From assembly GCA_001899635.1 (NCBI GenBank), contig MKVQ01000021.1:1-64000 (forward strand): a DNA stretch of 64,000 nt. The letters run 5' to 3'. The DNA comes from Myxococcales bacterium 68-20 (lineage in GTDB: Bacteria; Myxococcota_A; Polyangia; Polyangiales; Polyangiaceae). Below the pieces are notes generated by a model that worked only from the letters and a program-made list of their open reading frames with translations, had not been told where the DNA came from and made no database searches. The position numbers were made by a program, and so were the translations under genes. Below, piece by piece: positions 1-64,000 of this stretch. Numbering within the stretch: the stretch's first letter is position 1; each line of letters starts with the position of its first letter.

Positions 1-204
1 AAGAGATCGGCGCGCGGCGACGGCATCCGAACCTTTGATCAGTCATCCCCCAACGGGTCAAGGGGGGTGCGAGAGATGTGCGTGATCCTTTGGCCCGCGG
101 GCCAGCTGGAGGGGCGACTCGCGGCGCGCGGCGGCGGGGTCAGGAGCGTCGCTGCGGCGCGGTGATCGGCCTGGTTGTTGGGAAGGGTGGTGTTCGGTTC
201 GTGG
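1..204. other. window edge, no gene recognised
   Basis: No reading frame here has convincing codon use; the frames that cross it are shadows of the tetR gene. The only structure I see is a perfect 14-bp palindrome, TGGCCCGCGGGCCA, at 91-104, downstream of the tetR stop codon, which could form part of a transcript end. Confidence 0.4.
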
Positions 205-828
205 TCAGAGCTCGAAGAGAGCCATCGTCGTCGCTTGGAGGGCGCGGATCATTTCGGACTCCGTCTCGGGTGAGACCGGATCGATTTCCTGTTGGAGCGC
301 GAGGCCGTCGAGGGTGGCCATGATGAGACGAGGGATGATCTCGACGGAGACCCTCGGCTTGAGGCCCATCGCGAGGAGCTGGTCGAGGCCCGTGTCGATC
401 ATCTGCCGACACGCGCGCTGGAGAGCTTCGCCGCAGGCCTTGCGGATGCGCTTGTTCTGCCGCGCGAGGATATGCAGCTCGGTGAGCACGCGCATCTCGC
501 GGACGCTGTCGCGCCGAACGGTCCACATTTCCACGAGCGCACGGTGGATGCGCTCGAGAGGCAGTCCCCCTTCCGCGAAGACCGCACGGATACGCGCTTC
601 GACGATCTCACAACAGCGATCGAGGACACGCTCGAGCAGTTCCTCCTTGCTCTCGAAGTGATAGTGAACCGCGCCCTTGCTCAGGCCCGCGGCATCGGCG
701 ATATCCTGCACGCTCGTACCGGCGATGCCCTGCTTTGCAAGGACGCGGATCGCCGCGTCGATAACTTGCTCGCGGCTCGCTTCGCTCTTCTTGTAGCCCG
801 TACGCCGGAGTGCCGAGATCCTGACCAC
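205..828 (-). CDS. TetR family transcriptional regulator
   Basis: This 207-residue protein has the usual TetR length. The N-terminal helix-turn-helix lies at about residues 18-65 and ends in the typical GLSKGAVHYHFESKEEL stretch. The remaining ~140 residues are helical and divergent, as expected of the ligand-binding and dimerisation domain, so the inducer cannot be predicted. The only plausible start is a GTG at 828, which sits in the spacer of a perfect 9-6-9 palindrome (817-840), so autorepression is likely. The gene is downstream of, and in the same direction as, the aldehyde dehydrogenase, but 600 bases of repeat-rich DNA separate them, so a shared transcript is doubtful. Family call is secure; the regulated genes are unknown. 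Confidence 0.93.
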   Translation of the reverse strand: MVRISALRRTGYKKSEASREQVIDAAIRVLAKQGIAGTSVQDIADAAGLSKGAVHYHFESKEELLERVLDRCCEIVEARIRAVFAEGGLPLERIHRALVEMWTVRRDSVREMRVLTELHILARQNKRIRKACGEALQRACRQMIDTGLDQLLAMGLKPRVSVEIIPRLIMATLDGLALQQEIDPVSPETESEMIRALQATTMALFEL

Positions 829-840
829 GCAGTCAGGATC
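817..840. promoter_or_regulatory. perfect palindrome over the tetR start (probable operator)
   Basis: GATCCTGAC, six bases, then GTCAGGATC: two perfect 9-base arms. The GTG start codon of the TetR gene (826-828) lies in the spacer. TetR proteins bind palindromes of this size and often repress their own gene, so this is the likely autoregulatory site. On mRNA the arms could also form a hairpin that sequesters the start. Confidence 0.65.
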
Positions 841-1336
841 CTAGCATGGTTACCTGCGTTCTCTGCGTGTGTCGCCTGGCCTCTGCGTGTGTCGCGTGGC
901 TTCGGCGTCTGCGTCTGCGTCTGGCTTCGGCATCTGCGTCTGGCGCCCTGGCGTCTGGCGCGAGAACACTCTTACTGCTGGAACGCATGACGGTCGCCGG
1001 GCAAGCCTAGGTCGCCCGCCAGTCGACGCCCCGCGACGCCGACGCGCGCGCGTCTGCGTCTGTCGCCTGGCTTCGGCGTCAGCGTCTGGCTTCTGCGGCA
1101 GCCGCCGAGCGAGAACAGCTCGTACTCCTGGAACGCATGACGGCCGCCGGGCAAGGCTAGGTCCCCCGCCCGTCGACGCCCCGCGACACGGACGGGGTCG
1201 CGTGCGTAGCGCGAGAGTTGCGCACCTGTCGACGTCACTTCCCCGCAGGAGCGTAGCAGAACGAGCCTAGAGAAGCGCACGGCTCGCGCCGCATTGCGCA
1301 GCTAGGCGAACCGAGAGAACCGTATTCCTACGGAGC
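829..1336. repeat. non-coding repeat-rich spacer with ~149-bp direct duplication
   Basis: No gene is supported between tetR and the duplicated end of the aldehyde dehydrogenase. The stretch 870-955 is built of short GCGTCTG/GGCTTCGG units. A longer imperfect unit (gcgagaac..., containing TGGAACGCATGACGG and GTCGACGCCCCGCGAC) runs at about 960-1045 and again at about 1109-1194, a spacing of 149 bases. Open frames through it only repeat the same low-complexity peptide, which argues against coding. Confidence 0.7.
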
Positions 1337-1516
1337 GGCGACGACGGCGCCTCGCCTCACGACTCGGTGCGCGGCTTGCCCGTCTTCAGCTCGCCCATTC
1401 GCTTCGGAAGCAGACCCATGACGGCGACGACGGCGCCTCGCCTCACGAGTCGGTGCGCGGCTTGCCCGTCTTCAGCTCGCCCATTCGCTTCGGAAGCAGA
1501 CCGATGACGGCGACGA
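1337..1516. repeat. 86-bp tandem duplication of the aldehyde dehydrogenase 3' end
   Basis: Two copies with a period of 86 bases (about 1337-1422 and 1423-1508) start with GGCGACGACGGCGCCTCG and differ at only about two positions. The inner copy encodes the last residues and stop codon of the aldehyde dehydrogenase; the outer copy is a second, untranslated end. Near-identity suggests a recent duplication. Confidence 0.9.
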
Positions 1517-3047
1517 GAGCGGCCAGCTGGGCGCCGATCGAGGCGGCGCCGCCGCGGAGCGCGGCGAAGGCGAGCGCGAGCTTCCGCAACGTCGGCGAGT
1601 ACGGATACCACCACGTTTCGCGGGGCGCGCGGTTGCGATCGATGACGAGCAGGCGCGGGCGCGTCAGGTGCTCGAGGGCGAGCGGCGAGCCCGTGATCCC
1701 CCAGCCGCTCTCGCCGACGCCGCCCCACGGAACCGACGCGATCGCGCCGGTGAAGGAGTGGTTGTTGATCGTGACGACGCCCGCGCGGAGGCGCCGTGCG
1801 AGCTGCTCCGCCTGGCGGACGTCCGCCGTCCAGATGCTGGCGGTGAGGCCGTAGCGCGATGCGTTCGCGCGCCGGAGGGCCTCCTCGACGTCGGCGACCG
1901 GCGTGATCGGAACGACCGGGCCGAAGGTCTCGTCGGCGATGAGCTCATTGTCGTCGGCATCGATCCTCACGACCGTCGGTCGATAGCCGAGCGTCGTCGC
2001 CTCCGAATCGATTCCTTCGCCGCCTTCGAGGACCTCGGCGCCCGCAGCGCGCGCGGCGTTGACGTGACGCTCGACGATGCGTCGTTGCGCGTCCGTGGTG
2101 AGCGGCCCGACGTCTTCGCCGAAGCGGAGCGCCTTCGTCGCCGCAACGACCTTGGCGGTGAAGGCGTCGGCGACATGCTTTTCGACGTACACGCGCTCGA
2201 CGGCACCGCAGTTCTGACCGGCGTTCATCATCGCGCCCCAAACGATGCCGTTCGCGGCGCGTTCGAGATCGGCGTCGGCCAGGACGATGGCGGCGTCCTT
2301 TCCGCCGAGCTCGACGGAGCACGGGATGAGCCGCTCGGCACACGCATGCGCGACCTTACGACCCGTCTGCGTGCTGCCTGTGAATACGACGAGGTCGACG
2401 TCCGAGTCGACGAGGCGCGCGCCGACGTCTCCCCCGCCCTGGACGATGCTCACGAGTCCGTCGGGGACGAGCCCATCGAAGAGCTCGGCGACGAGCTTGC
2501 CCGTGCGAGGGGTGATCTCGCTCGGCTTGAAGACGATCGCGTTGCCGGCCATCAGCGCCGGCACGATCGTGCGGAGCGGGAGCGCGAACGGGAAGTTCCA
2601 CGGCATGATGACGGCGATCGTCCCGCGCGGATCGCGATGCACCCAGCCTCGCTTCTTCGGGTACGAGAGCGCGTCGATCTCCGCCTCGAACGGCTCGAGC
2701 TCCTCCGCGACGATGTCCGCCCAGTAGCTGACGACATCCGCGCTCGCGAGGACCTCGCCGAGGAGCGCTTCGACATCGGGCTTGCCCGTCTCGTCATGGA
2801 CGAGCTTCGCGATGGCCTCGGCGCGCTCGAGGATCCGCTTCTTGACCGTGCTGACGGCCTTCACTCGCTTCGCGATCGGGACGGCCGCCCACCTGTCCTG
2901 CGCCTCGCGGGCACGCCGCACCACGCCGGCGACGTCCTCGAGCGAGGTCGCTTCGACGGCGCCGAGGTCCTTGCCCGTCGTCGGGCTCTTCGTCGCGAAT
3001 ACCGTTGCCGGAGCGTCCGGCTGCGCAGAGTGCGGGTCGAGGTTCAT
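1443..3047 (-). CDS. NAD(P)-dependent aldehyde dehydrogenase family protein
   Basis: A 534-residue member of the aldehyde dehydrogenase superfamily, which oxidises aldehydes to acids with NAD(P). Visible signatures are PWNFP (149-153), the GSTQTG cofactor loop (224-229), the general-base Glu in ELGGK (E246) and the nucleophile Cys in GQNC (C280). It is about 40-70 residues longer than typical 460-490-residue enzymes; the extra part is a C-terminal extension of about 70 residues with a hydrophobic, possibly membrane-associated segment and a basic end (LPKRMGELKTGKPR). The last codons lie inside an 86-bp tandem duplication. Substrate cannot be assigned; a fatty-aldehyde enzyme with a C-terminal membrane anchor is one possibility, by analogy with such enzymes. 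Confidence 0.93.
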   Translation of the reverse strand: MNLDPHSAQPDAPATVFATKSPTTGKDLGAVEATSLEDVAGVVRRAREAQDRWAAVPIAKRVKAVSTVKKRILERAEAIAKLVHDETGKPDVEALLGEVLASADVVSYWADIVAEELEPFEAEIDALSYPKKRGWVHRDPRGTIAVIMPWNFPFALPLRTIVPALMAGNAIVFKPSEITPRTGKLVAELFDGLVPDGLVSIVQGGGDVGARLVDSDVDLVVFTGSTQTGRKVAHACAERLIPCSVELGGKDAAIVLADADLERAANGIVWGAMMNAGQNCGAVERVYVEKHVADAFTAKVVAATKALRFGEDVGPLTTDAQRRIVERHVNAARAAGAEVLEGGEGIDSEATTLGYRPTVVRIDADDNELIADETFGPVVPITPVADVEEALRRANASRYGLTASIWTADVRQAEQLARRLRAGVVTINNHSFTGAIASVPWGGVGESGWGITGSPLALEHLTRPRLLVIDRNRAPRETWWYPYSPTLRKLALAFAALRGGAASIGAQLAALVAVIGLLPKRMGELKTGKPRTDS

Positions 3048-3440
3048 GAGGAGCGGCGCCGACTATAGCCGCGCCCTCCGCAGGGCGCCTCTCGGATATG
3101 ACGCGGCCCCGCAGGCCTCGCGTTCCGGCGCAAACTCCCGCAAAAAGACCGACCGTCCGCCGCACCAGCCGGGCGCCCCGAAGCGGACCTCGTCGGATTC
3201 GCCCCGACGTCTCGCCCCGGGAGCCGACCTCATCGGGTTCGCCCCGCCCTTTCAACCCGCCCACGTGACGATGACCGTGACGGACACGCGTGACACGCCG
3301 ACCTCGAGCACTCCAACATCAGGCGCGCTTGCGGGCCGCCCGGGAGGCGAGCTCATCGGGTTCGCCCCGCCCTTTCAACCCGCCAACGTGACGATGACGG
3401 TGACGACACGCGTGACGCGCCGACCTCGAGCACTCCAGCA
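3048..3440. repeat. ~123-bp tandem duplication spanning the lipase 3' end
   Basis: The segment starting CATCGGGTTCGCC occurs at 3231 and 3354 and begins again at 3476, with periods of 123 and 122 bases; a degenerate fourth start (CGTCGGATTCGCC) is at about 3191. Each copy carries CGCCCTTTCAACCCGCC, GTGACGATGAC and the CTCGAGCACTCCA..ATCAGGCGCG block. The innermost copy provides the stop and last residues of the lipase gene; the outer ones are untranslated repeats between that gene and the start of the aldehyde dehydrogenase gene. Nothing else is seen in the 393-base spacer. Confidence 0.88.
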
Positions 3441-4727
3441 TCAGGCGCGTTTGCGGGCCGGGCGGGAGGCGAGCTCATCGGGTTCGCCGCAGGCCTCGAC
3501 GCCACCGCTGCAGGAGGTTGGGGCGCGCGCGCGAAGCTCGTCCGCGGGTGCTTTCGCGCTCGCCGCGACGGCGACGCCTTCGGCAGCCGACGCCACGACG
3601 ACGCCCTCGACCGACGACGCAACCGCGACACCTTCCCCAGACACCGCAACCGCGACGCCTTCCGCGGACGACGCAACGACGACGCCTTCCGCGGACGACG
3701 CAACGACGACGCCTTCCGCGGACGACGCAACCGCGACGCCTTCCGCGGACGACGCAACCGCGACACCTTCCCCAGACACCGCAACCGCGACACCTTCCGC
3801 AGCCACCGCAACCGCGACGCCTTCCCCAGACACCGCAACCGCGACGCCTTCGGGAGACGCGAGCTCGGGGGCGGGTGCCGGCTCGAGTAGGAACGACGCG
3901 ACGTGCTCCGCCACCGCGGGCGCGAAGAGGAGCGAGAGGTGCGCGAATCCCTCGACCTCGACGTCGCGACCACCGCGTTTGGCGAGATGAGACGTCTCCT
4001 TGGGGTGGACGATGTTGTCGTGCGACGAGAACACGGAGAGCACCGGTAGCGTCAACGCGTAGCGTGCGTGCGCCTCGAGCAGCTTCGACCCTCGGCGAAG
4101 CCGAGTCGCGCCGACGCCGAGCATCGGCCCTCGCCACGCGACGCCGGCATGGGGCGTCGCGATGGTGACGCAGCGACGCACCTTGAGCGGGGCCTTTCCA
4201 ACCTCGTCACGCAACATCTCGATCGCGACGAGCCCGCCCATCGAGTGGCAGACGACGTCGACCACTGCGCTGCCGGTCTCGCGACAGACGCGCTCGACGA
4301 ACCGCTCGAGTCGCTTCGCATTCGACTCGAGCGACCCGAACCACGGGTAGTTGAACCCGAAGAGTGGCCCGATCCTCCGTCGTGCGAGCGCTCGCGCGAG
4401 GCCGAGGAAGTCGACGCGGTTCTGCATGTAGCCATGCACGAAGACGACGGGGACACCGGACGCGACGCCCTCCGAGCCGTTCGCCAGGCGCGCGAGGAGC
4501 GGGTCCATGCGATGCCCCAGCATGTAAAAGAGCGGGACCAGCGGTTGCGTGACTCCGACGAGGAACACTTCTCTCGCGAGCTCGCGGAGCGACGTCCCGA
4601 ATGCACGCCCGGCGGTATGGCGACGCATCAGAGCGAAGGAGCCGAGCGCGTAGACGAGGACGGACCCGGCGAGCCCGGAGCTCACGACGACGAACCCCCA
4701 GATCACGATCTCGAGCGCCGCCCGCAT
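3441..4727 (-). CDS. alpha/beta-hydrolase (lipase/esterase) with repeat tail
   Basis: A 428-residue protein. An N-terminal hydrophobic segment (about 5-34) suggests a membrane anchor. The hydrolase domain (about 90-280) resembles EstA/LipA-type triacylglycerol lipases: oxyanion HG (98-99), nucleophile Ser162 in CHSMGG, and probable Asp237 (SSHDN) and His263 (GFAHL). After the fold comes an unusual tail: eleven 9-residue units of the form (A/G)EGVAVA(S/V)S at about 291-389, then a basic end. The tail comes from a 27-bp minisatellite. The gene is divergent from the beta-propeller lipoprotein genes. The hydrolase call is strong; substrate and the role of the tail are unknown. Confidence 0.88.
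   Translation of the reverse strand: MRAALEIVIWGFVVVSSGLAGSVLVYALGSFALMRRHTAGRAFGTSLRELAREVFLVGVTQPLVPLFYMLGHRMDPLLARLANGSEGVASGVPVVFVHGYMQNRVDFLGLARALARRRIGPLFGFNYPWFGSLESNAKRLERFVERVCRETGSAVVDVVCHSMGGLVAIEMLRDEVGKAPLKVRRCVTIATPHAGVAWRGPMLGVGATRLRRGSKLLEAHARYALTLPVLSVFSSHDNIVHPKETSHLAKRGGRDVEVEGFAHLSLLFAPAVAEHVASFLLEPAPAPELASPEGVAVAVSGEGVAVAVAAEGVAVAVSGEGVAVASSAEGVAVASSAEGVVVASSAEGVVVASSAEGVAVAVSGEGVAVASSVEGVVVASAAEGVAVAASAKAPADELRARAPTSCSGGVEACGEPDELASRPARKRA
3561..3857. repeat. 27-bp minisatellite (11 units) inside the lipase gene
   Basis: Eleven units of 27 bases based on GCCTTCCGCGGACGACGCAA followed by CGACGAC, with variants containing CCCAGACACC or CAGCCACC. They are in frame with the lipase and give a 99-residue Glu-Gly-Val-Ala-rich tail. 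Several adjacent units are identical, as expected of slippage or unequal exchange, so copy number probably varies between strains. Confidence 0.9.
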
Positions 4728-4778
4728 CCACCAGCGACGTTAGCCGAAGGCGAGCGTCTGGTCGTCCGGCCATGCGGC

Positions 4779-4795
4779 ATGTGCCAATGGCACAT
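4779..4795. promoter_or_regulatory. palindrome between divergent lipase and propeller genes
   Basis: ATGTGCC-AAT-GGCACAT, a perfect 7-3-7 inverted repeat, lies between the starts of two divergent genes (lipase at 4727 and lipoprotein at 4888). It is placed to act as a shared operator. No cognate regulator is adjacent. Confidence 0.45.
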
Positions 4796-4887
4796 CCGTC
4801 GGCTCCTCGGATTGCTGCCAAACCGCTGCAATGGCAGGCATTTTTCCAAATGGCTCAACCGGCACGCTCGCTGCTCATCGGGGCGCC

Positions 4888-7800
4888 ATGCTCGCGAACT
4901 CCCGACTCCTCGCCCTCAGCAGCCTTGCCCTGCTGGCAACCATCGCCCCGTCGCTCGCCGGGTGCAGCGACGACGGAACGAACGGCGGCCCGGCGCAAGG
5001 CCGCGAAGAAGGGCAGACCGAGTTCGAGTCGGCGCCCCCGGTCCGTCAGGGCGGCGCCTCGTTCGATGGCAGTCGCGGCGAGTCGGCCGGCGACACGGCA
5101 GCGCCCTCGAATGCCGGCGCACAGACCCCGGTGAACGCCCCGAAGCCGCAAGAGACGGACATCTATCGCGTCGACGGCAACCGGCTCTACTTCCTCAACA
5201 GCTACCGCGGGCTCATGGTGTTCGACATCACGAACGCCGACGACCCGAAGCTTCTGGGGCGCTCGCCCGTGTACGGCACGCCGGTCGAGATGTTCGTCGA
5301 GAACGGCATCGCGACGATGGTCGTCGGCGACTGGTACGGCAACGCGCCCGACGGCTCCCCGTTCCACGGCTCCGTCGTCCGCACCGTCGACGCGCGCGAC
5401 CCAGCGAACATGAAGGTCCACGGCGAGGTCCAGGTGAAGGGCTGGGCGCGCGACATGCGCGTCGTCGGCCAGAACCTCTTCATCGTCAGCGAGGACTACG
5501 GCTGGCACTACGGCGTCTGGTACGGCGGCTACTACGGCGGCGGCCTGGCCGGGGACGTGGCGTATCCGGGGGGCTACTACGGCGGCACGAGCAAGGTCGT
5601 GATCTCGAGCGTCAAGTTCGGGAACTTCGCGCCCACGATGAACAGTACGAAGGAGTTCGACGGCTACTCGGGCGCGTTCAACGTGACGTCGAACGAGATC
5701 CTGATGGCGCACGATGTCCTCGCGGACGGCCCGCAGGGATCGAAGCAGCCGACCGGCAAGAGCGCGATCGACTACTTCGCGTTCTCGCAGCTCGACGGCG
5801 CGCTCATTCCGATGGGCACGTTCGAGGTCGATGGCCTCCTCAACGGGTGGAGCGCCGACAACGGCCGCTGGAACATCGACCTCGACGGGACGACCGCGTC
5901 GGTCATCACGTGTGCAGGCGCGGACTACGGCTACTGCAGGGGTCAGGGTGGTTACAAGGTCACGACCATCGACTTCTCCAACCCGGCGTCGCCGCAGAAG
6001 CTCGGCACGCTCGACATCCCCTCGAAGGGATGGGCGGCGACGGCACGCTTCGCGAACAAGCGCATGTACCTCTCGCCGCGCGAGGGCGCGTGGTCACCGA
6101 ACGGCCAGCAGCAGCCCACCCCTGTCGAGATCTACGACCTCTCGACCCCGGCCGCACCGGCGCTCGCCGGCTCGACGAGCATCAACGGCGCCGTCTGGCT
6201 CTTCATGCCCATGGGGACGGACCGCCTCTTCGCGCTCGGCAACGAGTACGGGAACGGCTACTCGTCGAGCAAGGTCGCGCTCCGTCTGCTCGACGTGTCC
6301 GACGCGACGCGGCCGACGGTCATCGGTACCTCGACGTTCGGCGACGGCTGGGCCTGGACGCCCGCGTCCGGCACCTTCAAGGCGTTCACCCGTGACGACA
6401 GCAAGAAGCTCGTCGTCCTTCCGTTCAGCGGCTGGAGCAGCGCGAACTACGAGTACATGAATGGCCTCCAGTTGATCGAGTACGACACCGGCGCGATCAC
6501 GACCAAGGGCGCGGCCAAGTCCAAGGGCTGGGTCGAACGCGGCGTCTTCGTGAAGAACCGCCTCGTGTCCCTCTCCGATCAGGCCCTCAGCGTGATCGAC
6601 TACGCCGACCGCAACAATCCGAAGGTCGTCAAGGAGCTCACGCTCGCGCGCAACGTCGTGGCCGCCGAGCCGAACGGCGCGACGATCGCGCAGCTCTCCA
6701 CCGATTGGTGGGGCTACGACAACAAGACGAGCGAGCTCCGCGTCCTGCCGATCGCGAACGCCGAAGAGAACGTCACCGATCCGAACGCGAGGTCGGTCTC
6801 GATCGACGGCACCAACGCCCGCGTCTTCCGCAACGGCGACCTCGCGTACGTCGTCACGACGCTGTACCCGACGACCCCGAACGGCCCGTCGTACGCGACG
6901 CCCCACGTCCAGGTGGTCGACCTCTCGAACGGCGGAGCGACGCTGAAGGGCTCGCTCGACCTGCCGCAGGAGACGAACGGCTCGTACTGGTCGTGGTGGG
7001 GCGGCTGCTACTACTGGGACTGGTACGACGGCTCGAGCGCCGTGCAGGTCGGCGGCGACGCGCTCGCCTTCCGCCGCACGCGAGGCAGCTACGACCCGAA
7101 CACGGGCGAGTACAAGTACGACCAGAAGCTCTACGTGGTCGACCTCTCGAACCCGAACGCGCCGAAGCTCACGTCGACCGCGATCACGCCCGACAGCGAC
7201 GCGTGGTGGGGCAACATGCGGGTCGTCGGCGACACCCTCTACACGACGCACTACGAGTGGAAGTCGAAGCCGATCGCGAATCCCGATCCGAACGGCGCGA
7301 CGCACAAGTACTGGGTCCGCTACTACCTCGATCGGGTCGACCTGTCCGATCGCGCAAACCCGAAGGTCGGGCAGCGGATCAACGTGCCCGGCATGCTCGT
7401 CGGCGCGAGCGAGACCGACCCCTCCCTCCTCTACTTCGTCGACTACCGCTGGTACGACGGCTACGACAACGCGCCGAAGGACGAGATCGCCGTCGCGAAG
7501 ATCAAGAACGGGAAGGCGTATCTCCAGTCGAGCACGCTCATCGACGGCTGGGTCGGCAACGTGTTCGTGCGCGGCAACAAGGCGTACATGAGCGCGCAGG
7601 AGTACACGCAGCCGAACCAGGCGAACCCGTACGGGACGAGCAGCGTGAAGCTCCATGAGGTCGATCTCACCGATCCGAGGAAGCCCGTCGCTCGCGCGTC
7701 CGCGCCGAAGGACGGCTGGGGCTGGCTCGTCGACGTCGAGGGCGACCGCGCCATCATCACCTCGGGCTGGGGTCAGGTCGGCCTCGACATCTACAAGCTC

Positions 7801-7935
7801 ACGCCGAACCAGGCGCCGGTCTACTCGCAGTTCGCCCGCACCCGCGGCTGGTGGACCAACGCGATCTCACGGCAGGACGGTGACCTGTTCCTCTCCACCG
7901 GCTACTGGGGCGTCCAGAAGATCACGCTGAAGTGA
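4888..7935 (+). CDS. large beta-propeller lipoprotein
   Basis: The start is set at the ATG at 4888 because it begins a clear lipoprotein signal peptide with lipobox SLAGC (Cys26); the frame is open further upstream but without signal features. The 1015-residue product is built of many repeats that end in patterns such as VFDIT, VVDLS and LLDVSDATRPTVIG, with Trp/Gly turns (GWA, KGW, DGW), typical of multi-bladed beta-propellers of the PF09826 type (beta-propeller domain of secreted proteins). A Tyr/Gly-rich loop (WYGGYYGGG and similar, about residues 210-235) stands out. It is expected on the cell surface or facing the periplasm. The next gene encodes a second protein of the same class. No catalytic motif is visible; a binding or scaffold role is inferred. 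Confidence 0.85.
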   Translation: MLANSRLLALSSLALLATIAPSLAGCSDDGTNGGPAQGREEGQTEFESAPPVRQGGASFDGSRGESAGDTAAPSNAGAQTPVNAPKPQETDIYRVDGNRLYFLNSYRGLMVFDITNADDPKLLGRSPVYGTPVEMFVENGIATMVVGDWYGNAPDGSPFHGSVVRTVDARDPANMKVHGEVQVKGWARDMRVVGQNLFIVSEDYGWHYGVWYGGYYGGGLAGDVAYPGGYYGGTSKVVISSVKFGNFAPTMNSTKEFDGYSGAFNVTSNEILMAHDVLADGPQGSKQPTGKSAIDYFAFSQLDGALIPMGTFEVDGLLNGWSADNGRWNIDLDGTTASVITCAGADYGYCRGQGGYKVTTIDFSNPASPQKLGTLDIPSKGWAATARFANKRMYLSPREGAWSPNGQQQPTPVEIYDLSTPAAPALAGSTSINGAVWLFMPMGTDRLFALGNEYGNGYSSSKVALRLLDVSDATRPTVIGTSTFGDGWAWTPASGTFKAFTRDDSKKLVVLPFSGWSSANYEYMNGLQLIEYDTGAITTKGAAKSKGWVERGVFVKNRLVSLSDQALSVIDYADRNNPKVVKELTLARNVVAAEPNGATIAQLSTDWWGYDNKTSELRVLPIANAEENVTDPNARSVSIDGTNARVFRNGDLAYVVTTLYPTTPNGPSYATPHVQVVDLSNGGATLKGSLDLPQETNGSYWSWWGGCYYWDWYDGSSAVQVGGDALAFRRTRGSYDPNTGEYKYDQKLYVVDLSNPNAPKLTSTAITPDSDAWWGNMRVVGDTLYTTHYEWKSKPIANPDPNGATHKYWVRYYLDRVDLSDRANPKVGQRINVPGMLVGASETDPSLLYFVDYRWYDGYDNAPKDEIAVAKIKNGKAYLQSSTLIDGWVGNVFVRGNKAYMSAQEYTQPNQANPYGTSSVKLHEVDLTDPRKPVARASAPKDGWGWLVDVEGDRAIITSGWGQVGLDIYKLTPNQAPVYSQFARTRGWWTNAISRQDGDLFLSTGYWGVQKITLK

Positions 7936-7961
7936 TCTGACCGCCTCGGTGCCCGACAGCG

Positions 7962-7989
7962 CGCCCCGTCTCCGCGAGGAGGCGGGGCG
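7962..7989 (+). terminator. strong hairpin after the first propeller gene
   Basis: CGCCCCGTCTCC-gcga-GGAGGCGGGGCG forms a 12-bp stem with one G-U pair, 27 bases after the stop codon, followed by TTCGTGCGTTCG. It looks like a factor-independent terminator with a weak U tract, so the second propeller gene may have its own promoter or depend on read-through. Confidence 0.6.
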
Positions 7990-8151
7990 TTCGTGCGTTC
8001 GGCGTCCGCCATCCCTCGCGATCCGGCGGCGACGCGGCCCTCGAGTCGTGGACGGCACGCGTTGGCACACCGCTGGGCGACGATCCTGCGGACATCGGGC
8101 GGATCGACGGCGTCGAGCGGGCGGCATCGACGTTGCGTAGGAAGAGTCACC

Positions 8152-10383
8152 ATGAAGCGAGCCTTCCTTCTCCTTCCGCCTGCGCTCCTCCTCTCGATCG
8201 TCGCCGGGTGCGACGGCGGCTCGGCAGCCGGCGCAGACTCCAGCGCCGAATACACGGCATGCCTCCAGGCGCAGACCAAGGCGCTCCTGGACGCGGCGGG
8301 GACCAAGCAGCCGCGCGAGACCGCGAAGGGGCCGTTCTCCGCCGCGCTCCTCGGCACCGACGGAGCAACGCTCGCCTCCGTCGTCCGTGATGACCTCGAG
8401 GCGAACATGCGCGCTTCGCTCGAGAATGCTCGCGCCAATCGCATCGCGGCGGTGCGCTGCGAGTCCCTGCGTCCCGAGCCGGGCAGAGGGTTCCAGGACG
8501 CCGGAGCGGCGATGCCGAGCAGCGCGGGCAGCGACAACGGGTCCGGCGGCCCGAAGCAGGTCTCGGGCACGAACAACCAGGTCGCCGGCGTCGACGAGGC
8601 CGACTTCGTCAAGAACGACGCCAAGTACATCTACGTCGCCAACGGCACGCGCTTCCGCATCATCGAGGCGTGGCCGGCGGAGAGCGCGCACGAGATCGCG
8701 ACGGTGACGGTCCCCGGCGAAGCGCGGAAGCTGTTCGTCGAAGGCAACCGCGCCCTCGTCTACTCGGCGACGCCGCGCCAGGTCGCGAGCCAGGGTGGCA
8801 GCAGCGGCGACGCGCGGAACAGCGGCGTCAGCGCCGGCGCTGCCCCGGCTCGACCGGGCGGCAGCAGCGAGTGCACCTACGGCTACGACGGCTGCGTCCC
8901 CGCAGGCGACGGGACCGAGACGGAGATCTCGATCTTCGACATCTCGAACCGCGCCGCGCCGAAGCTCGTTCGCAGCATCCACTCGTCGAGCTCGCTCATC
9001 GCGGCCCGCCGGATCGGCAACGCGGTGCACACCGTCCTCGGGGAGCCGTCGATCGCCGACGGGATCGGCTGGGAGAGCTGGCCTCGAGGCCTCGCAAGCG
9101 ACGCGTCGGAGAAGGAGATCAGCGCCGCCTATGACGCGCTCATCGCGAGCAACATCGAAAAGATCGCCGCGCTCGATGTCGGCAACGTGCTCCCCACCTG
9201 GACGGACAGCGCCGGCCGCTCGCCGGACGTCTCGCTCTTCCAGTCGAGCATGCCCGACGGCACCGCGCTCACGAGCGTCCTGTCGCTCGATCTCGTCTCC
9301 GATCCGTCGCTGAAGGTCGCGTCGGTCATCAGCCGCCCCGGCTGGATCTACGCGTCTGCCGATGCGCTCTACATGGCCGTCCCGCATCAGCAGATCGCGG
9401 GATGGGGCTGGTACGAAGGCCGGACCGAGAACGAGCTCTCCACCATCCACAAGTTCTCGATCGGCACGACACCGTTCGCCACGGGCTACACCGGCACGGG
9501 CGTCGTCAAAGGGCGCGTCCTCAACCAGTTCGCGATGGATGACGCAGGCGGCTTCCTCCGCGTCGCGACGACGACGGGACACCTCCCGAGCCCCGACGCG
9601 CACAGCACGATCTCCGTCTTCGAGGACAAGGCCGGCGTGCTCGAGGTCGTCGGACAGATCGACCAGATCGCGAAGAGCGAGGACATCCGATCGGTCCGCT
9701 TCGACGGACCGCACGGGTACATCGTCACGTTCAAGAAGACCGATCCGCTCTTCGTCTTCGACCTGGCGAATCCGCGCGCGCCGAAGACGCTCGGTGAGCT
9801 CAAGATCCCGGGCTTCTCGACCTACATGCACATGATGGACGAGACGCATCTCCTCACGATCGGCTACGACGCCGCGGACCAGGGCGACTTCGCCTTCTTC
9901 ACCGGGGTCATCCTCCAGATCTTCGACGTCTCGGATCCCGCAGCGCCGAAGCTGACGCACAAGGAGACGATCGGAACGCGCGGCTCGAGCTCCGAGGCAC
10001 TCACGAACCACCTCGCCTTCAACTACTTCGCGCCGAAGAACCTCCTCGCGCTGCCGATGACGATCTGCGAGGGCGGCAACCAGAACGGCGGCTTTGGCAC
10101 CGAGATGACGTTCAGCGGCCTCATGGTCTACGACGCGACGACCGCCGGTGGCTTCAATCTCCGCGGCAAGGTCGCTCACCCGAGCTCGTCTCAGCAGGGC
10201 GGCCAGCAGAACGAGTACGGCTACAACGACCTGGGCTGCTCGAGCTGGTGGACCAACGCGTCGAGCGAGGTCAAGCGCAGCATCATCATGGACGACTGGG
10301 TCTTCAGCGTCTCGAGCACGCGCATCAAGGTGAACAACCTCGGCGCGCTCTCGACCGACGTGAAGGAGCTGTCGATCCAGTGA
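8152..10383 (+). CDS. beta-propeller domain lipoprotein (PF09826-like)
   Basis: The ATG at 8152 follows AGGAAG at good spacing and starts a lipoprotein signal peptide with lipobox SIVAGC (Cys20), giving 743 residues. After a helical N-terminal part with several Cys, the core opens with the family hallmark GTNNQVAGVDEADFVKND, then repeats with IFDISNRAAP, VFDLANPRAPKTLG and IFDVSDPAAPKL ends. This matches the beta-propeller family of secreted bacterial and archaeal proteins. It follows a longer propeller lipoprotein in the same direction, and the two share the blade consensus, so they may be an old duplication or partners. Function is not known for the family. Confidence 0.88.
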   Translation: MKRAFLLLPPALLLSIVAGCDGGSAAGADSSAEYTACLQAQTKALLDAAGTKQPRETAKGPFSAALLGTDGATLASVVRDDLEANMRASLENARANRIAAVRCESLRPEPGRGFQDAGAAMPSSAGSDNGSGGPKQVSGTNNQVAGVDEADFVKNDAKYIYVANGTRFRIIEAWPAESAHEIATVTVPGEARKLFVEGNRALVYSATPRQVASQGGSSGDARNSGVSAGAAPARPGGSSECTYGYDGCVPAGDGTETEISIFDISNRAAPKLVRSIHSSSSLIAARRIGNAVHTVLGEPSIADGIGWESWPRGLASDASEKEISAAYDALIASNIEKIAALDVGNVLPTWTDSAGRSPDVSLFQSSMPDGTALTSVLSLDLVSDPSLKVASVISRPGWIYASADALYMAVPHQQIAGWGWYEGRTENELSTIHKFSIGTTPFATGYTGTGVVKGRVLNQFAMDDAGGFLRVATTTGHLPSPDAHSTISVFEDKAGVLEVVGQIDQIAKSEDIRSVRFDGPHGYIVTFKKTDPLFVFDLANPRAPKTLGELKIPGFSTYMHMMDETHLLTIGYDAADQGDFAFFTGVILQIFDVSDPAAPKLTHKETIGTRGSSSEALTNHLAFNYFAPKNLLALPMTICEGGNQNGGFGTEMTFSGLMVYDATTAGGFNLRGKVAHPSSSQQGGQQNEYGYNDLGCSSWWTNASSEVKRSIIMDDWVFSVSSTRIKVNNLGALSTDVKELSIQ

Positions 10384-10403
10384 GGCGAACACCGTAACGT
10401 GGG

Positions 10404-10437
10404 AGCGGCGGCGGAGCGACGAGGTCGCGCCGCCGCT
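10404..10437 (+). terminator. GC-rich hairpin after the second propeller gene
   Basis: AGCGGCGGCG and CGCCGCCGCT form a perfect 10-bp stem with a 14-base loop, about 20 bases after the stop. There is no U tract, so it may act with Rho or only as an RNA-stabilising end. Confidence 0.45.
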
Positions 10438-10603
10438 TCACGGGTCGGGCCCCTCGCTCCGGACTGACCTCGACGAGCTCGCGGCGGCAGCACGCCACGT
10501 GGGAGGACTCGCCGAAACGACTCGACGAGGCGAGACGAAGCGAGATGAAGCGACGCGACGAGTGCGCCGCGTCGACTCCGTGCGGATCGAGTACCATCCG
10601 CGC

Positions 10604-10858
10604 ATGGATCTCGCCGCCAAGTTCGAGGACGCGCAGGTGCGCGTGAAGCAGCTGTCCAAGTCACCGTCGACCGACGACCTGCTCGAGCTGTATGCACTCT
10701 ACAAGCAGTCTACCGCCGGGGACGTGTCCGGGTCGCGACCGGGCATGCTCGACATGAAGGGCCGCGCCAAATACGACGCGTGGGCGACGAAGAAGGGCAC
10801 GAGCAAGGACGACGCGATGACGAAGTACGTCGCCCTGGTCGACCGCCTCGGGGCTTGA
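10604..10858 (+). CDS. acyl-CoA-binding protein (ACBP)
   Basis: An 84-residue protein, the full length of a free-standing ACBP. The start at 10604 gives MDLAAKFEDA, which fits the family N-terminus. The ligand-binding signature is almost intact: YALYKQSTAGD (30-40), RPGMLDMKGRAKYDAW (45-60) and GTSKDDAMTKYV (65-76), including the Tyr and Lys residues that contact the CoA moiety in animal ACBP. The protein buffers and delivers long-chain acyl-CoA in the cytoplasm. ACBP is nearly universal in eukaryotes but patchy in bacteria. Neighbours (propeller lipoprotein, dipeptidase) suggest no operon partner. Confidence 0.93.
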   Translation: MDLAAKFEDAQVRVKQLSKSPSTDDLLELYALYKQSTAGDVSGSRPGMLDMKGRAKYDAWATKKGTSKDDAMTKYVALVDRLGA

Positions 10859-10950
10859 GCTCCACAACCGACGGCGGCGCGCCTGCGGCGTTCTTCCCCC
10901 CGACACGTCGACGAGGCCGACACGCCCGGGATCTTTGCTAGGGTGACGGC

Positions 10951-12273
10951 GTGGACCTCGCCGTCATCGAAGCGCTCTATCCCGATCACGTCGCTCACCA
11001 GGAGCGCGCCTATGCGGAGGCCCTCCGCGAGGCGGGCTTCGACGCTGTCGTCGTTCATTCCGGGACGGCGCAGAAGAAAACCTCCTTCGACGACGCTTAC
11101 TGGCCGCTCCGACCGACCCCGTTCTTCCACCACTGGGTCGCGCTCTACGAGCCTGGCTGCTTCCTCGTGATCGAGCCGGGCCACAAGCCGCGGCTCTACT
11201 GGCCCGAGTGCAAGGACTTCTGGGAGCGCCCCGCCCCGCCGGAGTCGACGGCGTTCATGCACGTGCTCGACGTCCGCCGCGTCGCCACGCCCGAGTTGCC
11301 CGCAGGCAAACGAGTCGCGTGGATCGGCGACGACGTGGCGCGCGCGGAGGCGCTCGGCATCGCGAGCGACGACAGGAACCCGACGAAGCTCCTGGCGGCG
11401 CTCGATCGCCTCCGGACGACCAAGACGGGCTACGAGATCGCGTGCCTCGTCGAGGCCAACCGTCGAGCCGCGCTCGGGCACGAGGCGGTGCGCCGTGCGT
11501 TCGCCGAGGGCGATCACGCCGAGCTCGATCTCCATCTCTTGTACCTCCGCACGACGCGGCAGGACGATCCGGAGACGCCGTACAAGAACATCGTCGCGAC
11601 CGGGCGGAACGCGTCGATCCTCCACCATGTGAGCTACGGGCGCGACGCCACCCGCGCCGAGTCACTGCTCCTCGACGCCGGCGCGACGTGCCTCGGCTAC
11701 TGCTCGGACATCACGCGCACGTGGGTGAAGACCGGCGGGGCAGCGAGCGCAGCATTCATCGCGATCCTCGACGGGATGGAGGCAATGCAGAAGCGCCTCG
11801 TGGCGCAGATCTCCGCCGGTGCTCCGTACGAGGATCTCCACGACGAGTCGCATCGTCAGGTCAGCGCCATCCTGAAGGAAGCGGGGATCGTGAAGGCGTC
11901 CGCGGACGAGATCGACGGCAAGGCGATCAGCCGCATCTTCTATCCGCACGGCCTCGGTCACTCGCTCGGCCTCCAGACGCACGACGTCGGCTGCGCGGTG
12001 GTCAAGCCGAAGACGGAGAACCCGTTCCTGCGCAACACCTCGAAGATCGCCGAAGGTCAGGTGTTCACGATCGAGCCCGGCCTCTACTTCGTCGACTCGC
12101 TGCTCGCGCCGCTGCGCGGCTCGCCGGAGGGCAAGCTGGTCGACTGGAACCTCGTCGAGGCGCTCTCGCCGCTCGGCGGCATCCGCATCGAGGACGATGT
12201 GCTCGTGACCTCGTCCGGCACCCGCAACTTCACGCGTGAGGTCCTTCCCGTCGGCGGCAGCGCGCTCGAGTAG
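10951..12273 (+). CDS. pepQ: Xaa-Pro dipeptidase (M24B metallopeptidase)
   Basis: A 440-residue protein, the length of E. coli PepQ, and recognisably similar along its length, including the N-terminal domain (HSG, ERxxAL) and C-terminal GGIRIEDDV. PepQ cleaves dipeptides with C-terminal proline, and some members hydrolyse organophosphates. The pita-bread metal ligands are present: Asp in LLDAG, Asp in CSDITRTW, His in HGLGHSLGLQTHD, Glu in FTIEPG and Glu in RIEDDV. The start is a GTG at 10951 preceded by AGGGTGAC. It stands alone, followed by a terminator-like hairpin. Confidence 0.93.
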   Translation: MDLAVIEALYPDHVAHQERAYAEALREAGFDAVVVHSGTAQKKTSFDDAYWPLRPTPFFHHWVALYEPGCFLVIEPGHKPRLYWPECKDFWERPAPPESTAFMHVLDVRRVATPELPAGKRVAWIGDDVARAEALGIASDDRNPTKLLAALDRLRTTKTGYEIACLVEANRRAALGHEAVRRAFAEGDHAELDLHLLYLRTTRQDDPETPYKNIVATGRNASILHHVSYGRDATRAESLLLDAGATCLGYCSDITRTWVKTGGAASAAFIAILDGMEAMQKRLVAQISAGAPYEDLHDESHRQVSAILKEAGIVKASADEIDGKAISRIFYPHGLGHSLGLQTHDVGCAVVKPKTENPFLRNTSKIAEGQVFTIEPGLYFVDSLLAPLRGSPEGKLVDWNLVEALSPLGGIRIEDDVLVTSSGTRNFTREVLPVGGSALE

Positions 12274-12280
12274 CTCAGGC

Positions 12281-12300
12281 GAGGGCCGAACGCGGCCTTC
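12281..12300 (+). terminator. short hairpin after pepQ
   Basis: GAGGGCCG-aacg-CGGCCTTC, an 8-bp stem with one G-U pair, begins 8 bases after the pepQ stop. No U tract follows, so efficiency is uncertain. Confidence 0.45.
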
Positions 12301-12350
12301 ACGCGATCTCTGCCGGACTGCGGCACGGAGCGTGCTGCTTGGTGTCCTTC

Positions 12351-12680
12351 ATGACCTGGCAGGACATTCGGATGCGCTGGGAAGAGCTCGACGGCACCAC
12401 CCGGGCTCGGCTCGTGGCGATCATCAGGCAACGGCTGGGCGTCACGGGCCTGGACGAAGAGATCTCGATCGAGACCTGGGCGGGCGCCATCGCGCTCGAC
12501 GTCGAGTTGGAGGAGCTCGAGATCGATCTCGCGCTCGAGCCGATCGACGAGGCCGCGCGCCATCCCGGGCGTGACGACCTCCACGAGCAGCGCGAGGACG
12601 ATCAGGAGACCGAGGGCGTCGTGCACTGGCCGCCGCACTTCGGCCGCCTCGGTCGTCCATGGGGCATGCCCGGCCGATGA
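12351..12680 (+). CDS. small hypothetical acidic protein
   Basis: A 109-residue frame starting MTWQDIRMRWEELD. I recognise no family. The codon third positions are strongly G/C throughout, which the opposite-strand frame over the same DNA does not show, so I take this strand as coding. The first ~70 residues look helical and acidic (ELEELEIDLALEPIDE); the rest is hydrophilic with HWPPHFGRLGRPWG at the end. No signal peptide or membrane segment. The ATG at 12351 has no clear ribosome site. It sits between pepQ and msrB, convergent with the latter. Confidence 0.55.
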   Translation: MTWQDIRMRWEELDGTTRARLVAIIRQRLGVTGLDEEISIETWAGAIALDVELEELEIDLALEPIDEAARHPGRDDLHEQREDDQETEGVVHWPPHFGRLGRPWGMPGR

Positions 12681-12723
12681 ACGTCTCTCGGTCCGGTCAT
12701 CCGCTACGAGAGCCTCGAGGCAG

Positions 12724-13113
12724 TCAGGTCTTCTTCAGGTCGAGCGAGGCCGAGTTGATGCAGTAACGCAGCCCGCCACGGTCAGGCGGCCCATCCGGGA
12801 ACACGTGCCCGAGGTGAGCGCCGCACTCCGAGCACAGGACCTCGGTGCGCACCATGAAGTGCGAGCGATCTTCCTCGGTGGCGATGTTCGCCTCTACTGC
12901 GGGCTGGGTGAAGCTCGGCCATCCGCAACCGGAGTCGAACTTGTCGTCGGAGCGGAAGAGCTCTGCACCGCAGCAGACGCACTCGTACGTCCCGGCGTCG
13001 TGGCTGTCCCAATATTTCCCGGTGAAGGCGCGCTCGGTGGCCTTGTTGCGCGTGACCTCGTACTGCTCGGGGGAGAGGACGGCTTTGTACTCGGCGTCGG
13101 TCTTCTTCGGCAT
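12724..13113 (-). CDS. msrB: peptide-methionine (R)-S-oxide reductase
   Basis: A 129-residue single-domain MsrB, which reduces the R-epimer of methionine sulfoxide in proteins using thioredoxin. Two zinc-binding pairs, CVCC (45-48) and CSEC (94-97), and the catalytic Cys118 in [10 protein letters not shown] are present, together with SGCGWPSF and [10 protein letters not shown]. No signal peptide, so cytoplasmic. No msrA is in the window. It lies 84 bases beyond the end of the four-gene operon on the same strand but is probably separate. Confidence 0.96.
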
Positions 13114-13197
13114 GGCGATCGCGCCAATCTTAGATCGGTTTCGCCGACCGCGGGCGCTTCGGTCCCGAAGCCCGAAGCGTCGCGAACCGCCGCCGTC

Positions 13198-14229
13198 TCA
13201 GCCGCTGCTTCCGCCTCGACTGCCGCCGCTGCCTGGACCGACCACCCAGTGATAGCCCGGGTAGATGAACGGCCGCCCGAACGCGAGGCCGAAGCCGCCC
13301 CGGGCGCGCGCATAGAAGTAGGGATCGTCGACGAGGGTGTAGCGCTCGCGGACCCAATAGCCGCGCGGCGCCAGCCTCGCTGCCCAATCGACCGGCCATG
13401 CGCCGGCGACCGGCGCGGGCGCAGCCTTCAGGAACGCGAGGTCGACGATGAAGATGCTGATCCCCGCGGCCTGCCAGGCGCGGAAGCTCGCGTTCAGATC
13501 GTCTTCCTCGACCTCGGCGTCGTCGAGGTCCTCGACGACGTAGACGACGCGCGTGATGTGCCGCGCGCGAAGCGTCTCGACGTCGGGCAGATCGCCCGGC
13601 ATCAGCATGTAGCGGTTGTCGAACGTCTCGTCGTCCGGAGTGTCGAAGCGATACGCGAGGCGCCACGAGTCGAGGAGGAACACGGGATGCGCGCTCTCGA
13701 GCGCGGCTCGCTCGGGCGGCGGCAGCCGCGGAGGAAACGCGAGCAGCCCGGCGAGCGTCTCGTCCGCGGGAACGACCGAGTCGTGGGCAGGCCAGTTGTT
13801 GAACGTGACGACTGGCGCGATCGGCTCGCGCGAGTCGCGGCTCAGACGCGAGGCGAACGCCGCCGAAGCCGCGCCGCGGAGGTCGACGAGCCACAAGGTG
13901 TCGGCCGGCAGTCCGACCCGAGCGACGTGCGCCGCCGCGGCATCGGCCTCCGCGGCGACCTCGAGGCGCCGCACGTCGGGGAGCGCGGCATGCCCGGCCA
14001 TCGGATCGACCGACGAGATGAGCGTGCCCTTGTGGTAGCGCGCCCAGGGGCTCTCCGGAGCCATCTGCCAGCGCGCCGCGAGCTCCGACGAAGACGGTAG
14101 GGCGAAGTCACGCCTGTCCGGCACGTCCTCCGACCAGAACGCGACGCTCACGGAAGGCGTCCACGGACGCAGCCCGCAGCCGGTGACGCCGACGAGCGCG
14201 ACGGGAATGATGCCGATCCGCGCTCTCAA
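13198..14229 (-). CDS. hypothetical lipoprotein, last gene of a four-gene coupled operon
   Basis: I place the start at the TTG at 14229, which overlaps the stop of the upstream gene as TTGA; the frame is open far upstream, but that part is an antisense shadow. This gives 343 residues beginning with a short basic and hydrophobic stretch and a lipobox-like VGVTGC, so it is probably a lipoprotein. The body has no family I recognise. Notable features are LWLVDLRGAASAA, VVTFNNWPAHDS, VFLLDSWRLAYR, VYVVEDLDDAEVEEDDLNAS and a C-terminal Tyr/Gly stretch ending GPGSGGSRGGSSG. Alternating hydrophobic strands and helices suggest a globular alpha/beta fold. Tight coupling to the ATP-grasp gene implies a shared task. 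Confidence 0.7.
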   Translation of the reverse strand: MRARIGIIPVALVGVTGCGLRPWTPSVSVAFWSEDVPDRRDFALPSSSELAARWQMAPESPWARYHKGTLISSVDPMAGHAALPDVRRLEVAAEADAAAAHVARVGLPADTLWLVDLRGAASAAFASRLSRDSREPIAPVVTFNNWPAHDSVVPADETLAGLLAFPPRLPPPERAALESAHPVFLLDSWRLAYRFDTPDDETFDNRYMLMPGDLPDVETLRARHITRVVYVVEDLDDAEVEEDDLNASFRAWQAAGISIFIVDLAFLKAAPAPVAGAWPVDWAARLAPRGYWVRERYTLVDDPYFYARARGGFGLAFGRPFIYPGYHWVVGPGSGGSRGGSSG

Positions 14230-15650
14230 AGGCCGGCCTCCGCGCCGCTCGCGCTGGCCGCCGGTGCGAGCTCGGTGTCCTCGACGAACACGGGCAAGAC
14301 GAGCGCGTCGTGCGAGCAGTGCGACGTCGGCGAGAGCCGCGCGAAGTACCCGGCGAACACGCCGTCGAGCAAATAGACACCGAGCGTGACGAGGCGCGGC
14401 CCCCACGGGGTGGCGAGTGACGCTTGCGGGACGAAGCGTTGCGCGATCCACACCTGTCCGGTCGGCGAGCCCGGGCCCGCCTTCCCTCCCCCGAGATCGG
14501 TGGCCCGCCCCCGTGACGTACCGCCGTCGTCGGTATCGACGGAGGCGACCTCCTCGAGGATGTCGCGGAAGTCCTCCGGCGTCGTGAGCGCGCCGACGAA
14601 GACGTGATCGCCGACGCGCGAGAGATCGCGCTTCACCACCCACGACTCGCGCTCGGCCGCGAGCCGCTCGCGAGGTACATCCGCGAACGCAAACGTCTCG
14701 GCGAAGACCTCGGCAGCTGCCGCCGGATCGTGCGCGAACGCCCGCGCCATCGCGAGCTTCGACTGCGCGTGGATGCACGAGAAGCTCGACATCGACGCGA
14801 GCGCTCCCTTCTCCGTCGCGCGCACGAGCACGTCGATGTTCTTCTGTCCGGCCATCCATTCGACTGGATAGAAGCGATAGAGTGAAGCGACGCGCTGCGC
14901 CCCGGTCGGCGTGCGGACCGCGACGCCCTCCCCATCGTCGGCCGCGAAGAGCGCGGTTGGCGGGACGCGGACGGCGCGACCGCCGCGCTCGACGACGAGC
15001 CGCTCGAGGAGCGCGCAGACCTGGAGGTCCTCCGCGTATGCAGTCGCGTACGCGAGCGCAACGACCCCACGCGGCGAGCCGGGACCACCCGATCGCTCGA
15101 CGAGTCGATCAGCGAGCCACCCGGCGACGTGCGTCGGATCGCGGAGCGCTCGTCGCGAGGTCGCGCCCGACGCCGTGTCGCGCAGCGCGCCGAGACGAAG
15201 ACCTGCGGCGCGCGCGAGGCGCGGGAGCGCGAGCGTCTCGTTGTAGCCGCCCGGACAGTCCGCGTTCACCTCACAAGCGACGAAACGCCCGTCCTCCCGG
15301 AGCAGCAGGTCGACGCGAGCGACGGAGCCGGAGTCCCCGCCCGCACGTGCTGCCGCGGCGAGGCGCTCGACGTCGGGATGAAGGCGATAGCGCGCCCGCT
15401 CGGTCGGATCGGACGCGGCCCGCTCGGCGGCGGCGGAGACGAGCGACCACGCGCGCTCGGCGACATGAATCGCGTCACGATGCGCCGCGCTCGAGAGAAT
15501 GAACGGATGCAAGTCCACCCGGCGCCGGCCGGAGGTCCATGCGTCCCAGACGAGCCACTCGTGCTGCAACGCCCGCTCGAGCGACGGGAGCCGAAGCGGA
15601 TCGGCCACCGCCAGCGGCTCGACCCGCGCGCGGAGAGCGACGGCGGTCAA
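14226..15650 (-). CDS. glutathionylspermidine-synthase-like ATP-grasp protein
   Basis: Start set at the TTG at 15650, overlapping the upstream stop as TTGA, giving 474 residues; the long frame before it is antisense shadow. Features match the glutathionylspermidine synthase/YgiC group of C-N ligases: VACEVNADCPGGYNETLALP (compare EYNADTP in the family), LYRFYPVEWM, then a nucleotide-binding stretch WVVKRDLSRVGDHVF and C-terminal VWIAQRFVPQ with LVTLGVYLLDGVFAGYFAR. Such enzymes join an amine to a peptide carboxylate with ATP. No amidase domain is fused. No signal peptide, so it acts in the cytoplasm while its operon partners are exported. The substrate is unknown; catalytic competence should be checked because the Lys-rich loop differs from the classic form. 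Confidence 0.7.
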   Translation of the reverse strand: MTAVALRARVEPLAVADPLRLPSLERALQHEWLVWDAWTSGRRRVDLHPFILSSAAHRDAIHVAERAWSLVSAAAERAASDPTERARYRLHPDVERLAAAARAGGDSGSVARVDLLLREDGRFVACEVNADCPGGYNETLALPRLARAAGLRLGALRDTASGATSRRALRDPTHVAGWLADRLVERSGGPGSPRGVVALAYATAYAEDLQVCALLERLVVERGGRAVRVPPTALFAADDGEGVAVRTPTGAQRVASLYRFYPVEWMAGQKNIDVLVRATEKGALASMSSFSCIHAQSKLAMARAFAHDPAAAAEVFAETFAFADVPRERLAAERESWVVKRDLSRVGDHVFVGALTTPEDFRDILEEVASVDTDDGGTSRGRATDLGGGKAGPGSPTGQVWIAQRFVPQASLATPWGPRLVTLGVYLLDGVFAGYFARLSPTSHCSHDALVLPVFVEDTELAPAASASGAEAGL

Positions 15651-16744
15651 CGCATCCTCGCGGCGAGGCGCTCGAACAGCGCCGGATCCTCGGCGCCGAG
15701 ACCGTAGAAGAGGACACCGACGTCCAGCGGGAGCACGTCGCTGCTCCACGCGCCGAGCGCGCGGGCGGTCGACTCCGCATCGTCGAACCAGAGCTCGTGC
15801 GACTCGCCACCGAACGCCCGGTAGCGAAGGAACGGAGCTCCGGTCGGGCCACGCTCGATCGGAGCGCGCGCGATCGTCGAGATGGCGATCGCGTCGTGGT
15901 AGACGACCGGCCGCCTCCCACGCGGGCCGAAGTCCGTCCCGTAGAGCGGATACGAGACATCGACGTTCGGAAAGTCGTCCTTCGCGAGGCGCACCGCGTC
16001 GACGGCCCACCCCGGATCGATCGTCGGCCCAGGATCGCGCTCCGAGTAGTCGAGCGTCATGATGCGCATCCGGTCGACGAGTGGAGCGAGCTCGCGGCGA
16101 GAGAAGGCATCGCCGCCGGGAAGATCGCTCGGAACCGTCACCGACGGAGGGACGAACACGCCCAGCCGGCGCGTCGGACGGACGACCTCCGCGAGCTCGG
16201 CGACGAGCGCAGTGACGAACGGGCGCGCGTCGTTCGAGAGCGACTGCAGATCGATCTCGACACCGTCAGCCGGTTCGATCACGAGCGGCAGCGTCTCCTT
16301 CACGCGCTGCCTCCACGCCGGGTCCCGGAGGAACGCCTGCGTCTGCGCGCCGTCGTAGCGCTGACCGCTCTCGTCGGTGAACGCGATCCCGAAGTGAACC
16401 CGGTAGCCATCGCGCTTCAGCTCCTCGGTCAGCGCCGCCAGAGCGGCGCGGGAGCTCTGATCGCGCGGGCCGACCGTCCCGTCCGCGCGCGGGACGAGGC
16501 AGAGCATGATCACCTCACCCCCGCGGAGGACACGCTTCGCTCCCGCGCTCGCAAGGGTGGAGCGCGACCAGGTGTCGAGCACGCAGCCATCGACGACGAC
16601 CGACGCCATCCGCGCGGGCAGAGCCGTCTCGGCGCGAAGGCCGACCACCTCTCGCTCGCTCCCCGAATCGGAGCCGCACCCCGCAAGGGCAACGAGTGAG
16701 AGCGCGACGCTCGCTGCGAGCCCGAAGATCCTCTCGACCGTCAT
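15647..16744 (-). CDS. lipoprotein with GH18-like (chitinase-fold) domain
   Basis: The ATG at 16744 overlaps the stop of the upstream gene as ATGA. The 365-residue product has a signal peptide with lipobox VALAGC (Cys about 23). The body resembles glycoside hydrolase family 18 barrels of the spore-germination/chitinase type: a conserved strand DGVEIDLQSL around residue 167 where active enzymes have DGxDxDxE, a later strand MRIMTLDYS and VDVSYPLYGTDF. The catalytic Glu position is Gln here, and the middle Asp is Glu, so hydrolysis is doubtful and a sugar-binding role is possible. Coupled to the ATP-grasp gene downstream. Fold assignment is from motifs only. Confidence 0.6.
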   Translation of the reverse strand: MTVERIFGLAASVALSLVALAGCGSDSGSEREVVGLRAETALPARMASVVVDGCVLDTWSRSTLASAGAKRVLRGGEVIMLCLVPRADGTVGPRDQSSRAALAALTEELKRDGYRVHFGIAFTDESGQRYDGAQTQAFLRDPAWRQRVKETLPLVIEPADGVEIDLQSLSNDARPFVTALVAELAEVVRPTRRLGVFVPPSVTVPSDLPGGDAFSRRELAPLVDRMRIMTLDYSERDPGPTIDPGWAVDAVRLAKDDFPNVDVSYPLYGTDFGPRGRRPVVYHDAIAISTIARAPIERGPTGAPFLRYRAFGGESHELWFDDAESTARALGAWSSDVLPLDVGVLFYGLGAEDPALFERLAARMR

Positions 16745-17430
16745 CGTCCCCCCTCGAAGCGCAGACCGAACGTCACGCCGTTGAAGAGCTCGTGCTCGTA
16801 GAGCCGTGGGACCACCTGCAAGCAGACACGAGTCGACGGGTCCAGGCGCCGACATCCCTCGAGCTCGAGCTGGACGAGGAACGTCGCCGCGTCGAGCTCG
16901 AGCGGCACCGTCTCGGTCCCCGCAGCGACGCTCCCGCCCATCGTGGCGAAGGAGACGCCGGTGCGGACCGCCGCGGCCCACATGTTTCGGCGATGCTTCC
17001 AGCGATGTCCCACGCCGGGAAGGAGGAGATCCCCGCGGATGGTCGACCAGGGACGCAGGCGCGCGATCGAGCCGTCGTGGCTCGTGATGATCGCGTCGTA
17101 GGACCCGATCGCCCAGAACGCATTGCCGCCGAAGAGGGGGACCTTCCACCGGTCGTCGACCGTGAGCTCGACGTCGGCGCCGAGGCCCATCATCGCGAGG
17201 CCGCCGGCCGTCCGGATTCGCCCATCGGCGAGCTCGCGCGCGCTCGTCGTGACCTCCTTGGCCCCGAACGACGGCATCTGACGAAGCCAGGCGCCGCTCA
17301 CGTGCGTCGCGATCTGGAAGTCGGTGTCCGCACGCGCGTCCTGCGAGACGAGGCACATGGGAGCGACGAGCATCCCCACCACCGCCCAGGCCCGTCGCTT
17401 CGTCACCGAGCTCGCTCTGCCGGTCCGCAT
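16741..17430 (-). CDS. exported hypothetical protein (possible beta-rich outer-membrane protein)
   Basis: The ATG at 17430 is preceded by a good ribosome site (GGGGAGCG) and begins a signal peptide that ends at ARA (about residue 32); upstream in-frame codons look non-coding. The 229-residue product has alternating strands with Gly and aromatic residues (GGLAMMGLGADVELTVDDRW, YEHELFNGVTFGLRFEGGR) and ends in an aromatic/basic strand, which suggests a small outer-membrane barrel or periplasmic beta protein. One Cys pair may form a disulfide. It is the first gene of a four-gene operon whose members overlap by 4 bases each. No family recognised. Confidence 0.7.
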   Translation of the reverse strand: MRTGRASSVTKRRAWAVVGMLVAPMCLVSQDARADTDFQIATHVSGAWLRQMPSFGAKEVTTSARELADGRIRTAGGLAMMGLGADVELTVDDRWKVPLFGGNAFWAIGSYDAIITSHDGSIARLRPWSTIRGDLLLPGVGHRWKHRRNMWAAAVRTGVSFATMGGSVAAGTETVPLELDAATFLVQLELEGCRRLDPSTRVCLQVVPRLYEHELFNGVTFGLRFEGGR

Positions 17431-17740
17431 CCGCTCCCCGCCGCGTGCGCCACTCGAATCGGGCGGCCGAGCCCGAGAAAGCACGGCTCGAGCACGACGA
17501 CGCGAGGAGTGACCGAGCTGGGCCATCGTTCGACATCGCTGCCGAATCATGCACTCAGCACAGTAGTGCGCGGTACGCCCTCGCGCTCGCGTATTTTGGG
17601 GCTCGCGCCCGACTCGCGGACCGGGGGCCCGCGTCGAGGAGCTCGAAGCACATCCGATCGTTGCTTGTTGCAACGACGATCGCGACCAGGTTCACACGAT
17701 GACGGGTTCTGCCGGTGAACACAGCAAGTAGGATCCCCCC
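17431..17740. other. divergent intergenic region
   Basis: This 310-base spacer separates the four-gene operon (leftward) from the ABC transporter (rightward) and must hold both promoters. The clearest structure is an imperfect palindrome at 17655-17682, CGATCGTTGC-ttgtt-GCAACGACGATCG, placed about 60-85 bases before the transporter GTG. I see no convincing -35/-10 pair and no gene. Confidence 0.5.
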
Positions 17741-19252
17741 GTGACCCGGTGTCGTGTCCTCTTCCTCGCGCTCGTCGTGGCCGTCGTCGGCCTCCTCGGG
17801 CTCGTCGCGTGTGGCCGGACGACGCCGGTGAGTGGGCTCGCCCGCATCCGCGCGGCGGGGGTCATCAAGTGGGGCGGCGACATCCAGGGCGGTGAGCCGT
17901 ACGTCTACGGCGATCCGAAGAGCCCCGATCGACTGATCGGATTCGAGGTGGAGATCGCCGACGCGATCGCGAGAGAGCTCGGCGTGCGCGCGGAGTTCGT
18001 ACAGAACGACTGGGCGAACCTCGTACCGTCGCTCGAACGCGGCAGCTTCGACATCGTCATGAATGGCCTCGAGGTGACCGAGGCTCGCGTGGGCAGGGTG
18101 CGCTTCACGCGTCCGTACTGTGTCTTCACGGAGCGCCTCATGGCGCGCGCAGGCAACGCGTCGATCGCGCCCGACCTCCTTGCTCTCCGCGGAAAGAAGG
18201 TCGGGACGCTCGCGAACAGCCTCGCGTTCGAGATGTTGCGCGGGACCGCGACTCCTGTCGTCTACGACGGTGTCGAGGAGCCGTACCTCGATCTCGTCAA
18301 CGGACGGACCGATGCCGTCCTCCTCGACGACATCATCGCGACCCGCTACGGCGCTCCGAGGCCCGAGCTCCAGGTGGTCGGCGACCTCCGCGAGGGCTAC
18401 TACGCGATCGCGGTCCGGCCTTCCGACCCCGACCTCGCGGCCGCCATCGACGACGCGATCGGCGCGATCGCCGCACGCGGCGAGCTCCGGCGCATCCTCG
18501 AGAGGAGCCATCTCTGGAACGACCGCCAGGACAGGCTCATCGGCTGGACGGCGGCCGATCAGACGCGGATGCTCGGAGCGCCGCGGTCTCCCCCGCCGAT
18601 CGAGCGTGGGCACGTCATGCTCTTCCTCCGCGGCGCCGGCGTGACGCTCCTCGTCTCGACGCTCGCGATGGCGCTGGCGATACCGCTCGGGCTCCTCCTC
18701 TCGCTCGCTCGTCTCCATGGCGGCCCGGTGCTCGCTCGCCTCGCGGGCGCGTACGTCGAGATCTATCGCGGTACCCCGGTCCTCCTGCAGCTCTACCTCT
18801 TGTATTACGGGCTCGCTCCCGTCCTGAAGCTCGGCGCGCTCCCCGCCGCCGTCATCGGCCTCGGGATGAACTACGCGGCCTATGAGGCCGAGGTGTATCG
18901 CGCCGGCATCCAGGCCGTGCCGAAGGCGCAGATCGAGTCGGCGCTCGCGCTCGGCATGTCCACGCGGCTGGCGCTCCGGCGGGTCGTGCTCCCGCAGGCG
19001 CTCCGGCACGCGATCCCCAACGTGACGAACGACTTCATCGCGCTCCTCAAGGACAGCTCGCTCGTGAGCGTGATCACGGTCGTCGAGCTGACGAAGCAGA
19101 TGACGATCACCGCCGTCGACGTGCGGAGCTGGATCGGTCCGGGGCTCCTCTGCGCCGGCCTCTACTTCGCGATGAGCTACCCGCTCGGGCGGATCGCGCG
19201 GCGACTCGAGAAGAAGCTCGAGGGCGAGCGGGAAGCCGAGGCCGCGACATGA
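17741..19252 (+). CDS. amino-acid ABC transporter, fused binding protein and permease
   Basis: A 503-residue fusion. Residues 1-25 are a lipoprotein-like signal (lipobox LGLVAC) or uncleaved anchor. Residues about 35-285 are a family-3 periplasmic binding domain (IGFEVEIADAIARELG, FDIVMNGLEVTEAR, VLLDDIIA, YYAIAVRP). Residues about 300-495 are a HisM/GlnP-type permease with VEIYRGTPVLLQL, NYAAYEAEVYRAGI and the EAA loop around ALALGMSTRLALRRVVLPQAL. Fused polar-amino-acid transporters of this kind exist in several phyla. The GTG start follows a TAGGA. The ATPase gene begins inside its stop codon (ATGA), so the two form a complete importer. Confidence 0.93.
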   Translation: MTRCRVLFLALVVAVVGLLGLVACGRTTPVSGLARIRAAGVIKWGGDIQGGEPYVYGDPKSPDRLIGFEVEIADAIARELGVRAEFVQNDWANLVPSLERGSFDIVMNGLEVTEARVGRVRFTRPYCVFTERLMARAGNASIAPDLLALRGKKVGTLANSLAFEMLRGTATPVVYDGVEEPYLDLVNGRTDAVLLDDIIATRYGAPRPELQVVGDLREGYYAIAVRPSDPDLAAAIDDAIGAIAARGELRRILERSHLWNDRQDRLIGWTAADQTRMLGAPRSPPPIERGHVMLFLRGAGVTLLVSTLAMALAIPLGLLLSLARLHGGPVLARLAGAYVEIYRGTPVLLQLYLLYYGLAPVLKLGALPAAVIGLGMNYAAYEAEVYRAGIQAVPKAQIESALALGMSTRLALRRVVLPQALRHAIPNVTNDFIALLKDSSLVSVITVVELTKQMTITAVDVRSWIGPGLLCAGLYFAMSYPLGRIARRLEKKLEGEREAEAAT

Positions 19253-19950
19253 TCGTCGTCGATAACGTCGAGAAGGCATTCGAGTCCCGCGTCGTCCTCG
19301 ACGGAGTCAGCGTCCGCTTCGACCGCGGCAAGGTCTCGGCGCTCGTCGGCCCCTCGGGCGGCGGCAAGTCGACGCTCCTCCGCTGCATCAACGGGCTCGA
19401 GCGCTTCGACGCCGGGCGCATCGAGGTCGACGGCCTCGTCCTCGGACCGAGCAAGACGGACCGCCCGAGCCGTGCCGACCGCGCAACGCTCCGCGCGATC
19501 CGGCTCAAGGCCGGCATGGTCTTCCAGCACTACGGCCTCTTCTCGCACATGAGCGCGCTCGAGAACGTGATGGAGGCGCCCATCCACGTCCGCGGCGTCG
19601 CTCCTGCGGTGGCCCGCGAGCGCGCCAAGCTCCTTCTCGCTCAGGTCGGCCTTCCGCATCGCCGCAATGCCTTTCCACGCGAGCTCTCCGGCGGCGAGCA
19701 ACAGCGCGTCGCGATCGCGCGAGCCCTCGCGATGGATCCCGAGGCACTGCTCCTCGACGAGCCGACGAGCGCGCTCGATCCCGAGCGAAAGGCGGAGGTG
19801 GTCGGCGTGCTCCGCGATCTGGCCAAGCAAGGCGCGACGATGATCATCGTCACCCACGAGGCCGCCGTGGTGCGGGAGATCGCCGACCATGCGATCTGCC
19901 TCCGCGACGGCAAGGTCGTCGCCGCAGGCTCCCCCTCCGAGGTGCTCTGA
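19249..19950 (+). CDS. polar amino-acid ABC transporter ATP-binding protein (GlnQ type)
   Basis: A 233-residue ATPase subunit. Walker A GPSGGGKST (34-42), Q-loop in FQHYGLFSHMSALENV, signature LSGGEQQRVAIARAL, Walker B LLLDEPTSALD and the switch His in IIVTHE are all present. It is closest in style to GlnQ/HisP ATPases that energise uptake of polar amino acids, in keeping with the upstream binding-protein/permease fusion, which it overlaps by four bases. Slightly shorter than the usual 240-250 residues. Confidence 0.95.
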   Translation: MIVVDNVEKAFESRVVLDGVSVRFDRGKVSALVGPSGGGKSTLLRCINGLERFDAGRIEVDGLVLGPSKTDRPSRADRATLRAIRLKAGMVFQHYGLFSHMSALENVMEAPIHVRGVAPAVARERAKLLLAQVGLPHRRNAFPRELSGGEQQRVAIARALAMDPEALLLDEPTSALDPERKAEVVGVLRDLAKQGATMIIVTHEAAVVREIADHAICLRDGKVVAAGSPSEVL

Positions 19951-20087
19951 GGGCGGTCCCAGTCTCGCCCGTAAACGTGCCGGCGGCCGTGCCCGGCGCA
20001 CCGCTCTCCGTCGTGAAAGATCGAGCTCCGGACCGCTCGAGGCCGCCTCGCACCGCGGCGCCGCACTCCCGCGCAACGGGCGACGCA

Positions 20088-20129
20088 TTGACGTCATCCA
20101 TCCACGATAGTAGACAAACATCCACTATC
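20088..20129 (+). promoter_or_regulatory. peroxiredoxin upstream region with inverted repeat
   Basis: TTGACG (20088-20093) is a good -35 match; 17 bases on is TAGACA as a weak -10. An inverted repeat GATAGT-N12-ACTATC (20106-20129) overlaps and follows it, 21 bases before the ATG. The arms contain ATAG/CTAT, which recalls OxyR half-sites, but the spacing is not a full OxyR site. Promoter and operator roles are inferred. Confidence 0.4.
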
Positions 20130-20150
20130 TCATCGGACGGAGGAGAGAAC

Positions 20151-20813
20151 ATGTCATTGCTGCGCATCAACGACACGGCCCCGAACTTCACCGCGAAGAC
20201 GACGCAGGGCACGATCGACTTCCACCAGTGGATCGGCGACGGCTGGGCGATCCTCTTCTCGCATCCGAAGGACTTCACGCCGGTGTGCACGACCGAGCTC
20301 GGCTACATGGCGAAGATCGAGCCCGAGTTCACCAAGCGGAACACCAAGCTGATCGGCCTCTCCATCGATCCGGTCGACGATCACGAGCGCTGGGCGAAGG
20401 ACATCGAGGAGACGCAGGGCGCAGCGGTGAAGTACCCGCTGATCGGCGACACCGATCTCGCCGTGGCCAAGCTCTACAACATGCTGCCGGCCGAGGAGCC
20501 CGGCACCGCCGCCGGCCGCACTGCGGCGACCAACGCGACCGTGCGCTCGGTGTTCATCGTGGGCCCGGACAAGAAGATCAAGCTGACGTTGACCTACCCG
20601 ATGACCACGGGCAGGAACTTCGACGAGATCCTCCGGGTGCTCGATTCGATCCAGCTCACGACGAAGCACAAGGTGGCGACGCCGGCGAACTGGAAGAACG
20701 GCGAGGACGTCATCATCTCCGGCGCCGTCAACGACGAAGAAGCGAAGAAGCTCTACCCCGAGGGCTTCAAGGCGCCGAAGCCGTACCTGCGCATCGTCAA
20801 GCAGCCGAAGTGA
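20151..20813 (+). CDS. 1-Cys peroxiredoxin (Prx6/AhpC-TSA family)
   Basis: The ATG at 20151 follows a strong GGAGGAGAG ribosome site; in-frame codons upstream are non-coding. The 220-residue protein has the peroxidatic Cys46 in DFTPVCTTELG and the Prx6-type C-terminal domain (PANWKNGEDVIISGAV, FKAPKPYLRIVKQ). I see no second Cys in a resolving position, so it reduces peroxides by the 1-Cys mechanism with an external thiol. Cytoplasmic. An inverted repeat sits in the promoter region and a strong hairpin follows the gene, so it is a single-gene unit. Confidence 0.96.
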   Translation: MSLLRINDTAPNFTAKTTQGTIDFHQWIGDGWAILFSHPKDFTPVCTTELGYMAKIEPEFTKRNTKLIGLSIDPVDDHERWAKDIEETQGAAVKYPLIGDTDLAVAKLYNMLPAEEPGTAAGRTAATNATVRSVFIVGPDKKIKLTLTYPMTTGRNFDEILRVLDSIQLTTKHKVATPANWKNGEDVIISGAVNDEEAKKLYPEGFKAPKPYLRIVKQPK

Positions 20814-20845
20814 GCTGAGCGAAGCCGAAGGCCCCTCGCCTGCGA

Positions 20846-20874
20846 GGCCCCGATCACCGCGCGTGATCGGGGCC
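20846..20874 (+). terminator. terminator of the peroxiredoxin gene
   Basis: GGCCCCGATCAC-cgcgc-GTGATCGGGGCC, a perfect 12-bp stem with a 5-base loop, followed by TTCGTTCGTTCG. The stem is strong and lies 33 bases after the stop. Confidence 0.75.
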
Positions 20875-21043
20875 TTCGTTCGTTCGGGGAACGGAGCGGG
20901 CTCGCGATTCATGCAAGCGGCTGCCGCTTCGGAGCCTCGGGCCGCAGTCCAGCGTCGGCTCCGAGGCGTCCGGGCGAGCCCCCTACCCCACGGGTGAGCG
21001 ATAGCGCCCCTATCGCCATCGTTTCCGCTATGATCCGCGGCGG

Positions 21044-24000
21044 GTGGAGCCGGGCACCGTCCTCGCGGAGCGCTTCGAGATCGAGCGGCGCGTCAGCGCC
21101 GGGGGCATGTCTGCCGTGTTTCGCGCGAAGGACCTCCGGCTCGGCGGCACCGTCGCGGTGAAGGTGCTCTACGGGCGCGACGAGGGCGAGCACCGCGAGC
21201 GCCTCTATCGCGAGGCGCGGGTGCTCGAGAAGCTGAGCCACCCCGGCATCGTCCGGTACGTCGCTCACGGCGAGACGGACATGGACAAGCCGTACCTCGC
21301 GATGGAGTGGATCACGGGGGAGACCCTGGGCAAGCGCCTCGCCCGCACCGGGCTCACGATGGGCGAGAGCGTACGGATGGTGACACGCGTCGCCGAGAGG
21401 CTCGCGGTCGCCCATGCCAAGGGCGTCATCCATCGGGACATCAAGCCCGGCAACTTGATCCTGCGCGACGAAAGCGTCGACGACCCGACGCTCATCGACT
21501 TCGGGATCGCGCGGATGGGCCTCGGCGCGAGCTCGATCACGAACACCGGGGTCATGCTCGGCACGCTCGGCTACATGGCACCGGAGCAGGCTCGCGGTAC
21601 GAAGCAGCTCGACGCACGCGCCGACGTCTTCGCGCTCGGGGCGGTCCTCTTCAAGTGCCTCACCGGCTTGCCCGCCTTCGCCGGCGAAGACGAGATCGCG
21701 ATCCTCGCCAAGATGCTCTTCGAGGCACCGCCCCGTGTCCGCGAGCTCCGCAAGGAGGTCCCCGCCGCTCTCGACGAGCTGCTCGCACGCATGCTCTCGC
21801 GCGATCCGCTCCAGCGACCGGCGGACGGGGGCGTCGTCGCGGCCGAGCTCGCCGCGCTCGGACACCTCGACGGCGCCGGCGTGCTCGCCGCCCGCGAGGC
21901 GACCTCCCACGGTGACGTCATCACGCGCGGAGAGCAGCGGCTCGTCAGCGTCGTCGCAGTCGCTTCGCACACGCACCTCGAAGGAGAAGAGTCGACCATC
22001 GTCGACGGCACCTGGCAGGGCATGAAGTCGCTGTCGAAGGAGCTTCGCGCGGCGATCCAGCCGTTCGGCGCGCATCTCGAGTCGCTCGCGAGCGGCATGA
22101 TCGTCGTCACCCTCCCCGGGCGGCACAGCGCGACCGACCAGGCGACCCGCGCGGCGCGATGCGTGCTCGCGATGCGCGCAGCCGCACCGAACGTCCCGAT
22201 GGTGCTCGCGACCGGGCGGGCCGTGCTCGAGGATCGCGTGCCGATCGGCGACGCCGTCGATCGCGCCATCCGCATGCTCCAGCAGCACCAGGACGACGAC
22301 GTCGCGCTCGTCGCCGCCGGCAAGAAGCAGCCGATCCACGTCGACGAGGTGACCGCCGGCCTCCTCGACTCCCGGTTCATCGTGAAGAGCGACGGCGCCG
22401 GACTCGATCTCGTCGGGGAGCAGGCCTCGGCCGATGCCGGACGGATGCTGCTCGGCAAGCCGACGCCGTGTGTCGGGCGCGAGCGCGAGCTCGTGATGCT
22501 CGAGAGCGTCTTCGCCGAGTGCGTCGCCGACGACGTCGCACGCGCCGTGCTCGTCACCGCACCGGCGGGCGTGGGAAAATCACGCCTCCGCTACGAGCTT
22601 CTCCGCACTCTCCGCCACCGCGGCGCCCCGCACGCGGTCTGGACGAGCCGCGGCGATCCGATGCGCGCCGGCTCGCCGTTCGGCATGCTCGCGCAGATCA
22701 TCCGCGCCGCCGCCGACGCCCAAGACGGCGAGCCACCGCGAGTGCAGCGCGAGAAGATCCGCGCACGCGTCAGCCGGACCGTTCCGCAACGCGACCTCGT
22801 CCGCGTCACGCAGTTCCTCGCCGAGACGCTCGGCGTCTCGATGCCCGACGAGGACGACATCCAGCTCCGTGCAGCCCGTCACGACCCCATCCTGATGGGA
22901 GACCAGATGCGGCGCGCATTCGAGGACTGGCTCGCGGCCGAATGCCGCGAGCAGCCCGTCGTGCTCGTGTTCGAGGATCTCCACTGGGGCGACCTGCCGA
23001 GCGTGAAGTTCGTCGACTCGGCGCTGCGCGCGCTCCACGACAGGCCGCTGATGGTCTTCGCGCTCGCGCGTCCGGAGGTGAAGGACCTCTTCCCCGACCT
23101 CTTCGCCGAGCGCGGCGTCCAGGAGCTGCGCCTGAAGGAGCTCTCGAAGAAGGCGAGCGAGAAGCTGGTCCGTCAGGTGCTCGGCGAGCAGCTCGGCGAC
23201 GATCTCGTCGCTCGGATCGTCCAGACCGCCGGCGGCAACGCGTTCTACCTCGAAGAGCTGATCCGCTCGTTCGCGCTCTCGTCGTCGGCGTCGCCGACCT
23301 CCACGGGCGGGCAGAACACGGAGACGTCCGCACCATCAGCTGCGGGGCGCCGGTCGATGATGCCGGTCGTCCTCCCCGAGACCGTGCTCACGATGGTGCA
23401 GGCCCGCCTCGAAGGGCTCGAGCCCGAGGCGCGACGCGTCCTCCGCGCAGCCAGCGTCTTCGGGCAGACCTTCTGGCGCGGCGGCGTCGTCGCGCTCCTC
23501 AACGGCGCCCGCGCGACCGAGGTTCCGCCAGGCATGCGCCCAAGCGCGGGCGAGAACGAGAACACTCAGGTGACCGCCTGGCTCGACGAGCTCGCCGTCC
23601 GCGAGATCGTCACGAGGCGCGAGCATCCGAAGTTCCGGAGCGAGGTCGAGTACGTCTTCCGTCATTCGTTCGTCGCCGAGGCGGCGTACAGCATGCTCAC
23701 CGACAAGGACCGCACCGTCGGGCACAAGCTCGCGGCGCAGTGGCTCGAGAAGATGGGCGAGAGCGAAGCGGTCGTCCTCGCGGAGCACCTCGAGCGCGGC
23801 GGCGAGCCGAAGCGCGCGATCACGTTCTATCGTCGCGCCGCCGCCCAGGCGCTCGAAGGCAACGACCTCGAGGCGTGCCTCGCACGCGCCGATCGCGGGA
23901 TTGCGTGTGGCGCCGAGGGAGAGGTGCTCGGGCGCTTGCTCCTCCGCAAAGCGGAGGCGCATCGATGGCGTGGAGAGAACCAGAAGGGCAAGGAGTGCGC

Positions 24001-25096
24001 ACAGGCGGCGGTCAAGCTCCTGCCGCGCACGGGGCGGCGCTGGTTCCTCGCCGCCGGTGAGGCGGTCGAGGCATGCGCACGCCTCGGTGACGAGAGCGAG
24101 CTCCACAGCGCCGTCGACGATCTCTGCGAGGTCAGCTCCGCGGGCCAGCTCTCCGCTCCGCATCTCGTCGCGCTGACCCGCGCTGCCTGCGTGCTCATGG
24201 CCGCCGGCAACTACGTCGCGTCGGACGAGCTGCTCCGCACGATCGACGCCGCCTACGAGTATGCGCGACGCGAGGAAGAAGATCCGCTCGCGACCGCCCA
24301 CGTCTACCGCACACGCGCCTATCGAGCGCTGGTCTCGGGCGACACCGGCTCCGCGCTCTCGATGTTCAACGTGGCGATCGCGAACTTCGAGGCAGCAGGC
24401 GACACGCGGGCAGCATGCCGCTACCTCGTCAGTGCAGCCGGCGCGTGCATCGAGCTCGGCTCGTACGGCGAGGCCGAACGCGCGCTCGACGACGCGCTCG
24501 CCTCCGCGGAGCAGATGGGCCTGACGGGCGTGAGTGCGAACGTCTGGCACCACCAGGGAATGCTCCTCGCGCGCCTCGGCGATCCACGTTCCGCCCTCGC
24601 GCTGGCCGACGGCGCGATCGACGCGTTCGTCGCTCAGGGAGATCGTCGGATGGAGGCAGCCGCGCGGCTCTATCGCGCCTTCTTCCTCTCCGCGGCCGAG
24701 GACCTCGAGCGCGCCGAGCGCGACGTGAAGCTCGCCCTCGAGCAGACGGGCGCCACCCCTCCCCTCCGCGCCTACGGGCTCGCGATCCTTGCAGGCGCCC
24801 ACCTCAAGAGCGGGCGTCCCGATCGGGCCGAGGCCCCGGCGCGCGAGGCGCTTCAGCTCCTCGAGACCCTCGGCGGCGTCGAGGAGGGCGAGGCGTTCAT
24901 CCGCCTGACATACGCGGAGTCGCTCGACGCGATCGGCGATCATGACGGCGCACGCGGCGCGATCGCGACCGCGCGCGTGCGCATCCTCGAGCGCACCGCG
25001 ATGATCCAGGATGCGCAGTGGAAGGACACGTTCGTCGAGCGCGTCCGCGAGAACTTCCGCACCCTCGAGCTCGCGCGCACCTGGCGCGTGAGCTGA
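21044..25096 (+). CDS. serine/threonine kinase with ATPase and TPR regions
   Basis: A 1350-residue signalling protein starting at a GTG. Residues about 10-275 are a Hanks-type kinase with GGMSAVF loop, Lys40 (VAVKVL), HRDIKPGN (130-137) and DFG (152-154), all catalytic residues intact. About 300-430 looks like a class III nucleotide-cyclase domain that has lost its motifs (VVAVASHTH, FGAHLESLASGMIVVTLPG, IGDAVDRAIRML). About 470-850 is an ATPase of the regulatory STAND/AAA kind: VGRERELVML, Walker A APAGVGKSR at about 505-513, Walker B VVLVFEDLHWGD. The last 450 residues are helical TPR-like repeats. No membrane segment. Such proteins are common in myxobacteria; the input signal and substrates are unknown. 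Confidence 0.93.
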   Translation: MEPGTVLAERFEIERRVSAGGMSAVFRAKDLRLGGTVAVKVLYGRDEGEHRERLYREARVLEKLSHPGIVRYVAHGETDMDKPYLAMEWITGETLGKRLARTGLTMGESVRMVTRVAERLAVAHAKGVIHRDIKPGNLILRDESVDDPTLIDFGIARMGLGASSITNTGVMLGTLGYMAPEQARGTKQLDARADVFALGAVLFKCLTGLPAFAGEDEIAILAKMLFEAPPRVRELRKEVPAALDELLARMLSRDPLQRPADGGVVAAELAALGHLDGAGVLAAREATSHGDVITRGEQRLVSVVAVASHTHLEGEESTIVDGTWQGMKSLSKELRAAIQPFGAHLESLASGMIVVTLPGRHSATDQATRAARCVLAMRAAAPNVPMVLATGRAVLEDRVPIGDAVDRAIRMLQQHQDDDVALVAAGKKQPIHVDEVTAGLLDSRFIVKSDGAGLDLVGEQASADAGRMLLGKPTPCVGRERELVMLESVFAECVADDVARAVLVTAPAGVGKSRLRYELLRTLRHRGAPHAVWTSRGDPMRAGSPFGMLAQIIRAAADAQDGEPPRVQREKIRARVSRTVPQRDLVRVTQFLAETLGVSMPDEDDIQLRAARHDPILMGDQMRRAFEDWLAAECREQPVVLVFEDLHWGDLPSVKFVDSALRALHDRPLMVFALARPEVKDLFPDLFAERGVQELRLKELSKKASEKLVRQVLGEQLGDDLVARIVQTAGGNAFYLEELIRSFALSSSASPTSTGGQNTETSAPSAAGRRSMMPVVLPETVLTMVQARLEGLEPEARRVLRAASVFGQTFWRGGVVALLNGARATEVPPGMRPSAGENENTQVTAWLDELAVREIVTRREHPKFRSEVEYVFRHSFVAEAAYSMLTDKDRTVGHKLAAQWLEKMGESEAVVLAEHLERGGEPKRAITFYRRAAAQALEGNDLEACLARADRGIACGAEGEVLGRLLLRKAEAHRWRGENQKGKECAQAAVKLLPRTGRRWFLAAGEAVEACARLGDESELHSAVDDLCEVSSAGQLSAPHLVALTRAACVLMAAGNYVASDELLRTIDAAYEYARREEEDPLATAHVYRTRAYRALVSGDTGSALSMFNVAIANFEAAGDTRAACRYLVSAAGACIELGSYGEAERALDDALASAEQMGLTGVSANVWHHQGMLLARLGDPRSALALADGAIDAFVAQGDRRMEAAARLYRAFFLSAAEDLERAERDVKLALEQTGATPPLRAYGLAILAGAHLKSGRPDRAEAPAREALQLLETLGGVEEGEAFIRLTYAESLDAIGDHDGARGAIATARVRILERTAMIQDAQWKDTFVERVRENFRTLELARTWRVS

Positions 25097-25182
25097 TCGC
25101 GTCGCGCGCGCTCGAGAGCTGTCCAAAAATCGTGGGACGGCGCTTCAGTCGGAGTGGGCGCCTCGCTGACGACGCACGCGGC

Positions 25183-26202
25183 TCACTTCGAGACGACGTA
25201 TTCGCCGTTGCACGGGACCTCGACGTCCTTCGCATCGGACTTGTCGCTCACGGCGATCGTGTGCATCCCGCAGAACACCGTGAAGCTCCGCCGACCCGAG
25301 CCGAGCATGCGCTTGCCGTCGAACCACACGTTCTTCCGTCGTGCCTCGCCCTTGATCGTGAGCTTGCCGAAGCGCTTCTTCGGATCGGTCGGTGCCTTCG
25401 CAGCAGCGGGCTCGCGCGTCGGCGCGTCCACCGTCACGCTCGGCGGCGCCGGGACTTCGTCGCGCGCCTCTGCGGAGACAGGCGTCGCGATCGCTGCTGC
25501 TGCCACGGACACCTGGACGGCCTGCGCGGCGGACGCGGCCTTGGCCTCCGCGCGCGCACCGCCCGCGAGCACGATCGCGCTGACACCGACGAGGGCGAGG
25601 ACACCTGCACACGCACCGGCGATCGCCGCGATGCGTCCGCGACGCGCGACGACGGCAGGTGGCGACGCGAACGGATCCGAAACGAGCGAGGGGCGCGCAC
25701 ACTCGAGCGCAATCGCCGACGCGGAGTCGGGGAACACGTCAGCGGCGACGACGACGTTGCTCGGCTCGCCGGCGCTCTGGCATGCGCTCGTCGACGACGG
25801 GAAGGTGCCCGTGTCCGGAAGCACCGAGCTCATCGCCGGAGCGAGGACGGCGCCCGGCTGGAACGGCTCACGAACGATGACCGACTCGGGCGCGGCGAGC
25901 TCCGGCATCGGCTGCGCAGCGATCTCCTCGACCGAGCTGCCGCTCTCGGCAGCGGCCTGGATGACCTCCGGACGGAAGCTCGGCGAGCTCGCGAACACCG
26001 CTCCGACTCGAAGCGCCGACTTCGCGAAGTCGTCCACGCGGCTGTCCCGGTCGAAGACGATCCAGGGGGTCGACACCGGACGGAGGAAAGCACGCACATC
26101 GCTGTCGATGCGTGCGCGATCCGGGTAGGACGGATCACGGCTCACCGAGCTGTTCGTCGCAGGCTTGTTTTCCAGCGCATCGGGGGGGAACGGCGGGCGC
26201 AT
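25183..26202 (-). CDS. single-pass membrane protein with PEGA-like C-terminal domain
   Basis: The product (about 339 residues from the ATG at 26202; another ATG at 26322 would add 40 residues with weaker codon bias) has a low-complexity N-terminal half rich in Ala, Ser and Glu, one membrane helix (VARRGRIAAIAGACAG... region, about residues 188-218), a Pro/Ala linker and a C-terminal beta domain (RFGKLTIKG, NVWFDGKRMLGSGRRS, HTIAVSD). That end resembles the PEGA domains that follow membrane helices in myxobacterial proteins. The cytoplasmic side probably faces the signalling ATPases encoded on both sides. No function can be assigned. Confidence 0.75.
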   Translation of the reverse strand: MRPPFPPDALENKPATNSSVSRDPSYPDRARIDSDVRAFLRPVSTPWIVFDRDSRVDDFAKSALRVGAVFASSPSFRPEVIQAAAESGSSVEEIAAQPMPELAAPESVIVREPFQPGAVLAPAMSSVLPDTGTFPSSTSACQSAGEPSNVVVAADVFPDSASAIALECARPSLVSDPFASPPAVVARRGRIAAIAGACAGVLALVGVSAIVLAGGARAEAKAASAAQAVQVSVAAAAIATPVSAEARDEVPAPPSVTVDAPTREPAAAKAPTDPKKRFGKLTIKGEARRKNVWFDGKRMLGSGRRSFTVFCGMHTIAVSDKSDAKDVEVPCNGEYVVSK

Positions 26203-26380
26203 GCCATCGACGAATGCAAGCCCCGAACCAGACACGTTCCACGACCGCCATAGATTTTCGACGACCGCCGAAGGCGCCCTCGGAACGCCCTGGGATGCCT
26301 GCCGTTGCTCGGTGCCCGACACGCCCCGCGGTCGATCGATGACCGGCGGCGGCCGCGGCGCGATTGGCGAGAGTGCGCGC

Positions 26381-29149
26381 TCAGCGCGACGGGCCGAAGA
26401 TCCCGTCGGCGTCGAGCCCGTGCGAGCTCATCTTGAGCTTCGCGAAGACCTCCTCGGCCTTGCGGGAGAACTGCTCAGCCTCGGCGACGGCCACCGCGTC
26501 GGTCTGGAAATCGGGGGACGCACGCAGCAGTGCTGCATACACACGGCAGCTCCGGGCGAGCTCCACGTCGTTGCCGATCTCCTCGAAGATCCAGATCGAC
26601 TGCAGGAGGTGGGCGCGTGCCGTGAGGAGGCCTTCGCCACCGGCGCTGCCTGCCGCCATGACCTCACCGAGCGATCGGAGCGCAACGCCGAGCTGCACCT
26701 TGCTCTGGATCTCGCGGAAGATGTCGACCGCGCGTGCCGTGCACTCGCGCGCCTTCGTGTATTCGCGTTGCGCGAGGTACGCCTTGCCGAGCCCGCGCAC
26801 CGCCTCGGCGAGGCCCATCTTGTCACCGAGCTCGTCGGCGATCTCTTCGGCCTGCTTCAGGTAGTGGATCGCCTTCGCCGGATCGCCGAGACGGTTGTAC
26901 GTCTCGCCGAGGTTCGTGAGGACGAGCGCGATGCGGTTGCGGACGCCCGTCTCCTTCGCGACCTCGTAGGCCTCGAGGAAGAGCTGGAGCGCGCGATCCT
27001 CGTCGCGCTGGTCCTGGGCGACCGTGCCGAGGTTGTTCAGCGAGATCGAGACGCCGACGAGATCGCCGATCTCGCGACGGATGCGGAGCGCTTGCTCGAA
27101 CGCGTCGAGAGCGAGCTTGAACTGGCCCGAGTCCTGGTAGACGAGACCGAGGTTGTTGAGTGACAGCGCGATCGAGCGCCGATCGCCGAGCTTGCGACGA
27201 AGGCCGAGCGCGCGCTGGGTCGAAGCGAGCGCCTTCTGGTAGTCGCCCCGAAGCCAGTACAGCTTTCCGATGTCGTCGACCGTGCTCGCGATGCCACGAT
27301 CGTCGCCGGCGTCCTCGAAGAGACCGAGCGCCGCCTCGAGATGGACCTCCGCTTCGTCGAGGCGCCCGGTATCGCGGAACAGCCGTCCGATGCGGCCGTG
27401 CGCGGCGCCGCCCTTCGCGCGGAGGTTCAGGCGATACGCCCGCGCGAGCATCTCGTTGAAGCAGTCGAGCGCCTCGTCGTTGCGCCCGAGCACCTGGAGG
27501 ACATCGCCGAAGTGATGGAGCGCGCGGAGCTGCTGCTCCGTCGACCCCTCGGCCCCGTCGCGGAGGAGCCCGAGGCCCTTCACGTAGTACTCGGAGGCCT
27601 TCCCGTTCGCGTAGCGCTCGCGAGCGAGGTGCGCGGCGTCGAGGTACGTCGTCGCCGCCTGGACGACGAGCCCGGCCTCTTCCTGATGCCGGGCGAGCAT
27701 GCCCATGTACTCCTCGTGCGTGCGCACGTGGGGCTTGAACGAGAGCCAGTCGGCGATCGATTTGTGGAAGCGCCGCGCTTGCGTGCGCGGCAGGAGCTTG
27801 AGCAGCGTCTCGCGCTCGAGATTGTGTTTGAAGACGAACTCCTCGTCGTCCGGGAACGTGCTGTCCGGCAGCGTGAGGATGTAGTCGCGCTCCTTCAGCT
27901 CCTTGAGCGTCTCCCGGATCCGAGAGACGTCGGTGACGACATCGCGCGACCAGACGTCGGGGCCGTTGACGTCGAGCCGTTCCATCGCGAGGAGGCCGCC
28001 GAGCCAGAAGACGCTTCCCATCATCGCCGCGCGCTCGAGCAGAACGCGCTCCTGCGGAGCGAGGGCGGCGATGCGTGCCTGGATGGCATCTTCGACCGTG
28101 AGCGGGAGCTTCACCTCGGACAGGCGATCGAGGTGGATGACCCACCCCTCCTCCTCGGCGAACTCGTCCTTCACCTCGATCACGCCCATGTCGTGGAAGA
28201 TGTGGACCATGCGCTCGAGGAGCGCGGGATTGCCGCCGGCGAGCGTGCACGCGGCGTCGACGAGCTCCTCGACGCCCTCCGCTTCTCCGCAAGGGACGAG
28301 GAGCTCACCCATCACCCGCGACGCGTCCGTCTCCGAGAGGGGTGACAGCTCGAGCAGCTCGTGGCGGGAGCGTCCGTGCTTCGCCCAATCGTCCCGCCGC
28401 GCGACCATCTCGGGACGCGCAAGGCAAACGACGAGGATCGGGGCATCGAGCGACTCGGTGAGGTGGGCGAGGAGATCGAGCGACTCGTCGTGGGCGTGAT
28501 GGAGATCGTCGAAGACGAGGACGAACGGCGTGCGGCCCGCAGCCGACTTCGACCTCGGACCACGCGCGGACGGGACCGCGGTGTCGGAAGCAGTATCGCG
28601 CTGCCCGTGCGGCAGGTGGCAGGCGTCCGCCTCGAGGAAGCGCTTGATGACCGCGCGACGCAGGAAGCGCATCTGGTTGGCATCGCCGCGCACGGCCTGG
28701 ATGAGCGGCGAGTCCATGAACTCGAGCTCGAGCAGCTGGCCGAGGAAGAAGCAGACGTCGCCGACCTTGCGATCCTCGAGCACGGCCGCGACCTGCGAGC
28801 GGACCTGGGCCTTCGCCGCCTCGGGATCCATGCCCTCGACGATGCCGAAGCGCGCGCGGAGAACGCGCGCGAAGACGTCGTACGCAGAGCCGCCCTCACG
28901 CGCCGACCCGCGGAAGACACGCGGCGCCGCCCTCTCGCTCGTGCGCTGCTTGGAGAGGAAGTCGCGCACGAGGCGCGTCTTGCCGATCCCCGCGGCGCCG
29001 ACGAGCGTGATCGCACGCGAGCGGCCCTCCTCGCGAACCGCCTTCAGCGCGACGTCGAGCTCGCGCAACTCCGCGGCCCGCCCGACGAGCACCGCTCGAC
29101 GATCGATCGTACCGAAACCCGCGGGGGCGAAACTCAGACTCTCGGCCAT
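26381..29149 (-). CDS. predicted ATPase with long TPR array
   Basis: A 922-residue protein from the ATG at 29149; a GTG at 29209 would add 20 residues with atypical codons. N-terminal STAND-type ATPase: VLVGRAAELREL, Walker A GAAGIGKTR (51-59), Walker B FVLVFDDLHHAHDES, then a winged-helix-like region. The C-terminal ~450 residues are tandem tetratricopeptide repeats of the 40-residue type with clear LGLVYQDSGQFKLALDAFEQ-like units. It resembles the ATPase plus TPR part of the nearby Ser/Thr kinase but lacks a kinase or a DNA-binding domain. Expected to be a cytoplasmic signal-integrating switch. Partner unknown. Confidence 0.9.
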   Translation of the reverse strand: MAESLSFAPAGFGTIDRRAVLVGRAAELRELDVALKAVREEGRSRAITLVGAAGIGKTRLVRDFLSKQRTSERAAPRVFRGSAREGGSAYDVFARVLRARFGIVEGMDPEAAKAQVRSQVAAVLEDRKVGDVCFFLGQLLELEFMDSPLIQAVRGDANQMRFLRRAVIKRFLEADACHLPHGQRDTASDTAVPSARGPRSKSAAGRTPFVLVFDDLHHAHDESLDLLAHLTESLDAPILVVCLARPEMVARRDDWAKHGRSRHELLELSPLSETDASRVMGELLVPCGEAEGVEELVDAACTLAGGNPALLERMVHIFHDMGVIEVKDEFAEEEGWVIHLDRLSEVKLPLTVEDAIQARIAALAPQERVLLERAAMMGSVFWLGGLLAMERLDVNGPDVWSRDVVTDVSRIRETLKELKERDYILTLPDSTFPDDEEFVFKHNLERETLLKLLPRTQARRFHKSIADWLSFKPHVRTHEEYMGMLARHQEEAGLVVQAATTYLDAAHLARERYANGKASEYYVKGLGLLRDGAEGSTEQQLRALHHFGDVLQVLGRNDEALDCFNEMLARAYRLNLRAKGGAAHGRIGRLFRDTGRLDEAEVHLEAALGLFEDAGDDRGIASTVDDIGKLYWLRGDYQKALASTQRALGLRRKLGDRRSIALSLNNLGLVYQDSGQFKLALDAFEQALRIRREIGDLVGVSISLNNLGTVAQDQRDEDRALQLFLEAYEVAKETGVRNRIALVLTNLGETYNRLGDPAKAIHYLKQAEEIADELGDKMGLAEAVRGLGKAYLAQREYTKARECTARAVDIFREIQSKVQLGVALRSLGEVMAAGSAGGEGLLTARAHLLQSIWIFEEIGNDVELARSCRVYAALLRASPDFQTDAVAVAEAEQFSRKAEEVFAKLKMSSHGLDADGIFGPSR

Positions 29150-29266
29150 GTGAAAGAAGGGCGCAGAACGAGGGATCCGCGCGGCGCGGCTTCTAGCATA
29201 GGCCTCCACACGGCGAGCGCGAAACGCCCGCTCGACACGGCTGCCGCGCTTCCGCGGTCACCTCGA

Positions 29267-29731
29267 CTAGGGGTTGCAACCGGTGCCTCCATCCATCTGA
29301 CGAAAGCAGCCGCCCGGACAGGGCTCGAACGTCGCCTCGAACACGCATTGCACTCCGTCGCACGGGCCCGGGTTCCACACCACCATCATGGTCTTGCTGT
29401 TGCACTCGGAGGGTGGAGGCGTCGCGCAGGGTGAGTCACCGGCACCACCGTCTTCGGAGAGCGGCGGGCTGCCGGCATCGTCGACGTCCGCGTCGGCGAC
29501 GTCGGCGTCCGCACCGCCGGCCGCGTCCGGCAGAGAGCAAGCGACGAACGGCACCACGGGGACCTCGGCGTCCACCGGCACCGGGCCGTCGCCCATTCCA
29601 GTCGCTCCGGACGAGCCCGAGCCAACGACCGGGCCCGAGCCTCCGGTCGACGAGGTGAAGGAATCGTCGCCGCCCCCTCTGCACGCCGCGAGGATGACGA
29701 CCACGGCCACGAGCCCGCCCCACAATCTCAT
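29267..29731 (-). CDS. hypothetical lipoprotein, Asp/Ala/Gly-rich
   Basis: Start at the ATG at 29731, which begins a short lipoprotein signal (VVVILAAC, Cys about 17); the frame is open upstream but lacks signal features. The 154-residue product has a Gly/Ser linker, an acidic Ala-Asp repeat (GADADVADADVDDAG) and a C-terminal Cys-rich part (CDGVQCVFEATFEPCPGGCF). Small lipoproteins of this style are typical of the Polyangia, probably surface exposed. No known domain. Confidence 0.75.
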   Translation of the reverse strand: MRLWGGLVAVVVILAACRGGGDDSFTSSTGGSGPVVGSGSSGATGMGDGPVPVDAEVPVVPFVACSLPDAAGGADADVADADVDDAGSPPLSEDGGAGDSPCATPPPSECNSKTMMVVWNPGPCDGVQCVFEATFEPCPGGCFRQMDGGTGCNP

Positions 29732-30045
29732 GCGCACCAGAGTAGCAAATCCTCCGGCAACGGCGCTCTGAAGGTGAGCGTTCTGCAGGTGACGTGAGCT
29801 GGCTGCGCTGCCCTCCTCGAGCTCCTTGCGCTCGGACTCGAAGCGCGCCTCCGAGCGGTCGTGCTCCGACGAGACGAACACGTCCTCACGGACGCGGGGA
29901 CCGAGACCGCGGTCGATGCGGACGAGGTCCACGCCCGAGCTCATTTTCGTCGCGCGTGAGCTCGTACACGTGCGGACAATGGCCGGTCGAGCTTGCGCGA
30001 AAGCTCTGGTCACGCAGATTGATCTATCTCACGATCGTCTGAGCG
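29732..30045. other. divergent intergenic region
   Basis: This 314-base spacer lies between the leftward lipoprotein and the rightward operon that ends in the diguanylate cyclase, and should contain both promoters. Frames through it look non-coding. I see no clear operator or promoter consensus. Confidence 0.4.
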
Positions 30046-30465
30046 ATGAGCACCTCGGCCAAGCTCTCGCCGATTGGCGAGACCTACAACACGAAGTACT
30101 ACCGAGGGCCCGAAGACATCATCGTCGTCATGCCCCAGGCGGAGTTGAAGGACGACGCGGACTCGGCTCGAGTGAACATGCAGTTCCAGATCGCCTACGC
30201 CGAGTCCGTCGGGCGGCCGTGCGGGGTCGTCGTCGTCATCTCGCGTCTGGTCGGACAAGACGCCGAGGCTCGGAAGATCTACTCGGACGCGATGGATCCA
30301 AAGCTCTTCTTCGCTACGGCGCTCGTCGTCGGCAACGCGCTCTCGCGCGCGATCGCGAGCTTCTTCATGGGGCTCTCGCGACCGCGGAACTCGACGCGCA
30401 TCGTCGAGTCGGTCGAAGCGGGCATCGAGTGGCTCGAGACACAACGGCCCGAGGTTCGAGCGTGA
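30046..30465 (+). CDS. small STAS/SpoIIAA-like protein A
   Basis: A 139-residue cytoplasmic protein with the pattern strand (IIVVMPQAE), helix (ARVNMQFQIAYAESV), strand (GVVVVISRL), helix (ARKIYSDAM), strand (LFFATALVVGNALSRAIASFF) and a final helix (SVEAGIEWLET). That order fits the STAS/SpoIIAA-like fold of regulatory proteins, although no sequence motif proves it. The next gene encodes a paralogue with the same layout and overlaps this stop (GTGA). The set is coupled to a diguanylate cyclase, so a signalling or sensor role is inferred. Confidence 0.6.
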   Translation: MSTSAKLSPIGETYNTKYYRGPEDIIVVMPQAELKDDADSARVNMQFQIAYAESVGRPCGVVVVISRLVGQDAEARKIYSDAMDPKLFFATALVVGNALSRAIASFFMGLSRPRNSTRIVESVEAGIEWLETQRPEVRA

Positions 30466-30875
30466 CGATCGATACGTCGAAGTGGACCAAGATCGGCCAG
30501 TCGAGCAACGCCGAGTTCTACGAGCTCGAGCCGCACATCCTTGCCGTCGTTCCCTTCGACGGTGCCATCGACGACATGTCGACTGCGCGGGAGAGCGTCC
30601 GCATCCAGCTCGAGCACCTTCGCAAGAGCGGACGGCGAGCGGGCACGATCGTCTTCATGGACCAGGTGCTGGAGCAGGCGTCGGGCGCTCGTAGCGTCTA
30701 TCGCGACGAGCCGGATCCGGCCTTCCAGGTGTGCTTCGCTCTCGTCGGCGGGACCACGTTCGGTCGCGCCGTCGGCTCGGTGTTCATCGGCCTCCACCCC
30801 CCACGCGTGCCGACCAAGATGTTCGCGACCCTGGAAGAGGCGGTCGCGTGGATTCGAACCAAGCTCGAAGCATGA
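30462..30875 (+). CDS. small STAS/SpoIIAA-like protein B
   Basis: A 137-residue protein starting at the GTG that overlaps the previous stop. It aligns with protein A: STARESVRIQLEHLRKSGRR matches DSARVNMQFQIAYAESVGRP, GTIVFMDQVLEQASGARSVY matches GVVVVISRLVGQDAEARKIY, and FALVGGTTFGRAVGSVFIGL matches TALVVGNALSRAIASFFMGL. The pair is therefore a tandem duplication that has diverged. Its stop overlaps the start of the diguanylate cyclase (ATGA). A hetero-pair that senses or relays a signal to the cyclase is plausible. Confidence 0.6.
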   Translation: MTIDTSKWTKIGQSSNAEFYELEPHILAVVPFDGAIDDMSTARESVRIQLEHLRKSGRRAGTIVFMDQVLEQASGARSVYRDEPDPAFQVCFALVGGTTFGRAVGSVFIGLHPPRVPTKMFATLEEAVAWIRTKLEA

Positions 30876-31852
30876 GCGACGTGATCCCCGAGAGCCTCGT
30901 CGAAGCGTTCCTACGGCTCTGCCAGGGCGAGTTCGCCTTCCGCTTGCCGCGAAACAACTCTCGCGACGCGCAAGATACCGCCGCGTTCTTCTTCAATGCG
31001 ATCGCCGAAGAGCTCGAGAGGATGATCACGTCGTCCATCGAGCAAGAGCAGCGCCTCGCGCATGCCGTCGAGTCGCTGTCCGCGGTCCTCCTCCGCGTGG
31101 CCGCCGGCGATCTCACGGCGAAGGTCGAGCGGGACTACCGCGGCGACTCGGTCGACGTCCTGGCGTTCCTCGTCGACAACACGGTCGCCGAGCTCCGCAT
31201 CCTCGTGGCGGAGCGAGAGCGCCGTGCCGAGGAAGATCGGCAGAAGCTCGAACGCCTGGTCGAACAGCGGACGCGAGAGCTCCGCGAGAGCCTCGAAGAG
31301 CAGAAGAAGATCGAACAGCGCCTACGCGAGCTGGCTACGACCGACGCCCTGACCGGCATGCTCAACCGCCGCCGGCTCTTCGAGGTCGCCGAGGAGGAGC
31401 TCAGTCGGTCCGCACGCTATAAGAGGCCCGTCTGCATCGCGATGTGCGATCTCGATCACTTCAAGGAGATCAACGACCGCCACGGACATTGCGTCGGCGA
31501 CGATGCGCTCGCCCTCATCGGAAAGACCCTCCGCGCCATCTTGCGAAGGCAGGATCACGCCGGCCGATACGGCGGTGAGGAGATCGCGATCGTACTTCCC
31601 GAGACGAAGCTCGAGATCGCCCGGGTCGTCCTCGAGCGAACGCGCGCGGCGATCGAAGGCTTGTCGCTCGAAGCCGGCAACGAGCGAGTCCCCGTGACGG
31701 CGAGCGTCGGCGTCGTCGAGTGGAGTCCGGGCGAGACGCTGAGCGACACACTTCGCCGCGCCGACGATGCCCTCTACGCCGCCAAGACCGCCGGACGAAA
31801 CTGCGTCGTCGCACGCGACGACGCAGCGGAGGCGCTACCCGGGGCGAGCTAG
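30872..31852 (+). CDS. diguanylate cyclase (GGDEF domain)
   Basis: A 326-residue cytoplasmic protein. Residues 1-110 are a helical region with a HAMP-like stretch (LLRVAAGDLTAKV), 112-155 a long charged coiled coil, and 156-320 a GGDEF domain with active-site GGEEI (234-238), LTGMLNRR and the product-inhibition site RRQD (225-228) at the canonical five-residue spacing. It should make c-di-GMP from two GTP and be feedback inhibited. It lacks membrane helices, so the input is likely from its own N-terminus or from the two STAS-like proteins whose genes it overlaps. Confidence 0.94.
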   Translation: MSDVIPESLVEAFLRLCQGEFAFRLPRNNSRDAQDTAAFFFNAIAEELERMITSSIEQEQRLAHAVESLSAVLLRVAAGDLTAKVERDYRGDSVDVLAFLVDNTVAELRILVAERERRAEEDRQKLERLVEQRTRELRESLEEQKKIEQRLRELATTDALTGMLNRRRLFEVAEEELSRSARYKRPVCIAMCDLDHFKEINDRHGHCVGDDALALIGKTLRAILRRQDHAGRYGGEEIAIVLPETKLEIARVVLERTRAAIEGLSLEAGNERVPVTASVGVVEWSPGETLSDTLRRADDALYAAKTAGRNCVVARDDAAEALPGAS

Positions 31853-31920
31853 CGCGGGGACTCCAAGATGCGATCGCGGCCAGTGCGCGCCAGCGGCCGG
31901 CACGAGTTGGTCGGAGTTGG

Positions 31921-33066
31921 TCAGCGCTGGTCGTCGAGCACGCCGTCGGGATCGTCGATCGGGTGGGCGGGCTCCGGCGGCGGCGCCGACTTCCCCTCCG
32001 TGCTCGAAGGCCGTGTGCCTCCGAGAGGTGCCGGGATGATCACGGTGTCGAGGCCGGGGATCATCGGCGCAAGGCTCGGGATGAGCGACTCGCTCCTGCT
32101 CGCCTCGGGCTCCTCGGAGCGCGGCGCTGGCGGTGGCGACGGGCGCGGCGCCGGCTTGCGCGGCGGCGTCACGGGGCCGGGGGCGGGCGCCTTCGCTCTC
32201 GACGAGGCGGAGGCGGAGGCGGAGGCGGAGGCGGCAGAGGTCTGAGGTGACGCGCTCGCGACCGCGGTCTTGCCGCCGAGCGGGCGCGGCTTGCGAGCGA
32301 CGGGCCGCTCGATGCATTTGTCCATTCCCGGCGGGCACGCGATGCGCACGTGGAAGTGGTCGTCGTGAGGCATCGATCCTCGCGGCTCCACCATCAGCTC
32401 TGCAGCCCGCGAGCGGATCGCCGCGGGCGCGCCGATCTTCGCCGCATGTTGGAGGAGGCGCGTGCGGATCGGGGACGCGACGAAGATGTACGTGATTCGG
32501 GCCTGCGGATTGCCGACGAGCGCCGAGACGAGCGCCCAGTTCTTCGCGTCGTCGAACTTGGCCCCGGGCCAGGTCGGGGCGGTCCCGTCACCTTTGAACG
32601 ACACGAAGTGGTCGGCGAAGATCGCCTTGCCCTGCTGGTTCTTCACGTAGAACCCGATGTCGGCGTCGCGCCCGCTCTCGTGCGATGCATGGCGATCGAT
32701 CTCTCCGCCGCCGGGGCGAGAGAGATGTCCGATCGACAGCACCGCATCGGGGAACTGCTTGCGCACGCTGCGCGCTGCACCGTCGATCAGGTTGACGAGC
32801 GACTCGAGCCCCCAGCGCGCATCCCCGGCACGATAGAAGGGCACGACCCGGATGTGAGCCGCCTCGCTGAGACGAGCCCCTCCGACGAGGTACCCCTCCG
32901 TCGGCGACCCGACGCTCCGCCCTGCCGGGGCACGGCGAGCAGGCAGCTCCCGCTTCGCCGTCCTCCCACCGTGCGGCGCGGACTGCTTCGCCGGCGGAGC
33001 GGCGACGGCAGCTGGCGCGACGAGGAGGACGGCGAAGGCGGCGTGGCAGAGGCGAAAGCGCGACAC
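31921..33066 (-). CDS. mepA: penicillin-insensitive murein endopeptidase (M74)
   Basis: A 381-residue exported protein: signal peptide ending AVAA (about 23), basic linker, and an M74 metallopeptidase domain at about 55-260. Zinc ligands are in HASHESGRDADIGFY (about H129 and D136) and DDHFHVRI. MepA cleaves D-Ala-mDAP cross-links in peptidoglycan. Unlike E. coli MepA (274 residues), it carries a ~120-residue C-terminal tail with an Ala-Ser repeat (ASASASAS), Pro-rich stretches and an acidic end, which may span or tether in the envelope. It ends 68 bases after the diguanylate cyclase, on the opposite strand. Confidence 0.93.
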   Translation of the reverse strand: MSRFRLCHAAFAVLLVAPAAVAAPPAKQSAPHGGRTAKRELPARRAPAGRSVGSPTEGYLVGGARLSEAAHIRVVPFYRAGDARWGLESLVNLIDGAARSVRKQFPDAVLSIGHLSRPGGGEIDRHASHESGRDADIGFYVKNQQGKAIFADHFVSFKGDGTAPTWPGAKFDDAKNWALVSALVGNPQARITYIFVASPIRTRLLQHAAKIGAPAAIRSRAAELMVEPRGSMPHDDHFHVRIACPPGMDKCIERPVARKPRPLGGKTAVASASPQTSAASASASASASSRAKAPAPGPVTPPRKPAPRPSPPPAPRSEEPEASRSESLIPSLAPMIPGLDTVIIPAPLGGTRPSSTEGKSAPPPEPAHPIDDPDGVLDDQR

Positions 33067-33436
33067 GATGAACTGAACCCATCACGGCAACCGTGGCAGG
33101 GCCAACTTCGAGCGCGATTTCTGGGGCATTCGGACGTTCAGTGCAGATTCCACGCAATCCGCATGCCGCTTCCCTCCGCCTCTCGAAATTCGAGAGATTC
33201 GACAGAAGACGATGGGCGAGCGCTGCATTCCGTCCCCCCCACCTTCCGTGTCTGCACTCGTCTCGCTCGAGAGATGTCATGGGAGCAGGACCGCGGGCTG
33301 CCGGAATCGAGGGCCTCGAGCGGAGTCAGGGACGAGACGAGCCCTTCGATAAGCAATTATCCAACTCTCTTCCCGCCTTCCCGCCTTCCTGTGATCTCAT
33401 CTCTTCTCGTTCGAGACACGACACGGCCGGGCCGGG
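33067..33436. other. intergenic region upstream of mepA with two inverted repeats
   Basis: The 370 bases between mepA and the phospholipase-D gene hold no convincing gene. Two perfect inverted repeats are present: CTCTCGAA-A-TTCGAGAG (33180-33196), about 115 bases before the mepA start and so possibly an operator, and GATAA-GCAA-TTATC (33348-33361) in an unusually AT-rich patch closer to the end of the downstream-coded phospholipase gene. Confidence 0.5.
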
Positions 33437-34933
33437 TCACGCCGCCGGGAACGTCTCCCCCGTCGCCTCCCACGGATCCAGGAACTCCAGCGTGAGCTCG
33501 TGGACCGCCTTCGCTACGGCGCCCGGCTCGTCCTTCCGGAGGTCGTGCTTCCGCAGGCGCACCCTGCCCGCCTCGACGAGCGCATCGAGCCGCGCCACGA
33601 GGCCCTCCGGGCGCACGAGCGACCGCACATCGGCCTGCTCGCCCGCGTGCTCGAGCATCAAGCGGATGCGCGCACGCCGGATGGCGTTCCGCAGGGCCCC
33701 GTCGCCGGGGAGCGCGTCGTAGGCCGCGACGATCTCCGAGTCGATCGTCATGCTGCGGTTCGTGAGATTGGCAGAGCCGACGATGAACCTACGATCGTCG
33801 ACGATCATCAGCTTGGCGTGGATGTAGACGTACAGCGGCTCGCCATCGTCACGAGTGCCCGCGGCCACGTTGTAGATCCCGAGCGCGTGCCCGTGCTCGT
33901 GCGCGGCTTGCTCGAGGAGCTGGAGGAACGCGGCCTGCGGAACCCCCACCGTCATCACCTCCTTGAACCGCTCGGGCTTGCGCGGAAGGACGATCACGAC
34001 ATCGAGCTTCGGCCGCGCGCGGTTCGCCATCCGCTCGAGCAGCGCATCACGCACCGCGCACGAGGTGAGGTACTGCGACTCGATGTAGATGAGGCGCTCG
34101 GCGCTCTCGATCGCTTTCACGTAGAGGCTTCTGACCTCGCTCACCTGAGCACGACCGGTGACCTCGGGGATCGTCCGCGCGAGGCCGATGCGCGCGGCCG
34201 GCATCGGCAGCGTCACGGGGAAGTCGAGGCCGGGCATCGAGAGGGTGTTCGTCGTCTTCGTTTCGTCGTGCACGACGAGACGACGAGGGTCGAGCCGCTC
34301 GCCCGTCGCGCCGTACCAGCGCCAGACGAACAGGTCGACCATCGACCGTGCGGCCTCGCCGGTCACCGCGATCTGGACCTCGTGATACGGCTGATGGCTC
34401 GAGCCACGCGACGTGCGGTGCTCGTTGTCGAGACGATGCGTGGAGTCGTCCCAGCGCGCCTGGCAGATGTCCTGGCTCCCGAAGAACGCGACGCGCCCGT
34501 CGACGATCGCCACTTTCTGGTGATGCGAGCCGCCGAGCGGCACGGTGTTGTCCCATCGGAAGTCGAAGCGCGTGCACGAGATGGCATCGAAGTAGAGCTT
34601 CTGGAGCAGCTCGCGTTCGAGCGCGAAGAAGACGCTGTGGTCCCACGCGAGCACGCGGATCTGAAGCTCGGGGCGCTCTCGGCAGAGCCGATCGAGGAAC
34701 GCGAGGAGCTCCGCGTCCCGAGGCAGGGTCCCGTCGGGGAGATCGTCGCCACGGACGAGCTGCACGTCGCTGTCGAACTGCCAACCAAGCAGGAGGATGC
34801 TCTTCTTCGCTTTCGACGCGGCGGCGAAGAACGCCCGATAGTAATCGCGGCCGTCGATCAGCAGCGCGCTCTCGGCCCGATCGTGGATCCGCCACGTGGT
34901 TGCTTTCGCGAGGAGGCTCACGTCGTCATCCAC
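33437..34933 (-). CDS. phospholipase D family protein
   Basis: About 498 residues from a GTG at 34933 (no good ribosome site, start uncertain; the long upstream extension is non-coding). Two PLD catalytic motifs: HHQKVAIVDGRVAFFGSQD (H138, K140, D145) and, near residue 390, HAKLMIVDDRRFIVGSANL. Bidomain enzymes like this hydrolyse or transfer phosphatidyl groups, as in phospholipase D and cardiolipin synthases. There is no signal peptide or N-terminal membrane helix as in ClsA. The layout, with ILLLGWQFDSDVQL and LDPWEATGETF at the end, fits bacterial PLDs of the long-chain phosphatidyl-transferring type. Substrate not assigned. Confidence 0.92.
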   Translation of the reverse strand: MDDDVSLLAKATTWRIHDRAESALLIDGRDYYRAFFAAASKAKKSILLLGWQFDSDVQLVRGDDLPDGTLPRDAELLAFLDRLCRERPELQIRVLAWDHSVFFALERELLQKLYFDAISCTRFDFRWDNTVPLGGSHHQKVAIVDGRVAFFGSQDICQARWDDSTHRLDNEHRTSRGSSHQPYHEVQIAVTGEAARSMVDLFVWRWYGATGERLDPRRLVVHDETKTTNTLSMPGLDFPVTLPMPAARIGLARTIPEVTGRAQVSEVRSLYVKAIESAERLIYIESQYLTSCAVRDALLERMANRARPKLDVVIVLPRKPERFKEVMTVGVPQAAFLQLLEQAAHEHGHALGIYNVAAGTRDDGEPLYVYIHAKLMIVDDRRFIVGSANLTNRSMTIDSEIVAAYDALPGDGALRNAIRRARIRLMLEHAGEQADVRSLVRPEGLVARLDALVEAGRVRLRKHDLRKDEPGAVAKAVHELTLEFLDPWEATGETFPAA

Positions 34934-35259
34934 CTTTGAAGGAGGCCGGGTTGTTTCGCACGGCCGACCTACGCAGCAGCGAGAAGTGGGCCGGCACGGA
35001 GAACATTGAAAGAACGCTCGGTCGTTGCTCCCGATCCTGTGGCGGCTTTCCACACGGGCGGGTCCGTGTTGCGCTCTGCCGCTCCCGCCTCGCCGCGCGC
35101 CCCCCGTCTCGAGCCCCAGCTCGCGCTTGACCGGCGCCCGCGTCCGCGCGCGCTCACCCTGTCCAAGTCCGTTCGACGCGGAACGCGGCGTTGGCGCGCT
35201 GCGTCGTGGTGGCGACGCGGCCTTGAGGAGCGGCCGGGTTCCGACTAGCGTGCCGCCCA
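34934..35259. other. divergent intergenic region, PLD / CoA-transferase
   Basis: A 326-base spacer between divergent genes that should contain both promoters. Frames here lack coding bias. I see no strong promoter consensus or inverted repeat. Confidence 0.4.
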
Positions 35260-36006
35260 ATGGACAAGGTGATGAAGAGCGCCCGTGAGGCGGTCGCCGA
35301 CATCCCGAACGGCGTGACGATCCTCGCGGGAGGCTTCGGCCTTTGCGGCATCCCCGAGAACTCGATCCGCGCGCTCGCGGAGCTCGGCGTGAAGGACCTC
35401 ACGTTCGTCTCGAACAACTGTGGTGTCGACGACTTCGGGCTCGGGATCCTGCTTCGCAACAAGCAGATCAAGAAGATGATCTCGAGCTACGTCGGCGAGA
35501 ACAAGGAGTTCGAGCGGCAATACCTCTCGGGCGAGCTCGAGGTCGAGCTCTGTCCGCAGGGCACGCTCGCCGAGCGCCTCCGTGCGGGCGGCGCCGGCAT
35601 TCCGGCCTTCTACACCCCGACCGGCGCCGGAACCGCGGTGAGCGAGGGCGGGCTTCCTCTCAAGTACGCCGCCGACGGCAGCGTCGCGAAGGCGAGCCCG
35701 AAGAAGGAGACGCGCGAGTTCGGCGGACGCAACTACGTCCTCGAAGAGGCGATCACCGGCGACTTCGCCATCGTGAAGGCGTGGAAGGGCGACCGCTTCG
35801 GCAACCTCGTCTACCGGCACACAGCGATGAACTTCAACCCGATGTGCGCCGCGGCCGGCAAGATCACGATCGCAGAGGTCGAGGAGATCGTCGAAGTCGG
35901 CGAGCTCGACCCCGATCACATCCACACGCCGGGGATCTTCGTGAAGCGGATCTTCCAGGGAGAGCGCTTCGAGAAGCGGATCGAGCGACGGACGGTGTCC
36001 AAATGA
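35260..36006 (+). CDS. scoA: 3-oxoacid CoA-transferase, subunit A
   Basis: A 248-residue alpha subunit of the family I CoA-transferases. Characteristic stretches are [56 protein letters not shown] and [12 protein letters not shown]. Together with subunit B it moves CoA from succinyl-CoA to acetoacetate (or a related acid), linking ketone-body or branched-chain degradation to the TCA cycle. The ATG of subunit B lies in this stop codon (ATGA), so the two are coupled. The length is slightly above the usual ~233 residues. Confidence 0.94.
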
Positions 36007-36683
36007 GCACGGGTTCGAAGGTCAGCGGTCTCGGCCGCGAGCAGATCGCGCAGCGCGCCGCGCAGGAGCTGCGGGACGGCTTCTACGTCAACCTCGGCAT
36101 CGGCATGCCGACGCTCGTCGCGAACTACATCCCCGCCGGCGTCGAGGTCGTGCTCCAGAGCGAGAACGGCCTCCTCGGCATCGGTCCCTACCCTAGCGAG
36201 GACGCGATCGACGCCGACCTCATCAACGCGGGCAAGGAGACCGTCACGATGCTCAAGGGCTCGTCGACGTTCTCGAGCGCCGAGAGCTTCGAGATGATCC
36301 GCGGCGGTCACATCGACCTCGCGATCCTCGGCGCGATGCAGGTCTCCGAGCACGGCGACCTCGCCAACTGGATGATCCCCGGCAAGATGGTCAAGGGGAT
36401 GGGCGGCGCGATGGACCTCGTCGCGAGCGCGAAGCGCGTCGTCGTGATCATGGACCACGCGGCGAAGGACGGCGCTCCGAAGATCCTCAAGGAGTGCAAC
36501 CTTCCGCTCACCGGCCGGCGCGTCGTCCACCGCATCATCACGGACCTCGCCTGCATCGACGTGACGCCGGACGGCCTCGTCCTCCGCGAGGTCGCGCCGG
36601 GCGTGAGCGCCCGCGACGTGCAAGCGCGCACCGAGCCGACGCTCCTGGTCCCGTCCGATCTCGCCGAGATGAAGCTCTCCTGA
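36003..36683 (+). CDS. scoB: 3-oxoacid CoA-transferase, subunit B
   Basis: A 226-residue beta subunit. The catalytic Glu, which forms the glutamyl-CoA thioester, is in [14 protein letters not shown]. Other family stretches are [38 protein letters not shown] and [10 protein letters not shown]. Overlaps scoA by four bases and is followed by two hairpins, so scoAB is a complete two-gene operon. Confidence 0.95.
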
Positions 36684-36691
36684 GCGCGAGG

Positions 36692-36740
36692 GCCTCGCCT
36701 CGCGCGAGGCTCACTCGACAGCCGTCCGGAAATACCGGAC
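36692..36740 (+). terminator. double hairpin after scoAB
   Basis: Two stems: GCCTCGC-ctcgc-GCGAGGC (36692-36710), starting 9 bases after the stop, and GTCCGG-aaata-CCGGAC (36724-36740) followed by AGCTCTTTC. The second has the more terminator-like tail. They lie between convergent genes and could serve both. Confidence 0.6.
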
Positions 36741-36819
36741 AGCTCTTTCGCATCGGCTCTCTCGTCGAGCGGGTTCACCCCTCGAGCTCCCCGAATCGTC
36801 CAAGTACTCGGACGGCGCT

Positions 36820-38184
36820 TCAGTACGCGAACGGATAGGTGTCCGGGAGATCTTCGGACTCCCTCGTCTCCTTCTGCTCGAGCGGCTCGACCGGCGACGT
36901 ACGGTCGATGTGGATCACCGCGTCGAACTGATCGGCTAGGCGCGCGTAGAACCAGTGGCTGATCCGCTCCGTCTGCGGACGGTAGACGACGCCGATCGCG
37001 CGCTCGAGGCGCTCCGCACGCAGCGCGTCGGGCAACCGCCGGTCCTCGTCGGGCAGCAAGACCACGTTCTCGACGCCGATGCTCTCGACGAAGAAGTGGA
37101 GCAGCAGCTCGTGGCTGTTCGCGATCGCAGGTCGGATCGCGATCCGGACGGGCTTCGCGCCCCAATCGGGCGCGGCGGTCACCATTCCGTCGTACGTCGT
37201 GAACCCGACGATGAACGTATCCCGCCCGTAGCGCTCGCGCATGATCTGCCCGACGTTGAGCTCGCCCTGCGCTCCGAGCTCCGTGGCGCGAGCATCGCCG
37301 AGGTGGGAGTTGTGCTCCCAGACGACGATCTTGCACGGCCGTCCCAGCTCGCGATCGAGGTGCTGTGCGATCACGGAGAGAGTGTCCGCCATGTGCCGAT
37401 CGCGCAGGTTCCAGGTCGCGGTCGCCCCACGCAACATGCTCCGGTAGTACTCCTCGGCCGCCTTCACGAGCCGGGCGTTCATCTCGACGGCGAAGGGGAG
37501 CTCGCCCCCTCTCCTCCCCTCCTCCGTCTTCTCCGCGTTCGGCTCGTTCGCTTCCGCCGGATGGGCAAGCGTCAGCTCGCGCAGCTCGATGAGCTGCTGC
37601 GTCACCGCATCCTCGCACGAAGGCGTGAGCCCGAGCCCGGCACCGTAGGCGTACGTGTCCAGGTCGATCCCGTAGTGCTCGAAGCACGAGTAGCGCGCGC
37701 GGGCACGCTCCGCCGCGGCGACGTCGACCCGCTGGAGGTACCCAAGCACGACCGCGATCGACGCGTGGAGACTGTAGAGATCGAGGCCGTAGAAGCCGAC
37801 GTGTGGTGCGTTCATCCGGAGCCAGCCGACGAAGTCGCTGACGTCTCGATTGCGCCACATCCACTTCGGGAATCGCTGGAAAGCGCGGAGCGCATCCTCC
37901 GCGCTCTGATCCGAACCGCGACCTTGGATGAAGCCGTGCACGCGCTGCGTGTCAGGCCAATCCGCCTCGACGGCGACGGCATCGAAGCCCTTCTGCAAGA
38001 TGAGCCGCTCGGTGATCGTCGCACGCTCACGATAGAACTCGTGAGTGCCGTGCGTCGCCTCCCCGAGAAGAACGAAGCGCGCGTCGCCGATCTTCTCGAG
38101 GAGCCGGTCGTACGCCCGCCCGCTGCCGTCGAGAGGGACGGCGGCTCCGGCGAGCTCAATCTCTTCGGCGGTTCGATCGTACAC
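36820..38184 (-). CDS. erythromycin esterase family protein
   Basis: About 454 residues from a GTG at 38184; an ATG at 38235 would add 17 residues that look unlike the family. The family (PF05139, EreA/EreB-like) signature is clear: FVLLGEATHGTHEFYRERA near the N-terminus, VAVEADWPDTQRVHGF, FYGLDLYSL, a second block with VVWEHNSHLGDARATELG, and GFTTYDGMVTAAPDWG. Most chromosomal members are not resistance enzymes; they are hydrolases of unknown substrate. The Glu and His residues proposed for catalysis (GEATHG; WEHNSH) are retained. No signal peptide. Convergent with scoAB. Confidence 0.9.
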   Translation of the reverse strand: MYDRTAEEIELAGAAVPLDGSGRAYDRLLEKIGDARFVLLGEATHGTHEFYRERATITERLILQKGFDAVAVEADWPDTQRVHGFIQGRGSDQSAEDALRAFQRFPKWMWRNRDVSDFVGWLRMNAPHVGFYGLDLYSLHASIAVVLGYLQRVDVAAAERARARYSCFEHYGIDLDTYAYGAGLGLTPSCEDAVTQQLIELRELTLAHPAEANEPNAEKTEEGRRGGELPFAVEMNARLVKAAEEYYRSMLRGATATWNLRDRHMADTLSVIAQHLDRELGRPCKIVVWEHNSHLGDARATELGAQGELNVGQIMRERYGRDTFIVGFTTYDGMVTAAPDWGAKPVRIAIRPAIANSHELLLHFFVESIGVENVVLLPDEDRRLPDALRAERLERAIGVVYRPQTERISHWFYARLADQFDAVIHIDRTSPVEPLEQKETRESEDLPDTYPFAY

Positions 38185-38399
38185 ACCCGACCGAGTGCAA
38201 CGCGCATACCCCGGGCAGCAGCCCAGCGGGCTCATCGACGCGGCGAACAGCTCGACGTCGTGCGCCGGTAGACGTCGAAGATCGCGGATCGAGGCACCTG
38301 ATGTGGCAGTGGTGTTGGAGAGCGCGCTCGCGCCCGCTCGCCGCCAGGCTCACGGGTAGCGTTCGGCCGGCCGTCCGCTAGGATGTGCCTCAGCTTGCC

Positions 38400-39593
38400 A
38401 TGGCGGATCGGTCCTCTTCGCTGCGCGGTTGGCTCGAGCCGAAGCTCGCCCGCTCGCGCCGCTGGGCCGCCTCCGCCCTGATCGCTGCCGGCGTCACCGT
38501 CGCGATGGTGAGCTGCGGATCGCGGACGGGCCTCTTCGGACCGGAAGGCGACTTCTTCTCCGGCGACGCGACGACGGACGCGAGCGACGCGCCCGACGCC
38601 GGCCCCCTCCCCTGCGTGCCCGGCCGTTTCACGTTCGAGCTCGCGCTCACGCAGCTCATGTTCGTCATCGACCGGTCGGGTTCGATGCGCTTCACGCTCG
38701 GCGGCGTCCAGGAGGCACCCCGCAACCGATGGCGCTGGACGGTCCTCCGGAACGCGCTTCGCCGGACGATCACGACCTTCGACGACGAGATCGCGATGGG
38801 CGCGAAGTTCTTCCCGGAGGTCCTCACCAACCGAGACCTCGTCGACTCCGAACGGGCATGCCGGACGGACACGGGCGTCGGCATCGCTCCCTCCCGCGGC
38901 AACGCCCGGACGATCCTCGACGTCTTCGACACCACCGATCCGCTCGGAGGCACCCCCACCGCCGAGGCAATCCGACAGGCCGCGCAGTTCCTCACCCAGC
39001 GACGCAGCGTGGCACGCACGATGGTGCTCGCGACCGACGGCGCACCGAACTGCAACGGTAACCTCGACGCGCGGACGTGCATCTGCACCTCCGCCGGAGG
39101 CATCGACGACTGCAAGGACACGCCGACCCGCGGTCGCTACAGCTGCCTCGACGAGGGACGCACGGTCGCGACGATCCGCGACACGGCCGAGAAGCAGAAG
39201 ATCCCCGTCTACGTGATCGGGATCGGGAGCACGGAGCGCCCCGAGTTCCTCGAGGTGCTCGACGCGATGGCGGTCGCCGGCGGGCGCCCACGCCCCACGA
39301 CTCCGCGCCACTACAACGTTCAATCCGAGGACGACCTCACGAACGCGCTCGAGACGATCCGGGACAGCGTCGCCAAGTGCACCTACCTCACGCCTTCGGC
39401 ACCGAACGATCCGAACATGATCACGGTCGAAATCGACGGCGTCGTGATCGCCCGCGATCAGACGAAGACGAACGGCTGGGACTGGGTCGACCAGGGATTC
39501 GGCGAGCTCGCGTTCTTCGGCGAGGCGTGCGCGAAAGCACAAGGCGCAGGCGGTCCTCCTGCAGTCGTGAGCGGCGTCGTGAGCTGCGAATAG
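38400..39593 (+). CDS. von Willebrand A domain lipoprotein
   Basis: About 397 residues from the ATG at 38400 (a GTG at 38385 is an alternative). N-terminal basic stretch, hydrophobic segment and lipobox VAMVSC indicate a lipoprotein with a long n-region. After an Asp/Ala linker comes a VWA domain: MFVIDRSGSM supplies the MIDAS DxSxS site, then TTDPLGGTPTAEAI (MIDAS Thr) and MVLATDGAPNCN (MIDAS Asp). Cys-rich inserts (CICTSAGGIDDCKD) follow. Such proteins bind metal-dependent ligands at the cell surface and are frequent in Polyangia. Ends with Cys (VVSCE). Confidence 0.9.
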   Translation: MADRSSSLRGWLEPKLARSRRWAASALIAAGVTVAMVSCGSRTGLFGPEGDFFSGDATTDASDAPDAGPLPCVPGRFTFELALTQLMFVIDRSGSMRFTLGGVQEAPRNRWRWTVLRNALRRTITTFDDEIAMGAKFFPEVLTNRDLVDSERACRTDTGVGIAPSRGNARTILDVFDTTDPLGGTPTAEAIRQAAQFLTQRRSVARTMVLATDGAPNCNGNLDARTCICTSAGGIDDCKDTPTRGRYSCLDEGRTVATIRDTAEKQKIPVYVIGIGSTERPEFLEVLDAMAVAGGRPRPTTPRHYNVQSEDDLTNALETIRDSVAKCTYLTPSAPNDPNMITVEIDGVVIARDQTKTNGWDWVDQGFGELAFFGEACAKAQGAGGPPAVVSGVVSCE

Positions 39594-39654
39594 CGACCGG
39601 CCGCCTCTTCGACGACGAGTGACGCGCGGATGGAATCGGATAGGATGGCGCGCC

Positions 39655-39915
39655 ATGCGCAAGGCGTTGGTCGGTTTTTTCGTCGGTTCGTTCGTCGCTC
39701 TCGTCGCGTGTGGCGGCGGCAAGGGTGACTCGTGTGATGAAGAGGGCAAGGTCGGAGGCGAGTGCGACGAGGGCTTCGTCTGCGGCAAGGCGAAGAACGA
39801 CAACACCGGCGACCTGGTGTGCCTCACGCAGTGCGACACCCAGCTGAACTGCGGTCCGAACGAGGAGTGCAACGGCGTCGGCAAGACGAGCCTCAAGGCC
39901 TGCCGCCCGCGGTGA
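39655..39915 (+). CDS. small Cys-rich lipoprotein
   Basis: An 86-residue product from the ATG at 39655, with TAGGA upstream. Signal peptide with lipobox VALVAC (Cys about 19), then a Gly/Asp start and eight Cys in a short mature chain (CDEEGKVGGECDEGFVCG, CLTQCD, NCGPNEECNG), probably disulfide-bonded. It resembles the Cys-rich EGF-like or DUF-type repeats of myxobacterial surface proteins. It follows the VWA lipoprotein by about 60 bases and may be co-transcribed. Confidence 0.8.
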   Translation: MRKALVGFFVGSFVALVACGGGKGDSCDEEGKVGGECDEGFVCGKAKNDNTGDLVCLTQCDTQLNCGPNEECNGVGKTSLKACRPR

Positions 39916-39961
39916 GCCTCGCGTAACGCACGCTCGCGGCGACGATACGATTCGACCATGC

Positions 39962-40197
39962 GCGGGCGCGGGGTACCGCGTCCGCGCACCCCGCCGATGC
40001 GCTTCTCGAGGCGAGCACCGGATGCAGCGTCTTGATCGCGTTCGACGACGCGCCGGACGCGCCCTTGCCGGAGGCGTTCGAATGCGCCGCCGGATGCCGC
40101 GAGCACGATGCCGCCTCGAGAGGAGCCCGAGGCGGCGGTCACGGACGCAGGCGACCTGGCCCGACGGTGGAGCGACGGTGCGCCCACCGATGGGCGC
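39962..40197. terminator. three hairpins between convergent genes
   Basis: GCGGGCGCGG-ggta-CCGCGTCCGC (39962-39985), CCGCCTCG-N9-CGAGGCGG (40111-40135) and GCGCCCA-ccga-TGGGCGC (40180-40197). The last ends 9 bases before the final codon of the leftward S46 peptidase gene. They probably stop transcripts from both sides. The 290-base spacer holds no supported gene. Confidence 0.5.
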
Positions 40198-40205
40198 CAG
40201 GCGAC

Positions 40206-42494
40206 TCAGAGCTTCGGCGTGACGCCGATCTCCTCGAGGATGTGGTCGGCCCCGAACGGACCGTCGAGGAGCCAGAGGACGTAGCGCATGTCGACGTGGA
40301 TGCTGCGCGTGATCGACGGCGTGAAGAGCCAGTCGGACGCCATCGCCTCGTAGTTCCCGTCGAACGCGAGGCCGACGAGCTCTCCCTTCGCGTTGAGCGT
40401 CGCCGAGCCGGAGTTGCCACCGGTGATGTGGAGGTCGGCGAGGAAATCGACCGGCACCTCGCCGAGCTTCTCGTCGACGTACGGTCCGACCTTCTTCGCC
40501 TTGATGGCCTCGAGCACCGGCGCCGGGACGTCGAACGGCTCCTTGCCCGTGTTCTTGCCGACGACCTCGGAGAGCAGGGTGAACGGCTCGTGCATCGGCG
40601 CGTCGGGTGCCGGCTTGTAACCGCGGACCGTTCCGTACGTGATGCGGAGCGTGCTGTTCGCGTCCGGAGCGAACGGCTCCTTCTTGAACGCGCGCAGCGC
40701 CTCGATGTACTTCGGCTTGAGGAGCGCCATCTTCCCGGCGAAGCGCTCCTCGCGCTGCTCGATCTCCTTCTGGAGCGGCCGGAGGGCCAGGGCGAGCTTG
40801 ATCAGCGGGTCCTTGCTCTGACGCAGCGAGGCCGTCGTCCCCTTCGTCAGGAGCTCGAGCCGCGCCTTCTCGTCACCGAGCGTCGTCGTCGCGTAGAGCT
40901 TCGTCACCGCCGCCGCGATCTCGCTGGGCGTGGGAACGGCAGCGCCCGGCTTCTTCTCCGGCGCGCCTGCACCCTGGAGCACGTACGCGAGCGCAGGGCT
41001 CCGCTCCGCCTCGGGCGCCCGCGTGACGCGCTCGAGCGCGAGGCCGAGGACGGCCTCGTCCACCTTGCGGTGGTAGTTCGTCGAGAGGCCCTTCAGCGCC
41101 TGCTCGACACGCGACCAGTTCCGCTGCTGGAAGTCCGGATCGCGCGCAGCATCGGGCTTCGCGCGCTCCTCGGCCATCCGCACGATCGTCATCGCGGCAC
41201 CGACGAGCCGCGGCATGACGACCTCGTCGAGCTGCGCGTTGCGCTCGCGATGCTCCGCATGCTTCGCGATCTCGGTCGCGATCTCGTCGAGCGCCTTGCC
41301 CCACTGCGCCTGGCGCTGCGGATCGGCCGCGACGAACTCGCGGAGCGCCTTCTCGGAGCGCTCCTTCTCCGCCGCGAGGCCGCCCTTCACGAGTCCCTCG
41401 AGCTGGCCCTTCGTGTTGGTGAGCACGTTGCCGAAGCGACGGACGTACGACGTGGCGCGGATCTGCGCCTCCTTGTCGTCCTTCGTCACCTCCTCGAGAC
41501 GCGCGAGGTAGTCCTCGTAGAGCTTCTGGCGACGCGGATACGCCCACGTCACTGCCTCGTCGACCTCGGCCTTCGTCTTCAGCGTGTTCGTGCGCCCCGG
41601 ATAGCCGGCGACGAAGACGAGGTCCCCCTCACGGAGCGGCGACGAGGCGATCTTGAGGTGATGCGGCGGCTTGTAGGGGACGTTGTCCGGCGAGAAGTCG
41701 GCCGGCTGCCCGTCCTTGCCGACGTACGCGCGGAAGAGCGTGACGTCACCCGTGTGTCGCGGCCAGCGCCAGTTGTCGATCTCGCCGCCGTAGTTGCCGA
41801 CGCCCGCGGGCGGGGCCCACACGAGACGGACGTCGCGGATCTCGAGCTGCTCGATGAGGAACCACTGCGCACGCTCGTAGAACGGCGCGGCCGAGCAGCG
41901 CGTGCCGGTGCGTCCCTTCTCGCAAGCAGCGACGGCGTCCTTCTGCCGCTTCTCGATCTCCTTGTAGCGAGCCTGGTCGTCGGCGATCTTCTCGAGACCG
42001 GCGGTCATCTTCGACGTGATGTCGGTGACGGCACGCGTGACGAAGACGCGGGCCTGCGGGCCGTTGTTCTTCTCCTCGGCGCGGGTCTTCGCGAGAAAGC
42101 CGTCCTTGAGGAGGTTCGCCGTGGCGCTGCTGTTGTGCTGGAGCGCACCGGTCGCGCAGTGATGGTTCGTCGCCACGAGGCCTTCTGCCGAGATGAACGA
42201 GGCCGAGCATCCGCCGAGGCTCACGACGGCCGAGAGGACGCCCGACGTCGGATCCGCGAGGGCCGCCGGATCGATCGCGAGGCCGAGCTCGGCGAGCTTC
42301 GCGGCGTGGTCCTTCACCTGATGAGGCATCCACATCCCGCCCGGGTTCGCGAACCGCGGCGGTGTCTCGGCCTGAGGCTGAGCCGTCGCCGCCGGAGCAG
42401 TCGCCTCCGGCGCCTTCGCGGCCGGTGACTCTCCACCGCACGAGACGAGACCGAGGCCGAAGAGCGGAGCGAGGAGGCGGAGGCCGGAGCGCAT
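40206..42494 (-). CDS. S46 family dipeptidyl-peptidase (DPP7-like)
   Basis: Start at the ATG at 42494 with AGGAGG upstream; 762 residues. Lipobox LGLVSC (Cys19) marks it as a lipoprotein, unlike most soluble S46 enzymes. Catalytic residues of the chymotrypsin-like fold: His in LVATNHHCATG (about 111-112), Asp in GEIDNWRWPRHTGD, Ser in HITGGNSGSATL. The P1-specificity position, in LVGLAFDGNYEAM, is Gly, as in DPP7 (hydrophobic P1), not Arg as in DPP11 (acidic P1). It removes dipeptides from peptide N-termini in the envelope, supporting a proteolytic, predatory lifestyle. A helical domain is inserted between the barrels as usual. Confidence 0.94.
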   Translation of the reverse strand: MRSGLRLLAPLFGLGLVSCGGESPAAKAPEATAPAATAQPQAETPPRFANPGGMWMPHQVKDHAAKLAELGLAIDPAALADPTSGVLSAVVSLGGCSASFISAEGLVATNHHCATGALQHNSSATANLLKDGFLAKTRAEEKNNGPQARVFVTRAVTDITSKMTAGLEKIADDQARYKEIEKRQKDAVAACEKGRTGTRCSAAPFYERAQWFLIEQLEIRDVRLVWAPPAGVGNYGGEIDNWRWPRHTGDVTLFRAYVGKDGQPADFSPDNVPYKPPHHLKIASSPLREGDLVFVAGYPGRTNTLKTKAEVDEAVTWAYPRRQKLYEDYLARLEEVTKDDKEAQIRATSYVRRFGNVLTNTKGQLEGLVKGGLAAEKERSEKALREFVAADPQRQAQWGKALDEIATEIAKHAEHRERNAQLDEVVMPRLVGAAMTIVRMAEERAKPDAARDPDFQQRNWSRVEQALKGLSTNYHRKVDEAVLGLALERVTRAPEAERSPALAYVLQGAGAPEKKPGAAVPTPSEIAAAVTKLYATTTLGDEKARLELLTKGTTASLRQSKDPLIKLALALRPLQKEIEQREERFAGKMALLKPKYIEALRAFKKEPFAPDANSTLRITYGTVRGYKPAPDAPMHEPFTLLSEVVGKNTGKEPFDVPAPVLEAIKAKKVGPYVDEKLGEVPVDFLADLHITGGNSGSATLNAKGELVGLAFDGNYEAMASDWLFTPSITRSIHVDMRYVLWLLDGPFGADHILEEIGVTPKL

Positions 42495-42726
42495 GAGGCG
42501 ACCTCCTAGCACCGCTCCGTGCACGCGCGAAAGGAAGAGGCCCCGAACGAAGCCCGCGGAGTCCTCGGAACGGCAGAGAAATCGCTTTGGTACGACCGTT
42601 GCCCACATTGCCTCGAACACGGCTTGCGTCCGCGGCAACCAAGTGGCAATCGATGGCCGGGATGGGTGCGCCTAGGCTATTCGTCTTGGCCCACGACCCT
42701 TTGCGGGTTGCCGGGCCGCGAGGCGG

Positions 42727-45000
42727 GTGACGCGAGAGTCGATGAAGGATTCCAAAGTGGCGGACGAGGAGACGGGGCACAACGAGCCGCTCGGTGGCAG
42801 CGAAGGAAACACCTTCGAGGCGATCGGCTGGGCGCTTCGCGCGATCCTCAAACACTGGGCGCTCATCCTTGCGGCCGTCCTCTTGTTCTCGGGGGTCAGC
42901 CTCGCGTACTCGAAGAGCCTCCCGAAGATCTACGAGGCGTCGACGCTGATCGAGTTCGATCCCGACGTCATCAAGCCGCTCGGAAACAAGACCGATCCGA
43001 TGGTCGGCTGGAGCGCGCTCTGGGACACGAAGGAGTACTACGAGACCCAGTACCGGATCATCCAGAGCGACCGCGTCCTCTCCACCGTCGTCCGCAACCT
43101 CGGTCTCCAGAACGATCCCGATTTCCTCGGCTACAAGCCCACCGCGCCCGTTCCGATGGAGAGCGCGGTCGAAAGCCTGCGCGGCCGGCTCACCGTCGAG
43201 CCCGCGAAGGGCAGCCGCCTCGTCTACCTCAAGATCCAGGACACGAAGCCGGCGCAGGCGCGCCGCCTCTCCGAGGCCGTCGCCAAGGCGTACATCGATC
43301 ACAACCTCGAGAAGATGGTGAGCGCCACGGGCGACACCGTCGTGTGGCTCTCGGGTCAGCTCGACCACTTCAAACGCGAGCTCGAACAGACCGAGGACTC
43401 GCTCCACGAGTTCAAGAAGCAGAATGACCTGCCCTCCACGAACATCGACGACCTGTCGAAGATGATTCGCATGGAGATGCAGGAGTACGACGGCGCGCTC
43501 ACGCGCACGCGTCTCCGCCGCCAGGAGCTCTCCGCCCGCCACACCGAGCTCTCGAAGGTCACGACCGAGCACCCGGACCAGATCCCCGCCTCGGAGCTCC
43601 TCTCGAACGCGTTCCTCGGTCAGCTCCGCAAGCAGTACCAGGAGGCCAACCAGGAGCGGGCGGAGCTCATCGCCGGCGGCAAGGGCGAGAACCACCCCGA
43701 CGTGAAGCGGGCGAACGAGAAGATCGCGCTCTCGAAGCAGACGCTCGTCAACGAGATCCGCACCATCCAGGGCGCCGTCGCTCGCGACCTCGCGATCATC
43801 CAGCGTCAGGAGGCCGGCGAGGCCGCGCTCTACGAGGACTCACGCAAGAAGGCCGTCGAGCTGAACCTGAAGGAGCTCGAGTTCCACCGCCTCGATCGCC
43901 TCCGCGCGCAGAACGAGAAGCTCTACGCAGTGCTCCTCGAGCAGCTCAAGGAAGCCGACCTGCGGCGGATGATGAACACCAACAACATCCGCCTCATCGA
44001 CACGCCAGTCGAGCCGAAGTCTCCGATCGCCCCACGCGTGAGCACCAACGTGGGCATCGGCCTCCTCACCGGCCTCATCCTCGGCATCGCGCTGGCCCTC
44101 CTTCGCGAGGCGCTCGACAACACGCTCAAGACACCCGACGACCTCGAGAAGCGTCTCGACGTCACGTTCCTCGGCCTGCTCCCCGAGATCGCCGAGGAAG
44201 ACCTCGACGGCAAGCCGGCGAAGGGTCGACGGAAAAAGGCTCGCCGCATCAAGACCGAGCTCGCCCCCGAGCTCTTGGTCCACGAACGCCCGGCATCCGG
44301 CGTCGCCGAGGCGGCGCGCTCGCTGCGCACCAACCTCATGTTCATGAACCCGGACAAGCCTTACCGGCGCATCCTGGTGACGAGCGCGGCGCCGGCGGAG
44401 GGCAAGACCACGGTCGCGGTGAGCGTCGCGGTGTCGCTCGCCCAAGGCGGACAGCGGGTGTGCATCATCGACTGCGACCTTCGCCGTCCGCGCCTCCACC
44501 GCATCTTCGACCGCGCCGGCGACATCGGGCTCATGAACGTCATCCTCGGCGAGGCGACGGTCGAAGAGGTCGCCAAGCCCACGATCGTCCCGAACCTCTA
44601 CTGCATCCCCTGCGGCCCGATCCCGCCGAACTCGGCCGACGTGGTCGCGTCCGAGAAGTTCAAGCACCTCCTCGACGAGGTCGGGGAGCACTTCGACCGC
44701 ATCGTCCTCGACAGCCCGCCGGTCGTCGCCGTGACCGACTCGGCGATCCTCTCGACCCTCGTCGACGGCGTCCTCTTGGTCGTCCGCGCGTTCAAGACGA
44801 CGTTCGGACTCTCGCGCTCGGGCCTCCGGACCCTGCGCGACGTCGACGCGCCGATCGCAGGCGCGGTCCTCAACGCGGTCAACCTCGACCGCCACGAGTA
44901 CGGCTACCAGCGCTACTACTACTATCGGCATGAGGGCTACGCGCCCCTCCCGCAGGGCGGCGATCGTCCGAGCGACGAGGCGGCGGCACCGCCGAACTGA
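42727..45000 (+). CDS. polysaccharide co-polymerase / tyrosine autokinase (Wzc type)
   Basis: 757 residues from a GTG (an ATG at 42742 is possible). Layout: N-terminal membrane helix at about 45-65, a Wzz periplasmic domain with long coiled coil (residues ~180-400), second membrane helix at about 440-460, then a BY-kinase domain with Walker A SAAPAEGKTT (~554), Walker A' VCIIDCDLRRPRLH and Walker B RIVLDSPPV. The C-terminus has a tyrosine cluster (YGYQRYYYYRHEGY), the autophosphorylation site. Such proteins set chain length and control export of capsule or exopolysaccharide. The rest of a wzx/wza locus is not in the window; only a polymerase-like gene lies nearby. Confidence 0.94.
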   Translation: MTRESMKDSKVADEETGHNEPLGGSEGNTFEAIGWALRAILKHWALILAAVLLFSGVSLAYSKSLPKIYEASTLIEFDPDVIKPLGNKTDPMVGWSALWDTKEYYETQYRIIQSDRVLSTVVRNLGLQNDPDFLGYKPTAPVPMESAVESLRGRLTVEPAKGSRLVYLKIQDTKPAQARRLSEAVAKAYIDHNLEKMVSATGDTVVWLSGQLDHFKRELEQTEDSLHEFKKQNDLPSTNIDDLSKMIRMEMQEYDGALTRTRLRRQELSARHTELSKVTTEHPDQIPASELLSNAFLGQLRKQYQEANQERAELIAGGKGENHPDVKRANEKIALSKQTLVNEIRTIQGAVARDLAIIQRQEAGEAALYEDSRKKAVELNLKELEFHRLDRLRAQNEKLYAVLLEQLKEADLRRMMNTNNIRLIDTPVEPKSPIAPRVSTNVGIGLLTGLILGIALALLREALDNTLKTPDDLEKRLDVTFLGLLPEIAEEDLDGKPAKGRRKKARRIKTELAPELLVHERPASGVAEAARSLRTNLMFMNPDKPYRRILVTSAAPAEGKTTVAVSVAVSLAQGGQRVCIIDCDLRRPRLHRIFDRAGDIGLMNVILGEATVEEVAKPTIVPNLYCIPCGPIPPNSADVVASEKFKHLLDEVGEHFDRIVLDSPPVVAVTDSAILSTLVDGVLLVVRAFKTTFGLSRSGLRTLRDVDAPIAGAVLNAVNLDRHEYGYQRYYYYRHEGYAPLPQGGDRPSDEAAAPPN

Positions 45001-45236
45001 CGCCCCGGCGGCGTTGCCCGGGCCGGGCGAGAAGCGCCGGCCAGTGAATCCCGCTGCGTCCCCTCGACGTCCGTGACGTTCGACGGCGCGGTCTCCGCGC
45101 GGCCAATCCTACCCACGACCGAAGGACTGCTCGTCTCGTACGCACGGAGCGGCGGAACGTCGGGCCTTCGCCTTTACCGGAACAACCAGGACACCGCGGC
45201 GTCGCGCCATGAGCTCGGCTCGCTCGCCAGCCGTCC

Positions 45237-47846
45237 TCAGCGGCGCTCGAAGACGCGCCGTGTCGCTGCCTCGCGCGCACGGACGACAGCGGCGCTCCAT
45301 TTCGGCTCGTCCGGATGGCGATCGACGAGCTTCATGTAAGCCTCGAGCGCCTCCCCGTGCATGCCCTGCGCCTCGGCCCTCGACGCGACCTCGACGAGCA
45401 GGTCATCGCGCTCCGGAGCGCGCTCCCACGCCTTCTTCATCAGGGCCAGCGCTCGACGCTGAGCGCCGCGACCCGACTCGATGCCGGCTGCGAAGATGAG
45501 GTTCGTCACGCACTCCGCCGGAGCCTCGCATCCGAGCTTCAGGAGGCGATCGAGCGCGGCGTCGACGCGAGCGGTGTTCTTGGTCTCGACCGCGAGGCTG
45601 ACGAGCCGTCGCGCACAGGGCGAGCGCTCGACGACTTCCTCGAGTGAGCGATCGAGCTCGGCAAACCCGGCATCGACCTCGCCGATCGCGACGCGGAGCT
45701 CGGCGGTGAGGGCATGACCGTCACACTTCTCCGGCGCGGAGGCGCGAAGCCGGGCGGCTGCGGCCAGGCCTTCGGAGATGCAGCTCGCACGAGCGCCCTT
45801 CGCGCCGTCCGCCGAATCGACACACCAGCCTTCGCGATCCCGGACATCGCCGAGCGACCGCGCGGCGGCCCGATGCACCGGCGCGAGCGCCGTCGGATCC
45901 CGCGCCGTGATCTCGCGATCGAGGCGGACGACGGTTGCCGGCAGCCTCGTTCCCAGGTGCGTCGCGAGCGCGGTGAGGACGGACAGGCCCAAGCCGTCGT
46001 CGGGGACGAGCTCCATCGCCTCCTCGTAGCCGCCGACGAGGCGGACGGACTCCTCCACCCCGCAGAGCGCCTTGTCCTGGATGCACGCGATCCGATACTC
46101 GAGCCTCGCCTGCGACGGATTCTTCACGAAGAGCGTGCGCGCGAGCAGCAAGTGGACGCGCCCGTAGACCGGGCTCCGCTCGAGGGCGCGAGCCGCCCAT
46201 GGGAGCACGCTCTCCTCGCGCGCGACGGTCCCACGAACCGCGCCGACGAACGGGAAGTACGGATCGGCCGGATGACGGAGCATCGCCTCTCGCGCGCGGT
46301 CGCGAAACGCAGCATGGGACAGCGACCGATCGAGGCCCGCGTCTCGGAACGCGCGCTGCTCGTTGTAGAGCTCGTTCTCGCTGAACGGGAACGTGCCGGC
46401 GATCGCGAGGAGCGTCGCAGCGCCGAGCCCGAGCGCAAGCGCGGTCGGACGACTTGCCCAGGCGCTGCCGCGGTGCGGGACCGGCTTCCCCCCACCCGTC
46501 CCTCCCGTCACCATCGCCGCGCAGACCGCCAGCGCGATCACGACGCCCGGGACCTCGGAGTTGAAGTCGACCAGGTTGTGGAGAGCGGCGGCGACGAGCG
46601 CCGCCCACGGGCCCGCGGGCGGCCGCGAACGGGCAAGCACCGTCCGAGGCCGAAGGGCCCAGCCAATCGCGAGCAGCGCGACCACGGCGACCGGGAGGCC
46701 CCACTCCGTGACCCACTGGGCGATCAGGTTCTCGGGATGGGTGAACACCCAGTAGCCCGTCCCGGTGCGAACCTTCGGGAAGGCCGCCTCGAAGGCGCCC
46801 CGCCCGACGCCGAACACGGGGAAGTCACGCACGAGTGCGAACGCATTCGCGACGAGGTCGAACTTCGAGAGGTTGTTGTTCGCGAACTTGGTGCGCGAGT
46901 CGTCGAACGCGGCCAGGAAGAGCACCGCGCAGCTCCCGACCGCGACGGCGACGACGGCCAGCGGCGCAGCGATGCGAGCACGCCTCGCCTTGCGCACGCC
47001 GAACGTGAGCATCGCGACAACGAGCGTCCCGACGAACATCGACGCGGTCCCGCCCCGAGACAGCGTCCACACGGTCGTGGCCCCGAGCAGGAGCACGATC
47101 ACGAGCGCAAGCGGGCGCGGCAACGCCTCGCGTCGCTCGATCACGGACGCGAACGCCAGGAGCACCCCGATGTTCACGTACGCCGCGAGATGGTTCGTGT
47201 TGAGCAAGGGCGCGAGGTGGTGGACGTCGTACGCGTACGTCTCTCCAGGCTCGTAGAGACCGAAGACCTTGCGAGCGCCGAGCACCGGGTGCATGAGCGC
47301 CGCGCCGGCGATTGCGACGGCAGAGACGAGCAGCGCGCGCTCGAGGAAGGCAACGCCGTCCTGCCTCCGCGCGATGCGGAGCGCTCCGACGAAGACGACC
47401 AGATACGTGATGCCCCGCAGGATCTGGACCCGAGTGCCGACCGGCTCGAGCGACACGGTCGCGAGCGAGGGACCATCCTCGCGGAGCGGGCTCAGGCAAT
47501 ACGCCCACACGTCCGCGTTCGCGCTCGCGATCGAAGCGAGGAGTCCGCGCGGCAGCGGAACGATCTGCACACCGGTCCACAGGATCAAGAACGTCGCCGC
47601 AGCGACCAAGACGGTGGCAGCGGGACGCGGCTCGAGCGGCTCGGCATCGAACCAGACGAGACCGGTCCCGAGAGCCGCGAGGACGGCGACCACCGTGAGG
47701 ACCGGCGTGTGCAGCGCCCCGAGACCGAGCGCGCTGAGGAGAATCGCGGCCGCGATCAGCCAGCGGCCCGCAAGCGCGCGCCCGGCGAAAGGGCGCCCCC
47801 TCTCGCCGGAGCGCTCCGATGAAGCCCAGCCGCTCCTGAGACCCAT
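45237..47846 (-). CDS. O-antigen ligase-like polymerase with TPR tail
   Basis: 869 residues. The first ~450 hold about 12 membrane helices with the Wzy_C/WaaL signatures LLNTNHLAAYVNIG and WTLSRGGTASM and a periplasmic loop before the last helices, so it is an O-antigen ligase or polymerase family protein (PF04932). Residues ~480-869 form a soluble helical region with TPR-like repeats (LEYRIACIQDKALCG, LRVAIGEVDAGFAELDRSLEE, RALALMKKAWERAPERDDLLVE). Fused ligase-TPR proteins occur in several phyla and may bind glycan or assemble complexes. Convergent with the Wzc-like gene, 236 bases away; a partnership in surface polysaccharide synthesis is inferred. Confidence 0.88.
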   Translation of the reverse strand: MGLRSGWASSERSGERGRPFAGRALAGRWLIAAAILLSALGLGALHTPVLTVVAVLAALGTGLVWFDAEPLEPRPAATVLVAAATFLILWTGVQIVPLPRGLLASIASANADVWAYCLSPLREDGPSLATVSLEPVGTRVQILRGITYLVVFVGALRIARRQDGVAFLERALLVSAVAIAGAALMHPVLGARKVFGLYEPGETYAYDVHHLAPLLNTNHLAAYVNIGVLLAFASVIERREALPRPLALVIVLLLGATTVWTLSRGGTASMFVGTLVVAMLTFGVRKARRARIAAPLAVVAVAVGSCAVLFLAAFDDSRTKFANNNLSKFDLVANAFALVRDFPVFGVGRGAFEAAFPKVRTGTGYWVFTHPENLIAQWVTEWGLPVAVVALLAIGWALRPRTVLARSRPPAGPWAALVAAALHNLVDFNSEVPGVVIALAVCAAMVTGGTGGGKPVPHRGSAWASRPTALALGLGAATLLAIAGTFPFSENELYNEQRAFRDAGLDRSLSHAAFRDRAREAMLRHPADPYFPFVGAVRGTVAREESVLPWAARALERSPVYGRVHLLLARTLFVKNPSQARLEYRIACIQDKALCGVEESVRLVGGYEEAMELVPDDGLGLSVLTALATHLGTRLPATVVRLDREITARDPTALAPVHRAAARSLGDVRDREGWCVDSADGAKGARASCISEGLAAAARLRASAPEKCDGHALTAELRVAIGEVDAGFAELDRSLEEVVERSPCARRLVSLAVETKNTARVDAALDRLLKLGCEAPAECVTNLIFAAGIESGRGAQRRALALMKKAWERAPERDDLLVEVASRAEAQGMHGEALEAYMKLVDRHPDEPKWSAAVVRAREAATRRVFERR

Positions 47847-47884
47847 GCGGCTGGAAGCTTACTACTCGAGGCCGCTCCGGCCCC

Positions 47885-48991
47885 TCAGAACCCCACGACG
47901 AACGCGAACGAGGCGCCCACGACGAAGCTGATACGGTTCTCGCCGCTCTCCGGGATCATGTAGGCCGGTCCGCCGTCCGCGAGGACCTCGAGCCCGAGCG
48001 AAGGACCGAACACGTGGCGGTAGCCCAGGCCGAAGCGACCGAGGAGGTTGTTGCTCACGGCGCGCGTCCCGGAGACCATGTAGCGCTCATAGCCGAGGCC
48101 GCCTCGGAGAAGGATGTGGTCGCCCGCAAAGCGCGAGACCGGGAGCCTGAGCTCGACTCCGCCCATCAGGAGCGGCCCCGCCAGTGAGGTCGCCGCGCCG
48201 GACGTGCCGACCCCCGCGTAGCCAATCTCGCTGATGATCGACACGGTCGGCCCGGTCGAGTAGCGGAACGCCGCGCCGACGCCGTAGCCGAGCCCGGCGG
48301 GGGCGCGCTCGCCCACGAAAAAGCGTGGCAGGTGGAGGAACGGGCCGAGCACGAAACCCGAGCCGTAGCGCAGCGGTGAGGTCTCTGCGGCGTCGGCAAG
48401 CTGCTCCTGAGCCACGTAGTAGTCATACGAGCGTGCGGGCTCCGTCGACTTCCCTTCCTCGGACGAAAACGTGGAGGACGACGAAGACGAGGCGCTTGCA
48501 CCGTCGCCTCCAATCGAGACGCTCGCGCTGGCTTCACCGCCGGCTCCCGTCTCCTTCGGCACGTCGCGGTCGCGCGCCTTCGCCGACTGCGAGGACGGCC
48601 CACCGGTGCCGCTCTGCTCCTCGAGCGCGGCAAGGCGCTCCCGGATCTGATCGGAGTCCGGGGCGTCGGGCTGTGCGACGAGATAGGCACGGTAGTCGTC
48701 AATCGCGGGGAACGGATGGCCGAGCTTCTCGTGGCAGAGCCCGCGGTCGCGCCGGAGCCCAGGCTCGACCGTCGCGCGAATCGCCGCATCGAAGCTCGGC
48801 AGCGCCCCCGCACAGTCGCCCGCACGTGCACGCCCGCGCGCGGCCTGCGCATTGGCGCCCCCCGCCGGTTCCCGCCGGAGCACGATTGGAGAGCTCGACG
48901 CTCCCGTCGGCTGAGCGCTCGCGGCGGACGCCGCGAAGAGCGCACCGGCGATGCAGGACGAAGCTAGGAGGCCGACACGTACTCGACGCAT
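47885..48991 (-). CDS. exported TPR/beta-barrel hypothetical protein
   Basis: 368 residues from the ATG at 48991. Signal peptide ends ASA-QP at about 26. Next, a short TPR-like region (ARGRARAGDCAGALPSFDAAI, HPFPAIDDYRAYL), a Ser-rich acidic spacer (SASVSIGGDGASASSSSSS), then a C-terminal half of alternating strands with Gly and aromatics (FVLGPFLHLPRFFVG, LLRGGLGYERYMVSG, FVVGASFAFVVGF). The final Phe and strand pattern suggest an outer-membrane barrel. No known family; it is a common architecture in Polyangia. Ends 38 bases from the polymerase gene, same direction. Confidence 0.75.
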   Translation of the reverse strand: MRRVRVGLLASSCIAGALFAASAASAQPTGASSSPIVLRREPAGGANAQAARGRARAGDCAGALPSFDAAIRATVEPGLRRDRGLCHEKLGHPFPAIDDYRAYLVAQPDAPDSDQIRERLAALEEQSGTGGPSSQSAKARDRDVPKETGAGGEASASVSIGGDGASASSSSSSTFSSEEGKSTEPARSYDYYVAQEQLADAAETSPLRYGSGFVLGPFLHLPRFFVGERAPAGLGYGVGAAFRYSTGPTVSIISEIGYAGVGTSGAATSLAGPLLMGGVELRLPVSRFAGDHILLRGGLGYERYMVSGTRAVSNNLLGRFGLGYRHVFGPSLGLEVLADGGPAYMIPESGENRISFVVGASFAFVVGF

Positions 48992-49157
48992 GGATGAAAG
49001 CGTACGACAGCGCAACGAACACCGACAAATTCGAGCCGGGGCGAAGGCCCACCACTACGGGTCGTTGGGGCGCGAGCCCCGAGCTCGCCAAAGCCAGGAG
49101 GCCCTGCGTGCGGGCAAGGCCTCCACGAGTGCGGACCACTCCGCGTGCTCGGAGCGC

Positions 49158-50648
49158 TTACGGAACCGGTTCGCGATGCGGGGCCCCGGCCTCGCCCACG
49201 TTGAGTAGGAGGCGCGGACGCAGGCCGGCGCCGCCGTCTCTCATCGCTGCGCCGCCGTCTCTCGCCGCTGCGCCGCCATCGGGTGCAGCGCCGTCGAGCG
49301 CGCTCGCGGTCCGCGTGGCGAGCCACTCCTTCGTCGCCCAGGTCACCTTCCCGAAGCGACTCGCCTTGTGGAAGTTGCCCTGTCCGAGGATCGGCGACCA
49401 CGCCGTGCCGCCGTTGTTCGCCATGGCGTAGAAGTTCATCCGCCAGGTGTCGCCCGGCTTCGGCGGGAGCTGCTTCGCGCCCTTCTCGAACGCCTTCCAC
49501 GGGATCGCCGCCTCGACGACGTAGCCCTCGTCCTTGTCGGCGCTGTTGTCGATCGTGCCCTTCACGACGACCGCCGTCTTCATCTTCGGGTCCCAGTCCT
49601 CGTGGCCGAAGGGCCCCTGCGGCTCGACTTTCGGCTTGTTGTAGCCGTCGAACTGGGACTTGAAGACCTTGTTCTGCGGGTTGATCTGGATCTCGTAGTA
49701 GTTGACGTTGTCGCCGTCGCCGTCGGGGTCGATCATGATTTCCGACGTGTGGCGAGTCCACGTCATCGGCTGCCCCGTGGCGGTCCAGTCCTTCGGCTGC
49801 TCTTCCTTGTTCGTGAAGTAGCCGACGACGTCCGGGTCCTTGACCTCGATGAGCACGTACATGTGCTCGTCGTCCCAGAGAAGCTTTGCCGAGCCGTTGA
49901 TGGGGAACGAGGTGTTCGGCTTACCCGTTCCCACGTCGACAAAAGGGCCGGTGCTCACTGCGCCTCCCCATGCCTTCTCGTCGCCCTTACCGTCGATCAC
50001 GATCTTCTCGCCGGCGGCGAGCTTACCGACCTGGACCTCGGGGAGATCCAGCGCGCCGCGTTTGCCGGGCTCGGCCGCCTTCGGCGCGACGCCCGTCTTG
50101 ATCTTCGTCACGATCGCGCGGTTGTCGCCGTCGTTCGGTCCGCTGAGCGTGCGGAGACGGGCATCGCCCTTGTAGATCCCGACGTAGACGATCGAGTCGG
50201 GCCCGCGGAGCTCGGCGGGCATCGTGAAGGACTGCTCGTCGGCGTAGATCTTCCCGCGCTCCCACTTGTCCGGCCCGAGCACCTGCCCCTGCCCGCGCGC
50301 CTCGCGGAGCGGACCGACGCTGTCGAGCCCCTCGTGACGATCGAAGCCTTCGTGCTGGACGTGGGTGAAGAGCTTCCAGCCTTCCTCGAGCGGCTCGTCG
50401 CAGCGCCAGTAGTAGGTCACCTTCACGGGCGTGTTCGGGCCGGCCTGCTCGGGCGCGACCTTGTAGCCGACGAGGTGGACCTTGTTCTCGAAGTTGACGT
50501 CCGTCTTCTTCGCGTCCGGCGGGACCGAGTCGAGGATGTGGGCCTTGAGCCGCTCCTTGTCCTCTGCACTGATCTGCGTCTTTCCCCCGACGCAGGCGGA
50601 AGCAAAAGGCAGCATGCCGAGGGCGGCAATGAGGACGAGAGTTCGCAC
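49158..50648 (-). CDS. lipoprotein with CBM9-like domain
   Basis: 496 residues with a lipobox FASAC (Cys19). An N-terminal ~170-residue beta region (VKVTYYWRCDEPLEEGWKLF, DSIVYVGIYKGDARL) is followed at about 210-440 by a domain like the family-9 carbohydrate-binding fold found in bacterial surface proteins: IVIDGKGDEKAWGGA, AKLLWDDEHMYVLIEVKDPDV, SEIMIDPDGDGDNVNYYEIQ, EAAIPWKAF, WRMNFYAMAN. The tail repeats (A/R)DGGAA units. A carbohydrate or lipid ligand is inferred. No enzyme motif. Divergent from the sugar dehydrogenase gene. Confidence 0.85.
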   Translation of the reverse strand: MRTLVLIAALGMLPFASACVGGKTQISAEDKERLKAHILDSVPPDAKKTDVNFENKVHLVGYKVAPEQAGPNTPVKVTYYWRCDEPLEEGWKLFTHVQHEGFDRHEGLDSVGPLREARGQGQVLGPDKWERGKIYADEQSFTMPAELRGPDSIVYVGIYKGDARLRTLSGPNDGDNRAIVTKIKTGVAPKAAEPGKRGALDLPEVQVGKLAAGEKIVIDGKGDEKAWGGAVSTGPFVDVGTGKPNTSFPINGSAKLLWDDEHMYVLIEVKDPDVVGYFTNKEEQPKDWTATGQPMTWTRHTSEIMIDPDGDGDNVNYYEIQINPQNKVFKSQFDGYNKPKVEPQGPFGHEDWDPKMKTAVVVKGTIDNSADKDEGYVVEAAIPWKAFEKGAKQLPPKPGDTWRMNFYAMANNGGTAWSPILGQGNFHKASRFGKVTWATKEWLATRTASALDGAAPDGGAAARDGGAAMRDGGAGLRPRLLLNVGEAGAPHREPVP

Positions 50649-50885
50649 GGGGCCTCCTTACCTGCCGCATCTAAGACGTCGCGGGGAAAGAACGCAAGTG
50701 GCTGGGTAGGACCCCGCCCAGCCCGCGATCTCCACGAGATCACACTCATCGAGCAGCTCGACCACACGCGATCGTTCGCCGCGGCCCGACGCGGGTGGAT
50801 CGAATGCCGCACGGTTCGTCGAAATTACGCGGCGGGTCGTCGACAACGCCACCGCTGCCGTGCCCCGTCGGCGGACACGAAGAGG

Positions 50886-52160
50886 ATGCCGCGTGCTCGA
50901 CCTACTGCAGGGCTGATCGCTCTCCTCTCGCTCTCCTCGATCGCCGGAGTGATCGCCGCCTGCACGGAGGAACTGCCGCCTCCGGTCGACTCCGCACCTC
51001 GCGAGTTGCCGCAGCCCGAGCCGGACGGCGGAGACCTCGACAGGCCGGACGGAGCGCCGGACGCGCTGGCGCCTCCGACAACCCGCCTCGGCTTCCTGCA
51101 AGTCTCGACCGGACCGTTGACCCGCCCCATCGAGATCGCCGCGCGGGCCGGGCGCCTCTACGTCGCCGAGCATTTCGGAACGATCCGCTTGCTCGGCCCG
51201 GATGGCTCGACGGGCACCGTCGTGCTCGACATCGAGCCTCGGATCACGAAGGGCTACGACCAAGGGATCCTCGGGTTCACGTTCCACCCCGACTTCCCGG
51301 ACACGCCATACCTCTACGTCACGTACACCTCGCCTCATCCGGACGTCCCGGCTCCGCCCAACGTGTCGTTCCAGTCGGTGATCGCACGCTACGAGAGCAG
51401 CGACGGCGGGCTCACCTTCGACGCGGACACCGAGAAGCGAATCCTCGTCTGGGATCACCCGGGCGTGAACCACAACAACAACAGCGTCCTCTTCGGCCCG
51501 GACGGCTACCTCTACATCAGCTCGGGCGACGGCGCCGATCCCACCGACCTTCGCTTCGAGCACGCGCAGCGGACCGACGTCCTCCTCGGCAAGATGCTCC
51601 GCATCGACGTCGACAACGGCGATCCGTACGCGATCCCGCCCTCGAACCCGTTCGCGGACGGCGGAGGCCTCCCCGAGATCTTCGCGCTCGGCCTTCGGAA
51701 CCCGTGGCGCTTCGACTTCGATGCAGAGAGCAAGCGCCTCTTCGCCGGAGACGTCGGCCAGTACAGCTTCGAGGAGATCAACGAGATCGTCCTCGGCGGG
51801 AACTACGGCTGGGGCGCGCGTGAGGGCTACTCGTGCTTCGACGGCGGCCCGGGGTGCGACGGCACGTTCATCGATCCGCTGATCGTCCACGGTCGCGCGG
51901 AGGCGACGGCGATCGTCGGCGGCGTCGTCTACCACGGCACCAAGATCCCGGAGCTCACCGGCAAGTACGTCTACAGCGACACCACGACCGGCTTCTTCTG
52001 GGCGGCGGCGATGGACTCGCCTGCGCCGGAGCCAGCGAGGCTCCTCGATGGGCGCAGGATGCACGCCGTCTCCATCCGCCTCGACGAGGACGGGGAGATC
52101 CTCGTCGTAGAGTACGGCGCCGGAAAGATCTGGCGGATGACGCTCGAACAGGTCCCGTGA
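50886..52160 (+). CDS. PQQ-dependent sugar dehydrogenase-like lipoprotein
   Basis: 424 residues from the ATG at 50886; lipobox-like VIAAC (about Cys25). After an acidic linker it has the glucose/sorbosone dehydrogenase propeller (PF07995): IEIAARAGRLYVAEHFG, GILGFTFHPDFPDTPYLYVTYT, VWDHPGVNHNNNSVLFGPDGYLYISSGDG, ALGLRNPWRFDFD, LFAGDVGQYSFEEINEI and NYGWGAREGYSC. His in HNNNSVLFGPDG and Arg in LRNPWRFD match the active-site region. These enzymes oxidise sugars or sugar alcohols with PQQ in the periplasm, but many homologues are of unknown substrate. No PQQ synthesis genes are in the window. Confidence 0.9.
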   Translation: MPRARPTAGLIALLSLSSIAGVIAACTEELPPPVDSAPRELPQPEPDGGDLDRPDGAPDALAPPTTRLGFLQVSTGPLTRPIEIAARAGRLYVAEHFGTIRLLGPDGSTGTVVLDIEPRITKGYDQGILGFTFHPDFPDTPYLYVTYTSPHPDVPAPPNVSFQSVIARYESSDGGLTFDADTEKRILVWDHPGVNHNNNSVLFGPDGYLYISSGDGADPTDLRFEHAQRTDVLLGKMLRIDVDNGDPYAIPPSNPFADGGGLPEIFALGLRNPWRFDFDAESKRLFAGDVGQYSFEEINEIVLGGNYGWGAREGYSCFDGGPGCDGTFIDPLIVHGRAEATAIVGGVVYHGTKIPELTGKYVYSDTTTGFFWAAAMDSPAPEPARLLDGRRMHAVSIRLDEDGEILVVEYGAGKIWRMTLEQVP

Positions 52161-52260
52161 GCTCGCGAGCCGCTGCCGCGTTTCGTGGGGGCTCGTCGCT
52201 CTCGACGTCGACGCCGCGCGGAGGGTCCGCGTAGGTCCGCTCCGCTTCGCCGGACGTGTC

Positions 52261-52284
52261 GGGCGCGCGATCGCTCGCGCGCCC
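52261..52284. terminator. bidirectional terminator between sugar dehydrogenase and ffh
   Basis: GGGCGCGCGA-tcgc-TCGCGCGCCC: a perfect 10-bp stem with a 4-base loop, 8 bases from the leftward ffh stop and 100 bases after the rightward gene. No U tract on either side, but the position between convergent genes supports a terminator role. Confidence 0.55.
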
Positions 52285-52292
52285 TGGCGCCT

Positions 52293-53936
52293 TCAGCGGC
52301 GGCTCTTCTTCCGCGCGTCCTTCTCGCGCTTGCGCTGCGCCTTCTTGGCGTTCTTCTCCTTGTCGGAGAGCGCCTTCATCTTCGTCATGCTCTCGCCCGG
52401 CGCCCCGCCGCCCATGCCCGGGAAACCGCCCATGCCCGGGAAGCCGCCCATGCCCGGGATGCCGCCCATCCCGGGCATGCCGCCCATGCCCGGGAAACCG
52501 CCCATACCCGGGAAACCGCCCATCCCGCCCATCTGCGCGGCCGCCTTCTTCATGTTCTTGAGCGCACCGAGCTGCTTCATGCCGGGGATGTTGCCGAGGA
52601 GGCCGCCCATGCCCCCCATGCCGCCCATGTTCGACATCATTTGCTTCATGAACAGGAACCGCTGCACGAGCTCGCTCACCGCCGGCTCGGGCGTGCCCGA
52701 GCCCTTGGCGATGCGCGCGACACGTGCCGGCTCGCGGATGAGCGCGTAGGGATCCTTCTTCTCGAAGGACGTGAAGCTCGAGATCATCGCCTCGATCTTC
52801 ACGAGCTCGCGATCGTCGAGGTTCACGTCGGCGGGGAGCTGATCCATCCCCGGGATCTTCCCGACGATGTCCTTGAGGCTCCCCATCTTCTGGATCATCC
52901 GGATCTGGGAGAGGAAGTCGTCCAGGGAGAAGTCGCCCTGGAGCATCTTCATCGCGTCCGCGGCGGCCTTCTCCTCGTCGACGACGTCCTGGAAGTCCTT
53001 CATCAGGCCGACGACGTCGCCCATGCCGAGCACGCGGCTCGCCATGCCCTCGGGCCGGAACTCCTCGAACTTGTCGGTGCCCTCACCGATGCCGGCGAAG
53101 CGAACCGGCGCGCCGGTGACCTCCTTCACGCTGAGCGCGGCGCCGCCGCGCGCGTCGCCGTCGAGCTTCGTGAGGACGACGCCCGTGAGGCCGAGGCGAT
53201 CGTGGAAGCCCTTCGAGACCTTCACCGCGTCCTGGCCGATCATCGCGTCGACCACGAGCATGATGTTCTCGGGCTCGGCTCGGTCCTTGATCTCCGCGAG
53301 CTCCAGCATCAGCTTCTCGTCGATCGCGAGACGGCCGGCGGTGTCGTAGATGATGACGTCGCAGCCGAGCTTCTTCGCTTCGGCCTTCGCCTGATCGCAG
53401 ATGTCGACCGGCGACGCGCCCGGGATGTTGAACACCGGGACGTTGATGCTCTTGCCGAGCACCTGGAGCTGCTCGACGGCCGCGGGGCGCTGCATGTCCG
53501 CCGCGACGAGCATCGGCTTGCGCTTCTCCTTCTGGAGGTAGCGCGCGAGCTTCGCGCACGTCGTCGTCTTTCCCGAGCCCTGGAGGCCGACCATCATGAT
53601 GCCGGTCGGGCCCTTCTCGGCAAACGACAGCGCCTCGCCCTCGGCCGTCATGAACGAGACGAGCTCGTCGTGACAGATCTTGGTGAACTGATCGCCCGCC
53701 GAGACCTTCATCGCCTCGCCGTCGCGACCCTTCGCCTTGACGCGAACGACCTCGCCGAGCGCCTTGTCCTTCACGCGCGCAAGGAACGCCTTCACGACTC
53801 CGAGCTCGACGTCGGCCTCGAGGAGGCTGAGCCGCACCTCGCGGAGCGCGGCGTCGATGTTCTGCTCGGTGAGCTCCGTCAATCCGGCAAGACGGTTCTT
53901 TGCCTGCCGGAAACCTTTCGCGATCGCGTCGAACAT
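52293..53936 (-). CDS. ffh: signal recognition particle protein Ffh
   Basis: 547 residues from the ATG at 53936 (MFDAIAKGFRQAKNRL). N domain 1-85, GTPase G domain with GLQGSGKTTTCAKLA (G1), DICDQAKAEAKKL, DTAGRL and TKLDGDARGGA, and an M domain with Met-rich helices (FLFMKQMMSNMGGMGGMGG) that binds signal sequences and 4.5S RNA. The M domain is followed by a tail of GF/MPGMGG repeats at about 468-510 and a Lys-rich end, longer than the usual ~450-residue Ffh. With FtsY it targets membrane proteins to the translocon. The tail comes from an 18-bp DNA repeat. Confidence 0.97.
   Translation of the reverse strand: MFDAIAKGFRQAKNRLAGLTELTEQNIDAALREVRLSLLEADVELGVVKAFLARVKDKALGEVVRVKAKGRDGEAMKVSAGDQFTKICHDELVSFMTAEGEALSFAEKGPTGIMMVGLQGSGKTTTCAKLARYLQKEKRKPMLVAADMQRPAAVEQLQVLGKSINVPVFNIPGASPVDICDQAKAEAKKLGCDVIIYDTAGRLAIDEKLMLELAEIKDRAEPENIMLVVDAMIGQDAVKVSKGFHDRLGLTGVVLTKLDGDARGGAALSVKEVTGAPVRFAGIGEGTDKFEEFRPEGMASRVLGMGDVVGLMKDFQDVVDEEKAAADAMKMLQGDFSLDDFLSQIRMIQKMGSLKDIVGKIPGMDQLPADVNLDDRELVKIEAMISSFTSFEKKDPYALIREPARVARIAKGSGTPEPAVSELVQRFLFMKQMMSNMGGMGGMGGLLGNIPGMKQLGALKNMKKAAAQMGGMGGFPGMGGFPGMGGMPGMGGIPGMGGFPGMGGFPGMGGGAPGESMTKMKALSDKEKNAKKAQRKREKDARKKSRR
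52408..52533. repeat. 18-bp repeat array inside ffh
   Basis: Six full units and one partial of an 18-base repeat, consensus CCGCCCATGCCCGGGAAA on the + strand, in frame with ffh and encoding (F/M/I)PGMGG. Variation is mostly in the last three bases of each unit. Confidence 0.9.
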
Positions 53937-54265
53937 GCGGTGTGGCGGGGGCTTACCACGGACGTCCGGGGCCGGGAACGGGCGGAGGTGATCCCCCTCC
54001 CCGAACGACGTCCTCCGGACCCCGGCCAAGCGCCCTGAGGCGTCTCGCCCCTGAAAAGTCCGGTTGGGATAGCGACAGAACCGCCCATGCGACGCCGAGC
54101 CGCACGTCAGGCGCCGCTTATACGAGTGATTTCAATCGTGTGAAGCACTGCGACGCTCGGGTTCCTGTTTACAACAGTCGAGCTGAGATGCTATCCCGTT
54201 TGAGATGATTCTGCGCCGCGCGCGGGATCGAACCTGAAGGATATCGGGGGGGACGGGAGGTCTTC
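53937..54265. other. divergent intergenic region, ffh / surface protein gene
   Basis: A 329-base spacer with no gene. It holds the ffh promoter on the left and the promoter of the large surface-protein gene on the right (see 54168-54197). The part next to the surface gene is the more AT-rich. Confidence 0.5.
54168..54197 (+). promoter_or_regulatory. candidate sigma-70-type promoter
   Basis: TTTACA (54168-54173), an 18-base spacer and TATCCC (54192-54197), about 68 bases before the ATG of the surface-protein gene, in a locally AT-rich stretch. It is the best promoter match I see in the region; the -10 is weak. Confidence 0.35.
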
Positions 54266-56887
54266 ATGGGGCTTCGAGCGAGAATGCTTGTTCGTCTGGG
54301 ACTGGCAACGTCGGCGCTGATCGCCGCTGCGATCATCGAGCCGCGCGAGGCGCGCGCCGAGATCGACAAGTTCGGCGTCGGTGACGGACACAACGGCGCG
54401 AAGACGGTCGTCGGGACGGAGACGATCAACTCGTACGCGTCGATCCGGGCCGACGTCGCGGCAGGCGCGAGCACGATCGCGATTGGCACCGTCATCGGAC
54501 ACAACGCAGGCTTCGCCGCGAACGATCTCGTCCTCGTGTGGCGCGCGACGGGCGTGGCCGCCTCGGAGGCGACCTCCGGCAACCAGAGCAAGCGCCTCGA
54601 TCTCGCGAAGAGCCTCGCCACCACGTCCTCGGCCGCGAATCAGGCCGGGCTCGTCGGCCAGTACGAGCTCGCGCGCGTTCAGTCCGTCGCCGGGGCCGCC
54701 GGCAACCAGACGCTCACCCTCACGAAGCCGCTCGTCAACGCGTACACGAGACACGTCTCGCAGGTCGTGAGGGTCCCCGAGTACACGACCGTGAACGTGC
54801 CCGCGGGCGCGAGCCTCGTGGCGACCGCCTGGCAAGAGGTCGGCGGCACGCCGTCCGACCCGAAGCCGAACAACCCCTGGGCGGGCGGCATCCTCATCTT
54901 CATGGCGACGGGCGCCATCACCAACAACGGCGCCATCCACGCGAACGGCCGCGGCTTCCACGGCGGCCTACCCGTCGCGCGCGCGATCGGCACCCTCGGC
55001 ATCCTCTGCAACAACGACAAGCTCGACGGCAACCCGCTGAACAGCTCCTTCGCTCCGAAGGGCGAGGGCGTCGTCCAGTCCCGCTACGTCCGCGACCTCG
55101 GCGGCAAGGGGAACATCTCGATGGCCGGTGGCGGCGGCAATTGCCTCGAGGGCGGCGGCGGCGGCGGCGCGAATCGCGGCAACGGAGGCAGCGGGAGCGG
55201 CTCGCTCCTCGGCCTCGGCGCCGGCGGGCTCGGCGGCGTCGGGATCGACTACGACATCAACGAGCGCCTCACGATGGGCGGCGGCGGCGGCGCAGGCCGC
55301 CACATCGTCGGCCTCTTCAGCCAGGTCAGCTTCGGCGGATTCGGCGGCGGCATCGTCTACATCCGCGGCGGCTCGATGAGCGGCAACGGAAAGCTCGAGG
55401 CGAACGGCGGCAACGGCGAAAACTCCGGCCTCATCGGCCTCCCCACCGGCGTCGCGAGCGAAGGCTCGGGCGGCGGCGGCGCAGGAGGGACGGTCGTCGT
55501 CCGCCTGACCGGCACGCTCGACTGCGACAGCATCGGGAGCCCCGGCGGCGACGGCGGCAACGCGCAGGTCCTCGGGCTCGGCATCTTCGGCTCGGGCGGC
55601 GGCGGAGGCGGAGGCCGCGTCCTCTACCAGGCGGCAAGCAAAGCCGCGAACTGCGACATCATCGTGACGCCCGGCAACCCGGGCAACAATGGAGGGGGCG
55701 GTTCGCAGCCGGGCGGCGCCGGCACGACGCAGCCTCCGCCGACCGGCGGCTTCTGCTTCGATCCGGCACCGGGTAGCCCCAACCCGTGCGCGGACCCGAC
55801 GCCCGTCTGCGACACCGTCACGGGCGAGTGCAAGAAGTGCTCGGGCCCGTTCGGCGGCGGTTCCTCGCTCGCATGCAAGGTGAGCGTCGAGCCCGTCTGC
55901 ATGACCGACGGCTCGTGTCAGGCCTGCAACGGTGACTTCAGCTCGGGGACCACGCAGGCGTGTCAGCTCGCAGGGAGCCCGTATTGCTTCACGACCGGCG
56001 GCGCAGCCGTCGTGGGCTCGTGCGGCAAGTGCACGGCCAACGCGGACTGCGCGGGCGCAGGTCATCCGGGTCCGATCTGCAACGTCGTCGCGGGCAACTG
56101 CGGGAAGACCTGCACGAAGGACTCGGACTGCGCCACGACGGAGTGGTGCGCGCCACAAGCGGCGGACGGGACGAGCGTCTGCACGCCGAAGACGCCGAAC
56201 GGTCAGCCTCTACCGCCGGGACCGCCGATCCACGGCGATTGCACGAAGGAGAAGGGCGCACGCGTCTGCCTCTCCGCCGTGTGCGACGAGGGCGACGACC
56301 TATGCGGTCTCAAGAACCGCTCCCCGTGCGGCGGCGCCACGGAGTGCCGCTCGGACATCTGCTTCGACAAGGACGACCTCTGCGGCCTGCCCAACGGCGA
56401 GCCCTGCAACGGCGACGGCCAGTGCCGGAGCGAGCAGTGCAAGGACGGCACGTGCCAGGGCTGCAACGACGACAAGGACTGTAACGCCGGGCAGGTCTGT
56501 GACGCGACGACCAAGAACTGCGTTCCCGGCTGCCGCCCGGACGGGACGAGCAACGCCGACGGCGGAGACGCCCGCGGCGCATGCCCGCCCGGAGAGCAGT
56601 GCGTCGTGGCCGACGGCGGAGACATCGGCCAGTGCCAGCCCGCCGCCGATGCCGGCCCCGGCAACGACGGCGGCACCGGCGCCGACGCAGGTGACACCGC
56701 CGGTCTCATCGAGGGCGGCGGCTGCACGTGCAACACCACCCTCTCTTCTGCCGCCTCGCCGTTCGCGATCGTCGGAGCTGCGCTGAGCGGTCTGCTCCTC
56801 GCGCGACGCCGCCGGAATCGCAATGCCGGCTCGTCCCGTGCGGACGACGCCGCGCAGCCCCACCCGAGCAAGTCGGAAGACCGCTGA
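54266..56887 (+). CDS. large Gly-rich/Cys-rich surface protein with MYXO-CTERM-like end
   Basis: 873 residues; ribosome site GGGAGG is 5 bases before the ATG. Signal peptide ends REARA (about 31). The N-terminal half (to ~490) has long glycine runs (GGGGGGAN, GGGGGAGR, GGGGGGGRVLY) with beta strands such as GGILIFMATGAITNNGAI, like AgmC-type or autotransporter-type beta-helix proteins. Residues ~500-770 are Cys-rich repeats (CxxC/CNxxDC: CTKDSDCATTEWCA, CNDDKDCNAGQVCD). The end (GGGCTCNTT..., hydrophobic helix, RRRR) matches the MYXO-CTERM sorting signal but continues 20 residues further. It should be anchored on the cell surface. Coupled to an OmpA-family gene. Possible TraA-like role. Confidence 0.8.
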   Translation: MGLRARMLVRLGLATSALIAAAIIEPREARAEIDKFGVGDGHNGAKTVVGTETINSYASIRADVAAGASTIAIGTVIGHNAGFAANDLVLVWRATGVAASEATSGNQSKRLDLAKSLATTSSAANQAGLVGQYELARVQSVAGAAGNQTLTLTKPLVNAYTRHVSQVVRVPEYTTVNVPAGASLVATAWQEVGGTPSDPKPNNPWAGGILIFMATGAITNNGAIHANGRGFHGGLPVARAIGTLGILCNNDKLDGNPLNSSFAPKGEGVVQSRYVRDLGGKGNISMAGGGGNCLEGGGGGGANRGNGGSGSGSLLGLGAGGLGGVGIDYDINERLTMGGGGGAGRHIVGLFSQVSFGGFGGGIVYIRGGSMSGNGKLEANGGNGENSGLIGLPTGVASEGSGGGGAGGTVVVRLTGTLDCDSIGSPGGDGGNAQVLGLGIFGSGGGGGGGRVLYQAASKAANCDIIVTPGNPGNNGGGGSQPGGAGTTQPPPTGGFCFDPAPGSPNPCADPTPVCDTVTGECKKCSGPFGGGSSLACKVSVEPVCMTDGSCQACNGDFSSGTTQACQLAGSPYCFTTGGAAVVGSCGKCTANADCAGAGHPGPICNVVAGNCGKTCTKDSDCATTEWCAPQAADGTSVCTPKTPNGQPLPPGPPIHGDCTKEKGARVCLSAVCDEGDDLCGLKNRSPCGGATECRSDICFDKDDLCGLPNGEPCNGDGQCRSEQCKDGTCQGCNDDKDCNAGQVCDATTKNCVPGCRPDGTSNADGGDARGACPPGEQCVVADGGDIGQCQPAADAGPGNDGGTGADAGDTAGLIEGGGCTCNTTLSSAASPFAIVGAALSGLLLARRRRNRNAGSSRADDAAQPHPSKSEDR

Positions 56888-56898
56888 CCAGGATGAAG

Positions 56899-58698
56899 AT
56901 GAAAACGGCAAGCACACTCGCGCTCGGCGCACTGTCGACCGCTATCCTCCTGTCCGTCTCCACTCCGGCGAGCGCGCAATCTCGCAGCGGCTTCGCGCTC
57001 AACCGCTTCGAGCCGGCAGAGCGCGGCAGTCAGTTCTTCGTCAACGACACGCTCGATCTCCGCGGGGATCTTCGCCCGGCCCTCGGAGCGACGCTCGACT
57101 ACGGATACAAGCCGCTCGTCGCCTACGACGCGAACGGCAACGAGCGGAGCGCCATCGTGCGCCACCAGCTGTTCACCCACGTCGGAGGCGCGCTCGTCAT
57201 CGGCGACCGCTTCCGCTTCGGCCTCAACCTGCCGATCGCCGTCTACCAGGACGGCGAGTCGACGATCGTGAACGGCGAGCGCTTCAAGGCTGCGGACAAG
57301 GCGGCGCTCGGCGACGTGAGGCTCGCCGCCGACGTCCGTATCCTCGGCGAGCACGGCGACGCGTTCACACTCGCCGGCGGTCTCCGAGCATGGCTTCCCA
57401 CCGGCCAGCGCTCGCAGTTCACCGGCGACGGCTCGACGAGGCTCGCTCCTCAAGTCATGGCCGCGGGCGATCTCGGTCCGCTCACCTACGCCGCGAGGCT
57501 CGCGCTCGTGTACCGCTCGCGCGACGACGCCTACGCCGGCAGCTCGCTCGGCAGCGAGATGCTCGGATCGGCCGGCGCAGGGCTCAAGACGCTCAATGGC
57601 AAGCTCGTCATCGGCCCCGAGGTCTTCGCGACGAGCGTGTTCACCGACTCGCGCTCGTTCCTCAAGACACGCGGGACGCCGGCCGAGTGGCTATTCGGCC
57701 TCCACTACGACCTCGGCGACATTCGCGTCGGCGGCGGGGTCGGCGGCGGCATCACGCGCGGCTACGGCGCACCGCAGCTCCGCGCGCTGCTCTCGCTCGA
57801 GTACATGCCGGCGTACGAGCGCTCCGATCGCGACAAGGACGGGATCCCCGACGACGAGGACGCGTGCCCCGACGCGGCCGGGCCGAGGGATCCGGATCCG
57901 AAGAAGAACGGCTGCCCCGTCGTGGCGGAGGCGCCCGACGCCGACGGCGACGGCATCATCGACTCCGAAGATGCATGCCCGGCGGAGCGCGGTCCGCGCA
58001 CGAACGATCCGAACACGAACGGCTGCCCCGATCGCGACAAGGACGGCATCGCCGACAAGGTCGATGCGTGTCCGAAGGTGCCCGGCGTGCAGGACGCCGA
58101 TCCCAAGAAGAACGGCTGCCCGCCCGATCGCGACGGTGACGGTATCGCCGACGCCGAGGACGCTTGCCCCGACGTCCCGGGAGTGAAGGACGCCGCTCCG
58201 AAGAAGAACGGCTGTCCGCCCGATCGCGACGGCGACGGGATCATCGACTCCGAGGACGCTTGCCCCGACGTCCCCGGCCCGCGCGATCCCGATCCGAAGA
58301 AGAACGGCTGCCCCCTGGTCGTGGTCACCGAGAAGGAGATCCGGATCAACCAGGAGGTGAAGTTCAAGTTCGACAGCGCCGTGCTCCTGCCCGAGTCGGA
58401 CGCGGTCCTCGACGCGGTCAAGCAGGTGCTCGAGGCACACCCCGAGATCAAGAAGGTGCGCGTCGAGGGACACACCGACAACGTCGGCAAGGCGGCATAC
58501 AACAAGTCGCTCAGCCAGAAGCGCGCCGCGTCGGTCATGAAGTGGCTCACGGACAAGGGCGTCGCCAAGACGCGGCTCGTCTCCCAGGGCTTCGGTCAGG
58601 AGCAGCCGATCGACAGCAATGAGACCGATCGGGGCCGCGCGAACAACCGCCGCGTAGCGTTCACGATCCTCGAGCGCAACGCCGCGCCTCCGCCCTGA
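56899..58698 (+). CDS. OmpA-family protein with TSP3 repeats
   Basis: About 599 residues; ATGs at 56893 and 56899 are both possible, and the second has AGGA at the better spacing. Signal peptide ends ASA-QS. An N-terminal beta-barrel-like domain (~30-305) is followed by about six thrombospondin type 3 calcium-binding repeats (DRDKDGIPDDEDACPDAAGP-type, ~310-474) and an OmpA C-terminal peptidoglycan-binding domain (FDSAVLLPES, VEGHTDNVGKAAYN, ETDRGRANNRRVAF). The layout, an outer-membrane barrel tied to murein, matches TraB, which works with TraA. It follows the surface protein by about 10 bases, in one operon. Confidence 0.93.
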   Translation: MKTASTLALGALSTAILLSVSTPASAQSRSGFALNRFEPAERGSQFFVNDTLDLRGDLRPALGATLDYGYKPLVAYDANGNERSAIVRHQLFTHVGGALVIGDRFRFGLNLPIAVYQDGESTIVNGERFKAADKAALGDVRLAADVRILGEHGDAFTLAGGLRAWLPTGQRSQFTGDGSTRLAPQVMAAGDLGPLTYAARLALVYRSRDDAYAGSSLGSEMLGSAGAGLKTLNGKLVIGPEVFATSVFTDSRSFLKTRGTPAEWLFGLHYDLGDIRVGGGVGGGITRGYGAPQLRALLSLEYMPAYERSDRDKDGIPDDEDACPDAAGPRDPDPKKNGCPVVAEAPDADGDGIIDSEDACPAERGPRTNDPNTNGCPDRDKDGIADKVDACPKVPGVQDADPKKNGCPPDRDGDGIADAEDACPDVPGVKDAAPKKNGCPPDRDGDGIIDSEDACPDVPGPRDPDPKKNGCPLVVVTEKEIRINQEVKFKFDSAVLLPESDAVLDAVKQVLEAHPEIKKVRVEGHTDNVGKAAYNKSLSQKRAASVMKWLTDKGVAKTRLVSQGFGQEQPIDSNETDRGRANNRRVAFTILERNAAPPP

Positions 58699-58731
58699 CC
58701 GAGCTCGCTCCCCCTCCCCGCATGACCACGC

Positions 58732-58762
58732 AAGCCCTCGCGCCTTCTCGGCGCGTGGGCTT
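58732..58762 (+). terminator. strong hairpin after the OmpA gene
   Basis: AAGCCCTCGCGCC-ttctc-GGCGCGTGGGCTT: 13-bp stem with one mismatch and a 5-base loop, 33 bases after the stop. Ends the surface-protein/OmpA operon. Confidence 0.65.
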
Positions 58763-58917
58763 CGCGTTCCGGGATTGCGCAGGTGTGTGGCGCGGGCGCC
58801 CGGGTCCCGTGCGGGGCACGACTCACATCGAGAATCAAGCGCGGCCGCTCGCTCCGGCCTCACCGATGCGGCTACAGCGTCCGTACGCGCCAAAGGGGTG
58901 ATAGGGTGGCGCCTGCA

Positions 58918-60021
58918 ATGATCCGCCACCACGCCCTGGTCTCGCTCTCGGCTCTCGTCATCGCGGCATCTCTCGCAGCGCTCGGCTGCGAGGAGAAGAA
59001 GGCTACTCCGGCCTCGAACCCGGCCCCGAAAGAGGCGACTCCGGCCCCGAAGCCGGCCCTCACGGTCGACCGCGCGCTCCTGAACGCGTACGCGCCCCTG
59101 CCCGAGAAGATGCTGCCCCCGAGCGGAGCGCTCAGCGACGACGCCATCGCGCTCGGCAAGCAGCTCTGGTTCGATGCCCGGCTCTCGAAGAACCAGGACA
59201 TCTCGTGCAACACGTGCCACGGCCTCGACACCTATGGCGTCGACAACAAGCCGCTGAGCCCCGGGCACAAGGGCCAGCTCGGCGCGCGCAACTCGCCCAC
59301 CGTCTACAACGCGGCGACCAACAGCCTTCAGTTCTGGGACGGTCGCGCGAAGGACGTGGAGGAGCAGGCCCTCGGTCCGATCCTGAACCCCGTCGAGATG
59401 GCGATGAAGGACGAGGCGGCCGTCCTCGCCGTCATTCGCTCGATGCCGGAGTACGTCGCGTCCTTCAAGAAGGCGTTCCCCAACGACAAGGACCCCGTCA
59501 CCTTCGCGAACGTCGGCAACGCGATTGGCGCGTTCGAGCGCACGCTCGTCACGCCGTCACGCTTCGACAAGTACCTCGGCGGCGACGACAACGCGCTCAC
59601 GGAAGAGGAGCGCGCAGGCCTCGCGAAGTTCCTCGACGTAGGCTGCAACACCTGCCACACCGGGGCGGGCGTCGGCGGGCGCGACTTCAAGAAGCTCGGT
59701 CAGGCGAAGGCGTGGCCGACGGAGATCAAGGACAATGGACGCTTCGACGCGACGAAGGACGCCGCGGACAAGCACTTCTTCAAGGTGTCGGCGCTCCGCA
59801 ACGTCGAGAAGACCGCTCCGTACTTCCACGACGGCTCGGTCAAGACGCTCGAGGAGGCCGTGAAGCTGATGGCCACCCACCAGCTCGGCAAGGATCTCTC
59901 GGACGCCGACGTCGCGAGCATCGTGACCTTCCTCAAGAGCCTCACCGGCGAGCTGCCGAAGATCGACAAGCCCGAGCTCCCGAAGAGCACCGCGAAGACG
60001 CCGAAGGCCGACGCGACCTGA
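58918..60021 (+). CDS. di-haem cytochrome c peroxidase/MauG-like lipoprotein
   Basis: 367 residues from the ATG at 58918; lipobox LAALGC (Cys24). Two haem c motifs, CNTCH at 97-101 and again at about 245-249. The family blocks KQLWFDARLSKNQDISCNTC, RNSPTVYNAATN, FWDGRAKDVEEQA and LRNVEKTAPYFHDGSVKTLEEAV are clear. These enzymes reduce hydrogen peroxide, or in MauG oxidise protein side chains. The linker before the first domain is rich in Pro/Ala/Lys. An envelope-bound peroxide-detoxifying role is likely. Confidence 0.94.
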   Translation: MIRHHALVSLSALVIAASLAALGCEEKKATPASNPAPKEATPAPKPALTVDRALLNAYAPLPEKMLPPSGALSDDAIALGKQLWFDARLSKNQDISCNTCHGLDTYGVDNKPLSPGHKGQLGARNSPTVYNAATNSLQFWDGRAKDVEEQALGPILNPVEMAMKDEAAVLAVIRSMPEYVASFKKAFPNDKDPVTFANVGNAIGAFERTLVTPSRFDKYLGGDDNALTEEERAGLAKFLDVGCNTCHTGAGVGGRDFKKLGQAKAWPTEIKDNGRFDATKDAADKHFFKVSALRNVEKTAPYFHDGSVKTLEEAVKLMATHQLGKDLSDADVASIVTFLKSLTGELPKIDKPELPKSTAKTPKADAT

Positions 60022-60065
60022 CGCGACCGGACGCGTCGCACGACCTCCACCTCCACCGCGCCGGA

Positions 60066-60095
60066 ACGCGCTCGCCCGACCGTGAGCGAGCGCGT
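60066..60095. terminator. hairpin between convergent genes
   Basis: ACGCGCTCGC-N10-GCGAGCGCGT: a perfect 10-bp stem with a 10-base loop between the rightward peroxidase gene (stop at 60021) and the leftward small membrane gene (stop at 60173). Confidence 0.5.
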
Positions 60096-60172
60096 CTCGC
60101 GGAGCGCCGAAGGCCCACCATTGCGGGTCGTGAGGCACCGTTGCGCGCCGCTCGAGCGCGAGCGCGAACAGC

Positions 60173-60385
60173 TCAGCGGCGCACGAAGAGCAAGACGGTC
60201 GAGGCGAGCATCACGAGAAGCGCGAGCGTCACGAGCGCGGTGAGCAGCCTCGTCTCGATCCCCTCGATCGGGGAAACGTTCCTCGTCGGGTCGTTGTCGT
60301 ACACGGGCTGCTTCGGCGGAGGCGTCATCCGGATCGCCTGCGGGGCCGCTGCAGTCGCGATGTTGTACTCGTACGGTCGATCCAT
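60173..60385 (-). CDS. small single-pass membrane protein
   Basis: A 70-residue frame from the ATG at 60385, with GGGAGC upstream; the upstream ATG at 60412 is less likely. N-terminal Pro/Ala-rich soluble part (TPPPKQPVYDNDPTRN) and one C-terminal membrane helix (LLTALVTLALLVMLASTVLLF) with a basic end RR, so N-terminus inside or tail-anchored. No family. Divergent from the zinc-ribbon gene. Confidence 0.65.
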   Translation of the reverse strand: MDRPYEYNIATAAAPQAIRMTPPPKQPVYDNDPTRNVSPIEGIETRLLTALVTLALLVMLASTVLLFVRR

Positions 60386-60537
60386 CGGCTGCTCCCACGA
60401 TGGGTCGAGCAAGCGCCGAACCAGCGTGCGCCGGAGCTGACCGCGAGGGCGAGCGGTCGCGCGAATGTGGAGCCCGGTCGAGCCCGCCGCTCGGGTTTGC
60501 GTCTCGAGGACGGACGCGCGGTCACGGCCGCGTTATC

Positions 60538-61359
60538 ATGTCGACGTTGTCGCCTTCCGCTTCTGCTTCGAACCGCTGCACCCATTGTGGTGCCCCCACT
60601 GCCGGCAGGCCCGGCCAACCTTGCACCTATTGCAACGCGGTCCAGCCGGCGCCGGCCCCGCTGTCGCAAGCCGCGCTCGTCGCGGCCGTCCGCGACGCGA
60701 TGCGCGCGGACCGCGACGGCAACGGGATTCCGGACGTGCTCGACGCGGCACCACCACCGCCAGCACCTCGACCCCAGCAGGGCGCCGCGATCGTCGTCGC
60801 GGCCGGCGCTGGCTTCGCAGTGCTCATCGGCTTGGTGACGGCCGTGCTCGTCGTCGGGCCGTCTCGTCCGATCCCGGCTCCGCGGCCCGTCCCGACACCG
60901 GTCGTCTCGGTGAGCCCCGCGCCCCTTCCCTCGCCGACCGCAACGGAAGCTCCGGCGCCCAGCGCGACATCGACCGCGACCGCGCGAAGCACCGCTCCGG
61001 CGAAGCCCGTCCCGAAGCTGACCAACGAGCAGTACGGCAAGAACATCGTGGCGGCGCAGCACAAGAAACTCCTCGGCTGCGTCGAGCAAGACCTGGTGCG
61101 CAACCCCAACGTGCCGAAGGCGTACACCGTGACGGTCCTCGTCGAGAGGGACGGCGCGCCGAGAAACTCGGCGACGACGTTCTCCCCCAAGCCGACCGAG
61201 GGCTTCCAGAGCTGCGCGCGCCACGTGATCTTCTACGGCTTCAACAACTCCGGACGGAACCCGCCCGAGCTCGTCGAGTTCACCTTCTCGACCAGCTTCG
61301 CCTTCCCCAACGCGAAACCAGCGGCGAAAGCCGAGCACGGACGCGGCTGGGACGACTGA
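60538..61359 (+). CDS. zinc-ribbon membrane protein with TonB-C-like domain
   Basis: 273 residues from the ATG at 60538. Residues ~14-32 are a zinc ribbon (CTHCGAPTAGRPGQPCTYC). A short calcium-loop-like DRDGNGIPDVLD follows, then one membrane helix (~83-105), a Pro/Ala/Thr-rich periplasmic spacer and a C-terminal domain (~165-255) with LLGCVEQDLVRNPNVPKAYT, VTVLVERDGAPRNS and FQSCARHVIFYGF; this resembles the TonB/AgmX C-terminal fold with a conserved Cys pair. Proteins of this plan link cytoplasmic signals to envelope complexes such as gliding or secretion machinery in myxobacteria. Function inferred only. Confidence 0.75.
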   Translation: MSTLSPSASASNRCTHCGAPTAGRPGQPCTYCNAVQPAPAPLSQAALVAAVRDAMRADRDGNGIPDVLDAAPPPPAPRPQQGAAIVVAAGAGFAVLIGLVTAVLVVGPSRPIPAPRPVPTPVVSVSPAPLPSPTATEAPAPSATSTATARSTAPAKPVPKLTNEQYGKNIVAAQHKKLLGCVEQDLVRNPNVPKAYTVTVLVERDGAPRNSATTFSPKPTEGFQSCARHVIFYGFNNSGRNPPELVEFTFSTSFAFPNAKPAAKAEHGRGWDD

Positions 61360-61413
61360 GGGCGCCGCCGCGAGCCATGAGGCCGGCGGTAGCGAACCGG
61401 CTCCGGTGAGTTC

Positions 61414-62652
61414 CTATGCGCGCACGCGGAAGCGTACGAGCAGCAGGAGCGCCGTCGCCATGAACGCGCTCGCGGAGACGAGGAGCGAGGTGTGGACCGT
61501 GGCGATGCTTCCCACGAGCCCGACGGTCACGCCGCTGAACGTGCGGAGGCCGGCCGACGACATGTTGAAGAGACCGAGCACACGCCCGCGGATCGCGGAG
61601 GGCGCGTTCATCTGCACCAGCGTCTGCGTCATGCTGCTGAACGCGAGCTCGAAGAATCCAGCGCAGAAGAGGACCGCGAGGGCCACCGGATACGACCGCG
61701 TGAGAGCGAAGCCCGCCAGGCCCCCCGCCCAGAGGATCGCGAAGACGATCGCCGCCGACATCTTCGGCTTGCCAAAGCTGCGCCCCGTCTCGAGCAAGAT
61801 GCCGGCGATGAGAGCACCCGCTGCGTCCGCGCCGAGCAACATCGTGTAGGCGGCGCCCGGATCGCCATGGCCGAGGTCGGATGCGAAGCCCGGCATCTGC
61901 GCCTGGTAGCTGTTGCCGACGAAGAACGACGCGGCTCCGGCGAGGACGATCATCGCGATCAGCACGGGGACCCCGCGCACGTCGCGAACGGTATCGACGA
62001 TGTCCGCGATCCCGCGGACCGCGCGTTTGGGACCTTCGCCGGCCCCGCGATACGCGCGGCCGTAGGGAGCGCCGATCAGCCAGATGATGAGCGGGAGATA
62101 GATGGCGGCGTTGAGGAAGATGCCGCGCGTCGGTCCGAGCGTGCGCATCAGGGCGCTCCCCACGCCCGGGCCGACGAGGACGCCGAGGTAGCGAGCCGTC
62201 GCGTTCAGGCGCACGGCGCTCGGAAGCGCCGCGGGCCCGACGATGTCGTAGAGCAACATCTGGCTCGACGTCATCCAGAGCACGCCCGCGCACCCGTGGA
62301 GCACGAGGAGCACCATCGCATGCCACATCTCGAGCGTGTCGGTGACGAAGAACCAGCCCCACCCGAGCGAGACCACCATGAACAACGCCGCGCCGGACTG
62401 GATGAGTCGTCGCGAGTCGAACCGGTCGTTGAGCGCTCCGGCCGCGACGGAGAAGAGCAGGTACGGCAGCCAGTGCGCGACGACCGCGAAGCCCCCCAGC
62501 GCCGGCGACTGGAACTTCTGGAAGATCACCCAGTAGCTGATCACGTGCTCGATGTTGTCGGCCATCATCGTCAGCATGAACGTGCCGACGAAGATGCCGA
62601 ACCCGGGGACCCTCAGGGCATCGAACGCGCGCGGAGCAGGCGCTGTCGTCAT
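61414..62652 (-). CDS. MFS transporter
   Basis: 412 residues, the size of a 12-helix major facilitator protein. First helices (GFGIFVGTFMLTMMAD) and the loop NDRFDSRRLIQSG (the MFS loop 2-3 motif, here divergent) are visible, as are paired halves. It resembles the enterobactin/drug exporter-like group (DHA3). Substrate unknown. The start codon ATG at 62652 lies in the left arm of a perfect 9-6-9 inverted repeat. On the same strand there is no regulator nearby. Confidence 0.92.
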   Translation of the reverse strand: MTTAPAPRAFDALRVPGFGIFVGTFMLTMMADNIEHVISYWVIFQKFQSPALGGFAVVAHWLPYLLFSVAAGALNDRFDSRRLIQSGAALFMVVSLGWGWFFVTDTLEMWHAMVLLVLHGCAGVLWMTSSQMLLYDIVGPAALPSAVRLNATARYLGVLVGPGVGSALMRTLGPTRGIFLNAAIYLPLIIWLIGAPYGRAYRGAGEGPKRAVRGIADIVDTVRDVRGVPVLIAMIVLAGAASFFVGNSYQAQMPGFASDLGHGDPGAAYTMLLGADAAGALIAGILLETGRSFGKPKMSAAIVFAILWAGGLAGFALTRSYPVALAVLFCAGFFELAFSSMTQTLVQMNAPSAIRGRVLGLFNMSSAGLRTFSGVTVGLVGSIATVHTSLLVSASAFMATALLLLVRFRVRA

Positions 62653-62668
62653 CGAAGAAGATGACGAC
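62645..62668. promoter_or_regulatory. perfect palindrome over the MFS start codon
   Basis: GTCGTCATC-gaagaa-GATGACGAC: two perfect 9-base arms, with the start codon of the leftward MFS gene in the left arm. It may be an operator of a TetR-like repressor, or an mRNA hairpin that hides the start. The size and position mirror the palindrome over the tetR start at 817-840. Confidence 0.5.
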
Positions 62669-63159
62669 TACCACGAGGAGCTGCGGGGCGCTCCAACCGA
62701 CTCCACGAAGCCCAGCCGCAGGCAGCGCGAGTAAGACCGCGTGCACCGCGCCAACCACACGTGAGCGCTTCGAGCACGTGACGCTCCCACGCCACGCACT
62801 TCCCGGGGCGGTGATGGCAGTGAGGATCGTGTGCTCGTTCATCGCGAGCATCCGAGTCAGGTAGTCACCGGGCTTCGCGAGGATCGCCGCGCTCACCGAG
62901 ACATCGCTCGCATCGATCCGCGCTCCGATGCCCTCCGGCACGGAAGGCGGATAGCGCGGGGACCATGCGTTGGTCGTTGGCCACGAGCGCTCTACCAAGG
63001 TGCTCCCGAAGCGCGACCGTGCGGCTCACGAGCGAAGCCATTCTGTGGGCGGGCTGGCGTGAGCCCCAAATTCATCGGCGGCGGGGCGCTTCGCCGTCTA
63101 TCGTCCGGTCGAGTAGCATCGTGCGTCGAGGTCTCGGATCGCCGTTGAGGCTCATCGGC
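62653..63159. other. intergenic region between MFS gene and exported-protein gene
   Basis: A 507-base spacer. A leftward open frame (62998 to 62653) continues in frame into a shadow of the MFS gene; its section with GARIDASDVSVSAAILAKPG has G/C-rich third positions and might be a gene remnant, but it has no supporting start or homologue known to me. No other gene is seen. Confidence 0.35.
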
Positions 63160-64000
63160 ATGCGCGCTCGTGCGTGGGCGTTGGCGAGCGCGGCCGGGAT
63201 CGCGGTCGCTTCGTGGCCTGCGCCGGCGAACGGCGCGCCCTTCGAGCTCGCCTGGTCGGCTCCGGCCGGCTGTCCGTCGCGCGAAGAGATCGTCGACGCG
63301 ACGCTGGCGCGTCTCGGGGAGTCCCACTCCGAAGCCGCGCCGGAGCTCTTCGTGCAGGGGACGGTTCGAACGGTGAGCGGAGGCTTCGTGGTCACGCTCG
63401 CGCTGAAGGATGCGTCGGGGCAAGCCCTCGGCGAGCGCGATGTCCGCGTCGAGCAGAAGAGCTGTGACACCGTCTCGGCCCCAGCGTCGCTGGTGCTCGC
63501 GATGATGATCGCGGTCGCCCTCCCCCGTGTCGAAGAGCGCGACGACACGGGTCGCGCACCCTCGCCGCGAAGAGCCCGCTGCTTCGCAGGAGCCGCCGGC
63601 AATGCCTCCCGCGTCCGTCGGCGCGCGGGAGCATCCGCCAGCATCTCCCGCACCGCCCGCATCCTCTCCTGCGGCGGCCCCGCCTCCGGCCCGCCTCTTG
63701 GTCGGTGCCGCGGGCGTGGCTTCGCTGGGCATCCTTCCAACCGCCGGTGCCGGTGCTGCGCTCCGTGCGATGTACGCGCCGAGATCGACGGTGCTCGTCG
63801 GGCTCGAGGCGAGCTTCGAGGCGGGCGGTTCCGTCCGTATCGGGGCCATCGGGGTCGGAGACATAGGGTTTCAACTCTTCAGTGCCGGCGCGCGCGTGGG
63901 GCTGCCGGTACTGCACAGCGATCGCTTCGAGCTCATCCCGACGCTCGGCGCGCGCGGCGGTCTGCTCCACACCTCACCGACCGGCTTCCCCGTCGTCAAG
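63160..64000 (+). pseudogene. exported hypothetical protein, frame broken, partial at window edge
   Basis: The ATG at 63160 begins a signal-peptide-like stretch (RARAWALASAAGIAVASWPAPANG) and a domain with GCPSREEIVDATLARLGE and a Cys pair, ending near LVLAMMIAVALP. After a run of five C (63522-63526) the coding frame shifts by one: the next frame gives a Pro/Ala linker (EEPAASQEPPAMPPASVGAR) and a Gly-rich region (LLVGAAGVASLGILPTAGAG, LFSAGARVGLPVLHSDRF) that looks like an outer-membrane barrel and runs off the window. Removing one C joins both parts in a sensible protein. It may be a real frameshift, a phase-variable tract or a sequencing error. Family resembles large myxobacterial periplasmic/barrel hypotheticals. 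Confidence 0.6.

Follow-up and report, generated by a model that had tools for sequence, protein, structure and literature searches.

The closest described relatives of the locus we report are two gene pairs of E. coli, YgiB-YgiC and YjfM-YjfC, in each of which the gene for an ATP-grasp enzyme of the YgiC fold adjoins that for a protein with an RGG[FY]G...GG tail. The tailed protein is a DUF1190 protein and the enzyme a peptide--spermidine ligase, the RefSeq name of both YgiC and YjfC (source paper PMID 36745518); the DUF350 protein YjfL is encoded beside YjfM. PSP-linked operons with an ATP-grasp enzyme, a DUF350 protein and a DUF1190 lipoprotein have likewise been described, and in the passages available their authors propose a link between polyamines and envelope stress, these same passages making no mention of the tail motif or of a lipoprotein as substrate (PMC11237479). 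Gss has the synthetase fold and catalytic residues of the enzyme described below, which differs from it in lacking an amidase domain and in being coupled to a protein partner. Ligation that spends ATP at the flexible C-terminus of a protein is likewise known from LysW with LysX/ArgX, from RimK and from Pup-type ligation; in this they resemble the system proposed here, although their ligases or chemistry are different and their partners are cytosolic rather than lipoproteins.

The window (the whole stretch of DNA that was analysed, 64,000 nucleotides from Myxococcales bacterium 68-20) contains four minus-strand genes, A-B-C-D, within 13198..17430 (Table 1). An earlier note on this DNA had read them as an envelope operon with start-stop overlaps, and both points hold: neighbouring genes overlap exactly by four bases, A has a signal-peptide-like N-terminus (by eye), and B and D carry lipoboxes. 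As in the E. coli pairs, the gene of a YgiC-fold ATP-grasp enzyme adjoins that of a tailed protein, and as in the PSP-linked operons, from the passages available, a Gss-related ATP-grasp gene is linked to lipoprotein genes. Unlike the E. coli pairs, the ligase gene precedes that of the lipoprotein, D has no detected DUF1190 similarity, the exported protein A and the GH18-like lipoprotein B are extra, and the operon has no DUF350 or PspA gene; the absence of PspA, CesT and K+ channel genes likewise separates it from the PSP-linked operons as those passages present them. The earlier note knew of no described system with this set. In the titles, abstracts and passages searched, neither the four-gene set nor a link between the tail and a ligase was found, and an earlier proposal may exist elsewhere; operons that combine an ATP-grasp enzyme with a lipoprotein are, however, on record in the part of PMC11237479 available.

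Table 1. Features of the four-gene operon in the window
Feature	Position	Strand	Basis
A, exported protein, 229 aa, ATG at 17430	16741..17430	-	translation; orthologues in 14/23 loci
B, lipoprotein with GH18-type domain, 365 aa, lipobox LAGC	15647..16744	-	translation and profile
C, predicted YjfC/YgiC-type ATP-grasp ligase, 474 aa	14226..15650	-	AlphaFold model, structure match and residues
D, second lipoprotein, 343 aa, lipobox VTGC	13198..14229	-	translation, model
A/B overlap, ATGA	16741-16744	-	sequence
B/C overlap, TTGA	15647-15650	-	sequence
C/D overlap, TTGA	14226-14229	-	sequence
RGGFG motif of D, residues 310-314	13288..13302	-	sequence
C-terminus of D, Ser-Gly-stop; proposed amide-formation site	13198..13206	-	orthologue comparison

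The AlphaFold model of C (pLDDT 88.1) matched YjfC (7uk6) with a VIA Z of 34.0 over 377 residues (rmsd 3.2), YgiC (7uka) with 32.7 and Gss with 29.1, and comparison of this predicted model with the full-length YgiC/YjfC fold gave a Foldseek E of 1.7e-15. As modelled, then, C has the YjfC/YgiC-type ATP-grasp architecture over its full length, and YjfC and YgiC are nearer to it than Gss, so that the Gss-like enzyme of the earlier note keeps its Gss/YgiC-type ATP-grasp assignment but not Gss as its closest structure. Its ATP-grasp residues are present: the eleven positions corresponding to Gss R316, D318, E330, N332, E341, K498, K533, G540, Q568, G594 and R598 are invariant in 43/43 aligned proteins, and the acidic pair E391/E392 (E207/D208 in C) is E or D at both sites in all 43. 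We take these positions of the Gss catalytic site to have ATP/Mg and acyl-phosphate roles. PF03738 was matched at E<=1 by all 22 aligned C members (best 2e-15), with window C at 17.7 bits against a curated cut-off of 29.3 and the G047 orthologue above it at 42.6 bits. A bifunctional Gss was rejected, since the 474 residues align to the synthetase part of Gss only and no Pfam amidase family was matched. Glutathione is possible as the acid substrate, but the nearest structures are YjfC and YgiC. The tree recovers C as a monophyletic group with weak support (0.41), and C together with six Myxococcota paralogues has support of 0.92.

The recurrence in related genomes that the earlier note called for was found, and the four-gene order recurs in part. 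Neither of the outcomes that the note named as refuting it, a lack of co-occurrence or the loss of ATP-grasp residues, was seen. Across 23 related loci (found with C as query in species genomes), tblastn located D in all but one, B in 20 and A in 14, counts that are not fully independent because some loci are near-duplicates (e.g. L011/L021 and L018/L022). The near-constant core is C-D (22/23), and A and B are not universal: in Minicystis rosea (L013) and L020 C-D is present while A and B both went undetected, L010 and L015 have a different exported, barrel-like protein (by eye) in the position of A, and L014 and L016 start too near the contig end for A to be visible. The alignments omit L008, L014 and L022 for B (A1), L022 and L023 for C (A2), L023 for D (A3) and L022 for A (A4). 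A start that gives the exact 4-nt overlap with the upstream stop is available for A/B in 14/14 loci with both genes, for B/C in 18/20 (the remaining two lie at +2 and +32) and for C/D in 15/22, with a 1-nt overlap in four more and the rest at +2, at +89 and in one broken gene; since the script took the start nearest to the overlap, these counts say only that such a start exists. C and D start with TTG in the window, and orthologues use ATG, GTG or TTG. On the flanks, genes for an ABC transporter and a peptidase-like protein and msrB are shared by 5-6 of 24 compared sets (window included), which we take as synteny. A promoter and terminator scan was uninformative: it gave 0 promoter-like sites and, where 1.5 terminator-like sites were expected, a single one, which lies within C.

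The linkage of C and D is also seen at the level of genomes. With a limited number of candidates scored per genome, D-type proteins were found in 14/131 Myxococcota genomes, all 14 being among the 16/140 with a PF03738 enzyme (a Fisher test of this co-occurrence is approximate, as it mixes the samples of 131 and 140 genomes), and at 15 of the 16 places with a D gene, a PF03738 enzyme gene is no more than about 3 kb away. Six of the 19 C-profile-positive genomes, mostly weak matches, were without D.

Protein A had no match of note in Pfam, NCBIfam or the PDB sequences and conserves CRR[LF]D....R.C near its C-terminus; for want of such a match, we only suggest that it is perhaps a small outer-membrane barrel. 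The earlier description of B as a GH18-like lipoprotein was borne out, its profile matching 5jh8 (E 5.1e-23), 4wiw, 4s3j and YdhD (3cz8); PF00704 was matched at E<=1 by 11 of 18 B members, the window protein not among them. By sequence profile B shares its fold with YdhD, the 4s3j cortical-lytic enzyme and CHID1, but the catalytic Glu (the last position of DxxDxDxE) is absent from 13/18 homologues, where that column reads Q 5, P 6, H 1 and L 1 beside E 5, with Gln167 in the window. We accordingly rejected an active GH18 glycosidase; judged by these residues, B is probably not one, and is probably a glycan binder.

D is a lipoprotein whose lipobox Cys18 is invariant in 22/22 aligned homologues. 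Its model (pLDDT 78.8) comprises a folded domain at about residues 35-312 and a disordered, glycine-rich C-terminal tail, mostly below 50; the domain had no clear PDB match (Foldseek best E 0.034, VIA best Z 4.0), which does not imply a novel fold. The tail is conserved, with GGFG in 17/20 orthologues that have it and [AS]GFG in the other three, and Gly-Gly forms the exact C-terminal end in 20 of the 21 orthologues with a stop codon, a count that leaves out L023 (which runs off its contig) and L022 (in which D was not found); the sole exception, in L019, is a tailless D cut short 32 bases from a contig end. Window D ends GGSSG, thus in Ser-Gly, unlike its orthologues, and a paralogous D in this genome ends ...SSGS. 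Only 1/236 other genes ends in GG and 0/236 combine that end with GG[FYW]G; in a wider background of all open frames >=100 aa, D genes included, 32/1754 end in GG. The terminal Gly codons of the orthologues vary synonymously. The conserved Gly-Gly tail does not figure in the earlier note. We rejected a GlyGly-CTERM/MYXO-CTERM sorting signal, in which a transmembrane segment and a basic end come after the motif; here nothing follows the glycines, and no NCBIfam match was found.

The same kind of tail stands beside other YgiC-type enzymes. E. coli YgiB and YjfM both carry an RGG[FY]G-like motif and a Gly-Gly end. To these were added 16 plasmid loci, picked for taxonomic spread from 60 of 158 records, and among the 18 partners 12 end in GG, 14 have R[GAQS]G[FYWL] within the last 60 aa and 11 have both; because the plasmid partner was chosen by eye as the neighbour that looked right, these counts are on the favourable side. 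Six partners are thus without the GG end and four without the motif; the Azospirillum locus has neither tail nor partner, and the Roseomonas partner does not adjoin its ligase gene. As controls from these regions, 78 further genes (complete annotated genes, four very short ones omitted, Methylobacterium being unannotated) gave one GG end, no motif and no case of both. Once trimmed, the partner bodies fall into nine blastp groups (Brevibacillus, too short, omitted), but those of A. baumannii, Sphingomonas, B. subtilis and Deinococcus measure 31-49 residues, so that blastp cannot show them to be unrelated, and the A. baumannii partner has a weak DUF1190 match. The bodies that differ clearly, as far as sequence comparison goes, are DUF1190 and D: none of 22 D members matched PF06693, and hhalign of the D profile against the single YgiB sequence gave a probability of 0.3, with no homology detected, which led us to reject D as a DUF1190 member. 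D shares the RGG[FY]G...GG tail (SSG at its end in the window) and the YgiC-type neighbour with the DUF1190 proteins, and would work like a DUF1190 partner though not a member of that family.

The return of one kind of tail on differently built partners of sister enzymes suggests that the tail of D is what C modifies. We hold with moderate confidence that C couples an amine, probably a polyamine, to the glycine at the C-terminus of D. C would recognise the RGGFG...Gly-Gly tail, phosphorylate the glycine carboxylate with ATP and transfer it to the amine. A point against this is that no signal peptide is visible on C (by eye) while D is exported, so that modification would have to precede translocation; translational coupling of C and D may serve to have D capped before export. 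Also counting against it are the Ser-Gly end of window D, the ...SSGS end of its paralogue, the tailless D of L019, the partners short of the GG end or the motif, the C-positive genomes without D and the PF03738 score of C below the cut-off. Capped D would then travel as a lipoprotein to the envelope, together with B and A, where a cationic cap could keep its tail bound to anionic polymers of the envelope or present an amine for further linkage. As for the amine, AdoMet decarboxylase and NspC were not found in this genome and its six SpeE-profile matches are all below cut-off, which makes spermidine itself doubtful, and we rejected it; homospermidine or agmatine fit this genome better.

Alternatively, C might make a free small amide, such as a peptide-polyamine or a relative of glutathionylspermidine, that B and D bind, store or export, the tail of D being a binding handle. 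This draws on the free thiol-polyamine produced by Gss, on the glutathione synthetases and the ligase Cp1B that share the fold, and on the carbohydrate-binding members of the fold of B. We nevertheless think it unlikely: it would leave unexplained why D and the DUF1190 partners alike have the exact Gly-Gly end and an RGGFG-like motif, and why C-D persists where B is undetected, and of four genes to one side of E. coli gss none has the tail. The earlier note suggested that the enzyme may make or tether a polyamine- or peptide-like compound for its exported partners; the conserved tail favours D itself as the substrate over a free compound, and in this respect the earlier reading gives way.

A further scenario makes D a carrier, as LysW is for LysX/ArgX, on whose C-terminus C would load a building block for other enzymes to elaborate before release or delivery at the surface. 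A disordered tail with a near-constant end would suit a carrier, and ArgX-LysW (3vpb, Z 9.5) and LysX/ArgX (5k2m, Z 9.2) are among the matches of C; these span residues ~190-458 only and fall far below YjfC, the operon shows no evident enzyme for elaboration or release, and the lipobox of D is universal among its aligned homologues, and we regard such a carrier as the least likely of the readings weighed. Slightly less improbable, in our judgement, is that selection for flexibility shaped the tail as a structural linker or a surface binder, with C acting on something unrelated. Gly/Ser/His-rich tails are common in surface proteins, and some partners have no terminal GG or motif; composition alone, however, fails to predict the near-invariant Gly-Gly end of the orthologues or the RGGFG-like motif, and does not predict that the tail returns on partners of different build.

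Capping of D by C thus remains our preferred reading, and more tentatively, at rather less than even confidence, we speculate that the YgiC family is a widespread protein-modification system in which each ligase would attach a polyamine to the glycine at the C-terminal end of a partner that is exported and has an RGGFG...GG-like tail. The tag would be borne by at least two clearly different bodies (DUF1190 and D), perhaps by up to nine, in Pseudomonadota, Myxococcota and Deinococcota and, in partial form, in Actinomycetota and Bacillota, the myxobacterial version using homospermidine or agmatine and adding a glycan-binding lipoprotein. The shared tail names candidate protein substrates of YgiC/YjfC-type ligases, including YgiB and YjfM of E. 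coli K-12. If our reading is correct, surface lipoproteins of bacteria receive polyamine caps, for which no precedent was found in the literature searched, and this capping would parallel the attachment of spermidine to the C-terminus of SUMO that is reported from yeast, mouse and human (PMC12270671).

The four minus-strand genes A to D, and the overlaps between them that the earlier note had claimed, lie in the window sequence exactly where that note placed them, and the lipobox Cys is invariant in 22/22 aligned homologues of the lipoprotein D and retained in at least 90% of 18 homologues of the lipoprotein B. Among 23 loci from species genomes, found with the ligase C as query and titled Labilithrix, Myxococcales, Polyangiaceae, Minicystis, Sorangium or 'Deltaproteobacteria', tblastn detected D in 22, B in 20 and A in 14; the genes do co-occur in other genomes. 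A start four bases within the upstream stop is available at the A/B junction in 14/14 loci and at the B/C junction in 18/20; at the C/D junction it occurs in 15/22, with a 1-base overlap in four more. Flanking genes recur in just 5-6 of the compared sets, and the msrB-like gene beside D is present in 5/24, the window included. Neither A nor B was detected beside C-D in Minicystis rosea (L013) and L020, and because C-D is near-constant and persists there we regard it as the core of the operon; an enzyme-substrate relation was therefore sought between C and D.

Coordinates of the operon genes and of neighbouring or compared features
Feature	Sequence	Coordinates	Strand	Description
A	window	16741-17430	minus	exported protein, 229 aa
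B	window	15647-16744	minus	lipoprotein, 365 aa
C	window	14226-15650	minus	ATP-grasp ligase, 474 aa; no visible signal peptide
D	window	13198-14229	minus	lipoprotein, 343 aa
msrB-like gene	window	12724-13113	minus	by eye; just downstream of D
Fused ABC gene	window	17741-19252	divergent	503 aa; solute-binding domain and amino-acid ABC permease (by eye)
ATPase gene	window	19249-19950		follows the fused ABC gene
Protein in A's place	L010	3665-4930		different exported, barrel-like protein (by eye), upstream of B
Protein in A's place	L015	2948-4855		as in L010
Second enzyme locus	L049, contig C27	179000-189500
Tandem ligase locus	L138, Roseomonas plasmid	2426-4776		two YgiC-type ligase genes, DUF350, DUF1190 protein
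Pseudarthrobacter partner	L134, plasmid NZ_CP061722.1	2001-2498		165 aa

With another protein in A's place in L010 and L015, the operon's first position may be interchangeable. For A itself, Pfam, NCBIfam and PDB sequences yielded nothing notable. B does have the GH18-like profile claimed for it (5jh8, E 5.1e-23; also 4wiw, 4s3j and YdhD), and as its catalytic Glu position holds E in just 5/18 homologues and Q in the window, B is more likely a glycan binder than a cutter.

C matches PF03738 weakly (17.7 bits; cut-off 29.3), and this family matches all 22 aligned C members, the best at 2e-15. In structural comparison the AlphaFold model of C (pLDDT 88.1) matches YjfC and YgiC over its whole length (VIA Z 34.0 and 32.7), with Gss at 29.1 and glutathione synthetases at about 21-25; the enzyme, proposed as Gss/YgiC-like, is in structure nearer to YjfC/YgiC than to Gss. 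Its ATP-grasp residues are not missing: when 43 proteins, among them YgiC, YjfC and Gss of E. coli, are aligned, eleven Gss positions (R316, D318, E330, N332, E341, K498, K533, G540, Q568, G594 and R598) are invariant, and in C (protein P0003) these are R112, D114, E127, N129, E138, K298, K340, G347, Q404, G434 and R438. In C, E207/D208 occupy the place of the Gss acidic pair E391/E392, which we take to belong to the spermidine site. To judge by its residues, C looks active as an enzyme. RefSeq names YgiC and YjfC 'peptide--spermidine ligase', a name whose source appears to be PMID 36745518.

The D model is predicted to be folded over about residues 35-312 and disordered beyond. An exact Gly-Gly end is found in 20/21 D orthologues with a stop codon, and some tens of residues ahead of the end stands GGFG (17/20) or [AS]GFG (3/20); the window's D ends GGSSG and that of the near relative L008 GGSGG. 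The sole exception is L019 (L019/L087), where the D frame closes at a TAG without reaching a tail, 32 bases short of a contig end, which may reflect a pseudogene, a frameshift or an assembly fault. Of 236 further genes called in these loci and in the window, one has a GG end, two carry GG[FYW]G within their final 60 residues and none combines the two. The last two D codons vary among synonymous Gly codons, so what is kept is the protein sequence.

A similar tail is carried by proteins encoded beside other YgiC-type ligases. In E. coli, YgiB (TRGGFG...SMGG) and YjfM (SRGGYG...HWGG) are each encoded directly before their ligase gene. A YgiC search of plasmids gave 158 records, of which 16 loci were opened, picked for spread among the matches listed. 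With the E. coli pair, 12/18 partners have a GG end, 14/18 R[GAQS]G[FYWL] within their final 60 residues, 9/18 RGGFG itself and 11/18 both GG end and motif, counts that are favoured by the choice of each plasmid partner by eye; for 78 further genes from these regions the corresponding numbers are 1, 0, 0 and 0. The GG end is absent in Sphingomonas, Pseudarthrobacter, Asticcacaulis (CCG), Brevibacillus, Trichormus and Azospirillum, and the motif in Azospirillum, Brevibacillus, Trichormus and B. subtilis, the last of which has the GG end. The Roseomonas partner is not adjacent to its ligase: in L138 and L144 the order is two tandem YgiC-type ligase genes, DUF350 and then the DUF1190 protein, which has the tail SRAGFG...SSGG. 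The Pseudarthrobacter partner, with the end SRGGFGGTAKGGSGS, is annotated as a tRNA-dihydrouridine synthase, has no Pfam match and is probably misannotated.

The window's genome has a second enzyme of the C type on another contig (L049), adjoined by a membrane protein that is DUF350-like by eye and that in the relative L059 matches Pfam DUF350. Divergently oriented at this locus is the gene for a D homologue (hhalign probability 98.7) with the end RSGSWNRTTGTSSGS (...SSGS); its relatives end RSGSWTRTGGSSFG, NRVAGGTGG and the like. The divergent side also holds an oxygenase-like protein (by eye; no Pfam match in the relative L055) and one more gene without a Pfam match, and similar sets occur at a number of further Myxococcota loci. 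In a different clade of Myxococcota the D homologue has the end MGGFG...SGGGGG. D-type proteins are present in 14/131 Myxococcota genomes, all 14 among the 16/140 with a PF03738 enzyme, and at 15/16 D places an enzyme gene is no more than about 3 kb away, the exception (G055) having the two on different contigs. With the C profile instead, 19/131 genomes are positive, D being present in 13 and absent in six, four of these at E 3e-5 or weaker and the others at 5e-19 (G145) and 1e-11 (G149).

No similarity was detected between D and YgiB (hhalign probability 0.3). By blastp, 23 partner bodies, trimmed of both ends, formed nine groups: nine DUF1190-type, seven D-type and seven singletons. As four singletons (Sphingomonas, A. 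baumannii, B. subtilis and Deinococcus) are only 31-49 residues, too short to prove separate, and the A. baumannii partner has a weak DUF1190 match, two body types are clearly different, and the actual total may be anything from two to nine. The return of one kind of tail on dissimilar bodies next to a single enzyme family is, from these sequences, best explained by recognition of the tail by the enzyme.

We consider it most likely that C modifies D before export: C would phosphorylate the C-terminal glycine of D and join the phosphorylated glycine to an amine, and D, so capped, would then be exported. The main difficulty is one of topology, since an enzyme without a signal peptide would have to meet an exported substrate, and YgiC/YgiB present the same difficulty. 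Alternatively, C might make a free small product that the lipoproteins bind, which we think unlikely; that the tail is merely structural seems to us more doubtful still, and a role for D as a LysW-like carrier is the least probable of these. Operons of an ATP-grasp enzyme and a DUF1190 lipoprotein are already on record (PMC11237479), and a connection with polyamines and envelope stress has been proposed for them there. Neither the four-gene set nor the shared tail was found described in the literature searched; Pederick 2023 and Iyer 2009 could hold an earlier proposal.

As for the amine that capping of D by C would require, the genome has an arginine decarboxylase above the curated cut-off and two genes above the deoxyhypusine/homospermidine synthase family cut-off; AdoMet decarboxylase and NspC gave no match in it, and its six SpeE profile matches all fall below the cut-off. 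Given this gene content, and supposing that the amine is a polyamine of the cell's own making, homospermidine, putrescine or agmatine would be better guesses than spermidine.
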